DNA from: Eubacterium sp.
GTDB taxonomy: Bacteria; Bacillota; Clostridia; Oscillospirales; Acutalibacteraceae
Direction: 5' to 3'
NCBI GenBank assembly: GCA_022511205.1
Contig: JAFLRY010000007.1
Location: 1 to 57,837 of the forward strand
Length of the DNA stretch: 57,837 bases
This document shows positions 1 through 57,837 of this stretch, piece by piece (position 1 is the first letter of the stretch; each line of letters opens with the position of its first letter). The translations under genes and the position numbers were made by a program. The notes under the pieces were generated by a model. The model ran no database searches and was not told the DNA's origin. It saw nothing but the letters and a program-made list of their open reading frames with translations.

Positions 1-857
1 ACCTCAAAGTCGTTAGGATCGTGAGCGGGAGTAATTTTAACTACGCCTGTACCGAATTCAACGTCAACGTAATCGTCCGCAATAACGGGTATCTCACGGT
101 GAACGATAGGAAGAATAAGCATTTTGCCGATATAATCCTTGTAGCGCTCATCGTTGGGATTAACGGCAACTGCCGTATCGCCGAGAAGCGTTTCGGGTCT
201 CGTGGTGGCAAGCTCAAGATAGCCGCTTCCGTCAGCAAAGGGATATTTCAGATGCCAGAAGTGACCTGCCTGATCCTCGTATTCAACCTCAGCATCAGAT
301 ATTGAAGTTAAGCAATGAGGACACCAGTTAACGATCCTCTCGCCACGGTAGATAAGTCCCTTTTCATAGAGGTTATTGAACACCTCAACAACAGCCTTAT
401 TACAGCCTTCGTCTAGGGTGAAGCGTTCTCTGTCCCAATCGCAGGAGGAGCCGAGCTTTTTTAGCTGCTCGATGATCCTGCCGCCATACTGCCTTTTCCA
501 TTCCCAAGCGCGTTCAAGGAATTTTTCTCTGCCGAGATCCTCCTTGGTAAGGCCCTCTTTTCGCATCGCCTCAACGATTTTAGCCTCGGTAGCAATCGAA
601 GCGTGGTCTGTACCGGGAAGCCAAAGGGTATCGTATCCGTTCATTCTGTGATAACGGATAAGAATATCCTGAAGCGTATTGTCAAGAGCGTGTCCCATAT
701 GAAGCTGACCCGTGATGTTGGGCGGAGGGATCACTATCGTGTAAGGCTTCTTTTTTGAATTGACGTCCGCATGGAAATACTTTTTATCGCACCAAAATTT
801 ATAGGTGCGATCCTCTACCTCGCGCGGATCATACTGCTTTGCCAGATCTTTTGCCAT
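1..857 (-). CDS. valS: Valyl-tRNA synthetase, 5' part (cut by window edge)
   Basis: Charges tRNA-Val with valine in the cytoplasm. Reading the minus strand from ATG at 857 gives 285 codons that run off the left edge, about a third of a normal ValRS of roughly 880 residues. The class I catalytic signature is visible as [13 protein letters not shown], with HMGH near residues 53-56. The motifs PGTDHA and [11 protein letters not shown] (start of the editing domain) follow in the usual order. The ATG is preceded by CAGGAGATGATAAA, a good ribosome site. A T-box leader and a strong promoter lie directly upstream, so the gene is probably induced by uncharged tRNA-Val. Nothing looks damaged; the 3' two thirds are simply outside the window. 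Confidence 0.96.
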
Positions 858-907
858 TTTATCATCTCCTGAAAAATATAACCTGCCTTGCTTTGCAAGT
901 CAGACGT

Positions 908-1158
908 TGTTTATAAAATTTAAAAGCCTCCGCCTCATAATGAGGCGAAGGCATAAAATCTCCGTGGTACCACTCAAATTGCGCTATGATAAGCGCCGCT
1001 CAACCCCTTAACGCGGGAAACGGACAAGGCTACTGTTATTTCACCCCATCGGCTCCGAAGCTACCTTCTCTTTCTTAGCCTGCGGTTTTGCACCCAACAA
1101 CCGCTCTCTGAAAGGCATTGGAAAAATACTCCTCTTCTTCACTGCCGTTGATTATTGA
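908..1158 (-). promoter_or_regulatory. T-box leader of valS
   Basis: The minus-strand leader between the valS promoter and gene carries the T-box core TGGTACCACGG (plus coordinates 962-972). This is the segment that pairs with the free CCA end of uncharged tRNA in the antiterminator. Upstream of it are the typical AGAGAGCGG...ACCGC stem and the GAAGGTAGC region. Downstream is a strong G+C-rich hairpin followed by a T-rich run. The setting, directly ahead of an aminoacyl-tRNA synthetase, fits exactly. I did not fix the specifier triplet; a valine GUN codon is expected from the gene it controls. The ends are approximate. Confidence 0.9.
926..952 (-). terminator. Attenuator terminator inside the valS T-box
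   Basis: A 12-bp stem (926-937 with 941-952, one G-U pair) with a 3-nt loop is followed on the minus strand by TTTTAAATTTTAT. It lies between the T-box core and the valS start, where the competing terminator of a T-box belongs. Confidence 0.88.
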
Positions 1159-1162
1159 AGAT

Positions 1163-1191
1163 ATAGTAACAGAAAATATTTTATTTGTCAA
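1163..1191 (-). promoter_or_regulatory. Sigma-A promoter of valS
   Basis: On the minus strand: -35 TTGACA (1186-1191), 17-bp spacer, -10 TACTAT (1163-1168). Transcription would start near 1156, giving the T-box leader its full length. Confidence 0.85.
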
Positions 1192-1203
1192 GAACGCATA
1201 CTA

Positions 1204-1232
1204 TTGAAAACTCAAAATAGATTCAGTATAAT
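1204..1232 (+). promoter_or_regulatory. Sigma-A promoter of the acyltransferase gene
   Basis: -35 TTGAAA (1204-1209), 17-bp spacer, -10 TATAAT (1227-1232), about 30 bp ahead of the ATG at 1264. It is divergent from the valS promoter. Confidence 0.75.
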
Positions 1233-1263
1233 CATATTATAGTTTTCTCTTGGGGTATTATTT

Positions 1264-2352
1264 ATGGAATCAGCATTAAAGGAAAAGGCTCTCGGCAAGC
1301 AAAACAACGCCATAGACCTTGCAAAGTTTATCTGCGCTGTTTTCGTTGTGGCCATTCACGTTCCGCCTTTCGGAAGCGCTGACGGTTCAACCGTTGTTAC
1401 CTATCTCAACTTTTTTATTCAGGATTATCTGGCGAGGATCGCGGTTCCGTTTTTCTTCATCACGTCGGGCTATTTTTTGTTTAAGAAAACCGATATAAAA
1501 AACTTTGATATCAAGCCTTCAAAACAATATGTTTTAAGGCTTATAAAGCTTTATCTCATATGGTCCTTAATATATTTTCCTGTTAGGTTGGGAAGCATCT
1601 TTACGGATAAAAAAGGCATCCTTCACGGTATTATTAGTTATTTTAAGGATTTCGTTTTCAGCACGAGCTATTCCCATCTGTGGTATCTGAACGCGCTGAT
1701 TTTCGCAACGATCGTGATATCCTTCCTGCTTTATAAGCGCGTTAAGCCCTTATACATCATAGCGGGAGGCGGGATATTCTATTTCTTAGGGCTTTTCGGT
1801 CAATCCTGGTTTGGGTTTCTTGAACCGCTGAGAGGCACTTTCGTTTGGGATATACTTAAAGCCGTTCAAAGCCTTATCACCACAACGCGGGACGGTCTGT
1901 TTGACGGACTTATCTTCGTAGGGATCGGAATGCTTTTTGCGTATTATGAAATAAAAATATCAAGAAAGTCGGCATTAACGGGGCTTGCGGTTTCGCTGAT
2001 ACTTTTATTTACGGAATCATTCGGCTTTCAGTTCTTAGGATTTTCAAGATCACACGATACTTATTTGTTCTTAGTGCCAACTGCATTTTTCCTGTTCGCC
2101 GTAATTCGTGATATACAGCTTCCGGATAATAGGAATTATAAAAAGATGCGCACATTAAGCTCACTCATTTATTTCATACATCCGTGGATAAAAATAATCC
2201 TCGGCGCTTTGACTTACATCATATTTAAGAAACAGGCAATATTCCTTATAAGCTTTGCTCTTACTTTCGCAATAGCGTATTTTCTTTCGTTAGCAGTTAT
2301 GAAGCTTTCAGAAAAGCCAAAGAGTAAATGGCTTAAAAATCTTTACTCTTAA
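1264..2352 (+). CDS. Membrane acyltransferase, family 3 (OafA/YrhL type)
   Basis: A 362-residue polytopic membrane protein of the acyltransferase-3 family. Members move acyl groups (often O-acetyl or succinyl) onto cell-surface sugars or lipids. The N-terminal signature is AIDLAKFICAVFVVAIHV, whose His (about residue 32) is the conserved family histidine. About ten hydrophobic segments follow, with the typical late IYFIHPW motif near residue 300. It stands alone between a divergent T-box operon and a terminator, so the acceptor cannot be inferred from neighbours. The ribosome site (TTGGGGTA) is weak. Other members of this fold are peptidoglycan O-acetyltransferases and glycopeptide-associated VanT-like membrane domains, but no second catalytic domain is present here. 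Confidence 0.85.
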   Translation: MESALKEKALGKQNNAIDLAKFICAVFVVAIHVPPFGSADGSTVVTYLNFFIQDYLARIAVPFFFITSGYFLFKKTDIKNFDIKPSKQYVLRLIKLYLIWSLIYFPVRLGSIFTDKKGILHGIISYFKDFVFSTSYSHLWYLNALIFATIVISFLLYKRVKPLYIIAGGGIFYFLGLFGQSWFGFLEPLRGTFVWDILKAVQSLITTTRDGLFDGLIFVGIGMLFAYYEIKISRKSALTGLAVSLILLFTESFGFQFLGFSRSHDTYLFLVPTAFFLFAVIRDIQLPDNRNYKKMRTLSSLIYFIHPWIKIILGALTYIIFKKQAIFLISFALTFAIAYFLSLAVMKLSEKPKSKWLKNLYS

Positions 2353-2386
2353 TACCTCTTAACGCTTCACAATTACTTATTAACTA

Positions 2387-2415
2387 AAAAAACTCCCGCT
2401 TTTTCAGCGGGAGCG
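2387..2415. terminator. Bidirectional rho-independent terminator
   Basis: A perfect 8-bp stem (CTCCCGCT at 2393-2400 with AGCGGGAG at 2406-2413) with a 5-nt loop. On the plus strand it closes the acyltransferase gene and is followed by CGTTTTC. On the minus strand it is followed by an uninterrupted run of seven T, so it is stronger in that direction and would end the orphan transcript that starts near 2880. Confidence 0.88.
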
Positions 2416-2880
2416 TTTTCTATATTAAGTTTAACTAGTACATTGGACTAACCTCACACATTTATTTTTTTAATACAATGAAACTCCTAAACAATGGAAT
2501 CACCTTCTTAAAAATAATGCATTTTGATTATATTAGTTAGTGCATCGGACTGTACCTCTTTGAAATATTTTTCTTGAAGATTCCTCTTCAGGCTTTTGCA
2601 GGACAAGCCAAACATAAATTATATATGTGAAATTCAATTGTGTTCGCCTGAGTATTCGTATTGGTTCCTGCCATAACTTTTAATTTGCATTGAATGCTGC
2701 TGCCCGTTATCTTTCTTTACAGATGCTGCCGACAGCCTTTCCGTTATTTACCTGAATACTGAGCAGGCGATTGTCTGATCAGGTTCTACATTAACCATCG
2801 GACAATGGCCCTCCTTTCCTTCATTGAACTTGGAAGAATGATTTTGTTTTTCCTTTATATTTCCTTCCCTTAAGTTCATC
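2414..2880 (-). other. Orphan minus-strand transcription unit without a recognised gene
   Basis: About 470 nt bounded by a strong promoter and a strong terminator, both on the minus strand, with no long ORF. Two short frames can be seen. One is 2748-2798 (16 residues, MVNVEPDQTIACSVFR) behind an AGGAGG site. The other is 2588-2674 (28 residues, starting MAGTNTNTQANTIEFH) with no clear ribosome site. It also holds an imperfect repeat pair (separate entry). It could be a small RNA, a set of tiny ORFs, or the eroded end of a mobile element. I do not recognise any RNA family in it. Confidence 0.5.
2431..2557 (-). repeat. Two imperfect direct repeats with ribosome-site/ATG/stop modules
   Basis: Plus coordinates 2431-2456 and 2531-2557 are imperfect copies exactly 100 bp apart. 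Read on the minus strand, each has GAGG, 8-9 nt containing AGTCC, then ATG, one sense codon and a stop: ATG-TAC-TAG and ATG-CAC-TAA. A third related site at 2796-2815 (AGGAGG...TTGTCCG-ATG) opens the 16-codon frame of the orphan unit. Confidence 0.55.
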
Positions 2881-2883
2881 TAA

Positions 2884-2912
2884 ATAATAGCACACAATTT
2901 ATGCATTGTCAA
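2884..2912 (-). promoter_or_regulatory. Sigma-A promoter of the orphan minus transcript
   Basis: Minus strand: -35 TTGACA (2907-2912), 17-bp spacer, -10 TATTAT (2884-2889). It is almost consensus and points leftward into a region without a gene. Confidence 0.8.
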
Positions 2913-2970
2913 TAGTTTTTTTCAACATTTTTGTAAATAATTATTAATTTTGTACAAGCATATATTTCTA

Positions 2971-2999
2971 TTGACGAAACAACACAAACAGGTTATAAT
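2971..2999 (+). promoter_or_regulatory. Sigma-A promoter of the DUF1292 gene and 6S RNA
   Basis: -35 TTGACG (2971-2976), 17-bp spacer, -10 TATAAT (2994-2999). It lies 60 bp ahead of the DUF1292 start and may also serve the downstream 6S RNA. Confidence 0.8.
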
Positions 3000-3060
3000 A
3001 GAAATGATAGCGGTTTGAGCAAATCACGTTAAACCGCCTTATGAAAGGAATCAGGATACT

Positions 3061-3378
3061 ATGGATAACGAGAAAGAACTTTACGAGCCGGATATTTTAT
3101 CTGTTACCGACGAGAACGGAAATGAAATACTTTTCGAGCTTCTTGAACGGTATGAAACTGACGACGACGTTTACGTTGCCATCACCGAATACCGCGACGA
3201 TGCCGAGGAGATCGTTGAAGCGGATTACGAGGTTATCATTCTCAAGGTGCTTGAGGAAAACGGCGAGGAATATCTTGAAGAGATCGAAGACGAAATGGAA
3301 TATGAGCAGATCGCTGATATCCTTATGGCAAAGGTTGAGGAAAAATACGAGGTTGAATATTTCGAGCCTGAGCAATAA
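3061..3378 (+). CDS. DUF1292 (YrzB-like) small acidic protein
   Basis: A 105-residue, strongly acidic protein matching the DUF1292 pattern: an N-terminal DENGNEILFELLERYE segment, a middle VYVAITEY segment, and an acidic tail. The function of the family is unknown; in Firmicutes it often lies near RNA or translation genes. ATG at 3061 follows AAAGGAATCAGGATACT, an acceptable ribosome site. A second frame over the same bases (3041-3382) is rejected because it lacks a ribosome site and has a composition unlike a real protein. The gene is followed after about 15 bp by the 6S RNA candidate, with no terminator between, so the two may be cotranscribed. Confidence 0.85.
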   Translation: MDNEKELYEPDILSVTDENGNEILFELLERYETDDDVYVAITEYRDDAEEIVEADYEVIILKVLEENGEEYLEEIEDEMEYEQIADILMAKVEEKYEVEYFEPEQ

Positions 3379-3391
3379 TTAACTTGTTTTA

Positions 3392-3578
3392 CGGTCTGTG
3401 CATCTCGACAACCGAAGGCTTTAATAACCCGAACAACTTTTACTATGGGACTTATGCTCGCGCTATGGGTATGCAGACCTCCCGCTTTTGCGGACGTTGG
3501 GAGCACAAAGTATTGCGGATAAGACCCACCTGCTTTAACCGCAGGTTATCTTCAGCTTTCGGCGGATGTGCGGATTTT
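3392..3578 (+). ncRNA. ssrS: 6S RNA candidate
   Basis: 6S RNA mimics an open promoter and binds the housekeeping RNA polymerase. The sequence folds into the 6S plan. A closing stem pairs 3396-3404 with 3565-3573 and CCGAAGGC with GCTTTCGG. A large central bubble follows, with a small hairpin on its 3' side (CCTGC...GCAGG). Next is a terminal stem pairing TGGGACTTATGC with GCGGATAAGACCCA. The apical part holds CTCCC/GGGAG around CCGC-TTTT-GCGG. No ORF fits the 240-nt gap, and a terminator follows. The call rests on this hand-drawn structure; ends are approximate, and no dedicated promoter was convincing. Confidence 0.72.
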
Positions 3579-3588
3579 TAAAAATGAA

Positions 3589-3621
3589 CGGCTGTGCTTA
3601 ATTGCGCAGCCGTGTTTTTTT
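3589..3621 (+). terminator. Terminator after the 6S RNA
   Basis: A 9-bp stem (3589-3597 with 3604-3612, one G-U pair), 6-nt loop, then TGTTTTTTT. The T-run overlaps the stop codon (3620-3622) of the convergent dehydrogenase gene. Confidence 0.88.
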
Positions 3622-4732
3622 AACCAATAATCGATTTGTATAATTCTTTTATTACATTTTCATTAAGTGAAACAGGATTGCTTTTCAATTTTGCAGGGTC
3701 AACTGATTTCGTTAGAATTTCAATATCATTCTCCCCTGCCTTTGGCTTCGGAAGATCAAGGGAATCGAGAAGCTTTTGAAATTTCTCTGCCCCCTGTTCG
3801 GCGCTTTCACATCCAAACAGCGTCGAAAGCTCTTTGAGCATACCGCAAACGTAAGCCTCACCGCGGGGATCGATACAAGTATCGGTATGTTCAACAGTAT
3901 AATGCCAAAGCTTAGAAACTCCGAGCGCCGCTGCATGCCCGTGGGCGAAATTATATAAGCCTGTAAGCTTATAACACATGGCGTGCCCCGCAGTTGTGCC
4001 TGTGATATTTATTGCTTCGCCCGCCGTGAACGCCGCCCAAAGCATTTTTTCATTCCCCTCAGGCTCGTTTGCAAGATAGGAAGCCTTATATTTTAAAACC
4101 TCAGTAATCGCCTTTTCGGCGTATTCCCTGCTCCGCTCGGTTGATTTTACAGACCAGTAGGATTCTATTGCGTGGCAAAGCGCGTCAAGCATCGTTGACT
4201 TCTTATGATAAAGCGGAAGCGTTTCCAAAACTGATGGATCCATAATAACCATTGACGGAATACAGCTTTCGTGGGTAACAGTCAGCTTTTCGCCTTTGTA
4301 ATAAATAATTGCATACTTTGTAGCTTCGCTGCCCGATCCGGCGGTTGTTGGCATAGCGATGAGCGGAATATCGTTTGGAACAATATCCTGCAAAACGTAA
4401 TCCTCATTATCAGACATATTCGCAAACATTTTAATGCACTTGGCAACATCCATACCGCTGCCGCCTCCAATGGCGAAAACAGCGTCACAGGCGTTTTCGT
4501 TGAATATGCGCACGCCCTCAACTACTGATTCATACAAAGGATTCGGCTTAAAATCACTGAATCGAATTATTTTTACTCCAGGTCTTTCTGTTAGCGTGTC
4601 AAAATAGTTTTTAATATTTAAACGATCAAACGATCTGCCGCAGACGAGCATAAGCGTTTTAATATTCAGCTTTTCAAAAAGATTATCAAGCTCACTGAAT
4701 TCACTGTTTAGCGTTATAATATTCTGCTCCAT
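3620..4732 (-). CDS. Iron-containing alcohol dehydrogenase family protein
   Basis: A 370-residue cytoplasmic NAD(P)-dependent, metal-dependent reductase of the type III (Fe) alcohol dehydrogenase family. From the ATG at 4732, GGGSGMD (89-95) and TTAGSGSEAT (129-138) bind the nucleotide. The four metal ligands are present at family spacing: Asp183, His187, His250 and His264. I prefer ATG 4732 over GTG 4741 because AAGGG lies 8 nt ahead of it and it follows the upstream stop by one base. It is the second gene of an operon with an epimerase-like reductase, so both probably act on one carbonyl or sugar-derived substrate. The substrate is unknown; related enzymes reduce butanal, propanediol aldehydes or phosphonoacetaldehyde. 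Confidence 0.88.
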   Translation of the reverse strand: MEQNIITLNSEFSELDNLFEKLNIKTLMLVCGRSFDRLNIKNYFDTLTERPGVKIIRFSDFKPNPLYESVVEGVRIFNENACDAVFAIGGGSGMDVAKCIKMFANMSDNEDYVLQDIVPNDIPLIAMPTTAGSGSEATKYAIIYYKGEKLTVTHESCIPSMVIMDPSVLETLPLYHKKSTMLDALCHAIESYWSVKSTERSREYAEKAITEVLKYKASYLANEPEGNEKMLWAAFTAGEAINITGTTAGHAMCYKLTGLYNFAHGHAAALGVSKLWHYTVEHTDTCIDPRGEAYVCGMLKELSTLFGCESAEQGAEKFQKLLDSLDLPKPKAGENDIEILTKSVDPAKLKSNPVSLNENVIKELYKSIIG

Positions 4733-4733
4733 T

Positions 4734-5777
4734 TTATTCACCCTTCATTCCAATAAGCTGCGCATTACCATCAAAAGCTTCCTTTGAAAGCTTGATTGAA
4801 TCAAAAATAGCGGCTTCAATATCATCCGGCGTGCACCCAAGCTCTGCGCAATCGTCAGTAGGAATAAACAAATTCATTCCCATAATATCAGCAAGACCTA
4901 CAGGATCAATTCCATAATCAACGTTTCTCTTGGCATAATCTCCGCGCATTTTATAGCCAAACGCTTTAAAGGTCCATTTTGGAACGTCAACGATTCTTCT
5001 ATTCGGCGTTCCGTCCATAGCGCGGTAAACTATTTTGAGGAACTTCCTCCAAGTCATATTATAGCAGGAAATTCCGTAGGCACGAAAACGCCCTTCCCCA
5101 TTTAATGAAGCAGAGTACGCATGTTCTGCCGCACCTGCTAATGCTTCACCTGTTTGACGGACTGTGAGCATCGCCGTTCCTCCTGCGGGATACATTGTAA
5201 AGGGCATTTTCTCAAACCGTTTAAGCTGTTCAATAAGAATCACCCAAACAGGTTTTCTGCCGGGCTGAGTTCCGAAAATATACGGAAGCTCCAAAACAGC
5301 AACAGAAAAATCCTTATCGGAATACTTTTCGCAAACCTTTTCCTGATCTATTCGGCTTCTTATATAGGGATGCTTCTCGTAAAGCTTCATATCCGGTTGC
5401 GCCTTATTAAGCCAGGCAAAATATGATCCGCATACAACCGCTCCCTTAATACCGGCCTTTTTCGCAAGTGGCAGATATCTCTCAAGCGGAGCGATATTAT
5501 ACTGATAATATTTATCATAAACAGGAGCAGAAAACTCAACTCTCTCGTCAACGCCTGTGGCAAAAACGAACACGTCACTGCCTTCCATAAGCTTTAAAAT
5601 CTCATCGTCTGATAGTTTATTCGCGTCTTTCAAGATTATTTCCATCTGCTCCGGAAACTCCGCGCCAACAGGAAGCGGAGGAAGTGAGAGCGTTTTAACC
5701 TCGTTTCCCCTATCAATAAGAATCTTAGCCGCGGCAGAACCCAAAAGTCCGGTTCCGCCAATCATAAAAGCTTTCAA
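4734..5777 (-). CDS. NAD-dependent epimerase/dehydratase-like (extended SDR) protein
   Basis: A 347-residue Rossmann-fold protein with the extended SDR start motif GGTGLLGS (residues 7-14). A VVCGSYFAW strand follows in the position of the catalytic Ser. The classical YxxxK pair is not obvious: the corresponding stretch reads YIRSRIDQEK, so the catalytic tyrosine may have moved or activity may differ from sugar epimerases. The start is TTG at 5777 behind AAGGTGATG. It is the first gene of a two-gene operon with the Fe-dehydrogenase, whose ATG lies one base after this stop. Cinnamyl-alcohol or NmrA-type SDRs are alternatives. The metabolic role is not known. Confidence 0.8.
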   Translation of the reverse strand: MKAFMIGGTGLLGSAAAKILIDRGNEVKTLSLPPLPVGAEFPEQMEIILKDANKLSDDEILKLMEGSDVFVFATGVDERVEFSAPVYDKYYQYNIAPLERYLPLAKKAGIKGAVVCGSYFAWLNKAQPDMKLYEKHPYIRSRIDQEKVCEKYSDKDFSVAVLELPYIFGTQPGRKPVWVILIEQLKRFEKMPFTMYPAGGTAMLTVRQTGEALAGAAEHAYSASLNGEGRFRAYGISCYNMTWRKFLKIVYRAMDGTPNRRIVDVPKWTFKAFGYKMRGDYAKRNVDYGIDPVGLADIMGMNLFIPTDDCAELGCTPDDIEAAIFDSIKLSKEAFDGNAQLIGMKGE

Positions 5778-5804
5778 AACATCACCTTATTTAAACTTTT
5801 TTAT

Positions 5805-5834
5805 AGTATACCATTTATTAAGAAAAGCCGTCAA
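5805..5834 (-). promoter_or_regulatory. Promoter of the epimerase/dehydrogenase operon
   Basis: Minus strand: -35 TTGACG (5829-5834), 18-bp spacer, -10 TATACT (5805-5810). It begins immediately after the T-run of the terminator that ends the carboxylase operon, so terminator and next promoter are packed together. Confidence 0.75.
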
Positions 5835-5863
5835 GAAAAAAGCTCCCTTATAAAAAGGGAGCT
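5834..5863 (-). terminator. Terminator of the carboxylase operon
   Basis: A perfect 9-bp stem (AGCTCCCTT at 5841-5849 with AAGGGAGCT at 5855-5863), 5-nt loop, then TTTTTTCTTG on the minus strand. Confidence 0.9.
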
Positions 5864-5868
5864 TAATT

Positions 5869-7266
5869 TTATACAGGATGAACCTTTGTTTCGATGTTAT
5901 CATGCTTGCCGTCAAGATTATACTTTGCGTCTCTTCTCTTCTGGAAGAACTTAACGGCAACCTGATCAAACTGAGCGTAGGAGAGAACGTCCTCCTCCTG
6001 CTCGTAATACTCGGCGATCTCGTTTCTGAACTTATCAAGCTCGGGCGTGAGGAGATCGGCGGGGCGGCAGTCGATAACAGGATCGTTGCCGACTATCTTC
6101 TTTCTGAATTCAGGATCGATCTCGCAGGGCGTTCTGCCGTATTTGCCGGCAACCATATCCTTGAATTCCTTTGTTACCATCTTGTAACGCTCGCCCATAA
6201 TGATGTTGAACACCGCCTGAGTGCCAACGATCTGCGAGGTGGGAGTTACAAGGGGCGGATAGCCGCTGTCCTCACGAACGCGCGGAACTTCCGCAAGCAC
6301 CTCTTCAAGCTTATCGGCTTTGCCTGCCTGCTTAAGCTGATTGAGCAGGTTTGAAAGCATTCCGCCGGGAACCTGATAAAGAAGCGTGTTGGCGTCTACG
6401 CCAAGCATCTTCGTGTTGAGAAGCCCTTCCGCAATATACTTTTCACGAAGCGGAACGAAGAAATCACGAATCTCCGTAAGCGCTTTAAGATCAAGACCTG
6501 TATCGTAAGGCGTACCCTGAAGTGCCGCAACCATTGATTCGGTGGCGGGATGAGAAGTACCCATAGCAAGGGGGCTCATTGCCGTATCGATAACGTCTAC
6601 GCCCGCCTCAATACCCTTAAGGTGTACCATAGAAGCAAGTCCTGAGGTATAGTGAGAGTGAAGCTGGATCGGGATCTTAACGGTCTCCTTAAGCGCTTTA
6701 ACGAGATCGTATGTTCCGTAAGGAGTGAGCAGACCGGCCATATCCTTAATGCAGATAGAATCCGCGCCGGCGCTTTCAAGCTGCTTTGCGTAATTGCAAT
6801 AATAGTCTATATCAAAAACAGGGCCTGTCGTGTAGGAAATAGCCGCCTGAACGTGTCCGCCGTACTGCTTGGCGGCGTTGATCGCCGTTTCAAGGTTGCG
6901 AACGTCGTTGAGCGCGTCAAATATACGCATAATGTCGATACCGTTATCAATGCTCTTTTTAACGAAATAATCAACGATATCGTCCGCATAGTGGCGGTAG
7001 CCAAGCATATTCTGACCGCGGAAAAGCATCTGAAGCTTCGTATTGGGGCATTTTTTACGAATTAAGCGGAGTCTGTCCCACGGATCTTCATTGAGGAAAC
7101 GCAGGCAGGAATCGAAGGTGGCGCCGCCCCAGCATTCAAGTGAATGAAAGCCGATCTTATCCATCTTTTCGAGAATGTCGGCAAACTCGCCGGTTTTCAT
7201 TCTCGTTGCGATCAAAGACTGGTGCGCGTCACGCAGAACAGTTTCTGTAATACCAATTTTCGCCAT
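5869..7266 (-). CDS. Oxaloacetate decarboxylase alpha / pyruvate carboxyltransferase (5S-like) subunit
   Basis: A 465-residue carboxyltransferase of the OadA/PycB/5S family, moving CO2 between biotin and pyruvate/oxaloacetate. The family start TETVLRDAHQSL carries the metal-binding Asp. ICIKDMAGLL carries the lysine that becomes carbamylated, and LHSHYTSG supplies two metal-ligand histidines. The PYC/OADA domain follows. No biotinyl domain is fused at the C terminus; a separate carrier gene precedes it. I chose ATG 7266 over GTG 7275 because GAGGTG sits 6 nt upstream. It is the last gene of a three-gene operon and ends at a strong terminator. No OadB membrane pump subunit is present, so a soluble transcarboxylase is as likely as a sodium-pumping decarboxylase. 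Confidence 0.92.
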   Translation of the reverse strand: MAKIGITETVLRDAHQSLIATRMKTGEFADILEKMDKIGFHSLECWGGATFDSCLRFLNEDPWDRLRLIRKKCPNTKLQMLFRGQNMLGYRHYADDIVDYFVKKSIDNGIDIMRIFDALNDVRNLETAINAAKQYGGHVQAAISYTTGPVFDIDYYCNYAKQLESAGADSICIKDMAGLLTPYGTYDLVKALKETVKIPIQLHSHYTSGLASMVHLKGIEAGVDVIDTAMSPLAMGTSHPATESMVAALQGTPYDTGLDLKALTEIRDFFVPLREKYIAEGLLNTKMLGVDANTLLYQVPGGMLSNLLNQLKQAGKADKLEEVLAEVPRVREDSGYPPLVTPTSQIVGTQAVFNIIMGERYKMVTKEFKDMVAGKYGRTPCEIDPEFRKKIVGNDPVIDCRPADLLTPELDKFRNEIAEYYEQEEDVLSYAQFDQVAVKFFQKRRDAKYNLDGKHDNIETKVHPV

Positions 7267-7280
7267 ATCAGACACCTCTA

Positions 7281-7691
7281 TCAGTTCAGCGTTACGATAA
7301 CCTGACCGGCTTCAACGCTGTCGCCCTTATTTACATTGATTGAAGCAACAGTACCCGCTGAAGGAGCAACGATATCGTTTTCCATTTTCATTGCCTCGAG
7401 AATGCAGAGAACGTCGCCCTCGTTAACAGAAGCGCCAACGGACGTCTTAACATCAAGAATAGTTCCGGGCATAGGTGCTTCAACCTTAACAGCACCAGCG
7501 GCAGCAGGTGCAGCGGGGGCAGCAGGCGCGGAAGCCGCGGGAGCGGCAACAGGTGCGGCAGGGGCAGCGGGAGCGGCAACAGGTGCGGCAGGGGCAGCGG
7601 GAGCTGCGACGGGAGCGGAAGCGGCAGCGCCGGTTTCCTCAACAGTTACATCATAAGGTGTTCCATTTACGGTAATAGTATATCTTTTCAT
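7281..7691 (-). CDS. Biotin carboxyl carrier protein (1.3S/BCCP)
   Basis: A 136-residue carrier. The short N-terminal domain (1-20) is followed by an Ala/Pro hinge (21-67) and a biotinyl domain (68-136). The biotinylated lysine is Lys102 in EAMKMEN, and the exposed turn MPG is present. The hinge is encoded by a perfect tandem repeat (separate entry), so its length may vary between strains. The gene sits between the 12S-like and 5S-like subunits, the arrangement expected for a multi-subunit transcarboxylase or decarboxylase. The start is ATG 7691 behind AGGAGGATAACGATT. Confidence 0.95.
   Translation of the reverse strand: MKRYTITVNGTPYDVTVEETGAAASAPVAAPAAPAAPVAAPAAPAAPVAAPAASAPAAPAAPAAAGAVKVEAPMPGTILDVKTSVGASVNEGDVLCILEAMKMENDIVAPSAGTVASINVNKGDSVEAGQVIVTLN
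7541..7610 (-). repeat. 30-bp tandem repeat encoding the Ala/Pro hinge of the biotin carrier
   Basis: 7541-7570 and 7571-7600 are identical 30-bp units, followed by a diverged third start at 7601-7610. Each encodes ten hinge residues (period PVAAPAAPAA). Being in frame, gain or loss of a unit would only change the arm length of the swinging biotin domain. Confidence 0.9.
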
Positions 7692-7708
7692 AATCGTTAT
7701 CCTCCTAA

Positions 7709-9031
7709 TTATTTAACCGAGTGCTTTCTCGGAATAGTTGTTTCTCTTTTGCCGTCTAAGAAAGTGAGGGCGTTGATAAGCTTCGTTCTCGTTTCCTCGG
7801 GGGTGAATATATCGTCTATAGCGCCGCAAGCCGCCGCAGTAAACGGGGAAGCAAGGTTTTCAGCGTATTCCTTTTCAAGGGCTTCCCTGCTCTCGCCGTT
7901 GGCAAGACGATCGTTATAAAGGAACGCTACCGCAGAATCCACCTCCAGCGGAGATACAACAGCGTTGTCCCAAGCAAAGACGAGATCTGCGTTTGCGCCC
8001 TTGCCCGCAAGAGCGATGTAGGCCGCTCCGATGGCGCTTCCGGTGATAACGGAAATCTTTGGGCTTGTAGCCGTGGCGTAAGCGGAGGTCAGCTTCGTTG
8101 CCGAAACGAGCATTTGGCTCTCCTTGCCTCTTTTAAGTCCCTTGGCGTTAACAAAAGTAACGATCGGGATATTGAATGCGTCGCAAAGCTTGATGAAGGC
8201 TTCCGCTTTATAAGCGCATGAGGGGCAAACAGTGTCGCCGTCAAACGAAACGAATCCAACCGTTGAACCCTCTATGCTTCCAAACGCCGTAAAGACGTTT
8301 TGAGCATATCCTCTTTTGATAGCTATAACACTGTTATTATCAGCTATATCATAAACATAAGATTCTGCTGAAGCAAGTTTGCCGCCATTAATAACTCCAT
8401 CATAGCTGTATTCGCACGGAAACGGCATTTCAAGATTGTTGGACGGAAGCACGCAAACGAGCTCCTTGGCGGCCGCCAAAGCGCCGTCAACGTCATCGGT
8501 AAGAATATCCACCGTGCCGTCCTTGAAAGATTGCTCCGCCGTTATGTCAGCAGGAGCGGTAACGTAGAAATCAGCGTCTTTAACGGCGATAACAACGTCC
8601 GCCATATTGGCCATAAGCGCCGAGGTGCCGAGGCAAGCGCCCGCAATAACGGAGATTTGAAGAACAACGCCCGAAACTGAAGTGGACAGCTTCAAAATCT
8701 CTCCGTAAGCGTTAAGCGCCTCAAAGCCCTCTTTAAGCTTCATTCCGTTTGAATCGTAGATACCGATAACGGGGCAGCCTGTTTTTGCCGCAAGATTATA
8801 AATCTTTTTGATTTTTGCGCACTGAGCGGTGCTGATAGCGCCGCCGTCAACGGTTACGTCCTGCGAAAAAGCATAGGCGCAAATGCCGTTTACAGTGCCG
8901 TAGCCCGCAATGACCTCGATCTCGCCGTCAGCAGATTTGGCGTAAGCGTCAAGCTCGGAAAAGCTTCCGTCATCAAAAAGGGAAACAAGCCTTTTACGCG
9001 CCTCCGTATCTTTTACTGTAAGTTCACTCAC
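7709..9031 (-). CDS. Carboxyl transferase domain protein (12S/MmdA-like), divergent
   Basis: A 440-residue protein with the two-crotonase-fold plan of acyl-CoA carboxyltransferases. The N half has GYGTVNG and FSQDVTVDGG; the C half runs CDAFNIPIVTFVNAKG to KRETTIPRKH as in MmdA. It is shorter than MmdA (about 510) or 12S (about 600). Conserved loops are altered: DSNGMKL (93-99) where the family has DSGGARI, GACLGTSAL (131-139) for GPCAGGAVY, and GSAIGAAY for KAYGGAY. Substrate may therefore differ from propionyl/methylmalonyl-CoA. The start is GTG 9031 behind AAGGAGG. It is the first gene of the carboxylase operon. Confidence 0.85.
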   Translation of the reverse strand: MSELTVKDTEARKRLVSLFDDGSFSELDAYAKSADGEIEVIAGYGTVNGICAYAFSQDVTVDGGAISTAQCAKIKKIYNLAAKTGCPVIGIYDSNGMKLKEGFEALNAYGEILKLSTSVSGVVLQISVIAGACLGTSALMANMADVVIAVKDADFYVTAPADITAEQSFKDGTVDILTDDVDGALAAAKELVCVLPSNNLEMPFPCEYSYDGVINGGKLASAESYVYDIADNNSVIAIKRGYAQNVFTAFGSIEGSTVGFVSFDGDTVCPSCAYKAEAFIKLCDAFNIPIVTFVNAKGLKRGKESQMLVSATKLTSAYATATSPKISVITGSAIGAAYIALAGKGANADLVFAWDNAVVSPLEVDSAVAFLYNDRLANGESREALEKEYAENLASPFTAAACGAIDDIFTPEETRTKLINALTFLDGKRETTIPRKHSVK

Positions 9032-9058
9032 TAAATGATCCTCCTTGTATACTATAAA

Positions 9059-9070
9059 TCGAATATTCGA
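9059..9070. promoter_or_regulatory. Perfect palindrome in the carboxylase operon leader
   Basis: TCGAATATTCGA (12 bp, perfect) lies in the 5' leader just upstream of the AAGGAGG site. An imperfect inverted repeat ATTATCCA-TTG-TGGATTAT (9081-9099) overlaps the -10 and start region. Either could be a repressor operator; no dedicated regulator gene is adjacent. Confidence 0.4.
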
Positions 9071-9097
9071 AAAACTCCAAATTATCCATTGTGGATT

Positions 9098-9126
9098 ATT
9101 TTAACATCTTAATCAAGTAATTACAA
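9098..9126 (-). promoter_or_regulatory. Promoter of the carboxylase operon
   Basis: Minus strand: -35 TTGTAA (9121-9126), 17-bp spacer, -10 TAAAAT (9098-9103), about 60 nt ahead of the GTG start. Confidence 0.65.
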
Positions 9127-9146
9127 CTGTTTTTTATTGAATTATT

Positions 9147-9932
9147 CTATTTTATATATCCGTCAAATGAAACGAAATTGCTATCCGAAAAAGACAATTC
9201 ACCGTTATCATAAACCTTTACGTAATCCACTATGAAATCGGAAGGGAGTTTATTTCCCTGATCCGAAATAATTCCGTTGCCGATCCAAAAAAGTCTGCCG
9301 GGCTTCGGTGTATTACCTTTATGAATTCTACCGTTTATCTCCGTGCTTATTTCAAGCTTAACCGGAGTGTGGCTGATAAGCTTAGGATCACTGACCTCCC
9401 ATAATAGCTTGTTATCATAATAAAATCTCAATGAATCCTTTTTCCAGTCAAGAGCAAAGGTATGAAAGCCTTCATAAAGATCATCTGCAGTGTGTCTGTT
9501 CTTTTTTTGACTGTGATAGCTGTTCCAATGCAGAGCGTTCTGAATCCTATAGGGAATTGCGTTTTCAAAAATGTCTATCTCGCAACCGACGTCGGCATTT
9601 TTGCCCTTCAATGAATCTGGCATCAGCCAAAAGGCAGGCCATTCCCCTTTCGTATTCTGAAGCTTACAACGAATTTCATAATAGCCGTAGGTGGCGCGAA
9701 GATTTTTCCAGATCAAACAACCTGTATGATATCCCCTTTGATCGCCGCCGTTTACATATTCGGTTCTGATAACGAGCTTTTCGTTCTCAATGATAACTTG
9801 TCCCGGCGACCAATAGCCGCCTCGTCTCGGGCAATCGGGTATCAACCAGAAATCGGTATCAAGGGGCTTGGTGAAATCCTCGCTCCATACAAGCTTATAA
9901 TTATCGGGAAGCTTAAACTTTTCTTGCTCCAT
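9147..9932 (-). CDS. Glycoside hydrolase family 16 (beta-glucanase-like)
   Basis: A 261-residue beta-jelly-roll enzyme. The GH16 active-site strand is EIDIFE, with Glu118 (nucleophile), Asp120 and Glu123 (acid/base). Trp and aromatic residues typical of the cleft surround it (YWSPG, GEWPAFWLMPD, FHTFALDW). Family members cut beta-1,3/1,4-glucans, laminarin, agar or carrageenan. There is no signal peptide, so it is probably cytoplasmic and may act on imported oligosaccharides. ATG 9932 follows GAGAAGGAATAACAT and lies 3 bp after the rluB stop, so it is the last gene of a long operon. Its presence behind a pseudouridine synthase looks like chance operon growth rather than shared function. Confidence 0.88.
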   Translation of the reverse strand: MEQEKFKLPDNYKLVWSEDFTKPLDTDFWLIPDCPRRGGYWSPGQVIIENEKLVIRTEYVNGGDQRGYHTGCLIWKNLRATYGYYEIRCKLQNTKGEWPAFWLMPDSLKGKNADVGCEIDIFENAIPYRIQNALHWNSYHSQKKNRHTADDLYEGFHTFALDWKKDSLRFYYDNKLLWEVSDPKLISHTPVKLEISTEINGRIHKGNTPKPGRLFWIGNGIISDQGNKLPSDFIVDYVKVYDNGELSFSDSNFVSFDGYIK

Positions 9933-9935
9933 ATG

Positions 9936-10697
9936 TTATTCCTTCTCAATCTTTTCTGCTTTCTCCGCAGAGCGAAGCAGTTTTTTAACCTCGTTTTCAT
10001 TGAGCTCGCGCCATTTACCTTGCGGCAGCATTCCCAACTTCAATGAACCCATAGAAGTTCTTTTCAGCCTTGCCACCTCAAGCCCTACAGCGTCACACAT
10101 CTTGCGTATCTGGCGGTTTCTGCCCTCGTGAAGCACGAATTCAAGCACCACTCTTCCCTGCTCCTGTGAAATAATCGTAACGTCACAGGGGGCAGTCATT
10201 CTGCCGTCTATCTCAATACCGTTTCTGAGATCATAAAGCATTTCATCAGAAACAGCCGGACGAACGGTAACTCGATAGGTCTTAGCAAAATTATGCTTAG
10301 GGTGGGTCATTGCGTTGGCAAGCGCGCCGTCATTCGTGAGAAGCAGTAAGCCCTCGGAATCACGATCAAGTCTTCCGACCGGATAGATTCTTTCATCAAC
10401 GTCCTTAACCAGCTCCATAACGGTTTTTCTGCCCCTGTCGTCAGACACGGTGGTAACGTAACCGCGGGGCTTATGGAGCATAATATAGCGCATTTGTGTG
10501 GCCTTATTTATCCGTTTTCCGCGAACTGTTACGATATCCTTTTTAACGTTTACCTTATCTCCGATCTGTGCGATATGTCCGTTAATCTTGACCTTGCCGG
10601 AATCGATGATCTCCTCACATTTTCTGCGGGAAGCGATACCGCAATCCGCCATAAATTTTTGAAGCCTTACTTCATTCCTGTTTGCCATAGTATTCAA
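9936..10697 (-). CDS. rluB: 23S rRNA pseudouridine synthase, RsuA/RluB family
   Basis: A 253-residue enzyme that isomerises uridine in rRNA. An S4 RNA-binding domain (about 10-60, starting RLQKFMADCGIASRRKCEE) is followed by the synthase domain. The signature GRLDRDSEGLLLLTNDG is complete, with catalytic Asp111. The start is TTG 10697: GGAGGAAA lies 6-7 nt upstream, while ATG 10688 is too far from that site. The start overlaps the end of the carboxypeptidase gene by 26 bp, indicating translational coupling. RsuA-family paralogs differ in target base, so RluB (23S U2605) is the best but not the only choice. Confidence 0.93.
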   Translation of the reverse strand: MNTMANRNEVRLQKFMADCGIASRRKCEEIIDSGKVKINGHIAQIGDKVNVKKDIVTVRGKRINKATQMRYIMLHKPRGYVTTVSDDRGRKTVMELVKDVDERIYPVGRLDRDSEGLLLLTNDGALANAMTHPKHNFAKTYRVTVRPAVSDEMLYDLRNGIEIDGRMTAPCDVTIISQEQGRVVLEFVLHEGRNRQIRKMCDAVGLEVARLKRTSMGSLKLGMLPQGKWRELNENEVKKLLRSAEKAEKIEKE

Positions 10698-11724
10698 TGC
10701 TTTCCTCCGCCTTGATGGGCACGGAGTTCATTTCCTTTTCTTTATATTTTATAACTGCTTTCCCGATTTCATCGCCCTTATTCACAGGCGCGTAGACAAA
10801 CGGGAAATAATAGTATTCAACCGTAACGTATTGCGGGTTAATTACCGTGATTTCAGCAAAATAAGAAGCCGAAACCGTGTTTTTCATTCCGCCCACAACG
10901 TCAATATTCACAGTATTCGTGAATTCTTTCTTCTGATATTTCTTTTCGCAGGAGGAATAAAGCGTTTTATGATCGTTCCAATCATCGGGCGCCCCGAGCG
11001 TTACGCAGATCATCGTTCCGCAATCCTTTTCTACTGCCGAAACGAGACACCTGCCCGCCTTATCTGTATAGCCCGTTTTAACGCCTACGCAACCCTCAAG
11101 CTGATAAAGGAGCTTATTGTGATTATATAATGTAAGCTTACTGTCATTTATAGTAATTTCCAGCCTCTGCTCTTTGCATATATTTGCGAAAACATCGTTT
11201 TTAAGCGCCGCCGCCGTTAAAACAGCCATATCGTAAGCGCAGGAGTGGTGATCACCCTCGTCAAGCCCTGAAGGGGTAACGAAAATTGTATCCTGCATAC
11301 CAAGCTGGCGCGCGCGTTCATTCATCATCGCCGCGAAGCCCTCAATACTGCCACCGAGATAAATGGCAACGGAATTCGCCGCGTCATTACCCGATGCAAG
11401 AAGCATTCCCACTATAAGATCATAAAGGGAAATCCTATCTCCCGCTCTGAGACCGACCACAGTTCCGATGGTGTTCACCATTTCATTTGTAATGGTAACG
11501 ATACTGTCGAGCCCGCCGCTTTCACATGCTATAAGCGCGGACATGATTTTCGTGGTGGACGCCATACTTCTGATGCTGTGTATGTTTTTTTCATAAAGTA
11601 TCTCGCCGGATTCAGCATCAATAACGATTGCCGCCGCGGCGCTGATATTATCCGCGCGGGCAATAATACCGCTATTTATCAAGAGAACAAAAACGAAAAG
11701 AACGGAAACTGCTTTTTTTAACAA
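10672..11724 (-). CDS. D-alanyl-D-alanine carboxypeptidase (PBP5/DacF family)
   Basis: A 350-residue exported serine peptidase that trims the terminal D-Ala of peptidoglycan stem peptides. A signal peptide (LLKKAVSVLFVFVLLINSG) leads to the SxxK motif (STTK, Ser56-Lys59), then SGN, then KTG (GVKTGYTD). The C-terminal PBP5 beta domain follows, but no strong amphipathic anchor is evident. I prefer the TTG at 11724: AGGTGATC, an 8-nt match to the 16S 3' end, sits at correct spacing. GTG 11733 would have no ribosome site. The ribosome site itself lies in one arm of a 13-bp inverted repeat. In sporulating Firmicutes DacF-like genes act in mother-cell or forespore wall, which fits the preceding YtfJ gene. 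Confidence 0.92.
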   Translation of the reverse strand: MLKKAVSVLFVFVLLINSGIIARADNISAAAAIVIDAESGEILYEKNIHSIRSMASTTKIMSALIACESGGLDSIVTITNEMVNTIGTVVGLRAGDRISLYDLIVGMLLASGNDAANSVAIYLGGSIEGFAAMMNERARQLGMQDTIFVTPSGLDEGDHHSCAYDMAVLTAAALKNDVFANICKEQRLEITINDSKLTLYNHNKLLYQLEGCVGVKTGYTDKAGRCLVSAVEKDCGTMICVTLGAPDDWNDHKTLYSSCEKKYQKKEFTNTVNIDVVGGMKNTVSASYFAEITVINPQYVTVEYYYFPFVYAPVNKGDEIGKAVIKYKEKEMNSVPIKAEESIEYYGKQE

Positions 11725-11804
11725 AATGATCACCTGCTTATATAAAGCGTATGCGGCACGCTCAGGCGCACCAACGCCAATTAAAATATATGCAGGTGAT
11801 CATT
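11725..11804 (-). promoter_or_regulatory. Inverted repeat that would sequester the carboxypeptidase ribosome site
   Basis: AATGATCACCTGC (11725-11737) and GCAGGTGATCATT (11792-11804) are a perfect 13-bp inverted repeat with 54 nt between. In the minus-strand mRNA the distal arm AATGATCACCTGC pairs with the arm containing AGGTGATC, the ribosome site of the D,D-carboxypeptidase gene. The loop contains two further small stems (GGCG/CGCC and GCGT/ACGC) and AT-rich flanks that can extend the main stem. No T-run follows, so it is not a terminator. Confidence 0.6.
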
Positions 11805-11819
11805 ACTTTAATAATTCAA

Positions 11820-12221
11820 TTATTCAGCGGCAGGCTCTTCTGCGCTTTCGCTCTCGCCCTCTTTAGCTTTAACAAGCTTAGAGATCTGATCGATAAGCTC
11901 GGGGATCATGGAAATCGCACGGTCAGCAGATGAGGTATAGTTATCTATCTGCATAAGTCTAACCTTTTCGTGCTGGATAACGATGAACGCAACTGGAGTG
12001 ATGGAGATACCGCCTCCGCCGCCTCCGCCAAAGAGCTCAGCGCCCTGCTTTGAGGGAAGATCAGTTCCGCCGCTGGTGAAGCCGTAAGTAACCTTTGATA
12101 CGGGGATAAGAGTCGTGTCTCCCGTAACCATCGGCTCGCCGATAATGGTGGAAACATCTACCATTTCACGCATTTTTTCAAGGGTGTTTTCCATTATTTT
12201 GTTTACCGGTGTTTCTTTCAT
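11820..12221 (-). CDS. ytfJ: GerW/YtfJ family spore protein
   Basis: A 133-residue protein of the GerW (YtfJ) family. It starts with NKIMENTLEKMREMVDVSTIIGEP, continues with ISVSKV-like strands, has a glycine run FGGGGGGG (about 65-72), and ends in an acidic tail. In Bacillus subtilis YtfJ is made in the developing spore and needed for germination through some receptors. ATG 12221 follows AAGGAGATATTTAAG. It lies 22 bp behind the DUF2953 gene, the same neighbour (YtfI) as in Bacillus, which supports the call. It is soluble, with no signal peptide. Confidence 0.9.
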   Translation of the reverse strand: MKETPVNKIMENTLEKMREMVDVSTIIGEPMVTGDTTLIPVSKVTYGFTSGGTDLPSKQGAELFGGGGGGGISITPVAFIVIQHEKVRLMQIDNYTSSADRAISMIPELIDQISKLVKAKEGESESAEEPAAE

Positions 12222-12243
12222 CTTAAATATCTCCTTTTAAAGC

Positions 12244-12969
12244 TTATTTGCTGTTTTTATTGTTTTGAATCATATTTATCAAAAAGGTTTTCACTGCGGA
12301 AAAGCCGATTCTAAGAAGCAGTCTCAAACTTATGGAGCCGATAAGCTGAAGCTCATATTCACTGCGCGGAGCAATGAAATCAGCGAAAAACACCTCATCG
12401 TATTCATCGACTTTCATGCCGTTTAAGATCAATCCCTTAACAGGATAATAATAACTGCAAATCTGACCGTATTTTTCCGCAATATCGGCCGCGTCTCCGC
12501 CGCCTATAATCATTTTAACATATAATGAATAAATATGGAAGCCCCTAAATAAAGTGTTTATGGCGCTGGAGGCGGATTGGAACATATTTGATATAAGGAG
12601 TAAAATGCCTACCACGCCGTCTTCATCAAACAATTTCTTTATGTAGTTCGGCTTGCTTGCCTTTTTGGGAGACTGATTCGTCTTTTGTTCAGGCTCTGCC
12701 TCAGCACTTTCCGTTGCGGGCTTCATTTCAGCATTTTTATCTTCCGCTGATTTCTTTTCCTGTTGCTTGGTTCTCGCTTCTTGCGCGGCTTTATCGGGAA
12801 AAAGTATGAAATTCAGTATACTGCTGAGCTTAATTTCCTTTTCATACCATAAAATCTTAACGGTGGTAGTCCATTTATTATCGTAAATAACGGTAAAGGT
12901 GGCTGAAACAGAAAGAATGCCTGTTATGGCAAGAAAGATAATCGCAAGCGCGATCAAGGTTGCTAACAT
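12244..12969 (-). CDS. DUF2953 (YtfI-like) membrane-anchored protein
   Basis: A 241-residue protein with one N-terminal membrane segment (2-22). A beta-rich start follows (ATFTVIYDNKWTTTVKILWY), then a Lys/Glu-rich low-complexity linker (65-105) and a C-terminal DUF2953 region containing GGGDAADIAEKYGQI and YYPVKGL. The YtfI-YtfJ pair is conserved in endospore formers, and both genes are kept side by side here. The role is unknown but presumably in spore formation or the spore membrane. The start is ATG 12969 behind AAAGGGTGATGTGA. Confidence 0.82.
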   Translation of the reverse strand: MLATLIALAIIFLAITGILSVSATFTVIYDNKWTTTVKILWYEKEIKLSSILNFILFPDKAAQEARTKQQEKKSAEDKNAEMKPATESAEAEPEQKTNQSPKKASKPNYIKKLFDEDGVVGILLLISNMFQSASSAINTLFRGFHIYSLYVKMIIGGGDAADIAEKYGQICSYYYPVKGLILNGMKVDEYDEVFFADFIAPRSEYELQLIGSISLRLLLRIGFSAVKTFLINMIQNNKNSK

Positions 12970-12988
12970 TCACATCACCCTTTCAAAA

Positions 12989-13603
12989 CTAATCTAAGCT
13001 GTCCTCTTCACCGTCGAGAATAATTGCTTCCTTTTCATTGTCAAAAAGAGAGGTTTGACCGTTATCCTTAGCAATGTTTTCCACCTCTTCAACAGAGGGA
13101 AGCTCCGGCAGATCCTCAAGACTGCTCAGCGAAAAACATCTTAAAAATCTATCTGTAGTGCCGTAAACAAGAGGTCTTCCGGGAAGATCGAGCCTGCCCT
13201 TTTCCTCAATAAGCCCCTTTTGAACGAGATTCGCTATTGACCCGGAGCAGTCAACGCCCCTTATCTGCTCTATAAAGCTTTTGGTAACGCTCTTATTATA
13301 AGCAACGATCGCCAGCACCTCAAACGCCGCTTGTGAAAGCGGAGTGTTTTTCTTTACCTCAAGAAGCGCTCGAACGTCGTCCGCATATTCCTCTCTGGTG
13401 CAAAGCTGATATTTTCCGTCTATCCGAACAAGGCAAATGCCGCTTTCCTTTTCATCGTATGTATCGGCAAGCCTGCCAAGCATTTTCGTTACACTCTCTA
13501 TATCAAGCTCCAGAAGCTCGGCAAGCTTAACAGCTTCAACCGGCTCTCCGGAAGCAAAAAGCATTGCCTCAAGCCTTGCTATAATGTTTTTATCACTGCT
13601 CAA
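12989..13603 (-). CDS. scpB: Segregation and condensation protein B
   Basis: A 204-residue winged-helix kleisin partner. With ScpA and SMC it forms the condensin that compacts and segregates the chromosome. Family motifs are LEAMLFASGEPV, TPLSQAAFEVLAIVAYNKSVT and IEQIRGVDCSG, followed by LVYGTTDRFLRCF. The acidic C-terminal tail is variable in the family. The start at 13603 overlaps the scpA stop by 11 bp, the usual coupled arrangement that keeps the two subunits in ratio. Confidence 0.96.
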   Translation of the reverse strand: MSSDKNIIARLEAMLFASGEPVEAVKLAELLELDIESVTKMLGRLADTYDEKESGICLVRIDGKYQLCTREEYADDVRALLEVKKNTPLSQAAFEVLAIVAYNKSVTKSFIEQIRGVDCSGSIANLVQKGLIEEKGRLDLPGRPLVYGTTDRFLRCFSLSSLEDLPELPSVEEVENIAKDNGQTSLFDNEKEAIILDGEEDSLD

Positions 13604-14315
13604 AATTTTCTACCTCATTAATTATCTGAACGTCCGGGTTGTTGATAGAACCCTCAATGGAAATCTTTTTCGTTTTCGCAAGCTCAAGCACCGCGAGAAA
13701 AACCGCTACTATATCGCTCTTGCTTTTCGAGCCTTCAAAAAGCGTTAGAAATTGAACTTTTTTGCCGCTCCAAAGCCTTCTCATAACCGTGTTGATCTTC
13801 GTAGCAACGTTTACGAAGGTTCTTGCCACTATCGCCTTAAAGGAATCCACGGGCGGAGGAAGCCTGCGCTGTGCCCTGCCCGCCGCGGAAATATAGGCGT
13901 TGAGAAGCTCTTCGCTTTCGTGGAAGCGTTCATAATCGTAATTCACCCAACCGGGCTGCGGCTCACGAACGTATCTGTTGAAGCCATCAGTCTGCTTGCT
14001 GAGCTTTTCAGCCATCAGCTTGCAGTCGCGGTATTCGATCAGTTCGCCTGTCAGCTCGGATTTCAGCTTTTCCGCCTCCTCGTGTTTTGGAAGAAGCGAA
14101 ACGGTTTTAATATAGATGAGCCTTGCCGCCATTTCAAGGAAATCGCCGGCGATCTCAAAATCGGCATCCTCCATTTGGCGAACATAATCAAGATACTGAT
14201 TTACAAGCTCAACGATGGGAATGTCGTTTATATTCAATTTGTGTTTGTTAATGAGGTGGAGAAGCAAGTCCATAGGACCTTCAAACACCTCAAGCTTATA
14301 ATTGATCTGTGCCAT
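13593..14315 (-). CDS. scpA: Segregation and condensation protein A
   Basis: A 240-residue kleisin subunit of the SMC-ScpAB complex. The N-terminal signature FEGPMDLLLHLINKHKLNINDIPI binds the SMC neck. LEMAARLIYIKTVSLLP follows, and the C-terminal winged helix (VAVFLAVLELAKTKKISIEG) binds the SMC head. ATG 14315 follows TTGAGGATAT. It is directly followed by scpB (overlap) and preceded by the M50 protease gene by 6 bp. Confidence 0.96.
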   Translation of the reverse strand: MAQINYKLEVFEGPMDLLLHLINKHKLNINDIPIVELVNQYLDYVRQMEDADFEIAGDFLEMAARLIYIKTVSLLPKHEEAEKLKSELTGELIEYRDCKLMAEKLSKQTDGFNRYVREPQPGWVNYDYERFHESEELLNAYISAAGRAQRRLPPPVDSFKAIVARTFVNVATKINTVMRRLWSGKKVQFLTLFEGSKSKSDIVAVFLAVLELAKTKKISIEGSINNPDVQIINEVENFEQ

Positions 14316-14321
14316 ATATCC

Positions 14322-15008
14322 TCAAGAAACAAGCGCTGTGAAAATCAAATGCGGAATAAAGGTGATCACGTCCATAACGAGATCGGAAAGAAAGGATATG
14401 GGCTTGCTGAGCAAGCCTGTGAAAAGCAAAGCCATTAATCCGATCATTATATAACGCTCATATTGCATATATTTAAAATAATATTTATTTGGAATTATCA
14501 TCGCCAAAACCTTTGAGCCGTCAAGCGGCGGGATCGGAAACAGATTGAAAACCGCCAGGCTGACGTTTATATAAGCGGCAAAGTAAAGGAAATTTTGAAC
14601 GAGGGCGATCGCCTCATTGTCAATTTTAAAGGTGAAGAATAAAAAGATATAATATACGAATGCTCCGATGATCGCCATAAGCAGATTTGAAGCAGGCCCG
14701 GCAAGAGCAGTGAGCGCCATTCCCTTTTTGGGGTTTTTAAAATTCCTCTCTCTAACAGGAACGGGCTTCGCGTAGCCGATACCAAATAAGAATATCATAA
14801 CAGTGCCTATTAAATCAAGATGGGCAAAGGGATTAAAAGTAATTCTGCCGAAATTTTTCGCAGTATTATCTCCCATTTTGCTTGCCATCCAGGCGTGAGC
14901 AGTCTCGTGAACGGGCATACAGAAAAACACTACAAAAATTCTCGATAAAACGAGAGCGAATACGTATGACGCGCTGAGTTCACTTGTAAATAATCTGAAT
15001 AGTGACAT
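14322..15008 (-). CDS. Site-2-protease-type membrane metalloprotease (M50)
   Basis: A 228-residue membrane protein with the zinc motif HETAHAW (HExxH) in the first third and the second metal site NLFPIPPLDGSKV. About five or six membrane segments are present. It belongs to the short Rip/YwhC-like site-2 protease group lacking PDZ or CBS domains. In Clostridia this gene is often just upstream of scpAB, as here. The substrate is unknown. It is not SpoIVFB by context (no spoIVFA next to it). The start codon ATG 15008 follows TGGAGTATTCTT. Confidence 0.88.
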   Translation of the reverse strand: MSLFRLFTSELSASYVFALVLSRIFVVFFCMPVHETAHAWMASKMGDNTAKNFGRITFNPFAHLDLIGTVMIFLFGIGYAKPVPVRERNFKNPKKGMALTALAGPASNLLMAIIGAFVYYIFLFFTFKIDNEAIALVQNFLYFAAYINVSLAVFNLFPIPPLDGSKVLAMIIPNKYYFKYMQYERYIMIGLMALLFTGLLSKPISFLSDLVMDVITFIPHLIFTALVS

Positions 15009-15026
15009 AAGAATACTCCAGTCAGT

Positions 15027-15848
15027 CTAATTGTTTGCTTTTGCGATACGGTCTCTGCCGTACATATCTTTTGTTATTTCAATATGAATATAACCGTTGT
15101 CTGCAAGGATAAATGAAACATCGCCTCCCTGATCCTCGCCGATCTCAAAAAACAGCGAGCCGTTTGGAGAAAGGAGATTTTTCCACTTATTGCAGATGGC
15201 GCGGTAAAAATCAAGCCCGTCCTCGCCGCCGTCAAGCGCCATTTCAGGCTCTTTCAGCACCTCGGCCTGTAATTCAGCTATCTCCCCGGTCTTAATATAC
15301 GGCGGATTGGATACGATTATATCAGCCTTTGGAAGCTCCGGCGGAAAGAAAACGTCGCCGTTTATGACCTTAACGTTTTCAACACCCTCGGCATTTTTCA
15401 GCAGATAAAACATCGCGTCAGCGCTTTTCTCAATGCAGTAAACTGTGGCAGTCGGCACTGCTTTTGCAATGCTTATGCCTATACATCCGCTTCCCGCGCA
15501 AAGATCGTATATTAAGGGCGCAGTAAGAGAACGCGCTTTATTTATAACAAGCTCCGTCAGTTCCTCGGTCTCGGGGCGCGGAATGAGAACGCCCTTGCCA
15601 ACGTAAAACTCGGATTCGTAAAAATCCCATTTACCAATAACGTACTGGAGCGGTTCACCGCTTTTAACGCGCCATAAAAGATCGGCAAAGCGCTTCATAA
15701 TGATTTCATCGTTTTTGTGAAGCGGATACTCGCTGTTTTTTATCCCTGCCAAGTGGCACGCAAGACACAGGGATTTAAATTCGGCCTCATCGATCCCGTT
15801 TGATGACAGGAAGTATACGCCGTAATTGAAGGCTTCGGATAACGTCAC
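15027..15848 (-). CDS. prmC: Release factor glutamine methyltransferase
   Basis: A 273-residue SAM-dependent enzyme that methylates the GGQ glutamine of release factors RF1/RF2. The SAM loop is DLCAGSGCIGISIAKA, and the catalytic motif NPPY is in VSNPPYIKTGEI. The N-terminal helical domain (1-85) is typical of PrmC. The start overlaps the end of yqhQ by 4 bp (ATGA). In Clostridia a DUF1385-prmC(-prfA) cluster is common; prfA is not in this window. Confidence 0.95.
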   Translation of the reverse strand: MTLSEAFNYGVYFLSSNGIDEAEFKSLCLACHLAGIKNSEYPLHKNDEIIMKRFADLLWRVKSGEPLQYVIGKWDFYESEFYVGKGVLIPRPETEELTELVINKARSLTAPLIYDLCAGSGCIGISIAKAVPTATVYCIEKSADAMFYLLKNAEGVENVKVINGDVFFPPELPKADIIVSNPPYIKTGEIAELQAEVLKEPEMALDGGEDGLDFYRAICNKWKNLLSPNGSLFFEIGEDQGGDVSFILADNGYIHIEITKDMYGRDRIAKANN

Positions 15849-16816
15849 TGTTCTTCATCGCCCTTCGGCTCATCGTCTATAACTGCCTTTAGTGATTCAA
15901 TACCAACTTCAATAATGTCATCGGTAGGTTCATTAGTTGTGAATCTTTGCATCCAAAGTCCGGGAGCGGAAACAATCTTAACGAAAAGATTATCGTGTCT
16001 GCCCGCGTATCTGATAAACTCATAGCCAAGCCCCATAACGATCGGAAGAAAAGCAAGCTTTAAAAGAAGCCACAAAACGCGTACTTGCGCGATCCCCGGG
16101 AAAACCTTTGCAATGACTGAATAAATTATTATGCTGAAAATCAGTATAACGAAAATGAAAGAAGTTCCGCATCTTGGGTGAAAGCGGGTATGCTTTTTCA
16201 CGTTTTCAACGGTAAGCTCTTCGCCCGCCTCATAGCAGGCAATTGATTTATGCTCCGCGCCGTGGTACATAAACAGGCGCTTGATCTCTTTCGTTCTGCT
16301 GACAAGCGCGATATAGACAACGAAGATAATTATCTTTAAAACACCCTCGATAGTTCCCTGCCAGTCTGTGAGAACTCCGCCTGCCCATTCGTTTACTTTA
16401 TTAAAAAACAGCACGGGGAAATACATAAACAAAAGAAACGCCAGAAGAATTCCCAATACGGAAGCTATTGCCGTAATGGCGCCCATCAGCTTATCGCCGA
16501 ATTTATCCTGAAGCCATTGCTCGAATTTACTGAGCTCCTCAGTATCATACTCCTCCATACCGGACTGCTCCGCAGAATACATAAGCAATCGGTAGCCCAT
16601 TATCATCGATTCAATGAAATTAACGATTCCGCGAATAACAGGAAATCCCAAAAGCTTGATCTTATCTTTGATATGAGTAAAGCTGTGATGCTCTACAAAA
16701 ATACTTGAATCGGGCTTTCTGATAGCAGTAGCCGTTCCCTTTGGTCCCTGCATCATAACGCCCTCTATGAGCGCCTGACCGCCTACTGAGGCTATATGAG
16801 TTTTGTTCTTACTCAT
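15845..16816 (-). CDS. yqhQ: DUF1385 membrane protein (YqhQ family)
   Basis: A 323-residue membrane protein starting with the family hallmark SVGGQALIEGVMMQGPKG. Central membrane segments follow, then YHGAEHKSIACYEAGEELTVENVKKH, a conserved stretch with His and Cys residues, and HPRCGTSF. A homologue in Mycobacteriophage hosts is unknown; in Bacillus YqhQ is uncharacterised. Conserved His/Cys suggests metal binding, but that is inference. Its stop overlaps prmC by 4 bp, and its start overlaps the histidine kinase gene by 8 bp, so all are translated from one message. Confidence 0.9.
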   Translation of the reverse strand: MSKNKTHIASVGGQALIEGVMMQGPKGTATAIRKPDSSIFVEHHSFTHIKDKIKLLGFPVIRGIVNFIESMIMGYRLLMYSAEQSGMEEYDTEELSKFEQWLQDKFGDKLMGAITAIASVLGILLAFLLFMYFPVLFFNKVNEWAGGVLTDWQGTIEGVLKIIIFVVYIALVSRTKEIKRLFMYHGAEHKSIACYEAGEELTVENVKKHTRFHPRCGTSFIFVILIFSIIIYSVIAKVFPGIAQVRVLWLLLKLAFLPIVMGLGYEFIRYAGRHDNLFVKIVSAPGLWMQRFTTNEPTDDIIEVGIESLKAVIDDEPKGDEEQ

Positions 16817-18356
16817 CCGTTTTATTACCTTTCAAACTAATATCTTCGTCGGAAACCTCGTCTATCTTAGGCTCAGACATATCGATCTCCTGCTTAGTCG
16901 GCATACTGTCTACGGGCAGATAGATGGTAACGAGCGTGCCGACGTTTTCCTCACTGTCTATCTCAAGCTTACCCTTGTGAAGCTCAATGATCTCATTCGT
17001 AACGGCAAGACCGATTCCCGAGCCCCTTACAGAAACGTTTGCCTTATAGAATTTATCCATAACGTGGGGCAGATCGTCCTTTGAAATACCGCAACCCTGA
17101 TCGGCAATAGATATTTTAACAGCGTCTCCGCCGTTAAGCTGGGAAAATTCCGCCTTAACGAAAATCTTTCCGTTCACCTTATTGGAATATTTCAGCGCGT
17201 TATCAAGGATATTCATAAACACCTGCTTGATCCTGTTAGGATCTACGTTAGCAGGCGCGGGGAAATCGGGAATGCTGTATCTAACCTCAATACCCTCTCT
17301 CATAGCCCTTTCACGGAAGGTGAAAACCGTTTCATCTAGTTCGGCGAAAATATCGGTTTTAACGAGCCTCAAGGTCATTCTTCCGCTTTGAAGTCTGCTG
17401 AAATCAAGAAGCTCCTCAACGAAGCCCTCAAGCCTTCCCGATTCGTTTACGATAACCTGCAGACCCTTATTCGTGATCGGGTCGCGTTCCTGATCTATGC
17501 CGAAAAGAAGCGTTTCGCCCCAGCCTTTGATGGAAGTCAGCGGAGTTCTGAGCTCGTGGGAAATCGTTGAGATAAAGTCATTTTTCAGCTTATCCGCCGC
17601 AGCGATATCGAGCGCCATTGAGTTGATCGAATCGGAGAGTTTACCGATCTCATCATCGTATTTTTTCTCTATTCTGACGTCAAGATTACCGCCTGAGATC
17701 TGCTTGGTGGTATCCGTGATCTCACGGAGCGGTATGATTATCGATCGGATAAACGATAGGTTTGAAAGCAGGATTATCGCGATAACGGCCATAAGCGCCG
17801 CAAAAATCAGGGCAATAACGGTGAATATCTGTATATCGATCTTTTCCATTGAAGCCATAACGCGAACAGCGCCAACGCTCGTCCCCTGCGAATTCTTGAT
17901 AACGCGGGTAACGGCCATTATTTTTTCGCCGCTTTCAAGCTTGCCGATGAATTTGCTCATGCCGTTATCACTCGCAAGCGCTTCGATGTAATCAGGCATA
18001 TCGGGGTTTTCTTCAATAAAACCATCCGATGAAGCGATGATATTCGCGTTGTTGTCTATGATCCAGAGGGTCGTTCTGTCCTTATAATTATAGCTGTCTA
18101 TAAATCTTGCGGCAGAGGTTTTAAGGGAAGTTCCAAGCTCAAGATTCGTAGCGAAAAAGCCAACTGCCGAAGTGGAGGAGCCGCTGTTTAATATGCTTTC
18201 GACCGATTTATAATAATATGATTTGACCGCAACGGAGGAAGTAACGAAAACGATAACGAGAAAGAGAAAAATCAAGCCTACAACGTTGATAAACCAACGC
18301 TTGGTGATTCCCTCCAGCTTCAAATTATGCAATTCTTTGAACAGTTTTTTTCTCAT
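16809..18356 (-). CDS. Membrane sensor histidine kinase
   Basis: A 515-residue two-component sensor. It has a membrane segment at about 24-46, an extracellular region (47-177) with a Cache/PAS-like DNNANIIASSDG part, a second membrane segment (178-200) and a HAMP domain. HisKA contains the phosphorylation site SHELRTPLTS. The ATPase domain carries NALKYS, DQGCGIS and GSGIGLAV. It is orthodox and complete. The cognate response regulator is 37 bp upstream and a lipoprotein precedes that, so the lipoprotein may modulate the sensor's outer domain. The arrangement resembles WalK/ResE-like kinases, but orthology is uncertain. Confidence 0.94.
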   Translation of the reverse strand: MRKKLFKELHNLKLEGITKRWFINVVGLIFLFLVIVFVTSSVAVKSYYYKSVESILNSGSSTSAVGFFATNLELGTSLKTSAARFIDSYNYKDRTTLWIIDNNANIIASSDGFIEENPDMPDYIEALASDNGMSKFIGKLESGEKIMAVTRVIKNSQGTSVGAVRVMASMEKIDIQIFTVIALIFAALMAVIAIILLSNLSFIRSIIIPLREITDTTKQISGGNLDVRIEKKYDDEIGKLSDSINSMALDIAAADKLKNDFISTISHELRTPLTSIKGWGETLLFGIDQERDPITNKGLQVIVNESGRLEGFVEELLDFSRLQSGRMTLRLVKTDIFAELDETVFTFRERAMREGIEVRYSIPDFPAPANVDPNRIKQVFMNILDNALKYSNKVNGKIFVKAEFSQLNGGDAVKISIADQGCGISKDDLPHVMDKFYKANVSVRGSGIGLAVTNEIIELHKGKLEIDSEENVGTLVTIYLPVDSMPTKQEIDMSEPKIDEVSDEDISLKGNKTDE

Positions 18357-18393
18357 TAATAATTACTTCCGTGTTGCTGATATATCTAAAAAA

Positions 18394-19110
18394 TTATTTA
18401 TTGCTATTCGTTACCCACTTATAGCCGATGCCCCAAATGGTGATGAGCCGTGAGGGCGTAGAGGGATTATCCTCTATCTTCATACGCAGACGGCGGATAT
18501 TTACGTCTACGATCTTTTCGTCTCCGAAATAATTGTTGCCCCAGACCGTTTTCAGAATATCGGTTCTGCCGAGCGCGGCATTGGGGTTTTTGAAAAAGTA
18601 TTCAATGATCTGGAATTCTACCTGCGTAAGCTCTATCATCGTGCCGCCCTTTGAAAGCGTGCGGTTGCGCAGATTGAGCTCAAACTCGTCAAGGCGGATC
18701 GTCTCTCCCGTAGTATCGTTCTTCCTGAAGCCCCTCGTCATCTCAACGCGCCTGTAAACAGCGTCAACTCTCGCCATAAGCTCGCTGGGAGAAAAAGGCT
18801 TAGTAACGTAATCGTCCGCACCGTAGAGAAGTCCCGTAACCTTATCCATTTCCTGCGTTTTTGCCGAAAGCATAATAATACCTAAATCTGGCGAACGTCT
18901 GCGAAGCTCCTTGCAAACGGTGAGGCCGTCAATTTCAGGCATCATAATATCAAGAATAGCAACGTCAAAATCGCCTTTTTCCTTGTTGAAAATGGCAAGT
19001 GCCGTCGCGCCGTTTTCCGCCTGAACAACGTCGTAGCCGCTTCTCGTCAGATTGATGACTATAAATTCGCGGATAGATTCTTCGTCTTCTGCAACTAAAA
19101 TCTTTTTCAT
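18394..19110 (-). CDS. OmpR-family response regulator
   Basis: A 238-residue transcription factor. The receiver domain (1-120) has the acidic pocket EDEE and phospho-acceptor Asp in AILDIMMPEIDG, then LSAK and the lysine of DDYVTKPF. The C-terminal winged helix (about 135-235) ends with the recognition stretch VDVNIRRLRMKIEDNPSTPSR-like helix and wing IWGIGYKW. It pairs with the kinase downstream; the lipoprotein gene upstream ends 3 bp before its start. Targets cannot be read from the sequence. Confidence 0.95.
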   Translation of the reverse strand: MKKILVAEDEESIREFIVINLTRSGYDVVQAENGATALAIFNKEKGDFDVAILDIMMPEIDGLTVCKELRRRSPDLGIIMLSAKTQEMDKVTGLLYGADDYVTKPFSPSELMARVDAVYRRVEMTRGFRKNDTTGETIRLDEFELNLRNRTLSKGGTMIELTQVEFQIIEYFFKNPNAALGRTDILKTVWGNNYFGDEKIVDVNIRRLRMKIEDNPSTPSRLITIWGIGYKWVTNSNK

Positions 19111-19113
19111 AGG

Positions 19114-20418
19114 TTATTCTCCTTCATAAGATTTGATCATTGATTTCAAGTCTTGGGCTGTTATTTTTATATCGGAATCGTTGCCGAGCTCGGCAAGATA
19201 AATATAACCTAAATCACTCTTCAGCTCTATACTATCCTTATATAAAGCGGGATCTTCATCGTAGCTTGACCGTGATAAGCGCATAACGGAAAAAACAAAA
19301 TTATTCTTGCTATCGCTTACGGTAAGCTTAGAGTCTGCCTCATCGTAGGAAACGGAAATTTTATCAAAATACTTGTTTGGTATCAGAAGCTGATAGCCGT
19401 CCCTCTGAACGGCAAGCGTATAGCAAGCGTGTTTGAGAACAGAGCTTCTGTACTGCTTCCAGTCTACCGCCTCAACCTGCTCCGGCAACGTGATATCCGG
19501 CGCGTCAAGGGGTATTTCGATATAACCGTCACCGTCAACGTCCATACTGCAAAGCTTTGAGTTTCTCGCAGTTCTTGTAGTTGTTCCGGAGGAATAGCTG
19601 TAATAGGGAGCAACGATCTCGCCGTAGTAATCAGACCAGATTATAAGCTCCGTTAACATCTGAGTTTTATTAGCTTGCACCGCGTCTGCAAAAACGCAAA
19701 AGCCCTGATCGGTGTTTTCGGAGATTATGTGGGTGTAGCCTTTAATATGCGCGTCCAGCTTCGTGCTTGATCTCGCCGAAAAGCCGTTTTTATCAACGGT
19801 ATAAAGCGTTGCCTTGGCTGAGGGGAATAAACCGCCGCTCACCGTGAAGATCAAAAGCTCGTTAACTCCCGTATTGTCAATATCAACGGGAATATAGTTG
19901 CTGACGGTCATCGACTTGCCGATTTTAGAAAGCGCAATAGATGCGTTATCAAGCTTCACATCATACGCCGTGAGCATATGAGTTGATGAATTGACTGAGG
20001 TATCCCAAAGCACGATAATCTCCTGATAATCATCCTTGTCAAGCCGGCAAAATTCTATCGAATAAACGTCTTTGCCTTCGCCCTCAACGCTGGATACCAC
20101 GCTCCAGCTGCCGCCGCTTCTGTCCATAACCGCCATATCCGTTCTATCGGGATCGGATGCGGACTGATAGAAAACAATAACCTCGTTTTCGTTATCAAGA
20201 TCAAGATCGTAAAAAATATATGAAGTATTAAAATCGCCTGTCAGGGGCGTTTTCAGCGCATAGCCATCCCTGCAGAAGCTTTCAAGCGCGTCTTTTATAT
20301 CGGCGTTCGTTCCTGTAGGAGAGATCGGATCAATAAGCTCCTGAGCAGAACCGAAAGAACAACCGCCGAGAAGCACGGCAACAACGAGCAAAAGTAAGAT
20401 TGCTCTTATATGCTTCAA
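19114..20418 (-). CDS. Lipoprotein of unknown function upstream of a two-component system
   Basis: A 434-residue exported lipoprotein. The signal is KHIRAILLLLVVAVLLGGCS with lipobox LGGC (Cys about residue 20). The mature part is beta-rich and contains several Asp-rich turns such as DLDLDNENEV, DIDNTGVNE and DVDGDGYIEI. This pattern is seen in VCBS/FG-GAP-like propellers, so a beta-propeller is plausible. TTG 20418 follows GGGGGAGAGCGCC. It is the first gene of a run of 13 and is only 3 bp ahead of the response regulator, which suggests a role in sensing or tuning the kinase. No enzyme motif was found. Confidence 0.75.
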   Translation of the reverse strand: MKHIRAILLLLVVAVLLGGCSFGSAQELIDPISPTGTNADIKDALESFCRDGYALKTPLTGDFNTSYIFYDLDLDNENEVIVFYQSASDPDRTDMAVMDRSGGSWSVVSSVEGEGKDVYSIEFCRLDKDDYQEIIVLWDTSVNSSTHMLTAYDVKLDNASIALSKIGKSMTVSNYIPVDIDNTGVNELLIFTVSGGLFPSAKATLYTVDKNGFSARSSTKLDAHIKGYTHIISENTDQGFCVFADAVQANKTQMLTELIIWSDYYGEIVAPYYSYSSGTTTRTARNSKLCSMDVDGDGYIEIPLDAPDITLPEQVEAVDWKQYRSSVLKHACYTLAVQRDGYQLLIPNKYFDKISVSYDEADSKLTVSDSKNNFVFSVMRLSRSSYDEDPALYKDSIELKSDLGYIYLAELGNDSDIKITAQDLKSMIKSYEGE

Positions 20419-20444
20419 GGCGCTCTCCCCCTTTTACAAAGATT

Positions 20445-20474
20445 GTAACATTATTAATGATTATAACATTATTA
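20445..20474. repeat. Tandem TAACATTATTA motifs over the lipoprotein promoter
   Basis: GTAACATTATTA (20445-20456) and ATAACATTATTA (20463-20474) are 18 bp apart. On the minus strand the second contains an extended -10, TGTTATAAT (TATAAT at 20460-20465), the likely promoter of the 13-gene operon; its -35 is poor. The motif resembles the TAACAATGTTA operator of the divergent operon. Confidence 0.45.
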
Positions 20475-20599
20475 GATTACAAAATAAACAACTTTTTTAA
20501 GATTTTTACATAAAGATTACAAAAATCATATTACTAAGCCGCAAATTAGACAAATTGTTCAATAAAAATTAAACTTTGAAACAATTTTTTAATTCCCTG

Positions 20600-20628
20600 T
20601 TGACAGCGTAACAATGTTATGCTACTAT
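20600..20628 (+). promoter_or_regulatory. Promoter of the YhbD-like operon
   Basis: -35 TTGACA (20600-20605), 17-bp spacer, -10 TACTAT (20623-20628). The spacer is filled by an operator-like palindrome. Confidence 0.85.
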
Positions 20629-20648
20629 ATAAGCGTAACAATGTTACG
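20606..20648. promoter_or_regulatory. Double operator in the YhbD-like operon promoter
   Basis: Two copies of the odd palindrome GTAACA-A-TGTTA(C/T) at 20608-20620 and 20635-20647, 27 bp centre to centre. The first fills the -35/-10 spacer (GCGTAACAATGTTATGC). The second covers the start-point region. Binding would block polymerase or, for a MerR-type activator, distort the spacer. The first gene of the operon encodes a MerR-like DNA-binding protein, so autoregulation is likely but inferred. Confidence 0.7.
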
Positions 20649-20662
20649 GCAAGGAGGTATAT

Positions 20663-21061
20663 ATGGAAAGTGAATTGATCTCAAAAAAAGAGCTTCTTGA
20701 AAAATACGCCATTTCCTACGGCGCTTTGTACCGCTGGAAGCGCAAAGGGCTTATCCCCGAAGATTGGTTTATCAAGAAAGCTACCGTAACCGGTCAGGAA
20801 ACCTTTTTTCCGAAAACGCTGATTTGCGAGCGTGTTGAATTGATAATGAGCCAGAAAGAGGATTTCTCTTTAGACGATCTTTCAAAGCAGTTCAATGAGA
20901 AGACTGAGGAAAAAAACTGTCTTGTAATCAACACGGTGTTTGGCGAAAAGCGGTTTAATTTTGCGGACATACAAGGAATTATGATCGAAAACGGCAACCG
21001 AAACAAAACAGATATAACACAGGAAATTCTTAACGATAAAATTTCGAAAGAGAGGAAATAA
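20663..21061 (+). CDS. YhbD/DUF4004-like MerR-fold regulator
   Basis: A 132-residue protein whose N-terminal 70 residues form a MerR-type winged helix ([20 protein letters not shown], then [12 protein letters not shown]). It matches the DUF4004 (YhbD) family, including a Phe-rich segment GQETFFPK. The C-terminal part ([15 protein letters not shown]) probably dimerises; no effector domain is obvious. In Bacillus subtilis yhbD is also followed by two bactofilin-like genes (yhbE, yhbF). It begins right after an ideal AAGGAGG site. With paired operators over its own promoter, it is the probable local regulator. Confidence 0.8.
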
Positions 21062-21064
21062 ATT

Positions 21065-21790
21065 ATGGATATGAAAATTTCCGGAACGGGAGTTATTACA
21101 CCAGGAGAATACGATAACGTAAAAATCAGCGGAAGCGCAAACGTAACAGGCTATATTCGCTGTTTAAGCTATCACTGCGCGGGTTCTTCCCACGCAAATG
21201 ATAATATTGAATGTGAAAATGAAATGGAGATCGCCGGCAGCTGTAAGTTTGACAAAAATATTACAGCAGGCAATTTAAGTATCGCAGGGTCTACCTCTTG
21301 CAGCGGCGATATCACTGTAAAAGAAAAAATGAGCACAGCCGGTGCTTTCAAATGCGGCGGCTCAATAAAGGCGGGTACGCTGAGCATAGCAGGAGCCGGC
21401 AATTTAAGCGGAGACGCGGAAGCTGAATTGATCAAAATAGGCGGAAAGCTTGATTGCGATGGTCTGCTCAATGCTGAAGAAATCGAAATAAAATTTGAAA
21501 GCGGAATGCAGATCGGCAGTATCGGCGGAAGCAGGATAAGCATATATCCAAAGAAGTCAAAAAGAAAAGCAAAGCTTCCCCTATTCTCTTCACTGATTCG
21601 AAGCTCTTCTACCGTAAGAGTAAGCAATTCCATTGAGGGTGACGTTATCGCCCTTGAGGGCGTTGTCACGCCGAGAGTATCGGGAAGAATCGTAGCTATA
21701 AGCGACGGCTGTGAAATAGATCTCGTGCAGTACAGCGAGCAGATCGAGATCTCCCCCAACGCAAAAGTCGGCAAAACCGAAAAAATCTAA
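21065..21790 (+). CDS. Bactofilin-like polymer-forming protein (YhbE/YhbF type)
   Basis: A 241-residue protein of short repeating beta-helix turns: KISGSANVTG, IAGSCKFDKNITAGNLSIAG, AGTLSIAGAGNLSG. These Gly/Ser-rich rungs are typical of bactofilins and YhbE/YhbF proteins, which form filaments at membranes. A break near 155-180 (basic KKSKRKAK segment) separates two beta-helix halves; the second half reads VRVSNSIEGDVIALEGVV. There is no signal peptide. The gene starts 3 bp after the regulator stop. The basic linker may contact membrane or nucleic acid, which is inference. Confidence 0.82.
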   Translation: MDMKISGTGVITPGEYDNVKISGSANVTGYIRCLSYHCAGSSHANDNIECENEMEIAGSCKFDKNITAGNLSIAGSTSCSGDITVKEKMSTAGAFKCGGSIKAGTLSIAGAGNLSGDAEAELIKIGGKLDCDGLLNAEEIEIKFESGMQIGSIGGSRISIYPKKSKRKAKLPLFSSLIRSSSTVRVSNSIEGDVIALEGVVTPRVSGRIVAISDGCEIDLVQYSEQIEISPNAKVGKTEKI

Positions 21791-21806
21791 ACGTCAAGGA
21801 GCAGAG

Positions 21807-22865
21807 ATGGAATACTTTTTCTACGCAAACAGATCCTGGTCTGAAACGGAACAATTAGAGCCGTTTATTGTAAAAAGATATATGAACGGCAACGTTTACA
21901 AAGTTGCTTTCAACGATGAAAGCTATGATGATTTTGCAAAAGCGTTCAATTTGCCGGATATCATTGAAAAATTCGGCAAAATGCCCGCCTTCGGCACAGA
22001 CGGCTACAATTACAACATAACCTTAAACGGCGCGATAAAGGAAGATAAATACTCCCGAAAATATGCAAACCTGATTTTTTGGGCGCAGTATAATATGTAC
22101 AAGAGCTATCTTTCAGACAACCAATTCAAAGAGAAAGTATTAAATAACGCCAAGCGAGGTAAGGTTGAAAGAGCCTCAATTGGAATGCTCGGCTTTAACA
22201 AGCATTTGTATATCAACGCTGACACAAGCTTTATTATGCCCTACCGATTCAAGAAAGCAAAAAAGAAGAATCAGCCGCTGATCGTTTATTTAGCGGGCGC
22301 CGGAGCTATCGGGCATGATAATTTCAGGCAATTTTGGGAATTCCTTTTCTATGCGGGCGGAAACAGAGTTATGAAACGGCACTGCAATATTCTGATTCCG
22401 CAATCTACCCGGTGCTGGATAGACGGCGATTCCGAAAATACGATTCGAAACAGATATACCGATAACTGCGCGTTGCTTATCAAACAGCTATTGCAAGAAA
22501 ATGATATTAACGGCAAAAGAGTTTACATATTCGGAACTTCTTTCGGCGCGGGATGCGTATGGAATGCCCTGCTCAATTCACCCGATCTATATGCGGCGGC
22601 AGTTGAAGCGATGGGAGAACATTATCATTATAAGACCTTGACCGATGCCGAATTTGAAGCAATAACGAACATTCCCGTTTGGATGACGCATTCAAGCAAC
22701 GACACGGTAGTAAAAATTGACAGTGACGATTATTTTTACGATAAGCTTAAATCTTTAGGCGGAAACGTAAAATACACCCGCTGGGATAAGTACGGCCACG
22801 CAATGTCCGCTAAATTTTATAAGAAAGAGCCTTGGGTGGAATGGATATTTCATCAAAGCAAATAA
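21807..22865 (+). CDS. Alpha/beta-hydrolase (prolyl-oligopeptidase-like or esterase)
   Basis: A 352-residue cytoplasmic protein. The first 120 residues are of unknown fold, and the rest is an alpha/beta-hydrolase. The oxyanion/strand start is LIVYLAGAGAIGHDNF. The nucleophile elbow is GTSFGAG (Ser near residue 248), the acid is the Asp in THSSNDTVVKIDSDD, and the base is His in KYGHAMS, so the triad appears complete. It lacks a signal peptide. It starts 16 bp after the bactofilin gene behind CAAGGAGCAGAG and is part of the same operon. Substrate unknown; esterase, thioesterase and peptidase activities are all possible. Confidence 0.8.
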   Translation: MEYFFYANRSWSETEQLEPFIVKRYMNGNVYKVAFNDESYDDFAKAFNLPDIIEKFGKMPAFGTDGYNYNITLNGAIKEDKYSRKYANLIFWAQYNMYKSYLSDNQFKEKVLNNAKRGKVERASIGMLGFNKHLYINADTSFIMPYRFKKAKKKNQPLIVYLAGAGAIGHDNFRQFWEFLFYAGGNRVMKRHCNILIPQSTRCWIDGDSENTIRNRYTDNCALLIKQLLQENDINGKRVYIFGTSFGAGCVWNALLNSPDLYAAAVEAMGEHYHYKTLTDAEFEAITNIPVWMTHSSNDTVVKIDSDDYFYDKLKSLGGNVKYTRWDKYGHAMSAKFYKKEPWVEWIFHQSK

Positions 22866-22880
22866 AGAAAGGTTATTTAT

Positions 22881-23795
22881 ATGACATTGAATAACAGCAC
22901 GATTATTTCCGTAATAAAGAATCATTCCGGTATAGATATTGAAAGTGTAAAATATTTGGGCGGCGGCTCCTTTGGCAGGGTTTATAAATGCACCGATAAA
23001 AATTCAAAGCCCTATGCCTTTAAAGTATTTTTAACGCCTGATATGGCCGAAAAGGAAGCCTTTGCTTTAAGAACATTGGCGCAAAGCAAGTCCATTAAAA
23101 TTCCCGAAGTGTATTTTGTAACTACAGATCGGGACAAGTCCCCTCTCGACTGTATGCTTTTTGAATTCATAGACGGCAAAAACGGCTTAAGCCCCGCCCT
23201 GCTTTTCGCTTCTAAAAAGAAGCGGCAGGAATTTGCTGATATCGTAATCAACGCTCAGCTTGCGATACATAATATAAAATCAGACAAGTATGGCCCCATA
23301 GAAAGCCCCATTTATGATACTTGGCTCGATTTTTACAGGCCATTCGCAGAGAAAATCTATAAGGATGCCATAGAAAAGAATAAAGAAGGTAAATTTGACA
23401 AATTCGTTTTGGATATAATGCATGAAGCGTGGAAAGAGTTTGACAACATTTTTACCGATGAAGTAACCGAAGCCTGCCTTATCCACGGCGATCTGAACGT
23501 TATGAATATTATGATCGATAAAAACCTTAAGCCCATTGCCTTTATCGATCCTTTAAACTCAATGTATGCGGACAGAGAATACGATCTCTTTCAGCTGATG
23601 AATCTTACGGGTGAGCATTTCGGATTATATGATAACTATAAAAGCAAATTCAAGGTATCTGAAAAGTGCGATCAAAAATGCGCCTTTTACCGCCTTTGGA
23701 ACGAGGCTTTGGTTTATCTTAATACAGGAACGTACACGGGCTTTATTATGAGATCAGCGATCAATTATATGAAAAAGCAATTAAAAACTCTATAG
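22881..23795 (+). CDS. APH-fold kinase (aminoglycoside/choline/fructosamine kinase-like)
   Basis: A 304-residue phosphotransferase of the eukaryotic-protein-kinase/APH fold. The Gly-rich loop is LGGGSFGRVYK and the ATP lysine is in YAFKVF. A hinge MLFEFIDG leads to the catalytic loop HGDLNVMN (Asp base) and metal-binding FIDPLNSMYADREYDL. This is the APH pattern of small-molecule kinases rather than protein kinases, though both are possible. It is the last gene of the four-gene operon, 15 bp after the hydrolase, and is closed by a terminator. Resistance to an aminoglycoside should not be assumed; the context suggests a metabolic or cell-surface substrate. Confidence 0.82.
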   Translation: MTLNNSTIISVIKNHSGIDIESVKYLGGGSFGRVYKCTDKNSKPYAFKVFLTPDMAEKEAFALRTLAQSKSIKIPEVYFVTTDRDKSPLDCMLFEFIDGKNGLSPALLFASKKKRQEFADIVINAQLAIHNIKSDKYGPIESPIYDTWLDFYRPFAEKIYKDAIEKNKEGKFDKFVLDIMHEAWKEFDNIFTDEVTEACLIHGDLNVMNIMIDKNLKPIAFIDPLNSMYADREYDLFQLMNLTGEHFGLYDNYKSKFKVSEKCDQKCAFYRLWNEALVYLNTGTYTGFIMRSAINYMKKQLKTL

Positions 23796-23808
23796 AATAA
23801 GACGTAAA

Positions 23809-23845
23809 AACTCCCAAACAGTTTAACTGCTTGGGAGTTTATTTT
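23809..23845. terminator. Bidirectional terminator between APH kinase and hpt
   Basis: Stem AACTCCCAA with TTGGGAGTT (23809-23839) and an inner CAGTT/AACTG stem, followed by TATTTTT on the plus strand and a run of T (TTTTTACG) on the minus strand. It serves both convergent operons. Confidence 0.85.
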
Positions 23846-23852
23846 TCGTAAT

Positions 23853-24392
23853 TTATTTTTCGTAAACCGAACGGCGGAGCTGACCGATATACGGAAGATT
23901 TCTGTACTTCTGATCGTAGTCGAGGCCGTAGCCCACAACAAATTCATCGGGTACGTCACAGCCCACGTAATCGGGAGTGATGGGCGCAACCCTTCTTTCG
24001 GGTTTATCGAGAAGCGTTGCGATCTTGATCGATCTCGCTCCCCTCGTTCTCAGGATATCCGAAACGTAATTCAGCGTTTTACCGCTGTCAAGAATATCCT
24101 CAACGATGAGAACGTCATAATCCTTGATGTCAATATCAACATCCTTCGTGATCTTCACTCTGCCCGTGGATTCCGTTCCGCTTCCGTAGGAGGATACGGT
24201 CATAAAATCTATGGAAAGGGGCAGATCGATATTTCTCACAAGATCCGTCATAAAGAACACACAGCCCTTGAGAATTCCGAGAACGAGTAGTTTTTTTCCC
24301 TTGTAATCCTCAGTTATCTGCGCGCCGAGACGCTTGTTTATCTCTCTGAGCTCTTCCTCGGTAACGAGTATCTTTTCAACGTCCGAAAGCAT
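23853..24392 (-). CDS. hpt: Hypoxanthine phosphoribosyltransferase
   Basis: A 179-residue purine salvage enzyme that joins PRPP with hypoxanthine (or guanine). The PRPP-binding signature VLIVEDILDSGKTL is complete, with the flexible loop SSYGSGTESTG before it. I chose ATG 24392 over an upstream frame start at 24425 because AGAGGAG sits 7 nt ahead. That places the start one base after the permease stop. It is the last gene of the nucleoside import operon, so imported and hydrolysed nucleosides can be salvaged at once. Confidence 0.96.
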   Translation of the reverse strand: MLSDVEKILVTEEELREINKRLGAQITEDYKGKKLLVLGILKGCVFFMTDLVRNIDLPLSIDFMTVSSYGSGTESTGRVKITKDVDIDIKDYDVLIVEDILDSGKTLNYVSDILRTRGARSIKIATLLDKPERRVAPITPDYVGCDVPDEFVVGYGLDYDQKYRNLPYIGQLRRSVYEK

Positions 24393-24393
24393 G

Positions 24394-25392
24394 CTATCGC
24401 TCCTCTCTGAAGTAGGAAAGGCCAAGCGAGCCGGGGCCGAGATTTTCTTTCTTGCTTCTCATTGAGCTTATAATAAGAACGATGATCGTAACGATGTACG
24501 GAAGCATTTTGATAAGCTCCTGTGTACGAAGCGCAAGTCCGGGAATGTAGAGATAAATGATATAAAGCCCGCCGAAAAGGATCGATCCGGGAACTGCCAT
24601 ATCAGGCTTCCAGATAGCGAATATAACAAGCGCGATCGCAAGCCAGCCTCTGTCTCCGAAGCCGTCGTTTGACCAAACGCCGCTGGTGTAGTCCATAACG
24701 TAATAAAGTCCGCCGAGACCGGCAATAGCGCTGCCGATGCAGGTTGCGAGATACTTGGAGCGGTTAACATTGATGCCTGCCGCGTCAGCCGTTGCGGGGT
24801 TTTCGCCAACTGCTCTGAGGTGGAGACCGCCGCGGGTGCGCTTCAGGAATATTGCGCAGAGAACGGCAATAATTATTGCCATATAAGCAAGGAAGCCGTA
24901 GGAAAGGAAAATCTTTCCGAACGCTCCCGTAGTTTCAGCAAAGGGCAGTGCCTTTCTGAAGAAAGAGCTTGTGTTAGTAAGCGCAACAGAGGGAACGTCG
25001 CTTCCCGTAAGCTTGATAAGCGAGCCGCCGAAGAAGTTACCGAAGCCAACGCCGAATGTGGTTATGGCAAGACCGGTTACGTTTTGGTTGGCTCTTAACG
25101 TAACAGTAAGGAAGCAGTAGATAAGTCCCATTAAAACAGAGCCGAGTATACTGCTGAGAAGCGGGATCAGGATCGCTAAAATAGGATTGATCGCGTCACG
25201 CGTGGGCAGCGACTGCTCATACATAAACGCGCCGATTACGCCACTGATACTGCCAACGTACATAATGCCGGGAATACCGAGATTAAGGTTGCCCGATTTC
25301 TCGGTGAGTATTTCACCCGTTGAGCCGTAGAGAAGCGGAATACCCTGGCAGACTGCTCGCTGAATGAAGGTAATTAAAGTAGTTGACAACAT
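24394..25392 (-). CDS. Nucleoside ABC importer permease (NupQ/BmpG type)
   Basis: A 332-residue polytopic permease of the BPD_transp_2 family, with about 9-10 membrane segments. The opening IQRAVCQGIPLLYGSTGEILTEK is typical of the second permease of BMP-type importers. NLGIPGIMYVG and LRAVGENPATADAAGINVNR (cytoplasmic coupling loop with AxGEN..A..AGI) are family hallmarks. It lies one base from hpt and 1 bp from the first permease. It should form a heterodimer with that permease. Confidence 0.93.
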   Translation of the reverse strand: MLSTTLITFIQRAVCQGIPLLYGSTGEILTEKSGNLNLGIPGIMYVGSISGVIGAFMYEQSLPTRDAINPILAILIPLLSSILGSVLMGLIYCFLTVTLRANQNVTGLAITTFGVGFGNFFGGSLIKLTGSDVPSVALTNTSSFFRKALPFAETTGAFGKIFLSYGFLAYMAIIIAVLCAIFLKRTRGGLHLRAVGENPATADAAGINVNRSKYLATCIGSAIAGLGGLYYVMDYTSGVWSNDGFGDRGWLAIALVIFAIWKPDMAVPGSILFGGLYIIYLYIPGLALRTQELIKMLPYIVTIIVLIISSMRSKKENLGPGSLGLSYFREER

Positions 25393-25393
25393 A

Positions 25394-26500
25394 TTACTTT
25401 ACCTCCTTATGCGAATTGCGAAACTTTATCTCATAATTGATAAAGAACTCGCTGCCGATGATGAAAAACAGGATGATTCCCGTAATAATATCGGAGAATG
25501 AATGGTTAAGCCCGAAAACCGTTGATATCTCATTCGCGCCCTTTTCAAGGAAGCAGAGAATGAACGAAGTCAAAATCATATAAATAGGATTAAATTTCGC
25601 GAGCCACGCAACCATTATCGCCGTAAAGCCGCGGTTATTGGCAATCGTAGTAGTAACGGTGTGGTTCGTGCTTCCTACAAGCAGGAAGCCTGAAATACCG
25701 CAAATCGCGCCTGAAAGAAGCATCGTGCGGATAATTACCTTTTTAACGTTGATTCCTATGTATCTTGCGGTGTTTTCGGATTCACCTACTACGGTGAGCT
25801 CATAGCCATGCTTACTGTATTTAAGATAGATGTACATAAACGCAGTGAGCGCCAGAACGACCAATATATTCAGGAGGTAGTCGTAATTTCCTATTGTTGG
25901 CACCCAGCCCTCATGGTTTGCCTGGTTTATGATTCCTATATTTCCAGAGCCCTTGGGAGACTCCCACAGCATACAGAAATATGATACAAGCTGAATGGCA
26001 ACGTAGTTCATCATCAGCGTAAACAGGGTTTCATTCGTGTAAAATTTCGCCTTGAAAAAGGCAGGGATCAAAGCCCAAATTGCGCCTGCAAGAATACTTG
26101 CAATAAGCATAATGGGTATCAAAAGAGCATTTGGCAGCTTTCCTCCCAGCAAGATCATACAAGCCGCCGTGGCAAGACCGCCAACCAAAACCTGACCCTC
26201 GCCGCCGATATTCCAGAATTTCATCTTGAAAGCGGGAGTAAGTGCAAGCGCAACGCAAAGAAGCATTGCTATACTTTGAAACAGGTTCCAGATTCTTCTC
26301 GGAGTTCCGAAAGCCCCTTGGAACATCGTTGCATACATTTTAAAGGGGTTTTCACCTACGAGGATCATTGTTAATATAGCGCAAACAATAAGCGCCAAAA
26401 CGATTGAGCCTATGCGGATAAGCCAAGAGATATGCCACGGGAGAGCGTCTCTTTTCGCCATATGAAATTTTGGCTCATGGATCTTCTGTTTATCACTCAT
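25394..26500 (-). CDS. Nucleoside ABC importer permease (NupP/BmpF type)
   Basis: A 368-residue polytopic permease. Its early region holds WNLFQSIAMLLCVALALTPA and FKMKFWNIGGEGQVLVGG, which is specific for the first permease of BMP-family importers. The coupling loop is VVGESENTARYIGINVKK. The start overlaps the ATPase stop by 8 bp and the stop lies 1 bp before the second permease. Together with the double ATPase and the BMP lipoprotein it completes an importer for purine or pyrimidine nucleosides. Confidence 0.94.
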   Translation of the reverse strand: MSDKQKIHEPKFHMAKRDALPWHISWLIRIGSIVLALIVCAILTMILVGENPFKMYATMFQGAFGTPRRIWNLFQSIAMLLCVALALTPAFKMKFWNIGGEGQVLVGGLATAACMILLGGKLPNALLIPIMLIASILAGAIWALIPAFFKAKFYTNETLFTLMMNYVAIQLVSYFCMLWESPKGSGNIGIINQANHEGWVPTIGNYDYLLNILVVLALTAFMYIYLKYSKHGYELTVVGESENTARYIGINVKKVIIRTMLLSGAICGISGFLLVGSTNHTVTTTIANNRGFTAIMVAWLAKFNPIYMILTSFILCFLEKGANEISTVFGLNHSFSDIITGIILFFIIGSEFFINYEIKFRNSHKEVK

Positions 26501-28034
26501 CCTGAGATACCTCCTCCGTGCTCTTCGTCATAAGCAAGCCGATCTCATCCTTAACGGCGCTCTTGCCGTCTACGATGCCGGTTATCTTACCTGAGTTTAT
26601 TACCATTATTCTGTCGCAAAGCTCAATCAAAACATCAAGGTCTTCGCCAACGAAAATAACGGCAACGCCCTCTTCCTTCTGCTTCGTGAGCAGATTATAT
26701 ATGGTGTAAGAAGAATTGATATCAAGACCTCTTACGGGATACGCAACCATAAGAACCTTAGGATTAAGGGAGATCTCACGCCCTACAAGCACCTTTTGCA
26801 CGTTACCGCCTGAAAGACGGCGAACGGGGGTCGTAGCGCCGGGAGTAACGACCTCAAGGCTCTCAATGATACGGTTTGCGAGACCCTTGGGATTTTTTCT
26901 GTCAAGAAAAGCGGTAGAGCCTTTTTTATAGCTTCTGAGCATCATATTGTCAATAATATCCATATTGCCTACAAGACCCATGCCAAGCCTGTCCTCAGGT
27001 ACGAAGGAAAGCGCCACGCCGAGCTTTCTTATCTCTCTGGGAGATTTACCTACGAGCTCTTTAACCGTATCCTCATCGGGCTGGTAAAGGATGCTTGAGC
27101 CGGGAAGCGCCTTTTGAAGCCCCGCAACGGATTCGAGAAGCTCCTTCTGACCGCTTCCGGAGATTCCGGCTATTCCGAGGATCTCGCCCGAAAATGCACA
27201 GAAGCTTACGTTGTCAAGCGCGGGCTTGCCGTCAATACCCTTGACGGTAAGGTTTTTAACCGTAAGAACCTCTCTCGGATTCTTCGGGTCTTCCCTCTGG
27301 ATATTGAGATAGACCTTAGCGCCCATCATCATTTCCGTAAGGGACTGCTCGGTAGCGTCACAGGTGTTGACAGTGCCCACGAATTCGCCCTTACGCAGAG
27401 TAGTAACTCTGTCTGAGATTTCAAGAACCTCGTGAAGCTTATGGGTAATAATGATGATCGACTTACCGTCCTTACGCATACGGCGCAGGATATCAAACAG
27501 TTTTTTCGTTTCCTGCGGAGTAAGCACCGCCGTGGGCTCATCAAGAATAAGGATATCAGCGCCCCTGTAGAGCACCTTGATGATCTCAACAGTCTGCTTT
27601 TCCGAAACAGACATCTCATAAATTTTTTTATGCAGATCGATCACAAAGCCGTATTTCTCGGTGATCTCCTTAACTCTGTTTTCAGCTTCTTTAATATTGA
27701 ATTTTTTTTCGTCTTTGATTCCGAGAACGATATTCTCCGTGGCGTTAAATACGTCTACAAGCTTAAAATGCTGATGTATCATACCGATCTTATGATCGAA
27801 CGCGTCTTTCGGAGAGCGGATAACAACTTCCTTACCGTCTACAAGTATCTCGCCCTCGTCAGGATAATAAATTCCCGAAACCATATTCATCAGGGTGGTT
27901 TTTCCGCTTCCGTTCTCGCCAAGAATAGCGAGAATTTCACCCCTGCGAACGTTGAGATCAACGTTTTTATTGGCAACTACCTTGCCGAACATTTTAGTTA
28001 TGCCTTTAAGTTCAACAGCATATGCCTCGTTCAT
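26493..28034 (-). CDS. Nucleoside ABC importer ATPase (double-domain, NupO/BmpE type)
   Basis: A 513-residue protein with two ABC domains. The first (about 1-245) has Walker A GENGSGKTT and Walker B DILILDEPTA. The second (about 255-510) has a degenerate P-loop GISGSGQKE, as usual for sugar/nucleoside double ATPases, and a signature LSGGNVQK. Its Walker B is LMVAYPVRGLD, where the usual catalytic Glu is not obvious, so only one site is probably active. I chose ATG 28034 (GGAGG 6 nt upstream) over an earlier in-frame start at 28067. An attenuator-like hairpin precedes it. Confidence 0.94.
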   Translation of the reverse strand: MNEAYAVELKGITKMFGKVVANKNVDLNVRRGEILAILGENGSGKTTLMNMVSGIYYPDEGEILVDGKEVVIRSPKDAFDHKIGMIHQHFKLVDVFNATENIVLGIKDEKKFNIKEAENRVKEITEKYGFVIDLHKKIYEMSVSEKQTVEIIKVLYRGADILILDEPTAVLTPQETKKLFDILRRMRKDGKSIIIITHKLHEVLEISDRVTTLRKGEFVGTVNTCDATEQSLTEMMMGAKVYLNIQREDPKNPREVLTVKNLTVKGIDGKPALDNVSFCAFSGEILGIAGISGSGQKELLESVAGLQKALPGSSILYQPDEDTVKELVGKSPREIRKLGVALSFVPEDRLGMGLVGNMDIIDNMMLRSYKKGSTAFLDRKNPKGLANRIIESLEVVTPGATTPVRRLSGGNVQKVLVGREISLNPKVLMVAYPVRGLDINSSYTIYNLLTKQKEEGVAVIFVGEDLDVLIELCDRIMVINSGKITGIVDGKSAVKDEIGLLMTKSTEEVSQDE

Positions 28035-28066
28035 CGCGTTCCTCCGTAAATCTTTATTAAAAACCA

Positions 28067-28093
28067 CGTGACCGTGTTATTCGCACGGTCACG
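28067..28093 (-). terminator. Hairpin attenuator between the BMP lipoprotein and ATPase genes
   Basis: Perfect 10-bp stem CGTGACCGTG/CACGGTCACG with a 7-nt loop, followed on the minus strand by TGGTTTTTAATA. It would stop part of the transcripts so that the binding protein is made in excess over the membrane parts, a common arrangement for ABC importers. It may also protect the upstream mRNA 3' end. Confidence 0.75.
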
Positions 28094-28124
28094 ATTTTTG
28101 TTGATAGAGTATAAACTTCCTTAA

Positions 28125-29402
28125 TTAACCAAAGTTTCTGTCAAGAAGAGTAATACCGTCAATTTCAAGATCAAAATACGGAGCAGAACGCATCTCGGAC
28201 TCATGGAAGTAGCCATCGCTTACAACTTCGGTGTCGCCCTCGTAGTTAGCATCGGTGTTAACGTCAGCCATATAAGAGGTAAGGTGACCGTCAGCGTCTA
28301 CAGTGATAAGACCGGGCTTCTGGTTGGGGTCAACGGTGAAGGTTGCAGTATCATAAACGTGAAGAGTGCCTGCAACGATCTTGTCGCTTGCTTCTTTAAT
28401 AGCAGCAGCGGTGCCTTCAGCAGCAACGTTGTCGTTTACGTCAGTAAGAAGAACAGACTCGGTAGCGATAGTGCCGGTCCAGTCAGCATCAATAGCCTCG
28501 CCCTTAGCGGTAGCCTCGATACCTAACTTCATGTAAGGAGCCCAGTTGATTCTTGAGGATACGATGAAGGTGTTGGGAGCAACTGAAATAGTGCTTCCGT
28601 TGTAGGAAACGTTCGGAACGCCCTTGTTCTCGCAAGCGGTGGGAGCGCCCATTGAGTCAGCATGCTGGCTGATAAGAACGCAGCCGTTAGCGATAAGCTT
28701 TTCAGCGCCTTCCTTTTCCTTAGCCTCGTCATACCAAGAACCGGTGAAGGTAACTTCCATAGTAACAGTCGGGCAAACGCTTCTTGCGCCAAGGAAGAAT
28801 GAGGTGAAGCCGGAGATAACCTCTGCATAGGTGAATGCGCCAACGTAGCCCATCTTAGCCTCTTCAGCAGTGATATCGCCCTTTTCGATCATTTCGTTGA
28901 GCTTCATACCGGCAGCGATACCTGCAAGATATCTGCCCTCATAGATTGAAGCGAAAGCGTTGTGATAGTTGGAAAGGCCCTCAGTGTGCGCTCTTGTGCC
29001 GGTCGCATGGAAGAACTGAACGTTCGGATTCTCCTCAGCTGCCTGGATCATGAAAGGCTCGTGACCGAAGCTGTCGGCAAAAACGTAAGTACAACCGGAC
29101 TCTACGAGATCTATAGCAGCCTCATAGCAAGCGTTGCTTTCGTCAATGTTGGTTTTGATGATTCTGTTTTCCTTGCTGATTCCGAGAGCATCGCAAGCCT
29201 CGTTAGCAGCGTCGATGAAGTTCTTATCATAGGTTGAGTTTTCATCGTGAAGGAAGATGAAGCCTACCTTGATGTTAAGACCTTCAGCGTTTTCGTTTCC
29301 GCCTTCGTTCTCAGGTGCTTTGGTTCCGTCACAAGCAGCAAAAATGCCGCCGATGAGGAGCACGCTGAGGAGAATAGCAAGAATCTTTTTGAAGTTTTTC
29401 AT
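28125..29402 (-). CDS. BMP-family nucleoside-binding lipoprotein
   Basis: A 425-residue substrate-binding lipoprotein (BMP/PnrA/NupN family). Signal peptide KKILAILLSVLLIGGIFAAC has the lipobox FAAC (Cys about residue 24). An acidic/Asn linker follows, then the two-lobed BMP domain with IKVGFIFLHDENSTYDKNF, VFADSFGHE and ISQHADSMG. Members bind purine nucleosides. ATG 29402 follows CGGAGGTAGAACACA. Its position between xpt and the transporter genes and hpt at the end all point to purine nucleosides or bases. Confidence 0.94.
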   Translation of the reverse strand: MKNFKKILAILLSVLLIGGIFAACDGTKAPENEGGNENAEGLNIKVGFIFLHDENSTYDKNFIDAANEACDALGISKENRIIKTNIDESNACYEAAIDLVESGCTYVFADSFGHEPFMIQAAEENPNVQFFHATGTRAHTEGLSNYHNAFASIYEGRYLAGIAAGMKLNEMIEKGDITAEEAKMGYVGAFTYAEVISGFTSFFLGARSVCPTVTMEVTFTGSWYDEAKEKEGAEKLIANGCVLISQHADSMGAPTACENKGVPNVSYNGSTISVAPNTFIVSSRINWAPYMKLGIEATAKGEAIDADWTGTIATESVLLTDVNDNVAAEGTAAAIKEASDKIVAGTLHVYDTATFTVDPNQKPGLITVDADGHLTSYMADVNTDANYEGDTEVVSDGYFHESEMRSAPYFDLEIDGITLLDRNFG

Positions 29403-29464
29403 TGTGTTCTACCTCCGTATTTAGAAATTTGAATTATTATAAGGCTTTTCGCCTGATAACCGTA

Positions 29465-30043
29465 TTAATCGCGAAAGACGATCTCTCCCGTTTCGTGGTT
29501 CATACTTTCAACGATCGCGAGGCTTTCAACCTTTATGCCCTGCTCGCGGAGCTTGTCTCCCCCGCCCTGATAGCCTTTTTCTATAACCACGCCGCAGCCG
29601 GCAAGCTCTGCGCCGCTTTCCTTTACGAGCTCAATAAGACCGTTGAGGGCGTTCCCTATGGCAAGGAAATCGTCAACGATAAGCACCTTATCGCCCTTAC
29701 CGAGAAAGCGCTTTGAAACCATAATGGTGTATGTAGTTCCGTGGGTGTACGACTCAACAGCGGTGGTATAAACGTCGCCCGCAATGTTCTTCGTCTTGGT
29801 TTTCTTGGCAAAGAGAAGCGGACAGCCGAATTCCTGAGCAACCATAGAGGCGATCGCAATGCCGGATGCCTCAATCGTAAGAATCTTATTAACACCCTGA
29901 TCCTTAAAAAGGCGATGGAATTCTTTTCCCACTTCACTCAAAAAGGAAACGTCGATCTGATGATTTAAAAAGCAATCAACCTTAAGGACGTTGCCCTCAT
30001 AGATCTCACCCTCATTGAGAATTTTATTCTTGAGAAGCTCCAT
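29465..30043 (-). CDS. xpt: Xanthine phosphoribosyltransferase
   Basis: A 192-residue salvage enzyme converting xanthine plus PRPP to XMP. The family start MELLKNKILNEGEIYEGNVLKVDCFLNHQID-type segment is present. The PRPP motif is VLIVDDFLAIGNAL, and EASGIAIASMVA marks the base pocket. ATG 30043 follows AGGTGGAGTTTTTGT. In Bacillus xpt is under a purine riboswitch; here the leader is only about 30 nt and has no such element. It is the first gene of the salvage/import operon, 62 bp ahead of the BMP lipoprotein. Confidence 0.95.
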   Translation of the reverse strand: MELLKNKILNEGEIYEGNVLKVDCFLNHQIDVSFLSEVGKEFHRLFKDQGVNKILTIEASGIAIASMVAQEFGCPLLFAKKTKTKNIAGDVYTTAVESYTHGTTYTIMVSKRFLGKGDKVLIVDDFLAIGNALNGLIELVKESGAELAGCGVVIEKGYQGGGDKLREQGIKVESLAIVESMNHETGEIVFRD

Positions 30044-30081
30044 ACAAAAACTCCACCTGCATTTTACATTTTTACGCTGAT

Positions 30082-30110
30082 ATAATATACTATAAAGTAA
30101 CAGTTTTCAA
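30082..30110 (-). promoter_or_regulatory. Promoter of the xpt/nucleoside import operon
   Basis: Minus strand: -35 TTGAAA (30105-30110), 17-bp spacer, -10 TATTAT (30082-30087), leaving a leader of roughly 30 nt. Confidence 0.75.
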
Positions 30111-30189
30111 TAAAATAAAACATTTTGACACCAAATTTTAACCTTTTCGAAAGCAGAATGGTAAAAATCAACAATATGAAGCATAATTA

Positions 30190-30218
30190 TTGAAAATTTG
30201 TACTATATATTGTATAAT
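30190..30218 (+). promoter_or_regulatory. Promoter of the Mbeg1-like gene
   Basis: -35 TTGAAA (30190-30195), 17-bp spacer, -10 TATAAT (30213-30218), divergent from the xpt promoter. Confidence 0.75.
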
Positions 30219-30242
30219 TGAAAAAATTGCGAGGTTGATATT

Positions 30243-31367
30243 TTGAGCACGATATTTGACTACGCCGTGGAATTCGGCGATATTCCGTTTGGTTTGAAGC
30301 CTCTCAACGAGGTTGACAACGTTATTTTCAGCAGGCTTTCATACCTTGATCTTTCGGACTTCGACGGAAAACCGCTCAGAGAGGTTGCCGATACTTTCCA
30401 CTATACGCCAGATAGCGAAGCCAACAGGCGAAATAAAGTGATGATACGCACCGAAGAGCTTTTGAAGCTTATTGGAGCAACTCAGCGCTTCGGCGGAGTT
30501 ACCGTGACCGACTTTGAGGAGATCGCAGGCGGAAGCTATGAGACGGCCTTTTGCGGCGTAGCCTTTAGGATCTCCGATGAATTGTCCTACATATCCTACC
30601 GCGGAACTGACGAGCAGATACTCAGCTTTTATGAGGACGCCGAGCTTGCCTATTCCTTTCCTGTAAAGGCTCAGCTGGCGGCGCTTAGCTATACCAACCA
30701 TATATTCGACACTCGCAGCGGAAGCTTTTATCTCGGTGGTCATTCAAAGGGCGGCAATCTTGCGCTGTTTGCTTACATATTCACGAAATATGAAAATCGG
30801 GACCGCATAATTAGCGTATATAATAACGACGGCCCGGGCTTCCCGAAAGATCTTGTAGGCGTGCTGTTCACTCCGCAAAACAGCGAAAAAATCATAAATC
30901 TTGCTCCGAACGGCTCAATAGTGGGCAGAATGCTTGAATCAGGCGGAGCATATACGATAGTCAGAAGCGCGGCAGTGGGCATCGCTCAGCACAACGTTTT
31001 CACTTGGACAACAAACGGAGACGAATTTGAAAGAGCAGACGGATTCAATATTTTATCCGAATATATGGAAGATACGCTGACCCAGAGCCTTGATACCGTT
31101 TCGCGGGAAGATCTGAAAAAAACGGTTGAATCTATCTACAAAATCGCAAAGCGCGGCGGTATAAAAACACTTGACGATATTAATATGAAAAATTCCGCTT
31201 ATATTCTTCTTGCGATACTGGAAGCCGCGCGATCCGAAAACAACTCCGGTGAGGAAATAAGCGGCATTGTGCGAACGCTTGCGAAAAGTATGATCGATTC
31301 GATAGACATATCAAAGCTTTTGCCTAATATAGAAGAAGCTTCTCAAGAAGAAAATGATAATATGTAA
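30243..31367 (+). CDS. Mbeg1-like / DUF2974 lipase-fold protein
   Basis: A 374-residue cytoplasmic protein with the start SLL-like pattern IFDYAVEFGDIPFGLKPLNE and NVIFSRLSYLDL typical of Mbeg1-like (DUF2974) proteins. The core has a lipase-like elbow GGHSKGGNLA (Ser near residue 168) preceded by ISYRGTDEQ, so a class-3-lipase-type hydrolase is plausible. A C-terminal helical region (about 290-370) follows. The start is TTG 30243 with GAGGTTGATAT upstream. It is monocistronic between its own promoter and a terminator. Physiological role unknown. Confidence 0.85.
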   Translation: MSTIFDYAVEFGDIPFGLKPLNEVDNVIFSRLSYLDLSDFDGKPLREVADTFHYTPDSEANRRNKVMIRTEELLKLIGATQRFGGVTVTDFEEIAGGSYETAFCGVAFRISDELSYISYRGTDEQILSFYEDAELAYSFPVKAQLAALSYTNHIFDTRSGSFYLGGHSKGGNLALFAYIFTKYENRDRIISVYNNDGPGFPKDLVGVLFTPQNSEKIINLAPNGSIVGRMLESGGAYTIVRSAAVGIAQHNVFTWTTNGDEFERADGFNILSEYMEDTLTQSLDTVSREDLKKTVESIYKIAKRGGIKTLDDINMKNSAYILLAILEAARSENNSGEEISGIVRTLAKSMIDSIDISKLLPNIEEASQEENDNM

Positions 31368-31373
31368 ACAAAA

Positions 31374-31405
31374 AATGCTATGGTGTTGACCATAGCATTT
31401 TCTAT
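31374..31405. terminator. Bidirectional terminator (Mbeg1-like gene / ispH-S1)
   Basis: Perfect 11-bp stem AATGCTATGGT/ACCATAGCATT (31374-31399), 4-nt loop, followed by TTCTATTGT on plus and TTTTGTTTAC on minus. It closes both convergent units. Confidence 0.88.
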
Positions 31406-31409
31406 TGTC

Positions 31410-33518
31410 TTATTCTTCAGTTGCTTCCTCGGCAGGAGCCTCTTCAGCAGGTGCTTCCTCAGCAACAGCCTCAGCAGCTTCGCCGTCATAAGCGAGCGCT
31501 TCAATTCTTTCCTCAGGCTTCTCGATAAGCTCCTTCATTGAAAGGCTTACTCTCTTCTTATCGAAATCAACCTCAGTGATCTTAACCTTAACTTCGTCAC
31601 CGATATTAAGAACGTCTGCGGGAGTCTTGATGCGATCCCAGCTGATCTGGCTGATATGGATAAGGCCGTCAATTCCGGGGATAACGTTTGCGAACGCGCC
31701 GAACGCGGCAAGGCCTACGACCTTAGCGTTTTCAACGACTGTACCAACAGGATAATCCCTCTTAAGGATCTCCCACGGATTGTCCTCGATCTTCTTGAAG
31801 CCGAGAGAGATCTTCTTATTCTCAGCGTCAAGCGCTTTAACGGTAACCTCTACCTGATCGCCAACCTTAACTACTTCTGACGGATGCTTGATTCTCGTCC
31901 AGGAAAGCTCGCTGATATGGATCATACCGTCTATTCCGCCGATATCTACAAATGCGCCATAGCTGGTGAGAGACTTAACGGTTCCTTCAATAACCATACC
32001 CTCTTCAAGTCTGTTCCAAGCGGCCTCTTCGGCGGCTTTTCTCTCTTCAACTACTACAGCTTTGATAGAGCCAACGGCTCTTCTTCTTGCGTTATTAACG
32101 TCGATAACCCTAAAGCGAACGGTTGCGCCCTTGAGAATATCAAGCTCCTGATTGCGCGGAACACCTGTAAGTGACGCGGGAACGAACACGCGAGTACCCT
32201 TAACGGCTACAAGAACGCCGCCGCGGATAACCGCCGCTACAGTGCCCTCTAAAACGTCTCCTGCTTCCTTAGCCGCAACGATATCGTCCCAGCTCTTGAA
32301 AGCGTCTGTAAGCTTCTTTGAGAGCTTAAGAACACCGTCCTGATCGTCTGTTTTCATGATGATAAGATCAAGCTCATCGCCGATCGATACAACGTCTTCG
32401 CATTTATCAAATGGCTCTGATGAGAGATCTTCAGACGAAATCACGCCTGTCTGCTTCCTTCCGGGAACGTCAACGAAAACTTCTGACGGAGTAATGTTTA
32501 CTACGATTCCCTTAACTACCTTGCTTGTGTCGTTGTCGCTAAAAGATTCTTCGAGCATTTCTGCGAAGGTTGTCTCACCATCAGCAGATGCATCGACAGC
32601 AGCCTCTTCGGCGTGATCAACAACTTCTGCTGTCTCAGCAACTTCTTCAGCTGCTTCAACTTCCTTTTCCAAAATTTCTTCGGACATGGTTTTGAGTACC
32701 TCCTTGATTATAACCGATGGCGTAGACGCCCCGGCAGTTACTCCAACTACTTCGTAAGGCGAAAGATCGATCTGCGAAAGCTCGTCTGCCGTTTCAATAA
32801 GAAAAGCAGGCGCGTTTTCAGCGCATACGTTTTTCAGCTTAACGGTATTGGATGAGTGGCGACCGCCGATAACGATCATCGCATCGCACTCCTGTGATAG
32901 AGTGCGCGCTTCTTCCTGTCTATCAGCTGTTGCACTACATATTGTATCAAATATTTCACAATTTGTATATACTTTTTTAAAAATTTTTTTACATTTTTTC
33001 CATTCTTTCATGGAAAAAGTTGTCTGAGAAACACAAATCACGCTTTTTGAAGGCTCAATTTTTTCCGAGGAAATGATTTTTTCAAGCTCCTCTTCACAGC
33101 TGAACACGAAGCTTTCACCCCTGCAATAAGAGCAGATCCCCTTCACTTCGGGGTGGTTTTCGTCTCCCGCGATAAGCGTTACGGTGCCCTCCGGCTGGGC
33201 GCCGACGATCCTGTGAATCTTCTTAACGAATGGGCAGGTGGCGTCGGTATACGGTATTTCCGCCGATTCGATCTCAGCGATAACGCTTTTTTCTACGCCG
33301 TGGGTGCGCACAACGATACCGTAGCCTTCCTCACACTCAGCAGGAGTGTCTATCGTTTTGACTCCCCTGCCTTTAAGATCGTCAACAAGCTGCTGATTGT
33401 GGATGATCGGCCCTAAGGTGCAGACCTTTTCGCCCTTTTCAACAAGCTCGTAAAGCATATTAACGGCTCTGTCAACGCCGAAACAAAATCCCGCCGTTTT
33501 CGCAAGCTTAATCTGCAT
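31410..33518 (-). CDS. ispH: IspH-ribosomal protein S1 fusion
   Basis: A 702-residue bifunctional protein. Residues 1-285 are HMB-PP reductase (IspH), the last step of the MEP isoprenoid pathway. The three iron-sulfur Cys are in GFCFGV (Cys12), DATCPFV and [10 protein letters not shown]. An acidic linker (about 285-330) leads to four S1 RNA-binding repeats (beginning near 340, 420, 505 and 590) and an Ala/Glu tail. The fusion is known in many Clostridia and is not a frameshift artefact. It follows cmk and plsC, a conserved order, and starts inside the end of plsC by 11 bp. Confidence 0.95.
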
Positions 33519-34167
33519 TCCTTTCCGCCTCCCAAAGCGCGAGGATGTTATCCATTACGAGATTGGCGGCGTTCTTGATATCGGAAATCGAAGCATCCTC
33601 CTTATCAAGACCCATATCGGCAAGGGTGAGCATTTTTCCGTAGGATACGGTTACCTGCTTTCCCGCCTTTATTGGACCGTTGCAGCAAATCGCAACCGGC
33701 AAAACGGAGGCTTTCGTAGCTTTGGCAATAAGGGCAACGCCGGACTTTGCCTTTTGCGGTACGCCGTCCTTGTCCTTAACTCTCGTGCCTTCGGGGCAGA
33801 TCGCCATAACGTGACCCTCTTCGATGATTTTTTCGCCGTATTCGATAGCGGAGGTATCGCCCTTTCCGCGCCTTACGGGGAAGCCGTAAAGATGCTCAAT
33901 GACCCAGCCTACGATCGGGTTTTGGAAAAGCTCAATCTTCGCCATAAAATGAAGCGGCGGAACGTTTTTCGGGATCGCAACGAATACGGGATCGAGGGCG
34001 CTGGTGTGATTGATCGCCACTATGTATCTTTCGTTTTTATCAGTGGGAACGTTTTCAAGCCCCTTAAATTTGAGCTTATAAAGCACCTTAAACAACGGAG
34101 CGAAAACGTTTTTTACAAAGCCGTAAAATTTGTAATGCTTAACTACGGAATAATCAAAAGCCTTCAT
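33508..34167 (-). CDS. plsC: 1-acyl-glycerol-3-phosphate acyltransferase
   Basis: A 219-residue membrane-associated acyltransferase making phosphatidic acid. The HX4D motif is NHTSALDP, and the glycerol-phosphate binding motif is PEGTR. The hydrophobic N-terminal helix is modest. The gene overlaps the cmk stop by one base and the ispH-S1 start by 11 bp. The cmk-plsC-ispH/rpsA cluster is a standard clostridial operon. Confidence 0.94.
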   Translation of the reverse strand: MKAFDYSVVKHYKFYGFVKNVFAPLFKVLYKLKFKGLENVPTDKNERYIVAINHTSALDPVFVAIPKNVPPLHFMAKIELFQNPIVGWVIEHLYGFPVRRGKGDTSAIEYGEKIIEEGHVMAICPEGTRVKDKDGVPQKAKSGVALIAKATKASVLPVAICCNGPIKAGKQVTVSYGKMLTLADMGLDKEDASISDIKNAANLVMDNILALWEAERNAD

Positions 34168-34829
34168 TATTTTTCCCCTTTTACAATTTTTATGATAAGC
34201 TCAATGCTTTCCTCTAACGTCAAACTGGAGGTATCAGCCAAAACGGAGTCCTCACAGGGCTTCATCGGCGCGATCTCACGGTGGCTGTCCTGATAATCAC
34301 GCTGATTCACGTCTGCCAAAACCTCTTCAAAGGTAACCTTTTCGCCTTTTTCGATAAGCTCCTTATATCTTCTTTCGGCTCTGCATTCAGGCGAAGCGGT
34401 GAGGAAAATTTTCACGTCCGCGTTTGGAAGGACCACGGAACCGATATCACGCCCGTCCATAATAACGTTGTTCTTTCTCGCGATCTCTCTTTGAAGCTCA
34501 AGGAGAAACGCGCGAACAGCAGGAACGCTCGAAACCTTGGAAGCGCCCATTGAGATCTCGGGAGTGCGGATAAGGGCGGAAACGTCTTCGCCGTTTAAGA
34601 TAACGCACTGACTGCCGTTTTCGTCAAATGCGAGGCTGACGGTGGTATCGTCAAGCATTTTGATAAGCTTCACATCATCATGTAAAACGCCGTTTCTTAC
34701 GGCATTTAAGGCTATCGCCCTGTAAAGCGCACCGGTATCAACGTAAATAAAGCCGAGCTTTTTTGAAGCCGCCTTTGCTATCGTGCTTTTGCCCGCTCCG
34801 GCAGGTCCGTCTATCGCAACGTTAATCAT
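34167..34829 (-). CDS. cmk: Cytidylate kinase
   Basis: A 220-residue P-loop kinase converting CMP/dCMP to the diphosphate. GPAGAGKST (8-16) is the P-loop. The CMP-binding region contains VDTGALYRA and MDGRDIGSVV; the lid has ASPECRAERRYKEL. ATG 34829 follows AAGGAGAATAATTT. It is complete and ordinary, third in the oxidoreductase-cmk-plsC-ispH/S1 operon. Confidence 0.96.
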   Translation of the reverse strand: MINVAIDGPAGAGKSTIAKAASKKLGFIYVDTGALYRAIALNAVRNGVLHDDVKLIKMLDDTTVSLAFDENGSQCVILNGEDVSALIRTPEISMGASKVSSVPAVRAFLLELQREIARKNNVIMDGRDIGSVVLPNADVKIFLTASPECRAERRYKELIEKGEKVTFEEVLADVNQRDYQDSHREIAPMKPCEDSVLADTSSLTLEESIELIIKIVKGEK

Positions 34830-34874
34830 AAATTATTCTCCTTATCATTATAAATCGGTCGATTGCCGATCATT

Positions 34875-36098
34875 TTACATACTCTGCCCGCAGAGAACGC
34901 CCGTTGAAAAGGCAATCTGCAAATTAAAGCCGCCCGTGTACGCGTCCACGTCTATAACTTCGCCCGCAAAATAAAGATTTTTGACAAGCTTTGAATTCAT
35001 CGTCTTTGGATTTATCTCCTTAACGTTAACGCCGCCGCCTGTTACGATCGCGGCATCTATATCGTAAAAATCGGTTATTTTCAATTCGAGATTTTTTATC
35101 AATTTACCAAGATTCAGTCTTTCTGTTCGACTGATAGAATTGACTTTTCGTGATGGCTCAATTCCGCTCAGCTCAACAATCACCGGAATAAGCTTTTTCG
35201 GAAGCAGAGCCGAAAGCGAATTGATAAAATCTTTATTGCTGTTTTCGCCGAAATCGCGCTGAAGCCTGTTGTCAAGCGTTGCTTCGTCGAGGGCGGGCTT
35301 CAAATCAATTATCAAACGATAATCCGATTTTTCGATTTCGTTTATATGGCTTGAAGCCGAGAGTACCACAGGCCCGCTTATCCCGAAATGGGTGAAAAGC
35401 ATTTCGCCGAAGTCCTTATAAACAGTCTTTCCGTTCCTTTGCAGTTTAATAGATATATTTCTAAGGCTCAAGCCCTGCAATCTCGGAATAAAATTATTGG
35501 CGCAAACGAGCGGAACGAGCCTCGGCACTATTTTAGTGACGGTATGCCCCACCGATCTCGCAAGCGAATAACCGTCCCCGGTTGAGCCGGTGGCGGGATA
35601 GCTTTTACCGCCGGTGCATATTGCCACCGCGTCGCAGGGAATTCTTTCGCCGTTTTCAAGTACAACGGAATTGATCGTTTCGCCGTCAAAATCAAAGGCT
35701 TTAACAGTTCCCGTTATAATTTTAGCGCCGTCGGCTTTTGCGTTTTTTACAAGCGCGTCTACGATATCGACCGCCTTGTCGGAAGCGGGGAACGCTCTGT
35801 TTCCTCTTTCGATTTTGGTTTCAACGCCCAGTTCCTCAAAAAAAGCGATGGTATCATACGGCATAAAGTTTGAGAATGCCGAATAAAGAAATCTCGGATT
35901 AGTGGGAACGTTTGAAATAAGCTCCTCCATATCAAAGCAGGCGTTGGTGAAATTGCATCTGCCCTTTCCCGAGATCATAACCTTTCTCGCAGGGCGTGGC
36001 ATTTTTTCTATAACGGTAACGTCGTTACCCTTTTTAGCGCTTTCGGCGGCGGCCATTAAGCCCGACGCTCCCGCGCCTATAATAACGATCTTTTTCAT
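34875..36098 (-). CDS. BaiN/HI0933-family flavoprotein
   Basis: A 407-residue FAD-dependent oxidoreductase. The dinucleotide fold begins IIGAGASGLMAAAESAKKG. The family signature GKGRCNFTNA follows near residue 45. ICTGGKSYPATGSTGDGY and the C-terminal FAGEVIDVDAYTGGFNLQIAFSTG, which binds FAD, are all intact. The family is large; one characterised member (BaiN) reduces bile-acid intermediates, but most have no known substrate, so bile-acid activity should not be assumed. The start is ATG 36098 behind AAGAGGATATA. It is the first gene of the cmk operon. Confidence 0.9.
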   Translation of the reverse strand: MKKIVIIGAGASGLMAAAESAKKGNDVTVIEKMPRPARKVMISGKGRCNFTNACFDMEELISNVPTNPRFLYSAFSNFMPYDTIAFFEELGVETKIERGNRAFPASDKAVDIVDALVKNAKADGAKIITGTVKAFDFDGETINSVVLENGERIPCDAVAICTGGKSYPATGSTGDGYSLARSVGHTVTKIVPRLVPLVCANNFIPRLQGLSLRNISIKLQRNGKTVYKDFGEMLFTHFGISGPVVLSASSHINEIEKSDYRLIIDLKPALDEATLDNRLQRDFGENSNKDFINSLSALLPKKLIPVIVELSGIEPSRKVNSISRTERLNLGKLIKNLELKITDFYDIDAAIVTGGGVNVKEINPKTMNSKLVKNLYFAGEVIDVDAYTGGFNLQIAFSTGVLCGQSM

Positions 36099-36139
36099 TA
36101 TATCCTCTTATGGTTTATTCATTTCCCTGTGTTATTCCT

Positions 36140-37189
36140 TTAAAAATTGTGATATTCTTTCCTAACAATTAATGATGTAAGCCGTGGATATTGAGGTGCG
36201 TGATCCAGCACGTAATAACACATTGCTCCGAAAATCCAATATATAAAACAAGCAAACCAAAAGCCAAATATATTTACTATACGCCTATGTTGATAGACAT
36301 CTAAAGAGATATCAAATGTTGCATAAGTATTTTCTTCACTTTTTATTTGCCATATGCAAGCTCGAGGATTTGCTGAAGTAGACCATTGCTCATGAACAAC
36401 CTGAAATAATTGTTGCTCTTGAATTTCAATCTGAAGATCTTGAAAATTAGAAACTGCTTTTTCTGGAATCCATAAAATACCTTGCTCTGTTTCAAATTGA
36501 ATATCTTTAAAGCTCTGTTCACAATTCAGTATTTCTATGGTTGTTTCTTCTAATTCAGTGGGAGGAAAAGCTGTCGTGTAATAATCAGCTGTAGCTGCTA
36601 CAGCAAATCCGAGAAGAGCAATTCCGGGGATACAAAAAAGTATGATCATCGGCCATGGATTTAAAATATAGCCATGAAATATTCCGCCATGAGAATCGGG
36701 GATACAAGAGCCTTTACCACTTTTAATATACATTGTATTGGCAAAACTTAGAAATTCTTGAGCGCCAATTGCTAATCCATCTACCCTTACACTGCCGGTT
36801 TTCATTTTTAATGTGTACCCTGTCCCAGCACTTGGTATTACGCTTTGAATATCTGTATAATAATATATTCTCTTAAAAAAGAATTTTTTTACGCAAAACT
36901 GCTGTTCATTATAAACAATACATAGACTATTGTATGCTAACAATAACACCAAGGATAGCACTGCAACACAGATTAATACAACCCAGATCAGAGGATGTAT
37001 TGAAAAAAAGAAACTACCGATAATCAAAATTCCGGCTAATATTGCGCCACAGTTGCCAAGAATGCAGAGGATCTTTGGCATACAAACAATATTTTCTTTA
37101 GGTATTTCTTCCTTTTTAATACTGGAAATAAACCATCTTACAAAAATAGGGATAACAAGTGTTATAATAATAATTTGAACTAATGACAT
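36140..37189 (-). CDS. Membrane protein of unknown function (PH-like middle domain)
   Basis: A 349-residue protein. About five membrane segments are predicted by eye (near 4-24, 44-66, 68-92, 180-205 and 315-338). Between segments three and four, FCVKKFFFKRIYYYTDIQSV and GYTLKMKTGSVRVDG look like a bacterial PH-type domain. A large extracytoplasmic domain (about 210-310) follows, with EWSTSANP-like loops. I do not recognise the family. The gene is clearly more AT-rich than its neighbours, has its own perfect-consensus promoter, and sits between housekeeping genes, so recent acquisition is possible. ATG 37189 follows AGGTGAACGGATA. Confidence 0.7.
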   Translation of the reverse strand: MSLVQIIIITLVIPIFVRWFISSIKKEEIPKENIVCMPKILCILGNCGAILAGILIIGSFFFSIHPLIWVVLICVAVLSLVLLLAYNSLCIVYNEQQFCVKKFFFKRIYYYTDIQSVIPSAGTGYTLKMKTGSVRVDGLAIGAQEFLSFANTMYIKSGKGSCIPDSHGGIFHGYILNPWPMIILFCIPGIALLGFAVAATADYYTTAFPPTELEETTIEILNCEQSFKDIQFETEQGILWIPEKAVSNFQDLQIEIQEQQLFQVVHEQWSTSANPRACIWQIKSEENTYATFDISLDVYQHRRIVNIFGFWFACFIYWIFGAMCYYVLDHAPQYPRLTSLIVRKEYHNF

Positions 37190-37200
37190 TATCCGTTCAC

Positions 37201-37284
37201 CTACTTTACAGCATATTTATGTGAAATGTCCCAGGCCATCAGTGTTCCCGTAACCGAAGAAATGCTACGTGCTATATTAATCAT
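37201..37284 (-). CDS. Possible 27-residue leader ORF
   Basis: ATG 37284 to TAG 37201 encodes a peptide starting MINIARSISSVTGTL. Its stop lies within the ribosome site of the downstream membrane-protein gene, a configuration that can couple translation. Its own ribosome site (TTAGAG) is weak, and a 9-10-bp hairpin (37289-37319) lies just upstream. It may be a leader peptide or a gene remnant. Confidence 0.35.
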   Translation of the reverse strand: MINIARSISSVTGTLMAWDISHKYAVK

Positions 37285-37353
37285 TTTTGTACCAACACTC
37301 TAAAGTTTGGGTGTGGTACTGCTGGCAATTTTCATTAAACGGAAGACAGTTTA

Positions 37354-37382
37354 ATTATAAATTAATCCTCAAAGGTTGTCAA
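37354..37382 (-). promoter_or_regulatory. Perfect-consensus promoter inside the 3' end of the ABC-F gene
   Basis: Minus strand: -35 TTGACA (37377-37382), 17-bp spacer, -10 TATAAT (37354-37359). It overlaps the last codons of the ABC-F gene and gives the membrane-protein gene a leader of about 155 nt. Confidence 0.82.
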
Positions 37383-39254
37383 TTCCTCGGAGATCTCTTC
37401 CCATTCAAGATAGAGCACGTCCCGCTCCTCGGTCGCTTTTTGAAACGCCTCGGTTATCTCCATAAGCTCCTCGTAGGGCGGATTGGAATTCAGCTGTTTC
37501 TCTAATTCGGCCGCCTTCTCCTCGGCTTCCTCGATAGCCTGCTCAATGCGTGAAAGCCTTGTGTTCAGCTTTCTGAGATTGCTGGCGCGTTCCTTTTTCA
37601 GCTTATAATCATTTACCTTGGCGGGTGCTTCCTTCTTCTTCTTCTCCTGCACGGCTACGAAGCGTTTTTCTGCGTAATCATCGTAATTACCAAGATAGTG
37701 ATTCACTCCGTTCGGTGTAAGTTCCAGAATAGAGGTTGCAAGCTTATTGATAAAATATCTGTCGTGTGAAACGATAAGCATAGTGCCGCTGTATTCAAGA
37801 AGCGTGTTTTCAAGCTCGTCACGCGAAAACGCGTCAAGGTGATTCGTAGGCTCGTCAAGCAGCAGGAAATTAAATTTGCCAAGCATCAATTTGAGAAGCG
37901 CGATTCTCGCCCGCTCGCCGCCTGAACATTTTTCAAGCACTCTGTAGACCTCGTCGCCCTTGAAAAGAAAAGCCGCAAGGGCGTTTCTGATCTTCGTTTC
38001 GGTGAGATACGGAAAGGCGCTCCAAACCTCGTCTATCGCCGTTTTGCTGAGATCAAGCTTAGCCTGCACCTGATCGAAATAGCCCGTAAATAGATTCGCG
38101 CCGAATTTAAATTTTCCGCTGTCGGCGAAATGATCCTTCATCAATATTTTTAGAAGCGTTGTCTTTCCGCAGCCGTTATCGCCCAAAAGGAAAACCCGCT
38201 CTCCCCTTTTTATATTGAACGAAACGTTATCGAAAATCTTTTTATCGCCGAAGGATTTTGAAAGCTCCGAAACCTCCAGCACATCCTCGCCTGAAACGCA
38301 TTTCGGCGTGAAATCAAACCGTATTTTTTGCGCCGCGGAATCGGGCGCTACCATCTGCGCCTTTATTCTTTCAATGACCTTTTCCTTGCTTTCAGCGGTC
38401 TTGATATTTTTCTCCCTGTTCCATTGGCGCTGCTGAGCGATTATGCCCTCAATGCGCTCAATTTCCTTTAAATCGTTTTCGTATTTCTCCCTTATTGCCT
38501 TTTGCTCCGCTTCCTTTTTAACGAGAAATTCGGAATAATTACCCTTGTAACAGCGAAGCTTTTGATTATCAAGCTCTATGGTTTTATTGGTGACCTTATC
38601 AAGAAAATATCTGTCGTGGGAAACGACGATAAACGATCCCGTAAATGAAAGCAGGAAGCTTTCAAGCCATTCAACCGCGCTGATATCAAGGTGGTTCGTA
38701 GGCTCGTCAAGGAGCAATAGATCAGCTTTAGAAAGCAAAAGCTTCGCAAGAATAAGCTTTGATTTCTGCCCGCCGGAAAGCTTTGAGGTGGGCATATCAA
38801 AATCCTTTTCCTCAAAGCCGAGACCGATCAGGCTTGAGCGGGTCAGGCTTTTATAGGTCAGCCCGCCGTTCTTCTGAAACTCGTTCGTGAGCGTATCCTG
38901 CCTCGCTATAAGGTCATGAGAGGCGTTCTTCGTGAGTTTTTCAGCGATATCATCAAGTTCCTTCTCCATTTCAATTAAATCGCTGAAAACGGAAATAAGC
39001 TCGTTATAAACCGTTTTATTTTCCGAGCAGGTATGCTGCTCCATATAGCCTACCTTGACGTTTTTGCCGATAAAACATCCGCCGCTGTCCGGCAGATATT
39101 CGCCTTTTATCACCTTGAAAAGCGAGGTCTTGCCCGCGCCGTTTACGCCCACGAGCCCCACTCTGTCCTTATCGAAAACGTCAAAGGAAATATCCCTGAA
39201 TATGGTGTTTTCGCCGAAGGACAAGGTTAAATTTTGCACGCTTACTGCCGCCAT
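37362..39254 (-). CDS. ABC-F family ATPase
   Basis: A 630-residue soluble protein with two ABC domains and no membrane part. Walker A sequences are GVNGAGKTS and GDNGCGKTT. Signatures are LSGGQKSKL and CSGGERARI, and Walker B sequences LLLLDEPTNHLD and FLLLDEPTNHLD both carry the catalytic Glu. The P-site linker lies between (about 235-310), and a C-terminal coiled coil (about 545-625) is present. ABC-F proteins act on the ribosome, rescuing stalled complexes; some give antibiotic resistance, but this has the general YdiF/Uup-like form. I prefer ATG 39254 over TTG 39272 (AAAGG upstream fits either). Confidence 0.94.
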   Translation of the reverse strand: MAAVSVQNLTLSFGENTIFRDISFDVFDKDRVGLVGVNGAGKTSLFKVIKGEYLPDSGGCFIGKNVKVGYMEQHTCSENKTVYNELISVFSDLIEMEKELDDIAEKLTKNASHDLIARQDTLTNEFQKNGGLTYKSLTRSSLIGLGFEEKDFDMPTSKLSGGQKSKLILAKLLLSKADLLLLDEPTNHLDISAVEWLESFLLSFTGSFIVVSHDRYFLDKVTNKTIELDNQKLRCYKGNYSEFLVKKEAEQKAIREKYENDLKEIERIEGIIAQQRQWNREKNIKTAESKEKVIERIKAQMVAPDSAAQKIRFDFTPKCVSGEDVLEVSELSKSFGDKKIFDNVSFNIKRGERVFLLGDNGCGKTTLLKILMKDHFADSGKFKFGANLFTGYFDQVQAKLDLSKTAIDEVWSAFPYLTETKIRNALAAFLFKGDEVYRVLEKCSGGERARIALLKLMLGKFNFLLLDEPTNHLDAFSRDELENTLLEYSGTMLIVSHDRYFINKLATSILELTPNGVNHYLGNYDDYAEKRFVAVQEKKKKEAPAKVNDYKLKKERASNLRKLNTRLSRIEQAIEEAEEKAAELEKQLNSNPPYEELMEITEAFQKATEERDVLYLEWEEISEELTTFED

Positions 39255-39302
39255 TTCCCTGTTACCTTTCAAAAATATAATGATATTTTACACCATTACG
39301 GC

Positions 39303-39331
39303 TTGAATGTGAAGCAAAATTTTGATATAGT
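39303..39331 (+). promoter_or_regulatory. Promoter of manA
   Basis: -35 TTGAAT (39303-39308), 17-bp spacer, -10 TATAGT (39326-39331), 35 bp ahead of the start codon. Confidence 0.6.
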
Positions 39332-39365
39332 TAATTAAAACTTCATATAAAAAGGATAAAATAAT

Positions 39366-40319
39366 ATGGAAATACTTAAATTAAGTCCTGTTTTCAAGGA
39401 TTACATATGGGGCGGAACAAGGCTCAGAGACGATTTCGGCTACGATTGCAATATTGATCCCGTTGCCGAGGGCTGGATGCTTTCCTGCCATAAGGACGGA
39501 AAAAGCACGATAGACGGCGGTGAATTCAACGGCGAAGCCCTTGAGGATATCATTGAAAAATATGGAAAAATCAATGTTGTAGGCACGAGGGCCGCCGACT
39601 TCCCATATTTTCCCGTACTCATCAAGCTGATAGACGCTAAGGATAATCTTTCCATTCAGGTTCACCCCGATAACGATTACGCTCAAAGGGTGGAACACGA
39701 ATTCGGAAAAACCGAAATATGGTACGTTCTCGACGCCACCGACGACGCGAAGCTGATCTACGGCTTCAAGGAAAAAATTTCCTCAGAGGAATTTAAAGCC
39801 GCAATTGAGAATAATACGCTTATGGACGTACTCAACGTTGTAAACGTAAAAAAAGGCGATCTCTTCTTCATTGAGGCGGGCACTGTTCACGCCATCGGCA
39901 AGGGCGCACTGATCGCTGAGATCCAGCAAAACAGCAATTCCACTTACCGTGTTTACGATTACGGCAGAGTCGGCAAGGACGGCAAGCCGAGAGAGCTTCA
40001 TATCAAAAAAGCGGTTGACGTTTCCAAAACCGAGCCGGCAAAATATGAGATAAAGCCCTTCGGCGAGGAAACAAAAACTAACGGCGGAACGGCTCAGCTT
40101 CTCACAAAATGCGATCTGTTCACCGTTAACCGCTATGTGATCAAATCAAAAATGATTTTTGAAGCTGATGAAAAAAGCTTTGATCACGTTCTCGTTTTAA
40201 ACGGAAACGGAGCTATCGATAATCAGCCCTTCAAAAAGGGAGACAGCTTTTTCATTCCCGCAAATTTCGGCAAATATGAGATTTCGGGAGACGCGGAAAT
40301 TTTGATCACCAACATTTAG
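39366..40319 (+). CDS. manA: Mannose-6-phosphate isomerase, class I
   Basis: A 317-residue zinc enzyme interconverting mannose-6-P and fructose-6-P. The start KDYIWGGTRLRDDF and the zinc site in LSIQVHPDN followed by KTEIWYVLD are family hallmarks. A third segment, IEAGTVHAIGKG, supplies the last His. The C-terminal cupin is short, as in Firmicutes ManA/Pmi. ATG 39366 follows AAAGGATAAAATAAT. The gene is monocistronic, with its own promoter and a terminator just after. Confidence 0.95.
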   Translation: MEILKLSPVFKDYIWGGTRLRDDFGYDCNIDPVAEGWMLSCHKDGKSTIDGGEFNGEALEDIIEKYGKINVVGTRAADFPYFPVLIKLIDAKDNLSIQVHPDNDYAQRVEHEFGKTEIWYVLDATDDAKLIYGFKEKISSEEFKAAIENNTLMDVLNVVNVKKGDLFFIEAGTVHAIGKGALIAEIQQNSNSTYRVYDYGRVGKDGKPRELHIKKAVDVSKTEPAKYEIKPFGEETKTNGGTAQLLTKCDLFTVNRYVIKSKMIFEADEKSFDHVLVLNGNGAIDNQPFKKGDSFFIPANFGKYEISGDAEILITNI

Positions 40320-40338
40320 AATCATCAAAATGAATAAA

Positions 40339-40376
40339 AAGCCGTTGGTATGGGTAACATACTAACGACTTTTTTA
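40339..40376 (+). terminator. Terminator of manA
   Basis: A stem of about 14 bp with two mismatches (AAGCCGTTGGTATG with CATACTAACGACTT), 5-nt loop, then TTTTTTATTT. It lies between manA and the DUF378 gene, whose start is only 16 bp further on. Confidence 0.82.
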
Positions 40377-40391
40377 TTTGGAGATGATAAA

Positions 40392-40601
40392 ATGAGTATT
40401 ATAAACAGAATCGCGTTAATCCTGAACATTATCGGCGGACTTAACTGGGGTCTGATCGGTCTTTTCAAATTCGATCTCGTTGCATGGATCTGCGGCGGTC
40501 AGGATACTGTTTTCGCAAGAATTATTTACTGCATAGTAGGTCTCGCGGCGATCTGGTGCATCAGCCTTCTGTTCAGAAGCAATTCTATTGTTGAAGAATA
40601 A
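40392..40601 (+). CDS. DUF378 small membrane protein (YuzA-like)
   Basis: A 69-residue protein of two membrane helices. Its start, IINRIALILNIIGGLNWGLIGLFKFD, is the DUF378 hallmark (the NWGLIGLF part is near invariant). The second helix is IIYCIVGLAAIWCISLLF. I placed the start at ATG 40392, which has TTTGGAG 8 nt upstream; a longer in-frame reading from 40350 would begin inside the manA terminator. No convincing promoter exists between terminator and start, so it may rely on readthrough from manA. Function unknown. Confidence 0.88.
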   Translation: MSIINRIALILNIIGGLNWGLIGLFKFDLVAWICGGQDTVFARIIYCIVGLAAIWCISLLFRSNSIVEE

Positions 40602-40660
40602 AAAGTTCAATTTTTCAACGGCAGGAGCAAGTCCCTGCCATACATATTTTATTAAACAAA

Positions 40661-41356
40661 TTAAACGTATTCCCGCATCATTTCCGTGCGGATTTTTTTG
40701 ATGATCCTTTTTTCAAGCCTTGAAATATAGCTTTGAGAAATGCCCATTAAATCGGCAAGCTGTTTTTGCGTATGCTCCGTCTCACCCATTATTCCGAAGC
40801 GCATCTTCATCAGCTCCTTTTCCTTATCGGAAAGGGAGTTTATTATTTTCAGCAGAAGCTTTTTTTCGTCACTGTATTCGATATCAACGGATATCTCGTC
40901 AGGCTCACTGCCGAGAACGTCCCGCAAAGTAAGCTCGTTGCCGTCCCAATCAATGCTGAGGGGATCGTCAAAGCTCATTTCAAATTTTGCGTTATTCACC
41001 TTGCGTAGATGCATAAGTATCTCGTTTTCAATACAGCGTGAAGCATAGGTGGCGAATTTTATATTCTTATCGGGATCAAAGGTTTTTACTGCCTTCATAA
41101 GCCCGATCGTGCCGATTGATACGAGATCCTCAGTTGAGGTAACGCAACCGTCAAACTTTTTCGCAATATAAACCACAAGCCTTAAATTGTGAGTTATTAG
41201 AAGCTCCCTGTGGCGTTCGTCGCCGTTTCTAAGCTCGTTCATAACCGTTTCCTCTTCCTCCTTTGTTAAGGGCGGAGGAAGCGTTTCAGGGCCGTTTATG
41301 TAAAAGCATTCTTTTTTGAAAAGTCTTAATATAATTTGTTTTATCTTATCAAACAT
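40661..41356 (-). CDS. sigE: Sporulation sigma factor SigE (pro-sigma-E)
   Basis: A 231-residue sigma-70 factor that directs early mother-cell gene expression during sporulation. The N-terminal 20-25 residues ([19 protein letters not shown]) form the membrane-associated pro-sequence removed by SpoIIGA. Region 2 has [21 protein letters not shown] and [19 protein letters not shown]; region 4 has [21 protein letters not shown]. The gene begins 9 bp after spoIIGA, the conserved partner. The usual third gene sigG is absent here: the next minus-strand stretch ends and DUF378 is convergent. Confidence 0.97.
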
Positions 41357-41365
41357 AGTTCAACC

Positions 41366-42163
41366 TCAAACGTTTAAAATTTTCGGATTTAAAATTCCCT
41401 GATACTCCCCTTTTTTCACGTTATCACTTATCGCGATATATACTTCCTCCACCGCCACGCTTCCGAAGGACGAGCTGATCTCCACCTTATCGGGCCTGAA
41501 GGCTGAAAGCACCCCCTCCCCGCCTATGGTTGAAAAAGGTATGAGCCTTTGACATTCACAATTTTCAAAAAGCTTTTTGTCCGCCACGATTACGGGATAA
41601 TTTGAAAAGGGCTCTTTAAGATTATTTCCGCTGTCCGCAAAGGCGAAAAAGCGCACCTCGTTTCCGTTTTTAAACACCGTTACGCTGTAAAGCTCCTTAA
41701 CGGCGGTTTTATTATTATATATCCTTATTATTATTGCGGATATGATATAAGCAACCAGCGCCGTTATCAAAAGCAGTTTAGCGGAGACGTTGAAATAGAC
41801 CGTAGAATTATTGATCACTATGCCCTTCGGCTTAAATATCAGCCACAGGCCCACGATTATGCCAACGAAAAGGAAATTGACGAAGAAGAAAATGGCGGTT
41901 TCTTTTATGTAAGCTTTTATTCCCTTGAATTTAAAAGCTACTAAAATCATTATAAATGCGGCGGCAAGCTTGCCGATAAAGGACAGCGCAAAGCTGAGAT
42001 CGTCAATTAAAATTATCAGCGAATACGTTCCGCCTATGAACGATGCCGCAACGAGCCGCCAAATTTTTTCGCTTCTTTTCGAAAGCTTAGCGGTAACGAG
42101 CAACAGAAAAAAGGTTATAAAAAAATTAACGATAAACAGCACGTCAACGTATATCACAGTCAC
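41366..42163 (-). CDS. spoIIGA: Sigma-E processing peptidase SpoIIGA
   Basis: A 265-residue membrane aspartic protease that cleaves pro-sigma-E after a forespore signal. Five N-terminal membrane segments (within residues 1-150) start with IYVDVLFIVNFFITFFLLL. The cytoplasmic protease domain has the catalytic Asp motif FADSGNNLKEP. The C-terminal part ends with YQGILNPKIL, as in the family. The start is GTG 42163 behind GGTGATGATCT. It is directly followed by sigE. Confidence 0.96.
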   Translation of the reverse strand: MTVIYVDVLFIVNFFITFFLLLVTAKLSKRSEKIWRLVAASFIGGTYSLIILIDDLSFALSFIGKLAAAFIMILVAFKFKGIKAYIKETAIFFFVNFLFVGIIVGLWLIFKPKGIVINNSTVYFNVSAKLLLITALVAYIISAIIIRIYNNKTAVKELYSVTVFKNGNEVRFFAFADSGNNLKEPFSNYPVIVADKKLFENCECQRLIPFSTIGGEGVLSAFRPDKVEISSSFGSVAVEEVYIAISDNVKKGEYQGILNPKILNV

Positions 42164-42183
42164 AGATCATCACCGCCGAATTT

Positions 42184-42216
42184 ATTTTACTCCTATAAAA
42201 ATAAATATTATGTCAA
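42184..42216 (-). promoter_or_regulatory. Possible long-spacer promoter of spoIIGA-sigE
   Basis: Minus strand: TTGACA (42211-42216), 21-bp spacer, TAAAAT (42184-42189). In Bacillus subtilis the spoIIG promoter is a sigma-A promoter with an abnormally long 22-bp spacer that needs Spo0A. No exact Spo0A box (TGTCGAA) was found next to it, so this stays a candidate. Confidence 0.4.
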
Positions 42217-42243
42217 AACAAAGCGCACTTAAAAATGATGATG

Positions 42244-42273
42244 TTGACAGCATTCGAGTTAAAATATTATAAT
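42244..42273 (+). promoter_or_regulatory. Promoter of the ECF sigma operon
   Basis: -35 TTGACA (42244-42249), 18-bp spacer, -10 TATAAT (42268-42273). It is of housekeeping type, 37 bp ahead of the ATG. Confidence 0.75.
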
Positions 42274-42309
42274 TTGACATATGTACATTGTGTGAACCGG
42301 AGGAAACGA

Positions 42310-42861
42310 ATGTTACCTTTTTTAGAAATAATCTCGGATATAGAAATACGAGACAGAGTTGAGGAGCTTTATTACGAGCACCGCAAACTGCTCTGCAAAA
42401 TAGCGAAAAACTATGTTCACGATGAAGATCTTGCAGAGGATGCAGTGCAGGAAACGTTCGTTTACATAGCGGAAAAATGTGAAACTCTTGATCTTTCAAA
42501 TGATAAAAAGGTAAAAGGGTTACTTGCCACGGTAACTCAGGGCAACGCCATTAAGCTGTTTAATAAAAATGTCAAAAACGATGATCTCACTACAAATATT
42601 ATCATGCTTGAAAAATTCGATGATGATTCATCTGAGGATGAATACTTTAACAAATTTTCCGTTGGGATCCTGCAAAGAGCAATAGATTCCCTTGATGATA
42701 AATACAAAATACCCCTTTATCTACATAAGATTTACGAAGTGCATTATAAGGAGATCGCTGAGATCCTTGGCATAACTGAGGTATCGGCGAGACAGCGGGT
42801 TCACGTAGCAAAAAAGCTGATAAAGGAGAAGGCCGAAAAGGAGGTAGTAATCTATGAATGA
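42310..42861 (+). CDS. ECF-type RNA polymerase sigma factor
   Basis: A 183-residue sigma factor with only regions 2 and 4. Region 2 includes YYEHRKLLCKIAKNYVHDEDLAEDAVQETF, and region 4 includes YEVHYKEIAEILGITEVSARQRVHVAKKLI. ATG 42310 follows CGGAGGAAACGA, the only good ribosome site; an in-frame start at 42235 would include the promoter. It overlaps by 8 bp the next gene, a membrane protein of DUF4367 type, the common anti-sigma arrangement in Clostridia. Target promoters are not obvious from the sequence. Confidence 0.9.
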   Translation: MLPFLEIISDIEIRDRVEELYYEHRKLLCKIAKNYVHDEDLAEDAVQETFVYIAEKCETLDLSNDKKVKGLLATVTQGNAIKLFNKNVKNDDLTTNIIMLEKFDDDSSEDEYFNKFSVGILQRAIDSLDDKYKIPLYLHKIYEVHYKEIAEILGITEVSARQRVHVAKKLIKEKAEKEVVIYE

Positions 42862-43480
42862 TACCCTCTTGGAAGCCTGCCTGTTATCTCAGGAGGAATG
42901 GATCAATTCTTTTCTGCCGGTGGAAGAGCATATTTTCAGCCGGCGGCACGAAAGAAAAATGAAAGCGCTGTTTTCGAAAATAAGGAATAATAAATATCAC
43001 AAACTGACTAAAAATGCCGTAAGAATGATTATTATCGCGGCGATCATACTTTCCCTTGCGATCACCGCCTTTGCCATTGAAGCAATTAAAGCGTATAGAG
43101 CTTATAATGTTAGTGTGGGGACGGTATATAGCGCAACTAATAGAGATAAGGCAAATACTAACGAAAACTTAAATATTGGATACATCCCCGACGGTTATTA
43201 TTTGGTTAAAGATATAACTTTACCAAAAGCTATCGCTAAAGAATATAAAGCAGTAAATGGCAATAAAATCATATTAGAAAAATACATGTTAACTAGCGAA
43301 TCCATACTTGATACGGAAAAATATCCATACGAAGAAATTTATGAAAATAATATAAAGTATATCTACTATAGTTATGATAATTATAGGTGTATCATTTGGG
43401 TTAAAGATAAGTATAAATACAATATTACAAGTATGATATCCAAAGATGAACTGTTGCTTATAGCATTTTCAACAAGTTAA
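42854..43480 (+). CDS. DUF4367-like single-pass membrane protein, candidate anti-sigma factor
   Basis: A 208-residue protein. A cytoplasmic N-terminal part (1-55) leads to a membrane helix (AVRMIIIAAIILSLAITAFAI, about 56-77). The extracellular domain has YIPDGYYLVKD followed by EEIYENNIKYIYYSYDNYRCIIW, the DUF4367 pattern. The ATG is inside the end of the sigma gene with an AAAGGAGGTAGTAATCT site. The N-terminal part should bind the sigma factor; this is inferred from arrangement. The second half is visibly more AT-rich than the first, so the outer domain may evolve fast or have been exchanged. Confidence 0.8.
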   Translation: MNDTLLEACLLSQEEWINSFLPVEEHIFSRRHERKMKALFSKIRNNKYHKLTKNAVRMIIIAAIILSLAITAFAIEAIKAYRAYNVSVGTVYSATNRDKANTNENLNIGYIPDGYYLVKDITLPKAIAKEYKAVNGNKIILEKYMLTSESILDTEKYPYEEIYENNIKYIYYSYDNYRCIIWVKDKYKYNITSMISKDELLLIAFSTS

Positions 43481-43533
43481 TACAACATATTTTGTATAAA
43501 AAAACAAAATTTCGACAATTTTCATAACAAAAG

Positions 43534-43566
43534 CCTCCTTTAGATAATTTAGTATATGAAAGGAGG
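43534..43566 (+). promoter_or_regulatory. Hairpin that hides the ribosome site of the small exported protein
   Basis: CCTCCTTT (43534-43541) is perfectly complementary to AAAGGAGG (43559-43566), the ribosome site of the gene starting at 43573; the loop is 17 nt. The upstream arm copies the anti-Shine-Dalgarno end of 16S rRNA. Confidence 0.6.
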
Positions 43567-43572
43567 GAAGAT

Positions 43573-43995
43573 ATGAAAAGAATAAGGATCACTAAAAGAC
43601 TGTTAGGAATTGTTTTAGCAATTTTGATCTTATTTTCAGCATTTTCTGTTATTGCTTGTGAAACTGTAAAGGCTGAGGATAACGAGTATGAGATCATGCC
43701 TTGCTTTACAACAATCATGTCTGAAACATATGATATTCAGATAAACGGGTTAAAGGCGACTCTTACAGCATCTCTAATACCAAAGTATACAACAACGTTG
43801 CAAATCACTCTTGAACTACAAAAGTATACAAGCGGTAGTTGGAAAACGGATAAGACGTGGATAGCTACAGCTTACGATGATTATTTAATCACAGATGGCT
43901 CAAAGCTGATAAACGTATTTGCAGACTACAGACTTAAAGTGACCTTTAAAGCAGATCAGGAGACATCCGTTCGATACAGATATCCTTCTGACTAA
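43573..43995 (+). CDS. Small exported protein of unknown function
   Basis: A 140-residue protein with a long signal (KRLLGIVLAILILFSAFSVIACETVKAED). The Cys in VIACE might serve as a lipobox but lacks the usual small residue pattern, so secretion after AEA-type cleavage is equally likely. The mature part is a beta-sandwich-like domain with repeated TxT strands (LKATLTASLIP, LQITLELQKYTSG) and ends in basic/aromatic RYRYPSD. I do not recognise the family with certainty. It is 92 bp after the DUF4367 gene with an AAAGGAGGGAAGAT site, so it is probably the third gene of the ECF operon, or a target of it. Confidence 0.7.
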   Translation: MKRIRITKRLLGIVLAILILFSAFSVIACETVKAEDNEYEIMPCFTTIMSETYDIQINGLKATLTASLIPKYTTTLQITLELQKYTSGSWKTDKTWIATAYDDYLITDGSKLINVFADYRLKVTFKADQETSVRYRYPSD

Positions 43996-44136
43996 GAGCC
44001 TCATTTAAATTTCGGGCATCTGCTTTCTCCGCGGTTTTCATCTACAATACAATATCGGATAGTGAGAAATCAGAAATACCATGCTTAGATATTTAAAGGT
44101 ACATAGGCGGCAAAATGTACTTAACAGGCAAAAAAG

Positions 44137-44168
44137 GGCGGCAACGCGAAAGCGCTGCCGCCTGATTT
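44137..44168. terminator. Bidirectional terminator between the exported protein and cyclophilin
   Basis: Stem GGCGGCA-ACGC with GCGC-TGCCGCC (44137-44162), 4-nt loop, then TGATTTTTTA on plus and CCCTTTTTTGCC-type T-run on minus. Confidence 0.88.
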
Positions 44169-44175
44169 TTTATAT

Positions 44176-44760
44176 TTACTCGGTTATTTCGATCGTTTCA
44201 ATTACAACGTCATAAACAGGCTTATCGCCCATACCGCACTTAACGTCCGCAATAGCATCGAGAACGTCTGCGCCGTCAGTAAGCTGACCGAAAACGGTGT
44301 GGTGGAAATCGAGCCACGGCGTTCCGCCGACCTTCTTGTAATTGTCGATTACCTCCTGCGGATAGCCCCTGTCCTTAAGCTGCTCCATTTGCCCTAAAAG
44401 GCTTTCGGGAACGCTTTTTGCCTGAACGATGAAAAACTGACTGCCGTTGGTGTTTGGACCTGCGTTCGCCATTGAGAGCGCGCCGTAATAGTTGCGCGCG
44501 TCAATGGAAAATTCATCCTCAAAGCTGTGGCCGTAAATGGATTCACCGCCTGCGCCCGTACCTGTGGGATCGCCGCCCTGGATCATAAAATCTTTGATTA
44601 CACGGTGAAAGATAAGCCCGTTATAGTATCCCTCTTTCGCGTGGGTGGTGAAGCTTTCAACTGCTTTTGGCGCAACCTCCGGGAAAAGCACGAAGCTCAT
44701 ATCTCCCCTGTTGGTCTTAATCGTTGCCTTAATTCCGTCTTTCATTTCAAGCTGATTCAT
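44176..44760 (-). CDS. Peptidyl-prolyl cis-trans isomerase (cyclophilin)
   Basis: A 194-residue cytoplasmic cyclophilin that speeds proline isomerisation during folding. Motifs are [19 protein letters not shown] (with the active-site Arg), [28 protein letters not shown] and [14 protein letters not shown]. Compared with minimal family members it has an insertion (about 120-150, [20 protein letters not shown]). There is no signal peptide. ATG 44760 shares its A with the stop of the GH2 gene, so it is translationally coupled and last in the operon. Confidence 0.94.
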
Positions 44761-46457
44761 TAATATTTTACCTTTCTGTTGATTTCTTTTATGGTTTCCT
44801 CGTCAAATTTAACAACCTTGCGGTCGTATGTAAGAATACCGTTGAGCTCATCCTCAACGTCCGTAACCTGCGTGTAAACGGTTGCGGAAAGTCCGTCCTT
44901 TATCTGAGGAATGATCGTCTTTTCAAAGGTTCGCTTATACGCCTTCGTTAAGCTTTCCTTGCTCTTGTAGATTTTATAGCCGAACAGCTTATCGTTGAAG
45001 GTATGCCCTTCCACCTTCATTGAATAACCGCCGAATTCGGAAAGAACGTAGGGTCTGTCCCCCGCCTTAACTACGATGGGCGTGAAATAGATATGCTTTG
45101 AGATAACGTCTGAATGTCCTCTGTCGTGCCAGCCGGAGGTGGAGTCAACCGTTCTTGAGGGATCAAGCTTTTTGAGCATATCATATGCGATTTTGGAATC
45201 GAACTGTCCCCAGCCCTCGTTAAAAGGAACCCAAAGAGCGATACAGGGGCAGTTGTAGAGATGATCTACCATTTCCTTAAGCTCTTCGTAGTAGAGGTCT
45301 CTCGCCTCTTTATCAGTCCTATGGAAAGTCTTATAATTCGTATCATCAAGATTTATTCCGATAAAGGGCCAAACGGAGATTTCAAGGCCGTACTTGCCGC
45401 CGCCGTTTACCATATCCTGCCAAACGAGGATACCGTTAACGTCACAGTAATGATACCAGAGAAGCGGCTCGATCTTAATATGCTTACGAAGCATATTGAA
45501 GCCCAGCTCCTTCATCTTTTTAACGTCATACTCCATTGCCTGATTGCTTGGCGGGGTCAGGAAGCCGTCGGGATAATAGCCCTGATCGAGAAGTCCGTTG
45601 TGGAAATAGGGCTTATTATTGAGGAACAGGCGCTTGATCCCGTTTTCATCAGTACCCACCGAGAATTTACGCATACCGAAATATGACTTGATAACTTCTC
45701 CGCAGGCTTGGAATCTAACAGTATATAAAAACGGATCTTCGGGCGACCACGCCTTAAAATCTGGCAGCTTGACCGTTTTTTCAGTAGTTTGAACGATCAG
45801 CTCATCGCCGCAGTAAATTGAAGTGATCACGTCATTCGTTCCGAAAAACTCGAAGTTTACCTGCTCTTTATCGTAATCGGGAGTTATTTTAACCTTTTCA
45901 AGGAAAACCTCGGGCGTGCTTTCAAGCCAAACAGTCTGCCAAATACCGCTTTGGGGGCTGTACCAAATACCGCCGCGATTGAATTTCTGCTTGCCTCTTG
46001 AATATTCGTTCGTATCCGAATAGTCCTTTACGGTAACGTTGAGAACGTTTTCGCCCTCAGTGATATGCTCCGTAAGCTCGATAGTAAAGGGAGTGTATCC
46101 GCCCCTGTGCGCGCCAACCTCAAAACCGTTTAAATAAACGGTGGCGATCTGGTCAACCGCTCCGAAATGAATGAAAACTCTGCCCTTATTAAAGCCCTCG
46201 GGCAGCTCAAATCTCTTTTCGTAATGGAGAAATTCATCGGGTGAAAGCACCCTGTTTACTCCTGAGAGCGGACATTCGGGAGAGAACGGAACGGTGATAT
46301 CGTATGAAAAGCTTTCAGGCAGAATATTACTGTTTGTAAATTCGCATTTCCAGCTTCCGTTTAGATTCAAATAGCTGTCTCTCACAAATTGCGGGCGCGG
46401 ATATTCGCTTAAAGGACAAGCCTTATCAAGCGCCTCGCCGTACTTCGTCAATAGCAT
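44760..46457 (-). CDS. Glycoside hydrolase family 2 (beta-galactosidase/glucuronidase type)
   Basis: A 565-residue cytoplasmic enzyme. The sugar-binding jelly roll (20-180) has [20 protein letters not shown] and [10 protein letters not shown]. An Ig-like domain (180-260) and a TIM barrel (260-560) follow. The acid/base Glu is in [12 protein letters not shown] and the nucleophile Glu in [10 protein letters not shown]. It lacks later domains of E. coli LacZ and is shorter than typical (over 600). I chose ATG 46457 (GGAGGGG 5 nt upstream) over an earlier start at 46478. Substrate could be beta-galactoside, beta-glucuronide or beta-mannoside. It follows a leucine operon without functional link. 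Confidence 0.92.
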
Positions 46458-46493
46458 TTTTACCCCTCCAAATGCCAAATTAAGCTGATTTAT

Positions 46494-46898
46494 TTACTCA
46501 AAATAATAGTCAATATCGTTATCGTTGCACCAGCGAGCGATCCTTACTGTTGCATACTCGTTCTGGAACTGCTCAAAGCCCTCTTTAAATTCGGGATAGG
46601 CATTGTAATATTTCCAAAACGCTTCAATAAACTCCTCGCCCTTGAGCGGGTGGAGTTCGTTGCTGAGCTTTGCGCTGCACTTGGCATTAACAAAGCTGCG
46701 CATTATTTCTTCGTTGCTTATGGAAAGGAACGGAATATAGCCGAGAGATTCATAATATTCTTTTTTTATGTTTTCGTCATCAACATCGGCATTAATATCG
46801 CTTATGCTTTCCACCGTATAGGTTTTAAAGGAAAACCAGTATTCAGACGCACCGAGACCGCACTTATTCTTCAGCTCGGAATTGATGATCAGTTTCAT
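46494..46898 (-). CDS. Hypothetical protein, 134 residues
   Basis: A small cytoplasmic protein, mildly acidic, with many aromatic residues. It reads LGASEYWFSFKTYTVESISDI early on, then a helical part FIEAFWKYYNAYPEFKEGFEQ, and ends with ARWCNDNDIDYYFE. No signal peptide or membrane helix is seen. It vaguely resembles UPF0158-type proteins in its C-terminal WCxxNxI-like end, but I cannot assign it. ATG 46898 follows AGGGGTAAAAAAGCT. It sits between leuD and the GH2 gene in the same operon. Confidence 0.65.
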   Translation of the reverse strand: MKLIINSELKNKCGLGASEYWFSFKTYTVESISDINADVDDENIKKEYYESLGYIPFLSISNEEIMRSFVNAKCSAKLSNELHPLKGEEFIEAFWKYYNAYPEFKEGFEQFQNEYATVRIARWCNDNDIDYYFE

Positions 46899-46922
46899 AG
46901 CTTTTTTACCCCTAACAAATTT

Positions 46923-47402
46923 TTAGCCGATGGACTTTAAAAGTCCGCCCTTAGAAATGATGTTCTGAATGAATTCCGGGAAAGGCTGAGCCTTATAGCT
47001 TTTGCCTGTTGTGATATTGGTGATAACGCCGCTGTCGAAATCGACCTCTACCTCGTCGCCCTCTTTGATATCTCTTGCCGCCTCGTCACATTCAAGGATC
47101 GCAAGGCCGATATTGATCGCGTTTCTGTAGAAAATGCGCGCGAAGGTGGAAGCGATCACGCAGGAAATGCCGCTTGCCTTGATGGCTATGGGCGCGTGCT
47201 CACGGGAAGAGCCGCAGCCGAAATTAGCCTCCGCGACCATAATGTCGCCCGGCTTTACCTTGTTGACGAATTCCTTATCAATATCCTCCATACAGTGGGA
47301 GGCAAGCCAAGCTTCGTCGCTCTTATTAAGATAGCGAGCGGGAATGATAACGTCCGTATCGATATTATTTCCGAATTTATGTACAGTTCCTTTTGCTTGC
47401 AT
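46923..47402 (-). CDS. leuD: 3-isopropylmalate dehydratase small subunit
   Basis: A 159-residue swivel-domain subunit, which with LeuC isomerises 2- to 3-isopropylmalate in leucine synthesis. The hallmark [12 protein letters not shown] is intact, as is [16 protein letters not shown]. The short archaeal/clostridial form (about 160 residues) matches the homoaconitase-type LeuC next to it. ATG 47402 follows TAGGAGGTCAGTAATT, 18 bp after leuC. Confidence 0.96.
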
Positions 47403-47420
47403 AATTACTGACCTCCTAAC

Positions 47421-48680
47421 TTAAAGTGACGCGGGATCGGCGATATAGCCCTTAACGGCTGAAGCCGCCGCCACCGCGGGAGAAGCAAGATAGATCTCCG
47501 ATTCAACGTGGCCCATTCTGCCTACAAAGTTTCTGTTTGAGGTGGAAACTGCCCTTTCGCCCTTGGCGAGAATGCCCATATGACCGCCGAGACAGGGTCC
47601 GCAGGTGGGCGTAGAAACGATTGCGCCCGCCTCAACGAAGATCTCCGCAAGACCCTCTTTGATGCAGTCAAGATAGATTTTCTGCGTTGCGGGGATAACG
47701 ATAACACGAACGCCCTCGGCAACCTTCTTGCCCTTCAGAATTGAAGCGGCAATACGCATATCCTCCATTCTGCCGTTGGTGCAGGAGCCGATAACGACCT
47801 GATCGATCTTGATCTCCTCGATCTCATCGATCGTCTTGGTGTTTTCGGGAAGATGCGGGAACGCAACGGTGGGCTTAAGCGCGCTGAGGTCAACGGTTAT
47901 CTCGCTGTCATAAACGGCATCCTCATCCGCTTCAAACACCTTATATTCTCTGAGAGAACGTCCGTTAACGTACTCGAGAGTAACCTCGTCCACGGGGAAA
48001 ATACCGTTCTTAGCGCCGCACTCAATAGCCATATTTGAAATGCAGAGGCGGTCGTCCATAGAGAGATTTTTAATGCCGTCACCCGTAAATTCGAGGCTCT
48101 TATAGAGCGCGCCGTCAACTCCGATCTCACCGATAATATGCAAAATAACGTCCTTTCCGCTGATGAAGGGCGCTTTTTCGCCTGTAACTACGACCTTGAT
48201 AGCGCCGGGAACCTTGAACCAAGCCTTGCCCGTGATCATACCAGCCGCCATATCGGTTGAGCCAACGCCTGTGGAAAACGCGCCGAGAGCGCCATAAGTA
48301 CAGGTGTGGCTGTCCGCGCCGATAACGCAGTCGCCGCAGGTTACGATTCCTTTTTCGGGAAGAAGCGCGTGCTCGATACCCATATTGCCCACGTCATAGT
48401 AGTGGAGAATATCGTGTGCCTTAGCGAATTCACGTACCTGCTTGCAGTTTTCGGCGGACTGAATATCCTTATTCGGCGTAAAATGATCCATTACGAGGGA
48501 AATTCTCGTTTTGTCAAACACGGTATTCTTGCCGAATTTGTTCATTTCGTTAATGGCTACGGGCGAAGTAACGTCGTTACCCAGCACCATATCCAGATCA
48601 GCTTCGATAAGCTGCCCTGCCACTACGCTGTCAAGCCCCGCGTGAGCGGCAAGTATCTTTTGCGTCATTGTCATACCCAT
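47421..48680 (-). CDS. leuC: 3-isopropylmalate dehydratase large subunit
   Basis: A 419-residue aconitase-family subunit of the short, homoaconitase-like type. The [4Fe-4S] cysteines are in VIGSCTNGR and [25 protein letters not shown] and [11 protein letters not shown] complete the active site. I placed the start at ATG 48680, which has AGGTGAT upstream; GTG 48689 is part of that site. Partner leuD follows by 18 bp. leuA and leuB are not in the window. Confidence 0.96.
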
Positions 48681-48700
48681 ATTTATCACCTACTACCAAA

Positions 48701-49207
48701 TTATATATCTTCCGAGAAGGAATCAGCGCCGCGCTCAAGAGAAGTAACGCCCGTTCTTGCAAGCTCGATAATACCGAAATCAGAGATCACGTTGATGAAT
48801 TCGTCTATCTGATCGGGTCTTCCCGTAAGCTCGCAGGTTATGCTCTCAAGGGTAACGTCCATAATTCTCGCGCCGAAGCGTCTGTTTACCTCGATAAGCT
48901 TGTTTTTCTTCTCAATGCCCTTGGCGCTGACCTTGGCAAGAAGAAGCTCCGAGGAAACGGAATTTGAAAAATCGAGAACTGCTACTTTTTTAACGATCTC
49001 AAGCTTAAAGAGCTGCATTTCGATCTGGCGCACCATATCGCGCTCTGTTTCGGTAACGATCGTCATTCTGGAAAATGAGGGATCCTCCGTTTCGCTTACG
49101 GTGAGCGATTTAATATTATATCCTCTGCGGCTGAAAAGGCTTGCCACACGCTGAAGCACACCGCTCTGGTTATCAACGAGTACGGATAAGGTCAGTTTAT
49201 CTGCCAT
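48701..49207 (-). CDS. ilvN: Acetolactate synthase small (regulatory) subunit
   Basis: A 168-residue regulatory subunit giving valine feedback inhibition to IlvB. The N-terminal ACT domain reads LSVLVDNQSGVLQRVASLFSRRGYNIKSL; the C-terminal domain has VNRRFGARIMDVTLES and FGIIELARTGVTSLERG. The start is ATG 49207 (AGAGGAGAG 7 nt upstream); a longer reading to 49306 runs into ilvB. It lies 17 bp after ilvB and 20 bp before leuC. Confidence 0.95.
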   Translation of the reverse strand: MADKLTLSVLVDNQSGVLQRVASLFSRRGYNIKSLTVSETEDPSFSRMTIVTETERDMVRQIEMQLFKLEIVKKVAVLDFSNSVSSELLLAKVSAKGIEKKNKLIEVNRRFGARIMDVTLESITCELTGRPDQIDEFINVISDFGIIELARTGVTSLERGADSFSEDI

Positions 49208-49224
49208 TATGTAACTCTCCTCTC

Positions 49225-50886
49225 TTAAAACGTAACTATAATATCGTCTGCCGAGCCGCCGGGCGGGATCATCGGAAGAACGTTTGAATCGGGCGAAATG
49301 CGGCAATCGATAACCACAGGACCGCCGTATTCAACCGCTTCCTTGATAACGGCGTCTATCTCGTCATTGGTGTTGATACGAAGTCCTTTCACTCCGAACG
49401 CCTCCGCTACCTTAACGAAATCCGTTCTTCTGTTGGGATCGGTATCAGCAAAGCGATTGCCGTAAAACAGCTTCTGCCACTGGCGAACCATACCAAGCAC
49501 CTTGTTGTTCATAATGATCATCACTACGGGAATGTTGTAGGAAGCCATAGTCGCAAGCTCGTTGAGGTTCATATGGAAGCCGCCGTCGCCGGCGAACATA
49601 ACTACTTTTCTATCGGGTCTGCCGTAAGCCGCGCCCATAGCCGCGCCCATGGAATAGCCCATGGTGCCAAGTCCGCCGCTGGTAAGAAGCGTGCGTGGCA
49701 TCTTATATTTATAGAACTGCGCAGCCCAAAGCTGATGCTGACCAACGTCGGTTACGATGATCGTGTCGTCGGGAGTATTTCTGTCTACCGCCTCGATGAC
49801 CTTTTGGGGATTCACGTAATCCTCGATCTGATTCTGAATAAAGGGTCTCTTCCAGCCGTTTATCTCCTCTCTCCACTCAGCATGGGACTGCTTTTCAATA
49901 CTCTCTGTGAGTACGGGAAGCACGTCCTTAAGAGAGCCGCGGAGATGATAATGGGAATATACGTTTTTATCCATTTCGGCAGGGTCGATATCAATATGTA
50001 AAACGTCCGCCTTCGGGGCGAATTTCGTGCGGTTGCCGGCTACTCGGTCTGAGAATCTCGCGCCGCAGGTTATAAGCACGTCGCACTGGGAAGCCGCCTT
50101 GTTTGATTCAAATCTTCCGTGCATACCGATAAGACCGGCATAAAGCTCGTGACTGTTATTGAAAGCGCCGAGACCCATAAGTGAAGAAACTACGGGAGCG
50201 TCCAGCTTTTCGGCAAACGCCTTTATCTCCTCGCTGGCGTTGGCTGAGATCGCGCCGCCGCCGAGATATATAAGAGGCTTCTTGCAGCCGTTAAGCAGCT
50301 TGATGGCTCTTTCAATGCAGCTGTTTTTGGGATATACGTTTTCATCGGGCTGCTGCTTCGGGCAGGGATAGTATTCGCACTCCGCCGCTGTGATATCCTT
50401 TGGAATATCAACGAGAACCGGGCCTTTTCTGCCGCTGATGGCAATTCTGAAGGCGTTTCTTATGGTATCGGCAAGCTCCTCAACGTTTCCCACCATAAAG
50501 TTGTGCTTCGTGATCGGCATAGTAATTCCTTTAATATCCACCTCTTGGAATGAATCACGGCCGATAAGCGCCGTGCCTACGTTACAGGTTATGGCGACTA
50601 CCGGGATAGAATCCATATAAGCAGTTGCGATGCCTGTTACCAGATTGGTTGATCCGGGACCGGAAGTGGCAAAGCAAACGCCCACCTTTCCCGTGGCGCG
50701 GCTATAGCCGTCTGCCGCGTGGGAAGCGCCCTGCTCGTGAGCGGTAAGAATATGATTGAAAGTGTCGCCGTATTTATACAGCTCGTCAAATATATTTAGA
50801 ATAGTTCCGCCGGGGTATCCGAACACAGTATCTACACCCTGCTCCTTAAGCACCTCCAGAACGATTTGTGCGCCGTTTAATTTCAT
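49225..50886 (-). CDS. ilvB: Acetolactate synthase large (catalytic) subunit
   Basis: A 553-residue thiamine-diphosphate enzyme, first common step of valine, leucine and isoleucine synthesis. The TPP-activating Glu is in HEQGASHAADGYSRATG. The FAD/TPP-binding middle domain and GDGGFHMNLNELATM with the NN motif (IIMNNKVLGMVRQWQ) are intact. ATG 50886 has GGAGAGG 5 nt upstream; a longer frame start at 50913 lacks a site. It is the first gene of ilvB-ilvN-leuC-leuD. The leader (about 35 nt) has no T-box or peptide attenuator. Confidence 0.97.
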   Translation of the reverse strand: MKLNGAQIVLEVLKEQGVDTVFGYPGGTILNIFDELYKYGDTFNHILTAHEQGASHAADGYSRATGKVGVCFATSGPGSTNLVTGIATAYMDSIPVVAITCNVGTALIGRDSFQEVDIKGITMPITKHNFMVGNVEELADTIRNAFRIAISGRKGPVLVDIPKDITAAECEYYPCPKQQPDENVYPKNSCIERAIKLLNGCKKPLIYLGGGAISANASEEIKAFAEKLDAPVVSSLMGLGAFNNSHELYAGLIGMHGRFESNKAASQCDVLITCGARFSDRVAGNRTKFAPKADVLHIDIDPAEMDKNVYSHYHLRGSLKDVLPVLTESIEKQSHAEWREEINGWKRPFIQNQIEDYVNPQKVIEAVDRNTPDDTIIVTDVGQHQLWAAQFYKYKMPRTLLTSGGLGTMGYSMGAAMGAAYGRPDRKVVMFAGDGGFHMNLNELATMASYNIPVVMIIMNNKVLGMVRQWQKLFYGNRFADTDPNRRTDFVKVAEAFGVKGLRINTNDEIDAVIKEAVEYGGPVVIDCRISPDSNVLPMIPPGGSADDIIVTF

Positions 50887-50931
50887 AGTATCCTCTCCAA
50901 AACTTTTATACACATAAAAAATTTAATATAT

Positions 50932-50960
50932 ATTTTAGTATTTTTGTCTGCAGATGTCAA
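50932..50960 (-). promoter_or_regulatory. Promoter of the ilvB-leu operon
   Basis: Minus strand: -35 TTGACA (50955-50960), 17-bp spacer, -10 TAAAAT (50932-50937). The leader is too short for a T-box. Confidence 0.82.
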
Positions 50961-50993
50961 GTTCAAAAAGCTTTCGGAGTATATATTTTATAC

Positions 50994-51022
50994 TTGTAAA
51001 ATTTAAAGCAATGTTATATACT
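50994..51022 (+). promoter_or_regulatory. Promoter of the metalloprotease-lipoprotein triplet
   Basis: -35 TTGTAA (50994-50999), 17-bp spacer, -10 TATACT (51017-51022), about 30 bp before the first ATG. No further promoter or terminator is seen in the 37-bp and 40-bp gaps between the three paralogs. Confidence 0.65.
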
Positions 51023-51053
51023 AAAATTGGAATAAATTTGAGGAGAGTGTATT

Positions 51054-52625
51054 ATGAAAAAATCAAAATTTTTACTTGCCGTGCTGTTGTCTGTTTCGAT
51101 CGTTTTTCTGAGCGGCTGCGCGAATATTGAAGCATTGTTTGCCGATACAAGCTCCGATTTTTACGAGCTTAAGGCCATTTCCAAAAAAGCCGATATCTAT
51201 GCTTCCGTTGATATCAGCGGGGATAATATTCTTTTCCTTACCGCAAAAGGCTTGAATGATTATGATCTGACCGTTTTTGACGCGGCAACTAATAAAATTA
51301 CCGCTGAGAAAAACATAGAGGGGCTTGATCTTGAATACGTTGCCGGAGCGAAATTCAAAAGCGAAAACGAGATCATCGTTTATGATGAGGGAAGTGAAAA
51401 GGCAGTCACCTTTGATCTCGACTTAAATCAAACGGGAACTGAGGATTACAAATACGTATACTACCGTGATAACGCCCCCGAATCGAGCCTTTTGGACGAT
51501 AATTTTGCTTATGAGGATACCTATGCCTTTACCTATGAGGCGAGCAACTATAATTTGGTATTCTACGATGATTTGGATAAAATCTACGTTTTCAACGGCG
51601 CGAACGAATCCATATATGATTTAAACGGCAAGAAGATGTTTATGGTTGAATATGAGAATTCGGATAACCACGAAGAGGCCAGCGTTAAAAAGATAAACGT
51701 TAAAGATCTTGAAAATAAGCTGTGTATAAACAGTTTTGATCTTGAAAGCGTACCCGCCGGTATTTTCAGCGATATTTTGATAAGTGCGGTCAGTGATAAA
51801 TACGTTTGCTTCGTAAACCGCATTTCAAACGATATTACGGGCGGAGCTATCTCTATTCCTTATATCTGGAAATATACAGAAGCCCCCAAAAACGAAGCCG
51901 CTGATATCAAGATCATGACGGAAGCCGAATTTGAAGCGGAAAACGACAGCATTATCAGCGAGATGAAGAGCAAATACGGCATTGACATAAAATTAAACGA
52001 GCCGACGCAGTTCGGTCATGACGTTGAATGCAACGCAGGCACGCTTCAAATCAACGCCGTGCTTTCCGCTCTTGTTGAATGTCTTGATCTTTTCCCCGAA
52101 AATTTCGTTAAAGAGATATATAAGGATGCTCCCTATTCAGAGGGCTTTCATATTCATATTGTTGATTGGATAGACGGAGCGGACGCTTACGCAAACGATT
52201 TTGCGGATGCGTATGAAATTTGCTTCAGCACCCGTGGTTTCTCCAAAGGTGTTGTTTTCCACGAGCTTATGCACCTTATGGATAACAGAATAATTGCATA
52301 CTATGATGATAAAGGTATGGATTTTCATGATGAATGGTTTAAACTGAATCCCGCCGATTTTGAATACGGCTCTGAAATAGATTTTGATTTTACCGAGGAG
52401 CATTTCGTCAGCTATTATGCTATGACGAATTTTGACGAGGACATTGCCAGCACGTTCCAGGCTATGTATGATGCATATGAGAATGACGGCGATTACAGAT
52501 TTGAGGATTACGAGCACGTTAGAGCGAAGGTAGATTTGATTTGCGAAGCCATACGCAAGGCATTCCCCAGCATGGCAAACGCGGATAAGGTTTGCTGGGA
52601 AAAATACGTTGACTTTATCAAATAG
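51054..52625 (+). CDS. Lipoprotein with C-terminal zinc-metalloprotease domain, paralog 1
   Basis: A 523-residue surface lipoprotein. The signal ends in lipobox LSGC (Cys about residue 22). Residues about 40-290 are repeated beta strands with aromatic/Asp-rich turns (VDISGDNILFLTA, YDLTVFDA, YNLVFYDDLDKIYVFN), suggestive of a beta-propeller. The C-terminal domain (about 330-523) has HELMH at 403-407 and a downstream DEDIASTF whose Glu462 could be the third zinc ligand. Before it lie WFKLNPADFEYGSE and EEHFVSYYAMT. This pattern recalls gluzincins and putative zinc-binding metallopeptidases of Peptidase_Mx1 type. Substrate unknown. First of three tandem copies. Confidence 0.75.
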   Translation: MKKSKFLLAVLLSVSIVFLSGCANIEALFADTSSDFYELKAISKKADIYASVDISGDNILFLTAKGLNDYDLTVFDAATNKITAEKNIEGLDLEYVAGAKFKSENEIIVYDEGSEKAVTFDLDLNQTGTEDYKYVYYRDNAPESSLLDDNFAYEDTYAFTYEASNYNLVFYDDLDKIYVFNGANESIYDLNGKKMFMVEYENSDNHEEASVKKINVKDLENKLCINSFDLESVPAGIFSDILISAVSDKYVCFVNRISNDITGGAISIPYIWKYTEAPKNEAADIKIMTEAEFEAENDSIISEMKSKYGIDIKLNEPTQFGHDVECNAGTLQINAVLSALVECLDLFPENFVKEIYKDAPYSEGFHIHIVDWIDGADAYANDFADAYEICFSTRGFSKGVVFHELMHLMDNRIIAYYDDKGMDFHDEWFKLNPADFEYGSEIDFDFTEEHFVSYYAMTNFDEDIASTFQAMYDAYENDGDYRFEDYEHVRAKVDLICEAIRKAFPSMANADKVCWEKYVDFIK

Positions 52626-52662
52626 AATTCTTATTTCACAGTAAAGTAAAGAGGCGAACTCT

Positions 52663-54234
52663 ATGCGCAAATTAAGACCGATATTAGCTGTCATCGTTGC
52701 GTTATCCATTCTTTTACTTAGCGGATGCGCGGATATTCAGGCGCTTTTTTCTAACACCGATTCCGATTTTTACGAGATAAAAGCAATTTCGGACAAAGCC
52801 GAAATTTACAACTCCATCGATATCAGCGGAGATAATATTTTGCTTCTCACCGCAAGCGGTATAGAAAACTATAAGCTGACCGTTTACGATGCGAAAAACA
52901 ATAAAATAACCGCCGAAGTGATCCTTAACGACTGCCCGCTTGATTTCATTGCAGGCGCTAAATTCAAAAGCGAAAATGAAATAATCGTATATGATGACGG
53001 AAATGACGATGCCGTAATTTATGACCTTGCCTTGAATCAAACAGGAACAACGGAATACGTTAATACCGATAATTACGATTCAGCGCCGGAATCCGGTTTA
53101 CTTAACGATTCCTTTTCGTTTTATGACACCTACGCTTATTTCAATCAGGGAGATAATTGTTATTTCTTATTCTATGATGATCCGGAAAGCGTTTACGTTT
53201 TTGACGGCACAGACGAAACGATTTACTGCGCAGACGGTAAGAATCTGTTTACAGAGGAAGTAACGTATTCCAAGGAGAATGACAGCTCAAGCGCAACGGT
53301 TTACGTTAAGGACGTAGAAAGCGGGCTTTGCGTGAACAAAATGGAGCTTGAAGATATACCTGGCGATTTGTTCAACAATATACTTGCAAGCGCAATCAGC
53401 GATAAATACGTTTGCTTTGCCAACCACGTTTCAAACAATAACACAGGCGGAAGCGAAACCGCTCTTTATCTCTGGAAATATGCCGAGTCGCCGACTAACG
53501 AAAAAATTGAAATAAAATCAATGACTGAGAGCGAGCTGCTTGAGGATAACGAAAGAATGATAAGCGAGCTTCACGGTACATACGGCATAAACGTATATCC
53601 AAATAAAAAGCCTATTACCGGCTATGACGTTGAGCTTGGCGTACCTCCCATCAGGATAAACAACGCTCTTACCCAGCTTAGCGCCTGCCTTGCTCTCTTC
53701 CCCGAGAATTTCATTCAAGAGATATATAAGGATGCGGAATACGTCAATAATTTTAATATTTATATTGTTGACTATATCGACGGCGCAACCGCGTTTGCAA
53801 TTGACTTTTTAGAGGATTACGAGATTTGCTTTGACAGCCGCGGAGGCTTCTCTAAAACCGTTGTTTTTCACGAACTGATGCATCTTATTGATAACAGGAT
53901 AATTACGTATTATGAAGAAAACGGCAAGGATTTTATCAGTGAATGGAAAAAGCTGAATCCCGCTGATTTTGAATACGGATCCGAAGTTGATTATGATAAC
54001 CCCGAGGAGCATTTTGTTAGCTTTTATGCTATGACCACCATTGACGAGGATCTGGCGGACACTTTCCAGACCATGTATGAGGCATATATTTTCGAGGGTG
54101 ACCATAGATTAAAGGATTACGAGCACGTTAAGAAAAAAGCCGTTTTGCTTTGCGAAGCGATACGCGAAGCGTTCCCCAGCATGGCAAACGCAGATGAGGT
54201 TTGCTGGGAGAAATATATTGACTTAAGCAAATAA
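52663..54234 (+). CDS. Lipoprotein with C-terminal zinc-metalloprotease domain, paralog 2
   Basis: 523 residues, same length and layout as its two neighbours. Lipobox LSGC; beta-rich N-terminal region; HELMH at 403-407; putative third ligand in DEDLADTF. The C-terminal domain is the best conserved part (FHELMHLIDNRIITYY, KLNPADFEYGSE, EEHFVSFYAMT), while the middle (about 140-330) differs in sequence and some loops. The motif around the zinc site has one extra Gly (SRGGFSK) compared with copies 1 and 3. It starts 37 bp after copy 1 behind AAAGAGG. The first 85 nt are nearly identical to copy 3, including silent positions. Confidence 0.75.
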   Translation: MRKLRPILAVIVALSILLLSGCADIQALFSNTDSDFYEIKAISDKAEIYNSIDISGDNILLLTASGIENYKLTVYDAKNNKITAEVILNDCPLDFIAGAKFKSENEIIVYDDGNDDAVIYDLALNQTGTTEYVNTDNYDSAPESGLLNDSFSFYDTYAYFNQGDNCYFLFYDDPESVYVFDGTDETIYCADGKNLFTEEVTYSKENDSSSATVYVKDVESGLCVNKMELEDIPGDLFNNILASAISDKYVCFANHVSNNNTGGSETALYLWKYAESPTNEKIEIKSMTESELLEDNERMISELHGTYGINVYPNKKPITGYDVELGVPPIRINNALTQLSACLALFPENFIQEIYKDAEYVNNFNIYIVDYIDGATAFAIDFLEDYEICFDSRGGFSKTVVFHELMHLIDNRIITYYEENGKDFISEWKKLNPADFEYGSEVDYDNPEEHFVSFYAMTTIDEDLADTFQTMYEAYIFEGDHRLKDYEHVKKKAVLLCEAIREAFPSMANADEVCWEKYIDLSK

Positions 54235-54274
54235 ATTTTTTAATATTGATGAAAGGATATAAAGGAGAAATACC

Positions 54275-55843
54275 ATGCGTAAATTAAAACCGATATTAGC
54301 TGTCATCGTTGCGTTATCCATTCTTTTACTTAGCGGTTGCGCAAATATTCAGGCGCTTTTAACAAAAAGCGATTCTGACTTTTATGAGATAAAAGCCCTT
54401 TCCGACATTGCTGAATTGTACTGCTCCGTAGATATCAGCGGAGACAACATTCTGTTTCTTACCGCAAGCGGTTTAGATCCCTACGTGCTTTCCGTTTACG
54501 ACGTTGAGAAAAACAGTATCGTTGCGCAAAAGGATATGGCTGATTCCACCCTTGAGTACATTTCGGGAGCAAAATTCGGCGATAACGACCGTATCCTTGT
54601 TTATGACGAAGGAAATGAAAAGGCAATTACATACGACCTCAGCCTTAATGAAACGGGAACTATAGAGTATCCGTACGTGGACTATCATGATAACGCACCT
54701 GAAGCAAGCTTTTTTAACGACACTTTTGTTTATGAGGAATCATACGCCTATTCCTACGAGGGTGACGACTATTGCTTAGTACTCTACGATGATCTTGAAA
54801 ACGTCTATATTTTTGACAGCACAGACGAATCCATCTATGGAGTTGACGGCAAAAAGCTGCTCACAGTTGAATCAACGTATACCGAAAGCAATGATACATG
54901 GAATACAAAGGTAAACGTTAAGGATATTGAAAACAGTCTCTGTATAAACAGCTTGAATCTTGGAATTACATCATCGGGTATTTTCAATGATTTTTACAAC
55001 TCCGCGATCAGCGATAAATACGTTTGCTTTATAAACCGCATTTATAACGACGTTACAGGCGGATCGATCACTACTCCCTATCTCTGGAAATATACCGAAT
55101 CTCCCTCAAACGAAGCGATAGACATAAAAGCTTTGAATGAGGAAAAAATGCTTGAGGAAAACGAAAAAATTATAGATTCGATCATGGAAAAATACGGCGT
55201 TAACGTGTTTATCAATAAAGAACCGCAGTTCGGCTTTAGCGTTGATCTCACCGCGTCCACTCTTCAAGTACACCACGTTCTTACAAATCTTGAAGAATGC
55301 CTTGATCTCTTCCCCGAAAATTTCGTTAAGGAAGTTTATAAAGACGCGGAATACGTTAACGGGCTTAACATACATATCGTAGAAAATATTGACGGCGCAA
55401 GCGCCTTCGCGAATGACTTTGCAGAGAATTATGAAATCTGCTTCGGTTGCCGCGGATTTAGCAGAAGCGTTGTTTTCCACGAGTTTATGCACTTGATCGA
55501 TAACAGGATCCAAACTTATTACGATGATAATAATATGGATTTTTACGATTTATGGTGGAAGCTCAACCCCGAAGATTTCGAATATGGCTCTGAAACTGAC
55601 TATGAGCCTTACGAGGAGCATTTCATAAGCTATTATGCTATGACTAACGTTGGCGAGGATATGGCGGACACCTTCCAGGCAATGTTTGAAGCTTATGAAA
55701 ACAATGGCGACGAAAGATTTTCGAAATATGAAAACGTCGGCAAAAAGGCGGCTCTCATCTGCGAAGCGATCCGCAGAGCTTTCCCCTGTATGGCAACTTC
55801 TAAAGAAGCATGTTGGGAGAAATACATAGATCTTAATAAATAA
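54275..55843 (+). CDS. Lipoprotein with C-terminal zinc-metalloprotease domain, paralog 3
   Basis: 522 residues, same architecture. The zinc motif is HEFMH (402-406), where copies 1 and 2 have HELMH; the putative third ligand is in GEDMADTF. The middle insert resembles copy 1 more than copy 2 (YTESPSNEAIDIKAL, FPENFVKEVYKDAEYVNG). It starts 40 bp after copy 2 with AAAGGAGAAATACC. ychF begins 43 bp after its stop with no terminator between, so the message may continue. Cys residues near CFGCRGFSR are specific to this copy and could affect folding. Confidence 0.75.
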   Translation: MRKLKPILAVIVALSILLLSGCANIQALLTKSDSDFYEIKALSDIAELYCSVDISGDNILFLTASGLDPYVLSVYDVEKNSIVAQKDMADSTLEYISGAKFGDNDRILVYDEGNEKAITYDLSLNETGTIEYPYVDYHDNAPEASFFNDTFVYEESYAYSYEGDDYCLVLYDDLENVYIFDSTDESIYGVDGKKLLTVESTYTESNDTWNTKVNVKDIENSLCINSLNLGITSSGIFNDFYNSAISDKYVCFINRIYNDVTGGSITTPYLWKYTESPSNEAIDIKALNEEKMLEENEKIIDSIMEKYGVNVFINKEPQFGFSVDLTASTLQVHHVLTNLEECLDLFPENFVKEVYKDAEYVNGLNIHIVENIDGASAFANDFAENYEICFGCRGFSRSVVFHEFMHLIDNRIQTYYDDNNMDFYDLWWKLNPEDFEYGSETDYEPYEEHFISYYAMTNVGEDMADTFQAMFEAYENNGDERFSKYENVGKKAALICEAIRRAFPCMATSKEACWEKYIDLNK

Positions 55844-55886
55844 TCATAAATCATTGCCGCAAGGCAGAACGGAGAAATAAAAACAT

Positions 55887-56981
55887 ATGAAATTAGGAAT
55901 CGTAGGACTTCCAAACGTAGGAAAAAGCACGCTTTTTAACGCGATAACAAACGCGGGCGCACAGAGCGCAAACTACCCTTTTTGCACTATTGAGCCAAAC
56001 GTGGGTATGGTTTCCGTGCCTGATGAAAGGCTCGATAAACTTGCAGAAATGTATCAGCCCGATAAATTTACGCCTGCCACCATTGAATTCGTAGACATAG
56101 CAGGTCTCGTTAAGGGCGCTTCCAAGGGAGAAGGCTTGGGAAACAAGTTCCTCAGCCACATCCGCGAGGTAGACGCTGTTATCCACGTTGTAAGATGCTT
56201 TGAAAACGACGATATCACCCATGTTGACGGTTCGATAGACCCCGCCCGAGACATTGAAACAATAAATCTTGAGCTTGTGCTTGCCGACCTTGATATACTC
56301 TCACGGCGTATCGACAACAAGAAAAAAGCCCTTAAGGGCGACAAAACCATTGCCGCAGAGGTTGAATTCCTCGAAAGGCTTTACGGCGAAATGGAGGAAG
56401 GCAAAACCGCGAGATCTGTTGAGATTTCCGAGGACGAGCAGGAATTCCTAAAAGAGGTTTCCCTGCTTACGATCAAGCCGGTTATCTACGCCTGCAATAT
56501 GAGCGAGGATGATTTCGCAAACGGCATAGACAGCAACAAAAATTTCAATATCGTTAAGGAAATCGCCGCTGAGGAAGGCGCTGAGACGCTTCCCATCTGC
56601 GCAGAAATGGAAGCGGAGATCGCAACGCTGGAGGAAGAGGAAAAGGAAATTTTCCTTGCCGATATGGGGCTTGAGAAAAGCGGACTTGACAGGCTTATCA
56701 AAAAGAGCTACCACCTGCTCGGTCTTATTTCCTACCTCACTGCGGGCAAAAAGGAAGTCAGAGCGTGGACGATCCGTGAGGGCACAAAGGCTCCTCAGGC
56801 AGCAGGAAAGATCCACTCCGATTTTGAGCGCGGCTTTATAAGAGCGGAGATCGTACCCTTTGATGAGCTTGCCAAAAACGGAAGCCTCACCGCTTGCCGC
56901 GATAAGGGGCTTATCAGAAGCGAAGGCAAGGAATACGTTATGAAGGACGGAGACGTTGTTGAATTCCGCTTCAACGTATAA
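55887..56981 (+). CDS. ychF: Ribosome-associated ATPase YchF/OLA1
   Basis: A 364-residue Obg-family NTPase that prefers ATP. The P-loop is GLPNVGKST; switch regions include FVDIAGLVKGASKGEGLGN. The nucleotide-specificity motif is YACNMSED in place of NKxD. A helical insert (about 130-200) and the C-terminal TGS domain (about 280-364, LISYLTAGKKEVRAW) are present. ATG 55887 follows ACGGAGAAATAAAAACAT. Ordinary and universally conserved. Confidence 0.96.
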   Translation: MKLGIVGLPNVGKSTLFNAITNAGAQSANYPFCTIEPNVGMVSVPDERLDKLAEMYQPDKFTPATIEFVDIAGLVKGASKGEGLGNKFLSHIREVDAVIHVVRCFENDDITHVDGSIDPARDIETINLELVLADLDILSRRIDNKKKALKGDKTIAAEVEFLERLYGEMEEGKTARSVEISEDEQEFLKEVSLLTIKPVIYACNMSEDDFANGIDSNKNFNIVKEIAAEEGAETLPICAEMEAEIATLEEEEKEIFLADMGLEKSGLDRLIKKSYHLLGLISYLTAGKKEVRAWTIREGTKAPQAAGKIHSDFERGFIRAEIVPFDELAKNGSLTACRDKGLIRSEGKEYVMKDGDVVEFRFNV

Positions 56982-57024
56982 TTGATAAAAAAAGTTTTCC
57001 GATATATAACAAGACGGAGAAAAT

Positions 57025-57597
57025 ATGGATCTGCAAAATAAACTGACTGAAGCCGAAATTCTTTCGCTTTCAAAAAACGGAGACAGCGAGGCGCTGAATC
57101 ACATTATCTCAAAATACAGGCCTTGTGTTGAAACGGCGGTTTCAAAAATATCTGATTCTCCGATCGAAAGAGAAGATCTGATTCAGGAGGGTCTGATCGG
57201 GTTACTTGCCGCAATAAGATCATTTGATAATAACCGTGAGACCTCATTTAGCACCTATTGCTACACCTGCATCAACAATTCCCTGCAAACGGCGCTTCGC
57301 AAGGTCAACAGAAAAAAAGACGTTCCGCAGAATATTGTGGTTTCTCTTGACGAGGAATTCATTAATTCAAAGAACACCGCCGTCAGCGCGGAGGAATCCT
57401 TTTTAGCGCAGGAGAGCGTTTCTCGGCTTACTGATTTGCTGGAAAACGAGCTTTCAGAATTTGAAAATAACGTGCTGAGAATGCACATTATCGGTTGCAA
57501 CTATAAGGAGATCGCTGAAAAGCTCGGCAAATCACCTAAAGCAGTTGACAACGCCCTACAGCGCATAAGAAAAAAGCTGAAAATGGCCTCATATTAA
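57025..57597 (+). CDS. SigH-like sigma factor
   Basis: A 190-residue sigma-70 factor with region 2 (EDLIQEGLIGLLAAIRSFDN, FSTYCYTCINNSLQTALRK) and region 4 (NYKEIAEKLGKSPKAVDNAL, followed by QRIRKKLK). The SPKAVDNALQRIRKKL end closely matches sigma-H (Spo0H), which drives early stationary-phase and sporulation genes. It is shorter than Bacillus SigH (about 218), with a reduced linker. ATG 57025 follows ACGGAGAAAAT. It lies 43 bp after ychF. True orthology to sigH is likely but not proven. Confidence 0.85.
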   Translation: MDLQNKLTEAEILSLSKNGDSEALNHIISKYRPCVETAVSKISDSPIEREDLIQEGLIGLLAAIRSFDNNRETSFSTYCYTCINNSLQTALRKVNRKKDVPQNIVVSLDEEFINSKNTAVSAEESFLAQESVSRLTDLLENELSEFENNVLRMHIIGCNYKEIAEKLGKSPKAVDNALQRIRKKLKMASY

Positions 57598-57606
57598 TTA
57601 TGCAAA

Positions 57607-57642
57607 AATAATAAAGCGCACCAATCGGTGCGCTTTATTATT
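57607..57642 (+). terminator. Terminator after the SigH-like gene
   Basis: Perfect 16-bp stem (57607-57622 with 57627-57642), 4-nt loop, ending in TTTATTATTTC. The stem is symmetric and flanked by A-rich and T-rich runs, so it works on both strands. Confidence 0.92.
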
Positions 57643-57671
57643 TCTTGTTTATAAATTGATAAAAATTAATC

Positions 57672-57700
57672 TTGACAACTGATAACCGTTATGCTAATAT
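57672..57700 (+). promoter_or_regulatory. Promoter of tRNA-Ser
   Basis: -35 TTGACA (57672-57677), 17-bp spacer, -10 TAATAT (57695-57700), 15 bp ahead of the mature 5' end. Confidence 0.8.
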
Positions 57701-57714
57701 ATTTGAGCAGATAC

Positions 57715-57802
57715 GGAGAGGTATCGAAGCGGTCATAACGAGGCGGTCTTGAAAACCGTTTGGCCAAAAGCCACATGGGTTCGAATCCCATCCTCTCCGC
57801 CA
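57715..57802 (+). tRNA. tRNA-Ser (anticodon UGA)
   Basis: An 88-nt class II tRNA. Acceptor stem GGAGAGG pairs with CCTCTCC, G discriminator, CCA encoded. The anticodon loop CTTGAAA is closed by CGGT/ACCG, giving anticodon TGA. The long variable arm (TTGGCC...AAAAGCCAC region) and T loop GGGTTCGAATCCC are typical of serine tRNA. Confidence 0.96.
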
Positions 57803-57803
57803 A

Positions 57804-57837
57804 AAGAATGAGTACAGCTAACGCTGTACTCATTCTT
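57804..57837 (+). terminator. Terminator of tRNA-Ser
   Basis: Perfect 15-bp stem AAGAATGAGTACAGC / GCTGTACTCATTCTT, 4-nt loop, directly after the CCA and reaching the window end; the following T-run would lie outside. Confidence 0.82.

What the first reader, a model, noticed from the sequence alone, without database searches (positions are those of the whole stretch)
51054..55843. Tandem triplet of paralogous lipoprotein zinc-metalloproteases
Three genes of 523, 523 and 522 codons lie head to tail with gaps of 37 and 40 bp. Each has a lipobox, a beta-rich N-terminal region and a C-terminal HExxH domain with a conserved (D/G)ED(I/L/M)A(D/S)TF about 55 residues later, a plausible third zinc ligand. 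The catalytic domain is conserved while the N-terminal and middle parts vary, as expected if each copy binds a different target but shares one chemistry. I do not know a described system of this kind.
Basis: partly seen in the sequence, partly recalled or inferred. Interest (0 to 1): 0.72.

Follow-up and report, generated by a model that had tools for sequence, protein, structure and literature searches.

The report
Triplicated surface zinc-protease lipoprotein genes
A bacterium, probably from an animal gut, carries three side-by-side copies of a gene for a predicted membrane-anchored protein-cutting enzyme that joins a propeller-shaped domain to a zinc protease of a known shape; the family seems unstudied, but the copies look like ordinary in-place gene duplicates.

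Summary
Three intact head-to-tail genes (523, 523, 522 codons; spacers 37 and 40 bp) each have a lipobox, a beta-rich N-terminal part and a C-terminal HExxH domain. AlphaFold (pLDDT 89.5) gives a beta-propeller followed by a zincin. The zincin alone (pLDDT 93.0) resembles BACCAC_01431 (type of MEROPS M93), the catalytic domain of lethal factor, and Pro-Pro endopeptidases. H, E, H, Y, E are intact in 69 of 70 distinct relatives. No curated model is passed: an unnamed clade of known chemistry, found in 31 of 295 sampled genomes of the order, own included. Six genus relatives hold one copy at the same place and the three copies form one clade: an in-place triplication. Diversification for different targets is not shown: two of three propeller/core divergence ratios are ordinary, the third is high but matched by single-copy pairs; propeller dN/dS is 0.17-0.19. 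Most likely these are surface-tethered, site-specific zinc endopeptidases with unknown substrate.

The parts
51054..52625 (+). Copy 1 (M1), 523 aa: lipobox Cys22, beta-rich part, zincin
52663..54234 (+). Copy 2 (M2), 523 aa
54275..55843 (+). Copy 3 (M3), 522 aa; the copy that was modelled
51117..51119 (+). Lipobox cysteine codon, copy 1 (copies 2 and 3: 52726-52728, 54338-54340)
52260..52274 (+). HExxH of copy 1 (HELMH)
53869..53883 (+). HExxH of copy 2 (HELMH)
55478..55492 (+). HExxH of copy 3 (HEFMH)
52416..52418 (+). Invariant Tyr455 of copy 1, equivalent by spacing to the oxyanion Tyr of PPEP-3 (copies 2 and 3: 54025-54027, 55634-55636)
52437..52439 (+). Probable third zinc ligand Glu462 of copy 1 (copies 2 and 3: 54046-54048, 55655-55657)
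54374..55102 (+). Beta-propeller of copy 3, about residues 34-276 (about five blades, inferred from the strand list)
55100..55831 (+). Zincin domain of copy 3 as modelled alone (residues 276-519)
54275..54364 (+). First 90 nt of copy 3, 91% identical to copy 2 (52663-52752), against 66% over the rest: probable gene-conversion tract over the signal peptide
49225..50913 (-). Divergent upstream neighbour, acetolactate synthase large subunit, ilvB (name recalled, not from a family search); marks the conserved locus
55887..56981 (+). Downstream neighbour, YchF/Obg-type GTPase (name recalled); marks the conserved locus

Best explanation
The three genes encode membrane-anchored lipoproteins of an unnamed clade of zinc endopeptidases. 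Each has a lipid-anchored Cys22, a beta-propeller of about 240 residues, then a gluzincin domain with the fold of BACCAC_01431 (MEROPS M93), lethal factor and Pro-Pro endopeptidases. Zinc is held by the two His of HExxH and a Glu 59 residues after the first His; the Glu of HExxH is the base, and an invariant Tyr seven residues before the third ligand stabilises the oxyanion. The propeller most likely docks a protein substrate or partner, so that the enzyme makes limited cuts in a protein at the cell surface. The triplet arose by in-place duplication of one ancestral gene between ilvB and ychF, with later gene conversion of the signal-peptide region between copies 2 and 3. Shown by computation: anatomy, fold, motif, synteny, clade. 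Inferred: zinc binding, activity, limited rather than bulk proteolysis, and the propeller's role.
Confidence: 0.72

Rival explanations
1. Three isoenzymes with one chemistry and three targets: each propeller binds a different protein.
For: Residues 25-395 are less conserved than the core among the copies (50-57% against 66-71%); the ratio for copies 1 and 2 (1.94) is above the 95% point of 63 other pairs (1.70); all three copies stay intact with the motif unchanged.
Against: Pairs of single-copy relatives show the same or more (L026/L027 2.10, L029/L031 1.97); no clear excess of dN/dS in the propeller. dS is near saturation, so weak or old positive selection would be missed.
Confidence: 0.2
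2. Gene-dosage triplication: three copies of one activity, kept for amount, or in drift towards loss.
For: Adjacent copies in only this one of the 20 genus genomes that hold the family; pairwise dN/dS of 0.13-0.29 where computable; gene conversion between copies 2 and 3.
Against: The copies differ at over 40% of residues, which is old for pure dosage; conversion was seen only over the signal peptide.
Confidence: 0.35
3. Broad degradative (nutritional) peptidases at the surface rather than site-specific ones.
For: Distant relatives (TIGR04549) are named as lipoproteins tied to substrate import; gut or rumen origin of many relatives by record title; transporter genes lie near some members (L099, L103, L108, read by eye).
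Against: No recurring uptake partner across the loci clustered; neighbours were not all annotated. The nearest characterised folds (lethal factor, PPEPs) are site-specific (partly recalled).
Confidence: 0.2
4. Not a peptidase: a metal-dependent enzyme of another chemistry on a zincin fold, like the HExxH domain of ChlB, titled an alpha-ketoglutarate-dependent oxygenase (8s5f).
Confidence: 0.06

Closest known systems
BACCAC_01431 (PDB 4l7a), MEROPS M93; Pfam PF15890 Peptidase_Mx1
   Different: Copy 3 is below the Pfam cut-off (20.2 against 25.6 bits), copies 1 and 2 have no hit; the 4l7a chain is about 260 residues, too short for a propeller.
Pro-Pro endopeptidases PPEP-1/2/3 (Pfam ATLF; MEROPS M34 recalled for them)
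   Different: No Pfam ATLF match for the three proteins at E <= 10; 15 more residues between HExxH and Tyr than in PPEP-3; propeller and lipid anchor; no substrate gene next door.
Anthrax lethal factor, catalytic domain (named only)
   Different: The window proteins are anchored lipoproteins with a propeller, and no toxin-delivery part was seen. A shared fold shows no toxin function.
NCBIfam NF047804 LIC13305 family lipoprotein and TIGR04549 LP_HExxH_w_tonB
   Same: Best NCBIfam matches of the core (NF047804 E 1.4e-8 to 6.8e-8 in the three copies; 23 of 26 members); lipoproteins by name.
   Different: 32-34 bits against a cut-off of 250; the models are 274 and 261 positions long, too short for a propeller as well.

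Membership tests
Gluzincin peptidase, clan MA(E) | HExxH plus downstream Glu ligand, conserved in the family | tested here: met
   69 of 70 distinct relatives keep H, E, H and Glu; all three window copies do
Gluzincin peptidase, clan MA(E) | Bound zinc and peptide hydrolysis | not testable with these tools
MEROPS M93 / PF15890 Peptidase_Mx1 | Passes the curated Pfam score | tested here: not met
   copy 3 20.2 bits against 25.6, copies 1 and 2 no hit; whole-genome search with the model: three weak matches, none over the cut-off
MEROPS M93 / PF15890 Peptidase_Mx1 | Fold of the solved structure 4l7a | tested here: met
M34 / ATLF (lethal factor, PPEP) | Catalytic Tyr seven residues before the Glu ligand | tested here: met
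   Tyr and Glu at that spacing in 69 of 70; the 70th has Phe at both places; PPEP-3 numbering from passages of PMC12828418
M34 / ATLF (lethal factor, PPEP) | Match to the Pfam ATLF model | tested here: not met
   not listed for any of the three proteins at E <= 10
PPEP | Cuts between two prolines | not testable with these tools
   needs a peptide assay
[quoted passage not shown]
   neighbours read as ilvB and ychF
NF047804 LIC13305 family lipoprotein | Passes the curated score of 250 bits | tested here: not met
   32-34 bits
Bacterial lipoprotein | Signal peptide with lipobox and Cys | tested here: met
   LSGC, Cys22 in all three; by pattern only
Beta-propeller protein | Propeller fold of the N-terminal part | tested here: met

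The most novel reading that the evidence does not exclude
A new peptidase family: propeller-guided, surface-anchored proteases with the lethal-factor/PPEP fold in gut Clostridia, in which this genome has expanded one locus into three isoenzymes that each cut a different surface or host protein.
Probability: 0.18. Interest if true: 0.62.

Novelty: new variant of a known kind. Interest (0 to 1): 0.36.

Why it matters
The family passes no curated model tried here, occurs in about a tenth of the sampled genomes of its order (31 of 295), and links a propeller to a protease fold otherwise known from a toxin and from a C. difficile adhesion switch. If active, it would be a simple way for gut bacteria to edit proteins at their surface. 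The triplet itself is a local duplication and adds three natural variants for assay.

Tried and rejected
Rejected: a conserved three-gene system (adjacent copies in 1 of the 20 genus genomes with the family; single syntenic copies in relatives). Not found: a functional partner by neighbourhood; partners differ between subgroups and several are housekeeping genes (tRNA nucleotidyltransferase-like, NAD-epimerase-like, names recalled), and not all neighbours were annotated. One subgroup (L032, L033, L035, L037) sits beside a transglutaminase-like protein with an FN3-like end, but its members have no lipobox. No sign of a phage origin: the one scan of viral contigs gave 174 pattern matches and no relative. 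Rejected: misassembly or collapsed strains, as the copies are about 58% identical and lie on one 63-kb contig. Led nowhere: the search for related loci with copy 3 alone (45 pattern hits, no relative); phmmer against PDB sequences; promoter and terminator scan (21 found against 14.8 +/- 4.1 expected, 5 against 4.5 +/- 2.1). Paper searches: one search listed one paper that holds LIC13305 once (PMC7683387, listing only); one search listed two that hold the other names once each (listings only); one search listed three, of which I opened passages of PMC3890501; none; some searches showed 15 of 18, 10 of 26 and 10 of 15 papers, none of them opened; one search listed four, of which I saw passages of three.

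Rows dropped before counts: 82 aligned hits were cut to 70 by removing identical or contained rows, and the pool held part of the loci fetched; some rows are close kin. In one search L034, L036 and L040 were left out for their long branches. The gene picker keeps the longest ORFs and can lose real genes in G+C-rich loci (it lost the second G312 copy in L100). The 26 rows of A3 and A4 are the window's three proteins and 23 of the 27 loci; L049 (near-duplicate) and L050, L056, L062 (fragments) were left out. One of the 19 genus genomes (G261) had only a weak match outside the zincin and is not among the 20.

Full report
Observation. All three have LSGC with Cys22, HExxH at 403/403/402, and a Glu at 462/462/461. 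The best curated matches are weak: PF15890 for copy 3 only (20.2 bits, cut-off 25.6) and NF047804 at 32-34 bits against 250 for all three. phmmer of copy 3 found no PDB sequence at E <= 10.

Relatives. A search with copy 3 found 9 of 200 sampled genomes of the family and 19 of 80 of the genus, own genome included in each. The more sensitive profile of the C-terminal domain (A4) found 20 of 80 in the genus, 31 of 295 sampled in the order and 2 of 398 sampled in the phylum, again with the own genome. Record titles of the named loci include rumen, deer, horse and other animal MAGs of Clostridia, and a few Lachnospiraceae, an Oscillospiraceae, an Erysipelotrichaceae and a Tenericutes record. One scan of viral contigs found none. 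The own genome holds a fourth, distant homologue of 635 aa.

Active site. In PPEP-3 the third zinc ligand is Glu197 and the oxyanion residue Tyr190; in PPEP-1 the Tyr is 178 and the ligand is one of Glu184,185 (passages of PMC12828418). The PDB titles number the PPEP-3 residues one lower. The same two columns are seven residues apart in 70 of 70 distinct relatives here, and the set His, Glu, His, Tyr, Glu is intact in 69 of 70. The exception, L096, has aromatic residues at all five places and too short an N-terminal part for a propeller of this kind: a natural pseudoenzyme.

Origin of the triplet. Of 18 genus stretches fetched, six (L022-L027) hold one copy between the same neighbours, ilvB on the other strand and ychF downstream; a seventh (L030) holds one beside ychF at a contig end; in the other 11 the gene lies elsewhere. 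The three window copies form one clade, support 100/99, with unresolved order inside. No other genus genome has adjacent copies; G229 has two on different contigs. Adjacent pairs occur elsewhere in the family (G031, L041; two hits 2 kb apart in G312; two hits under 4 kb apart in G857). Copies 2 and 3 share a 48-bp exact run in the signal-peptide region and are 91% identical over the first 90 nt against 66% over the rest; none of 2000 codon shuffles reached that run, while the longest runs of the other two pairs (20 bp) are ordinary. The tract is best read as gene conversion.

Diversification. Among the copies the propeller/core distance ratio is 1.94, 1.49 and 1.60. For 63 other pairs the median is 1.43 (5-95% 1.00-1.70), and for the 11 with similar core distance 1.48 (0.95-2.03). 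So one of the three ratios is above the 95% point of all pairs, but single-copy pairs reach 1.97 and 2.10. Propeller dN/dS is 0.17-0.19 in the copies and 0.11-0.18 in four of five pairs of relatives, the fifth being saturated; several other dS values are saturated too. This neither shows nor excludes separate targets.

Mechanism. I commit to a lipid-tethered, propeller-docked endopeptidase making limited cuts at or near the cell surface. Anatomy, fold and catalytic set are computed results; zinc binding, activity and docking are inference; the substrate is unknown. [quoted passage not shown] CD1597, with a PPEP-like domain and an extra N-terminal domain, showed no activity on Pro-Pro peptides (passages of PMC11460543), a caution against calling any such protein active.

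Print. Eight searches of the held open-access library listed no study that I recognised as being of this family or of a propeller joined to this zincin in Clostridia; I saw listings, and passages of four papers. Longer lists were cut, most listed papers were not opened, and subscription papers are mostly not held, so this is weak evidence of absence.

Verdict. Real, well formed, and a variant of a known enzyme kind that seems undescribed. The triplet is a local duplication; the surprise is modest.

Noticed in passing
L099:4857-6764 (own genome, G000:C1): A fourth, distant member of the family (635 aa, longer N-terminal part) lies on another contig of the same genome.
   Followed up: partly
L096 (413-aa open frame; G542, same order): A membrane-anchored relative, too short for the usual propeller, in which all five catalytic residues are replaced by aromatic ones (H,E,H,Y,E to Y,Y,Y,F,F): a natural pseudoprotease.
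   Followed up: partly
52663-52752 and 54275-54364: Signal-peptide regions of copies 2 and 3 are 91% identical with a 48-bp exact run, against 66% elsewhere: probable gene conversion.
   Followed up: yes
L032:1699-3858, L033:4948-7080, L035:4151-6316, L037:36-1070: A subgroup carries a C-terminal extension of about 180 aa (Pfam fn3 in two aligned members), no lipobox in the three with a complete N-terminus, and sits beside a transglutaminase-like protein with an FN3-like end (names by eye).
   Followed up: partly
L041:4726-6834 and 6877-8973: Two adjacent members 42 bp apart in another genus of the family: tandem duplication of this gene has happened more than once.
   Followed up: no
L061:278-1969 and 2042-5578: A family member with an unusual N-terminal part is followed by a 1178-aa protein with an amidase-like region (name recalled); the two appear to share repeats of one kind.
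   Followed up: no
   Followed up: no
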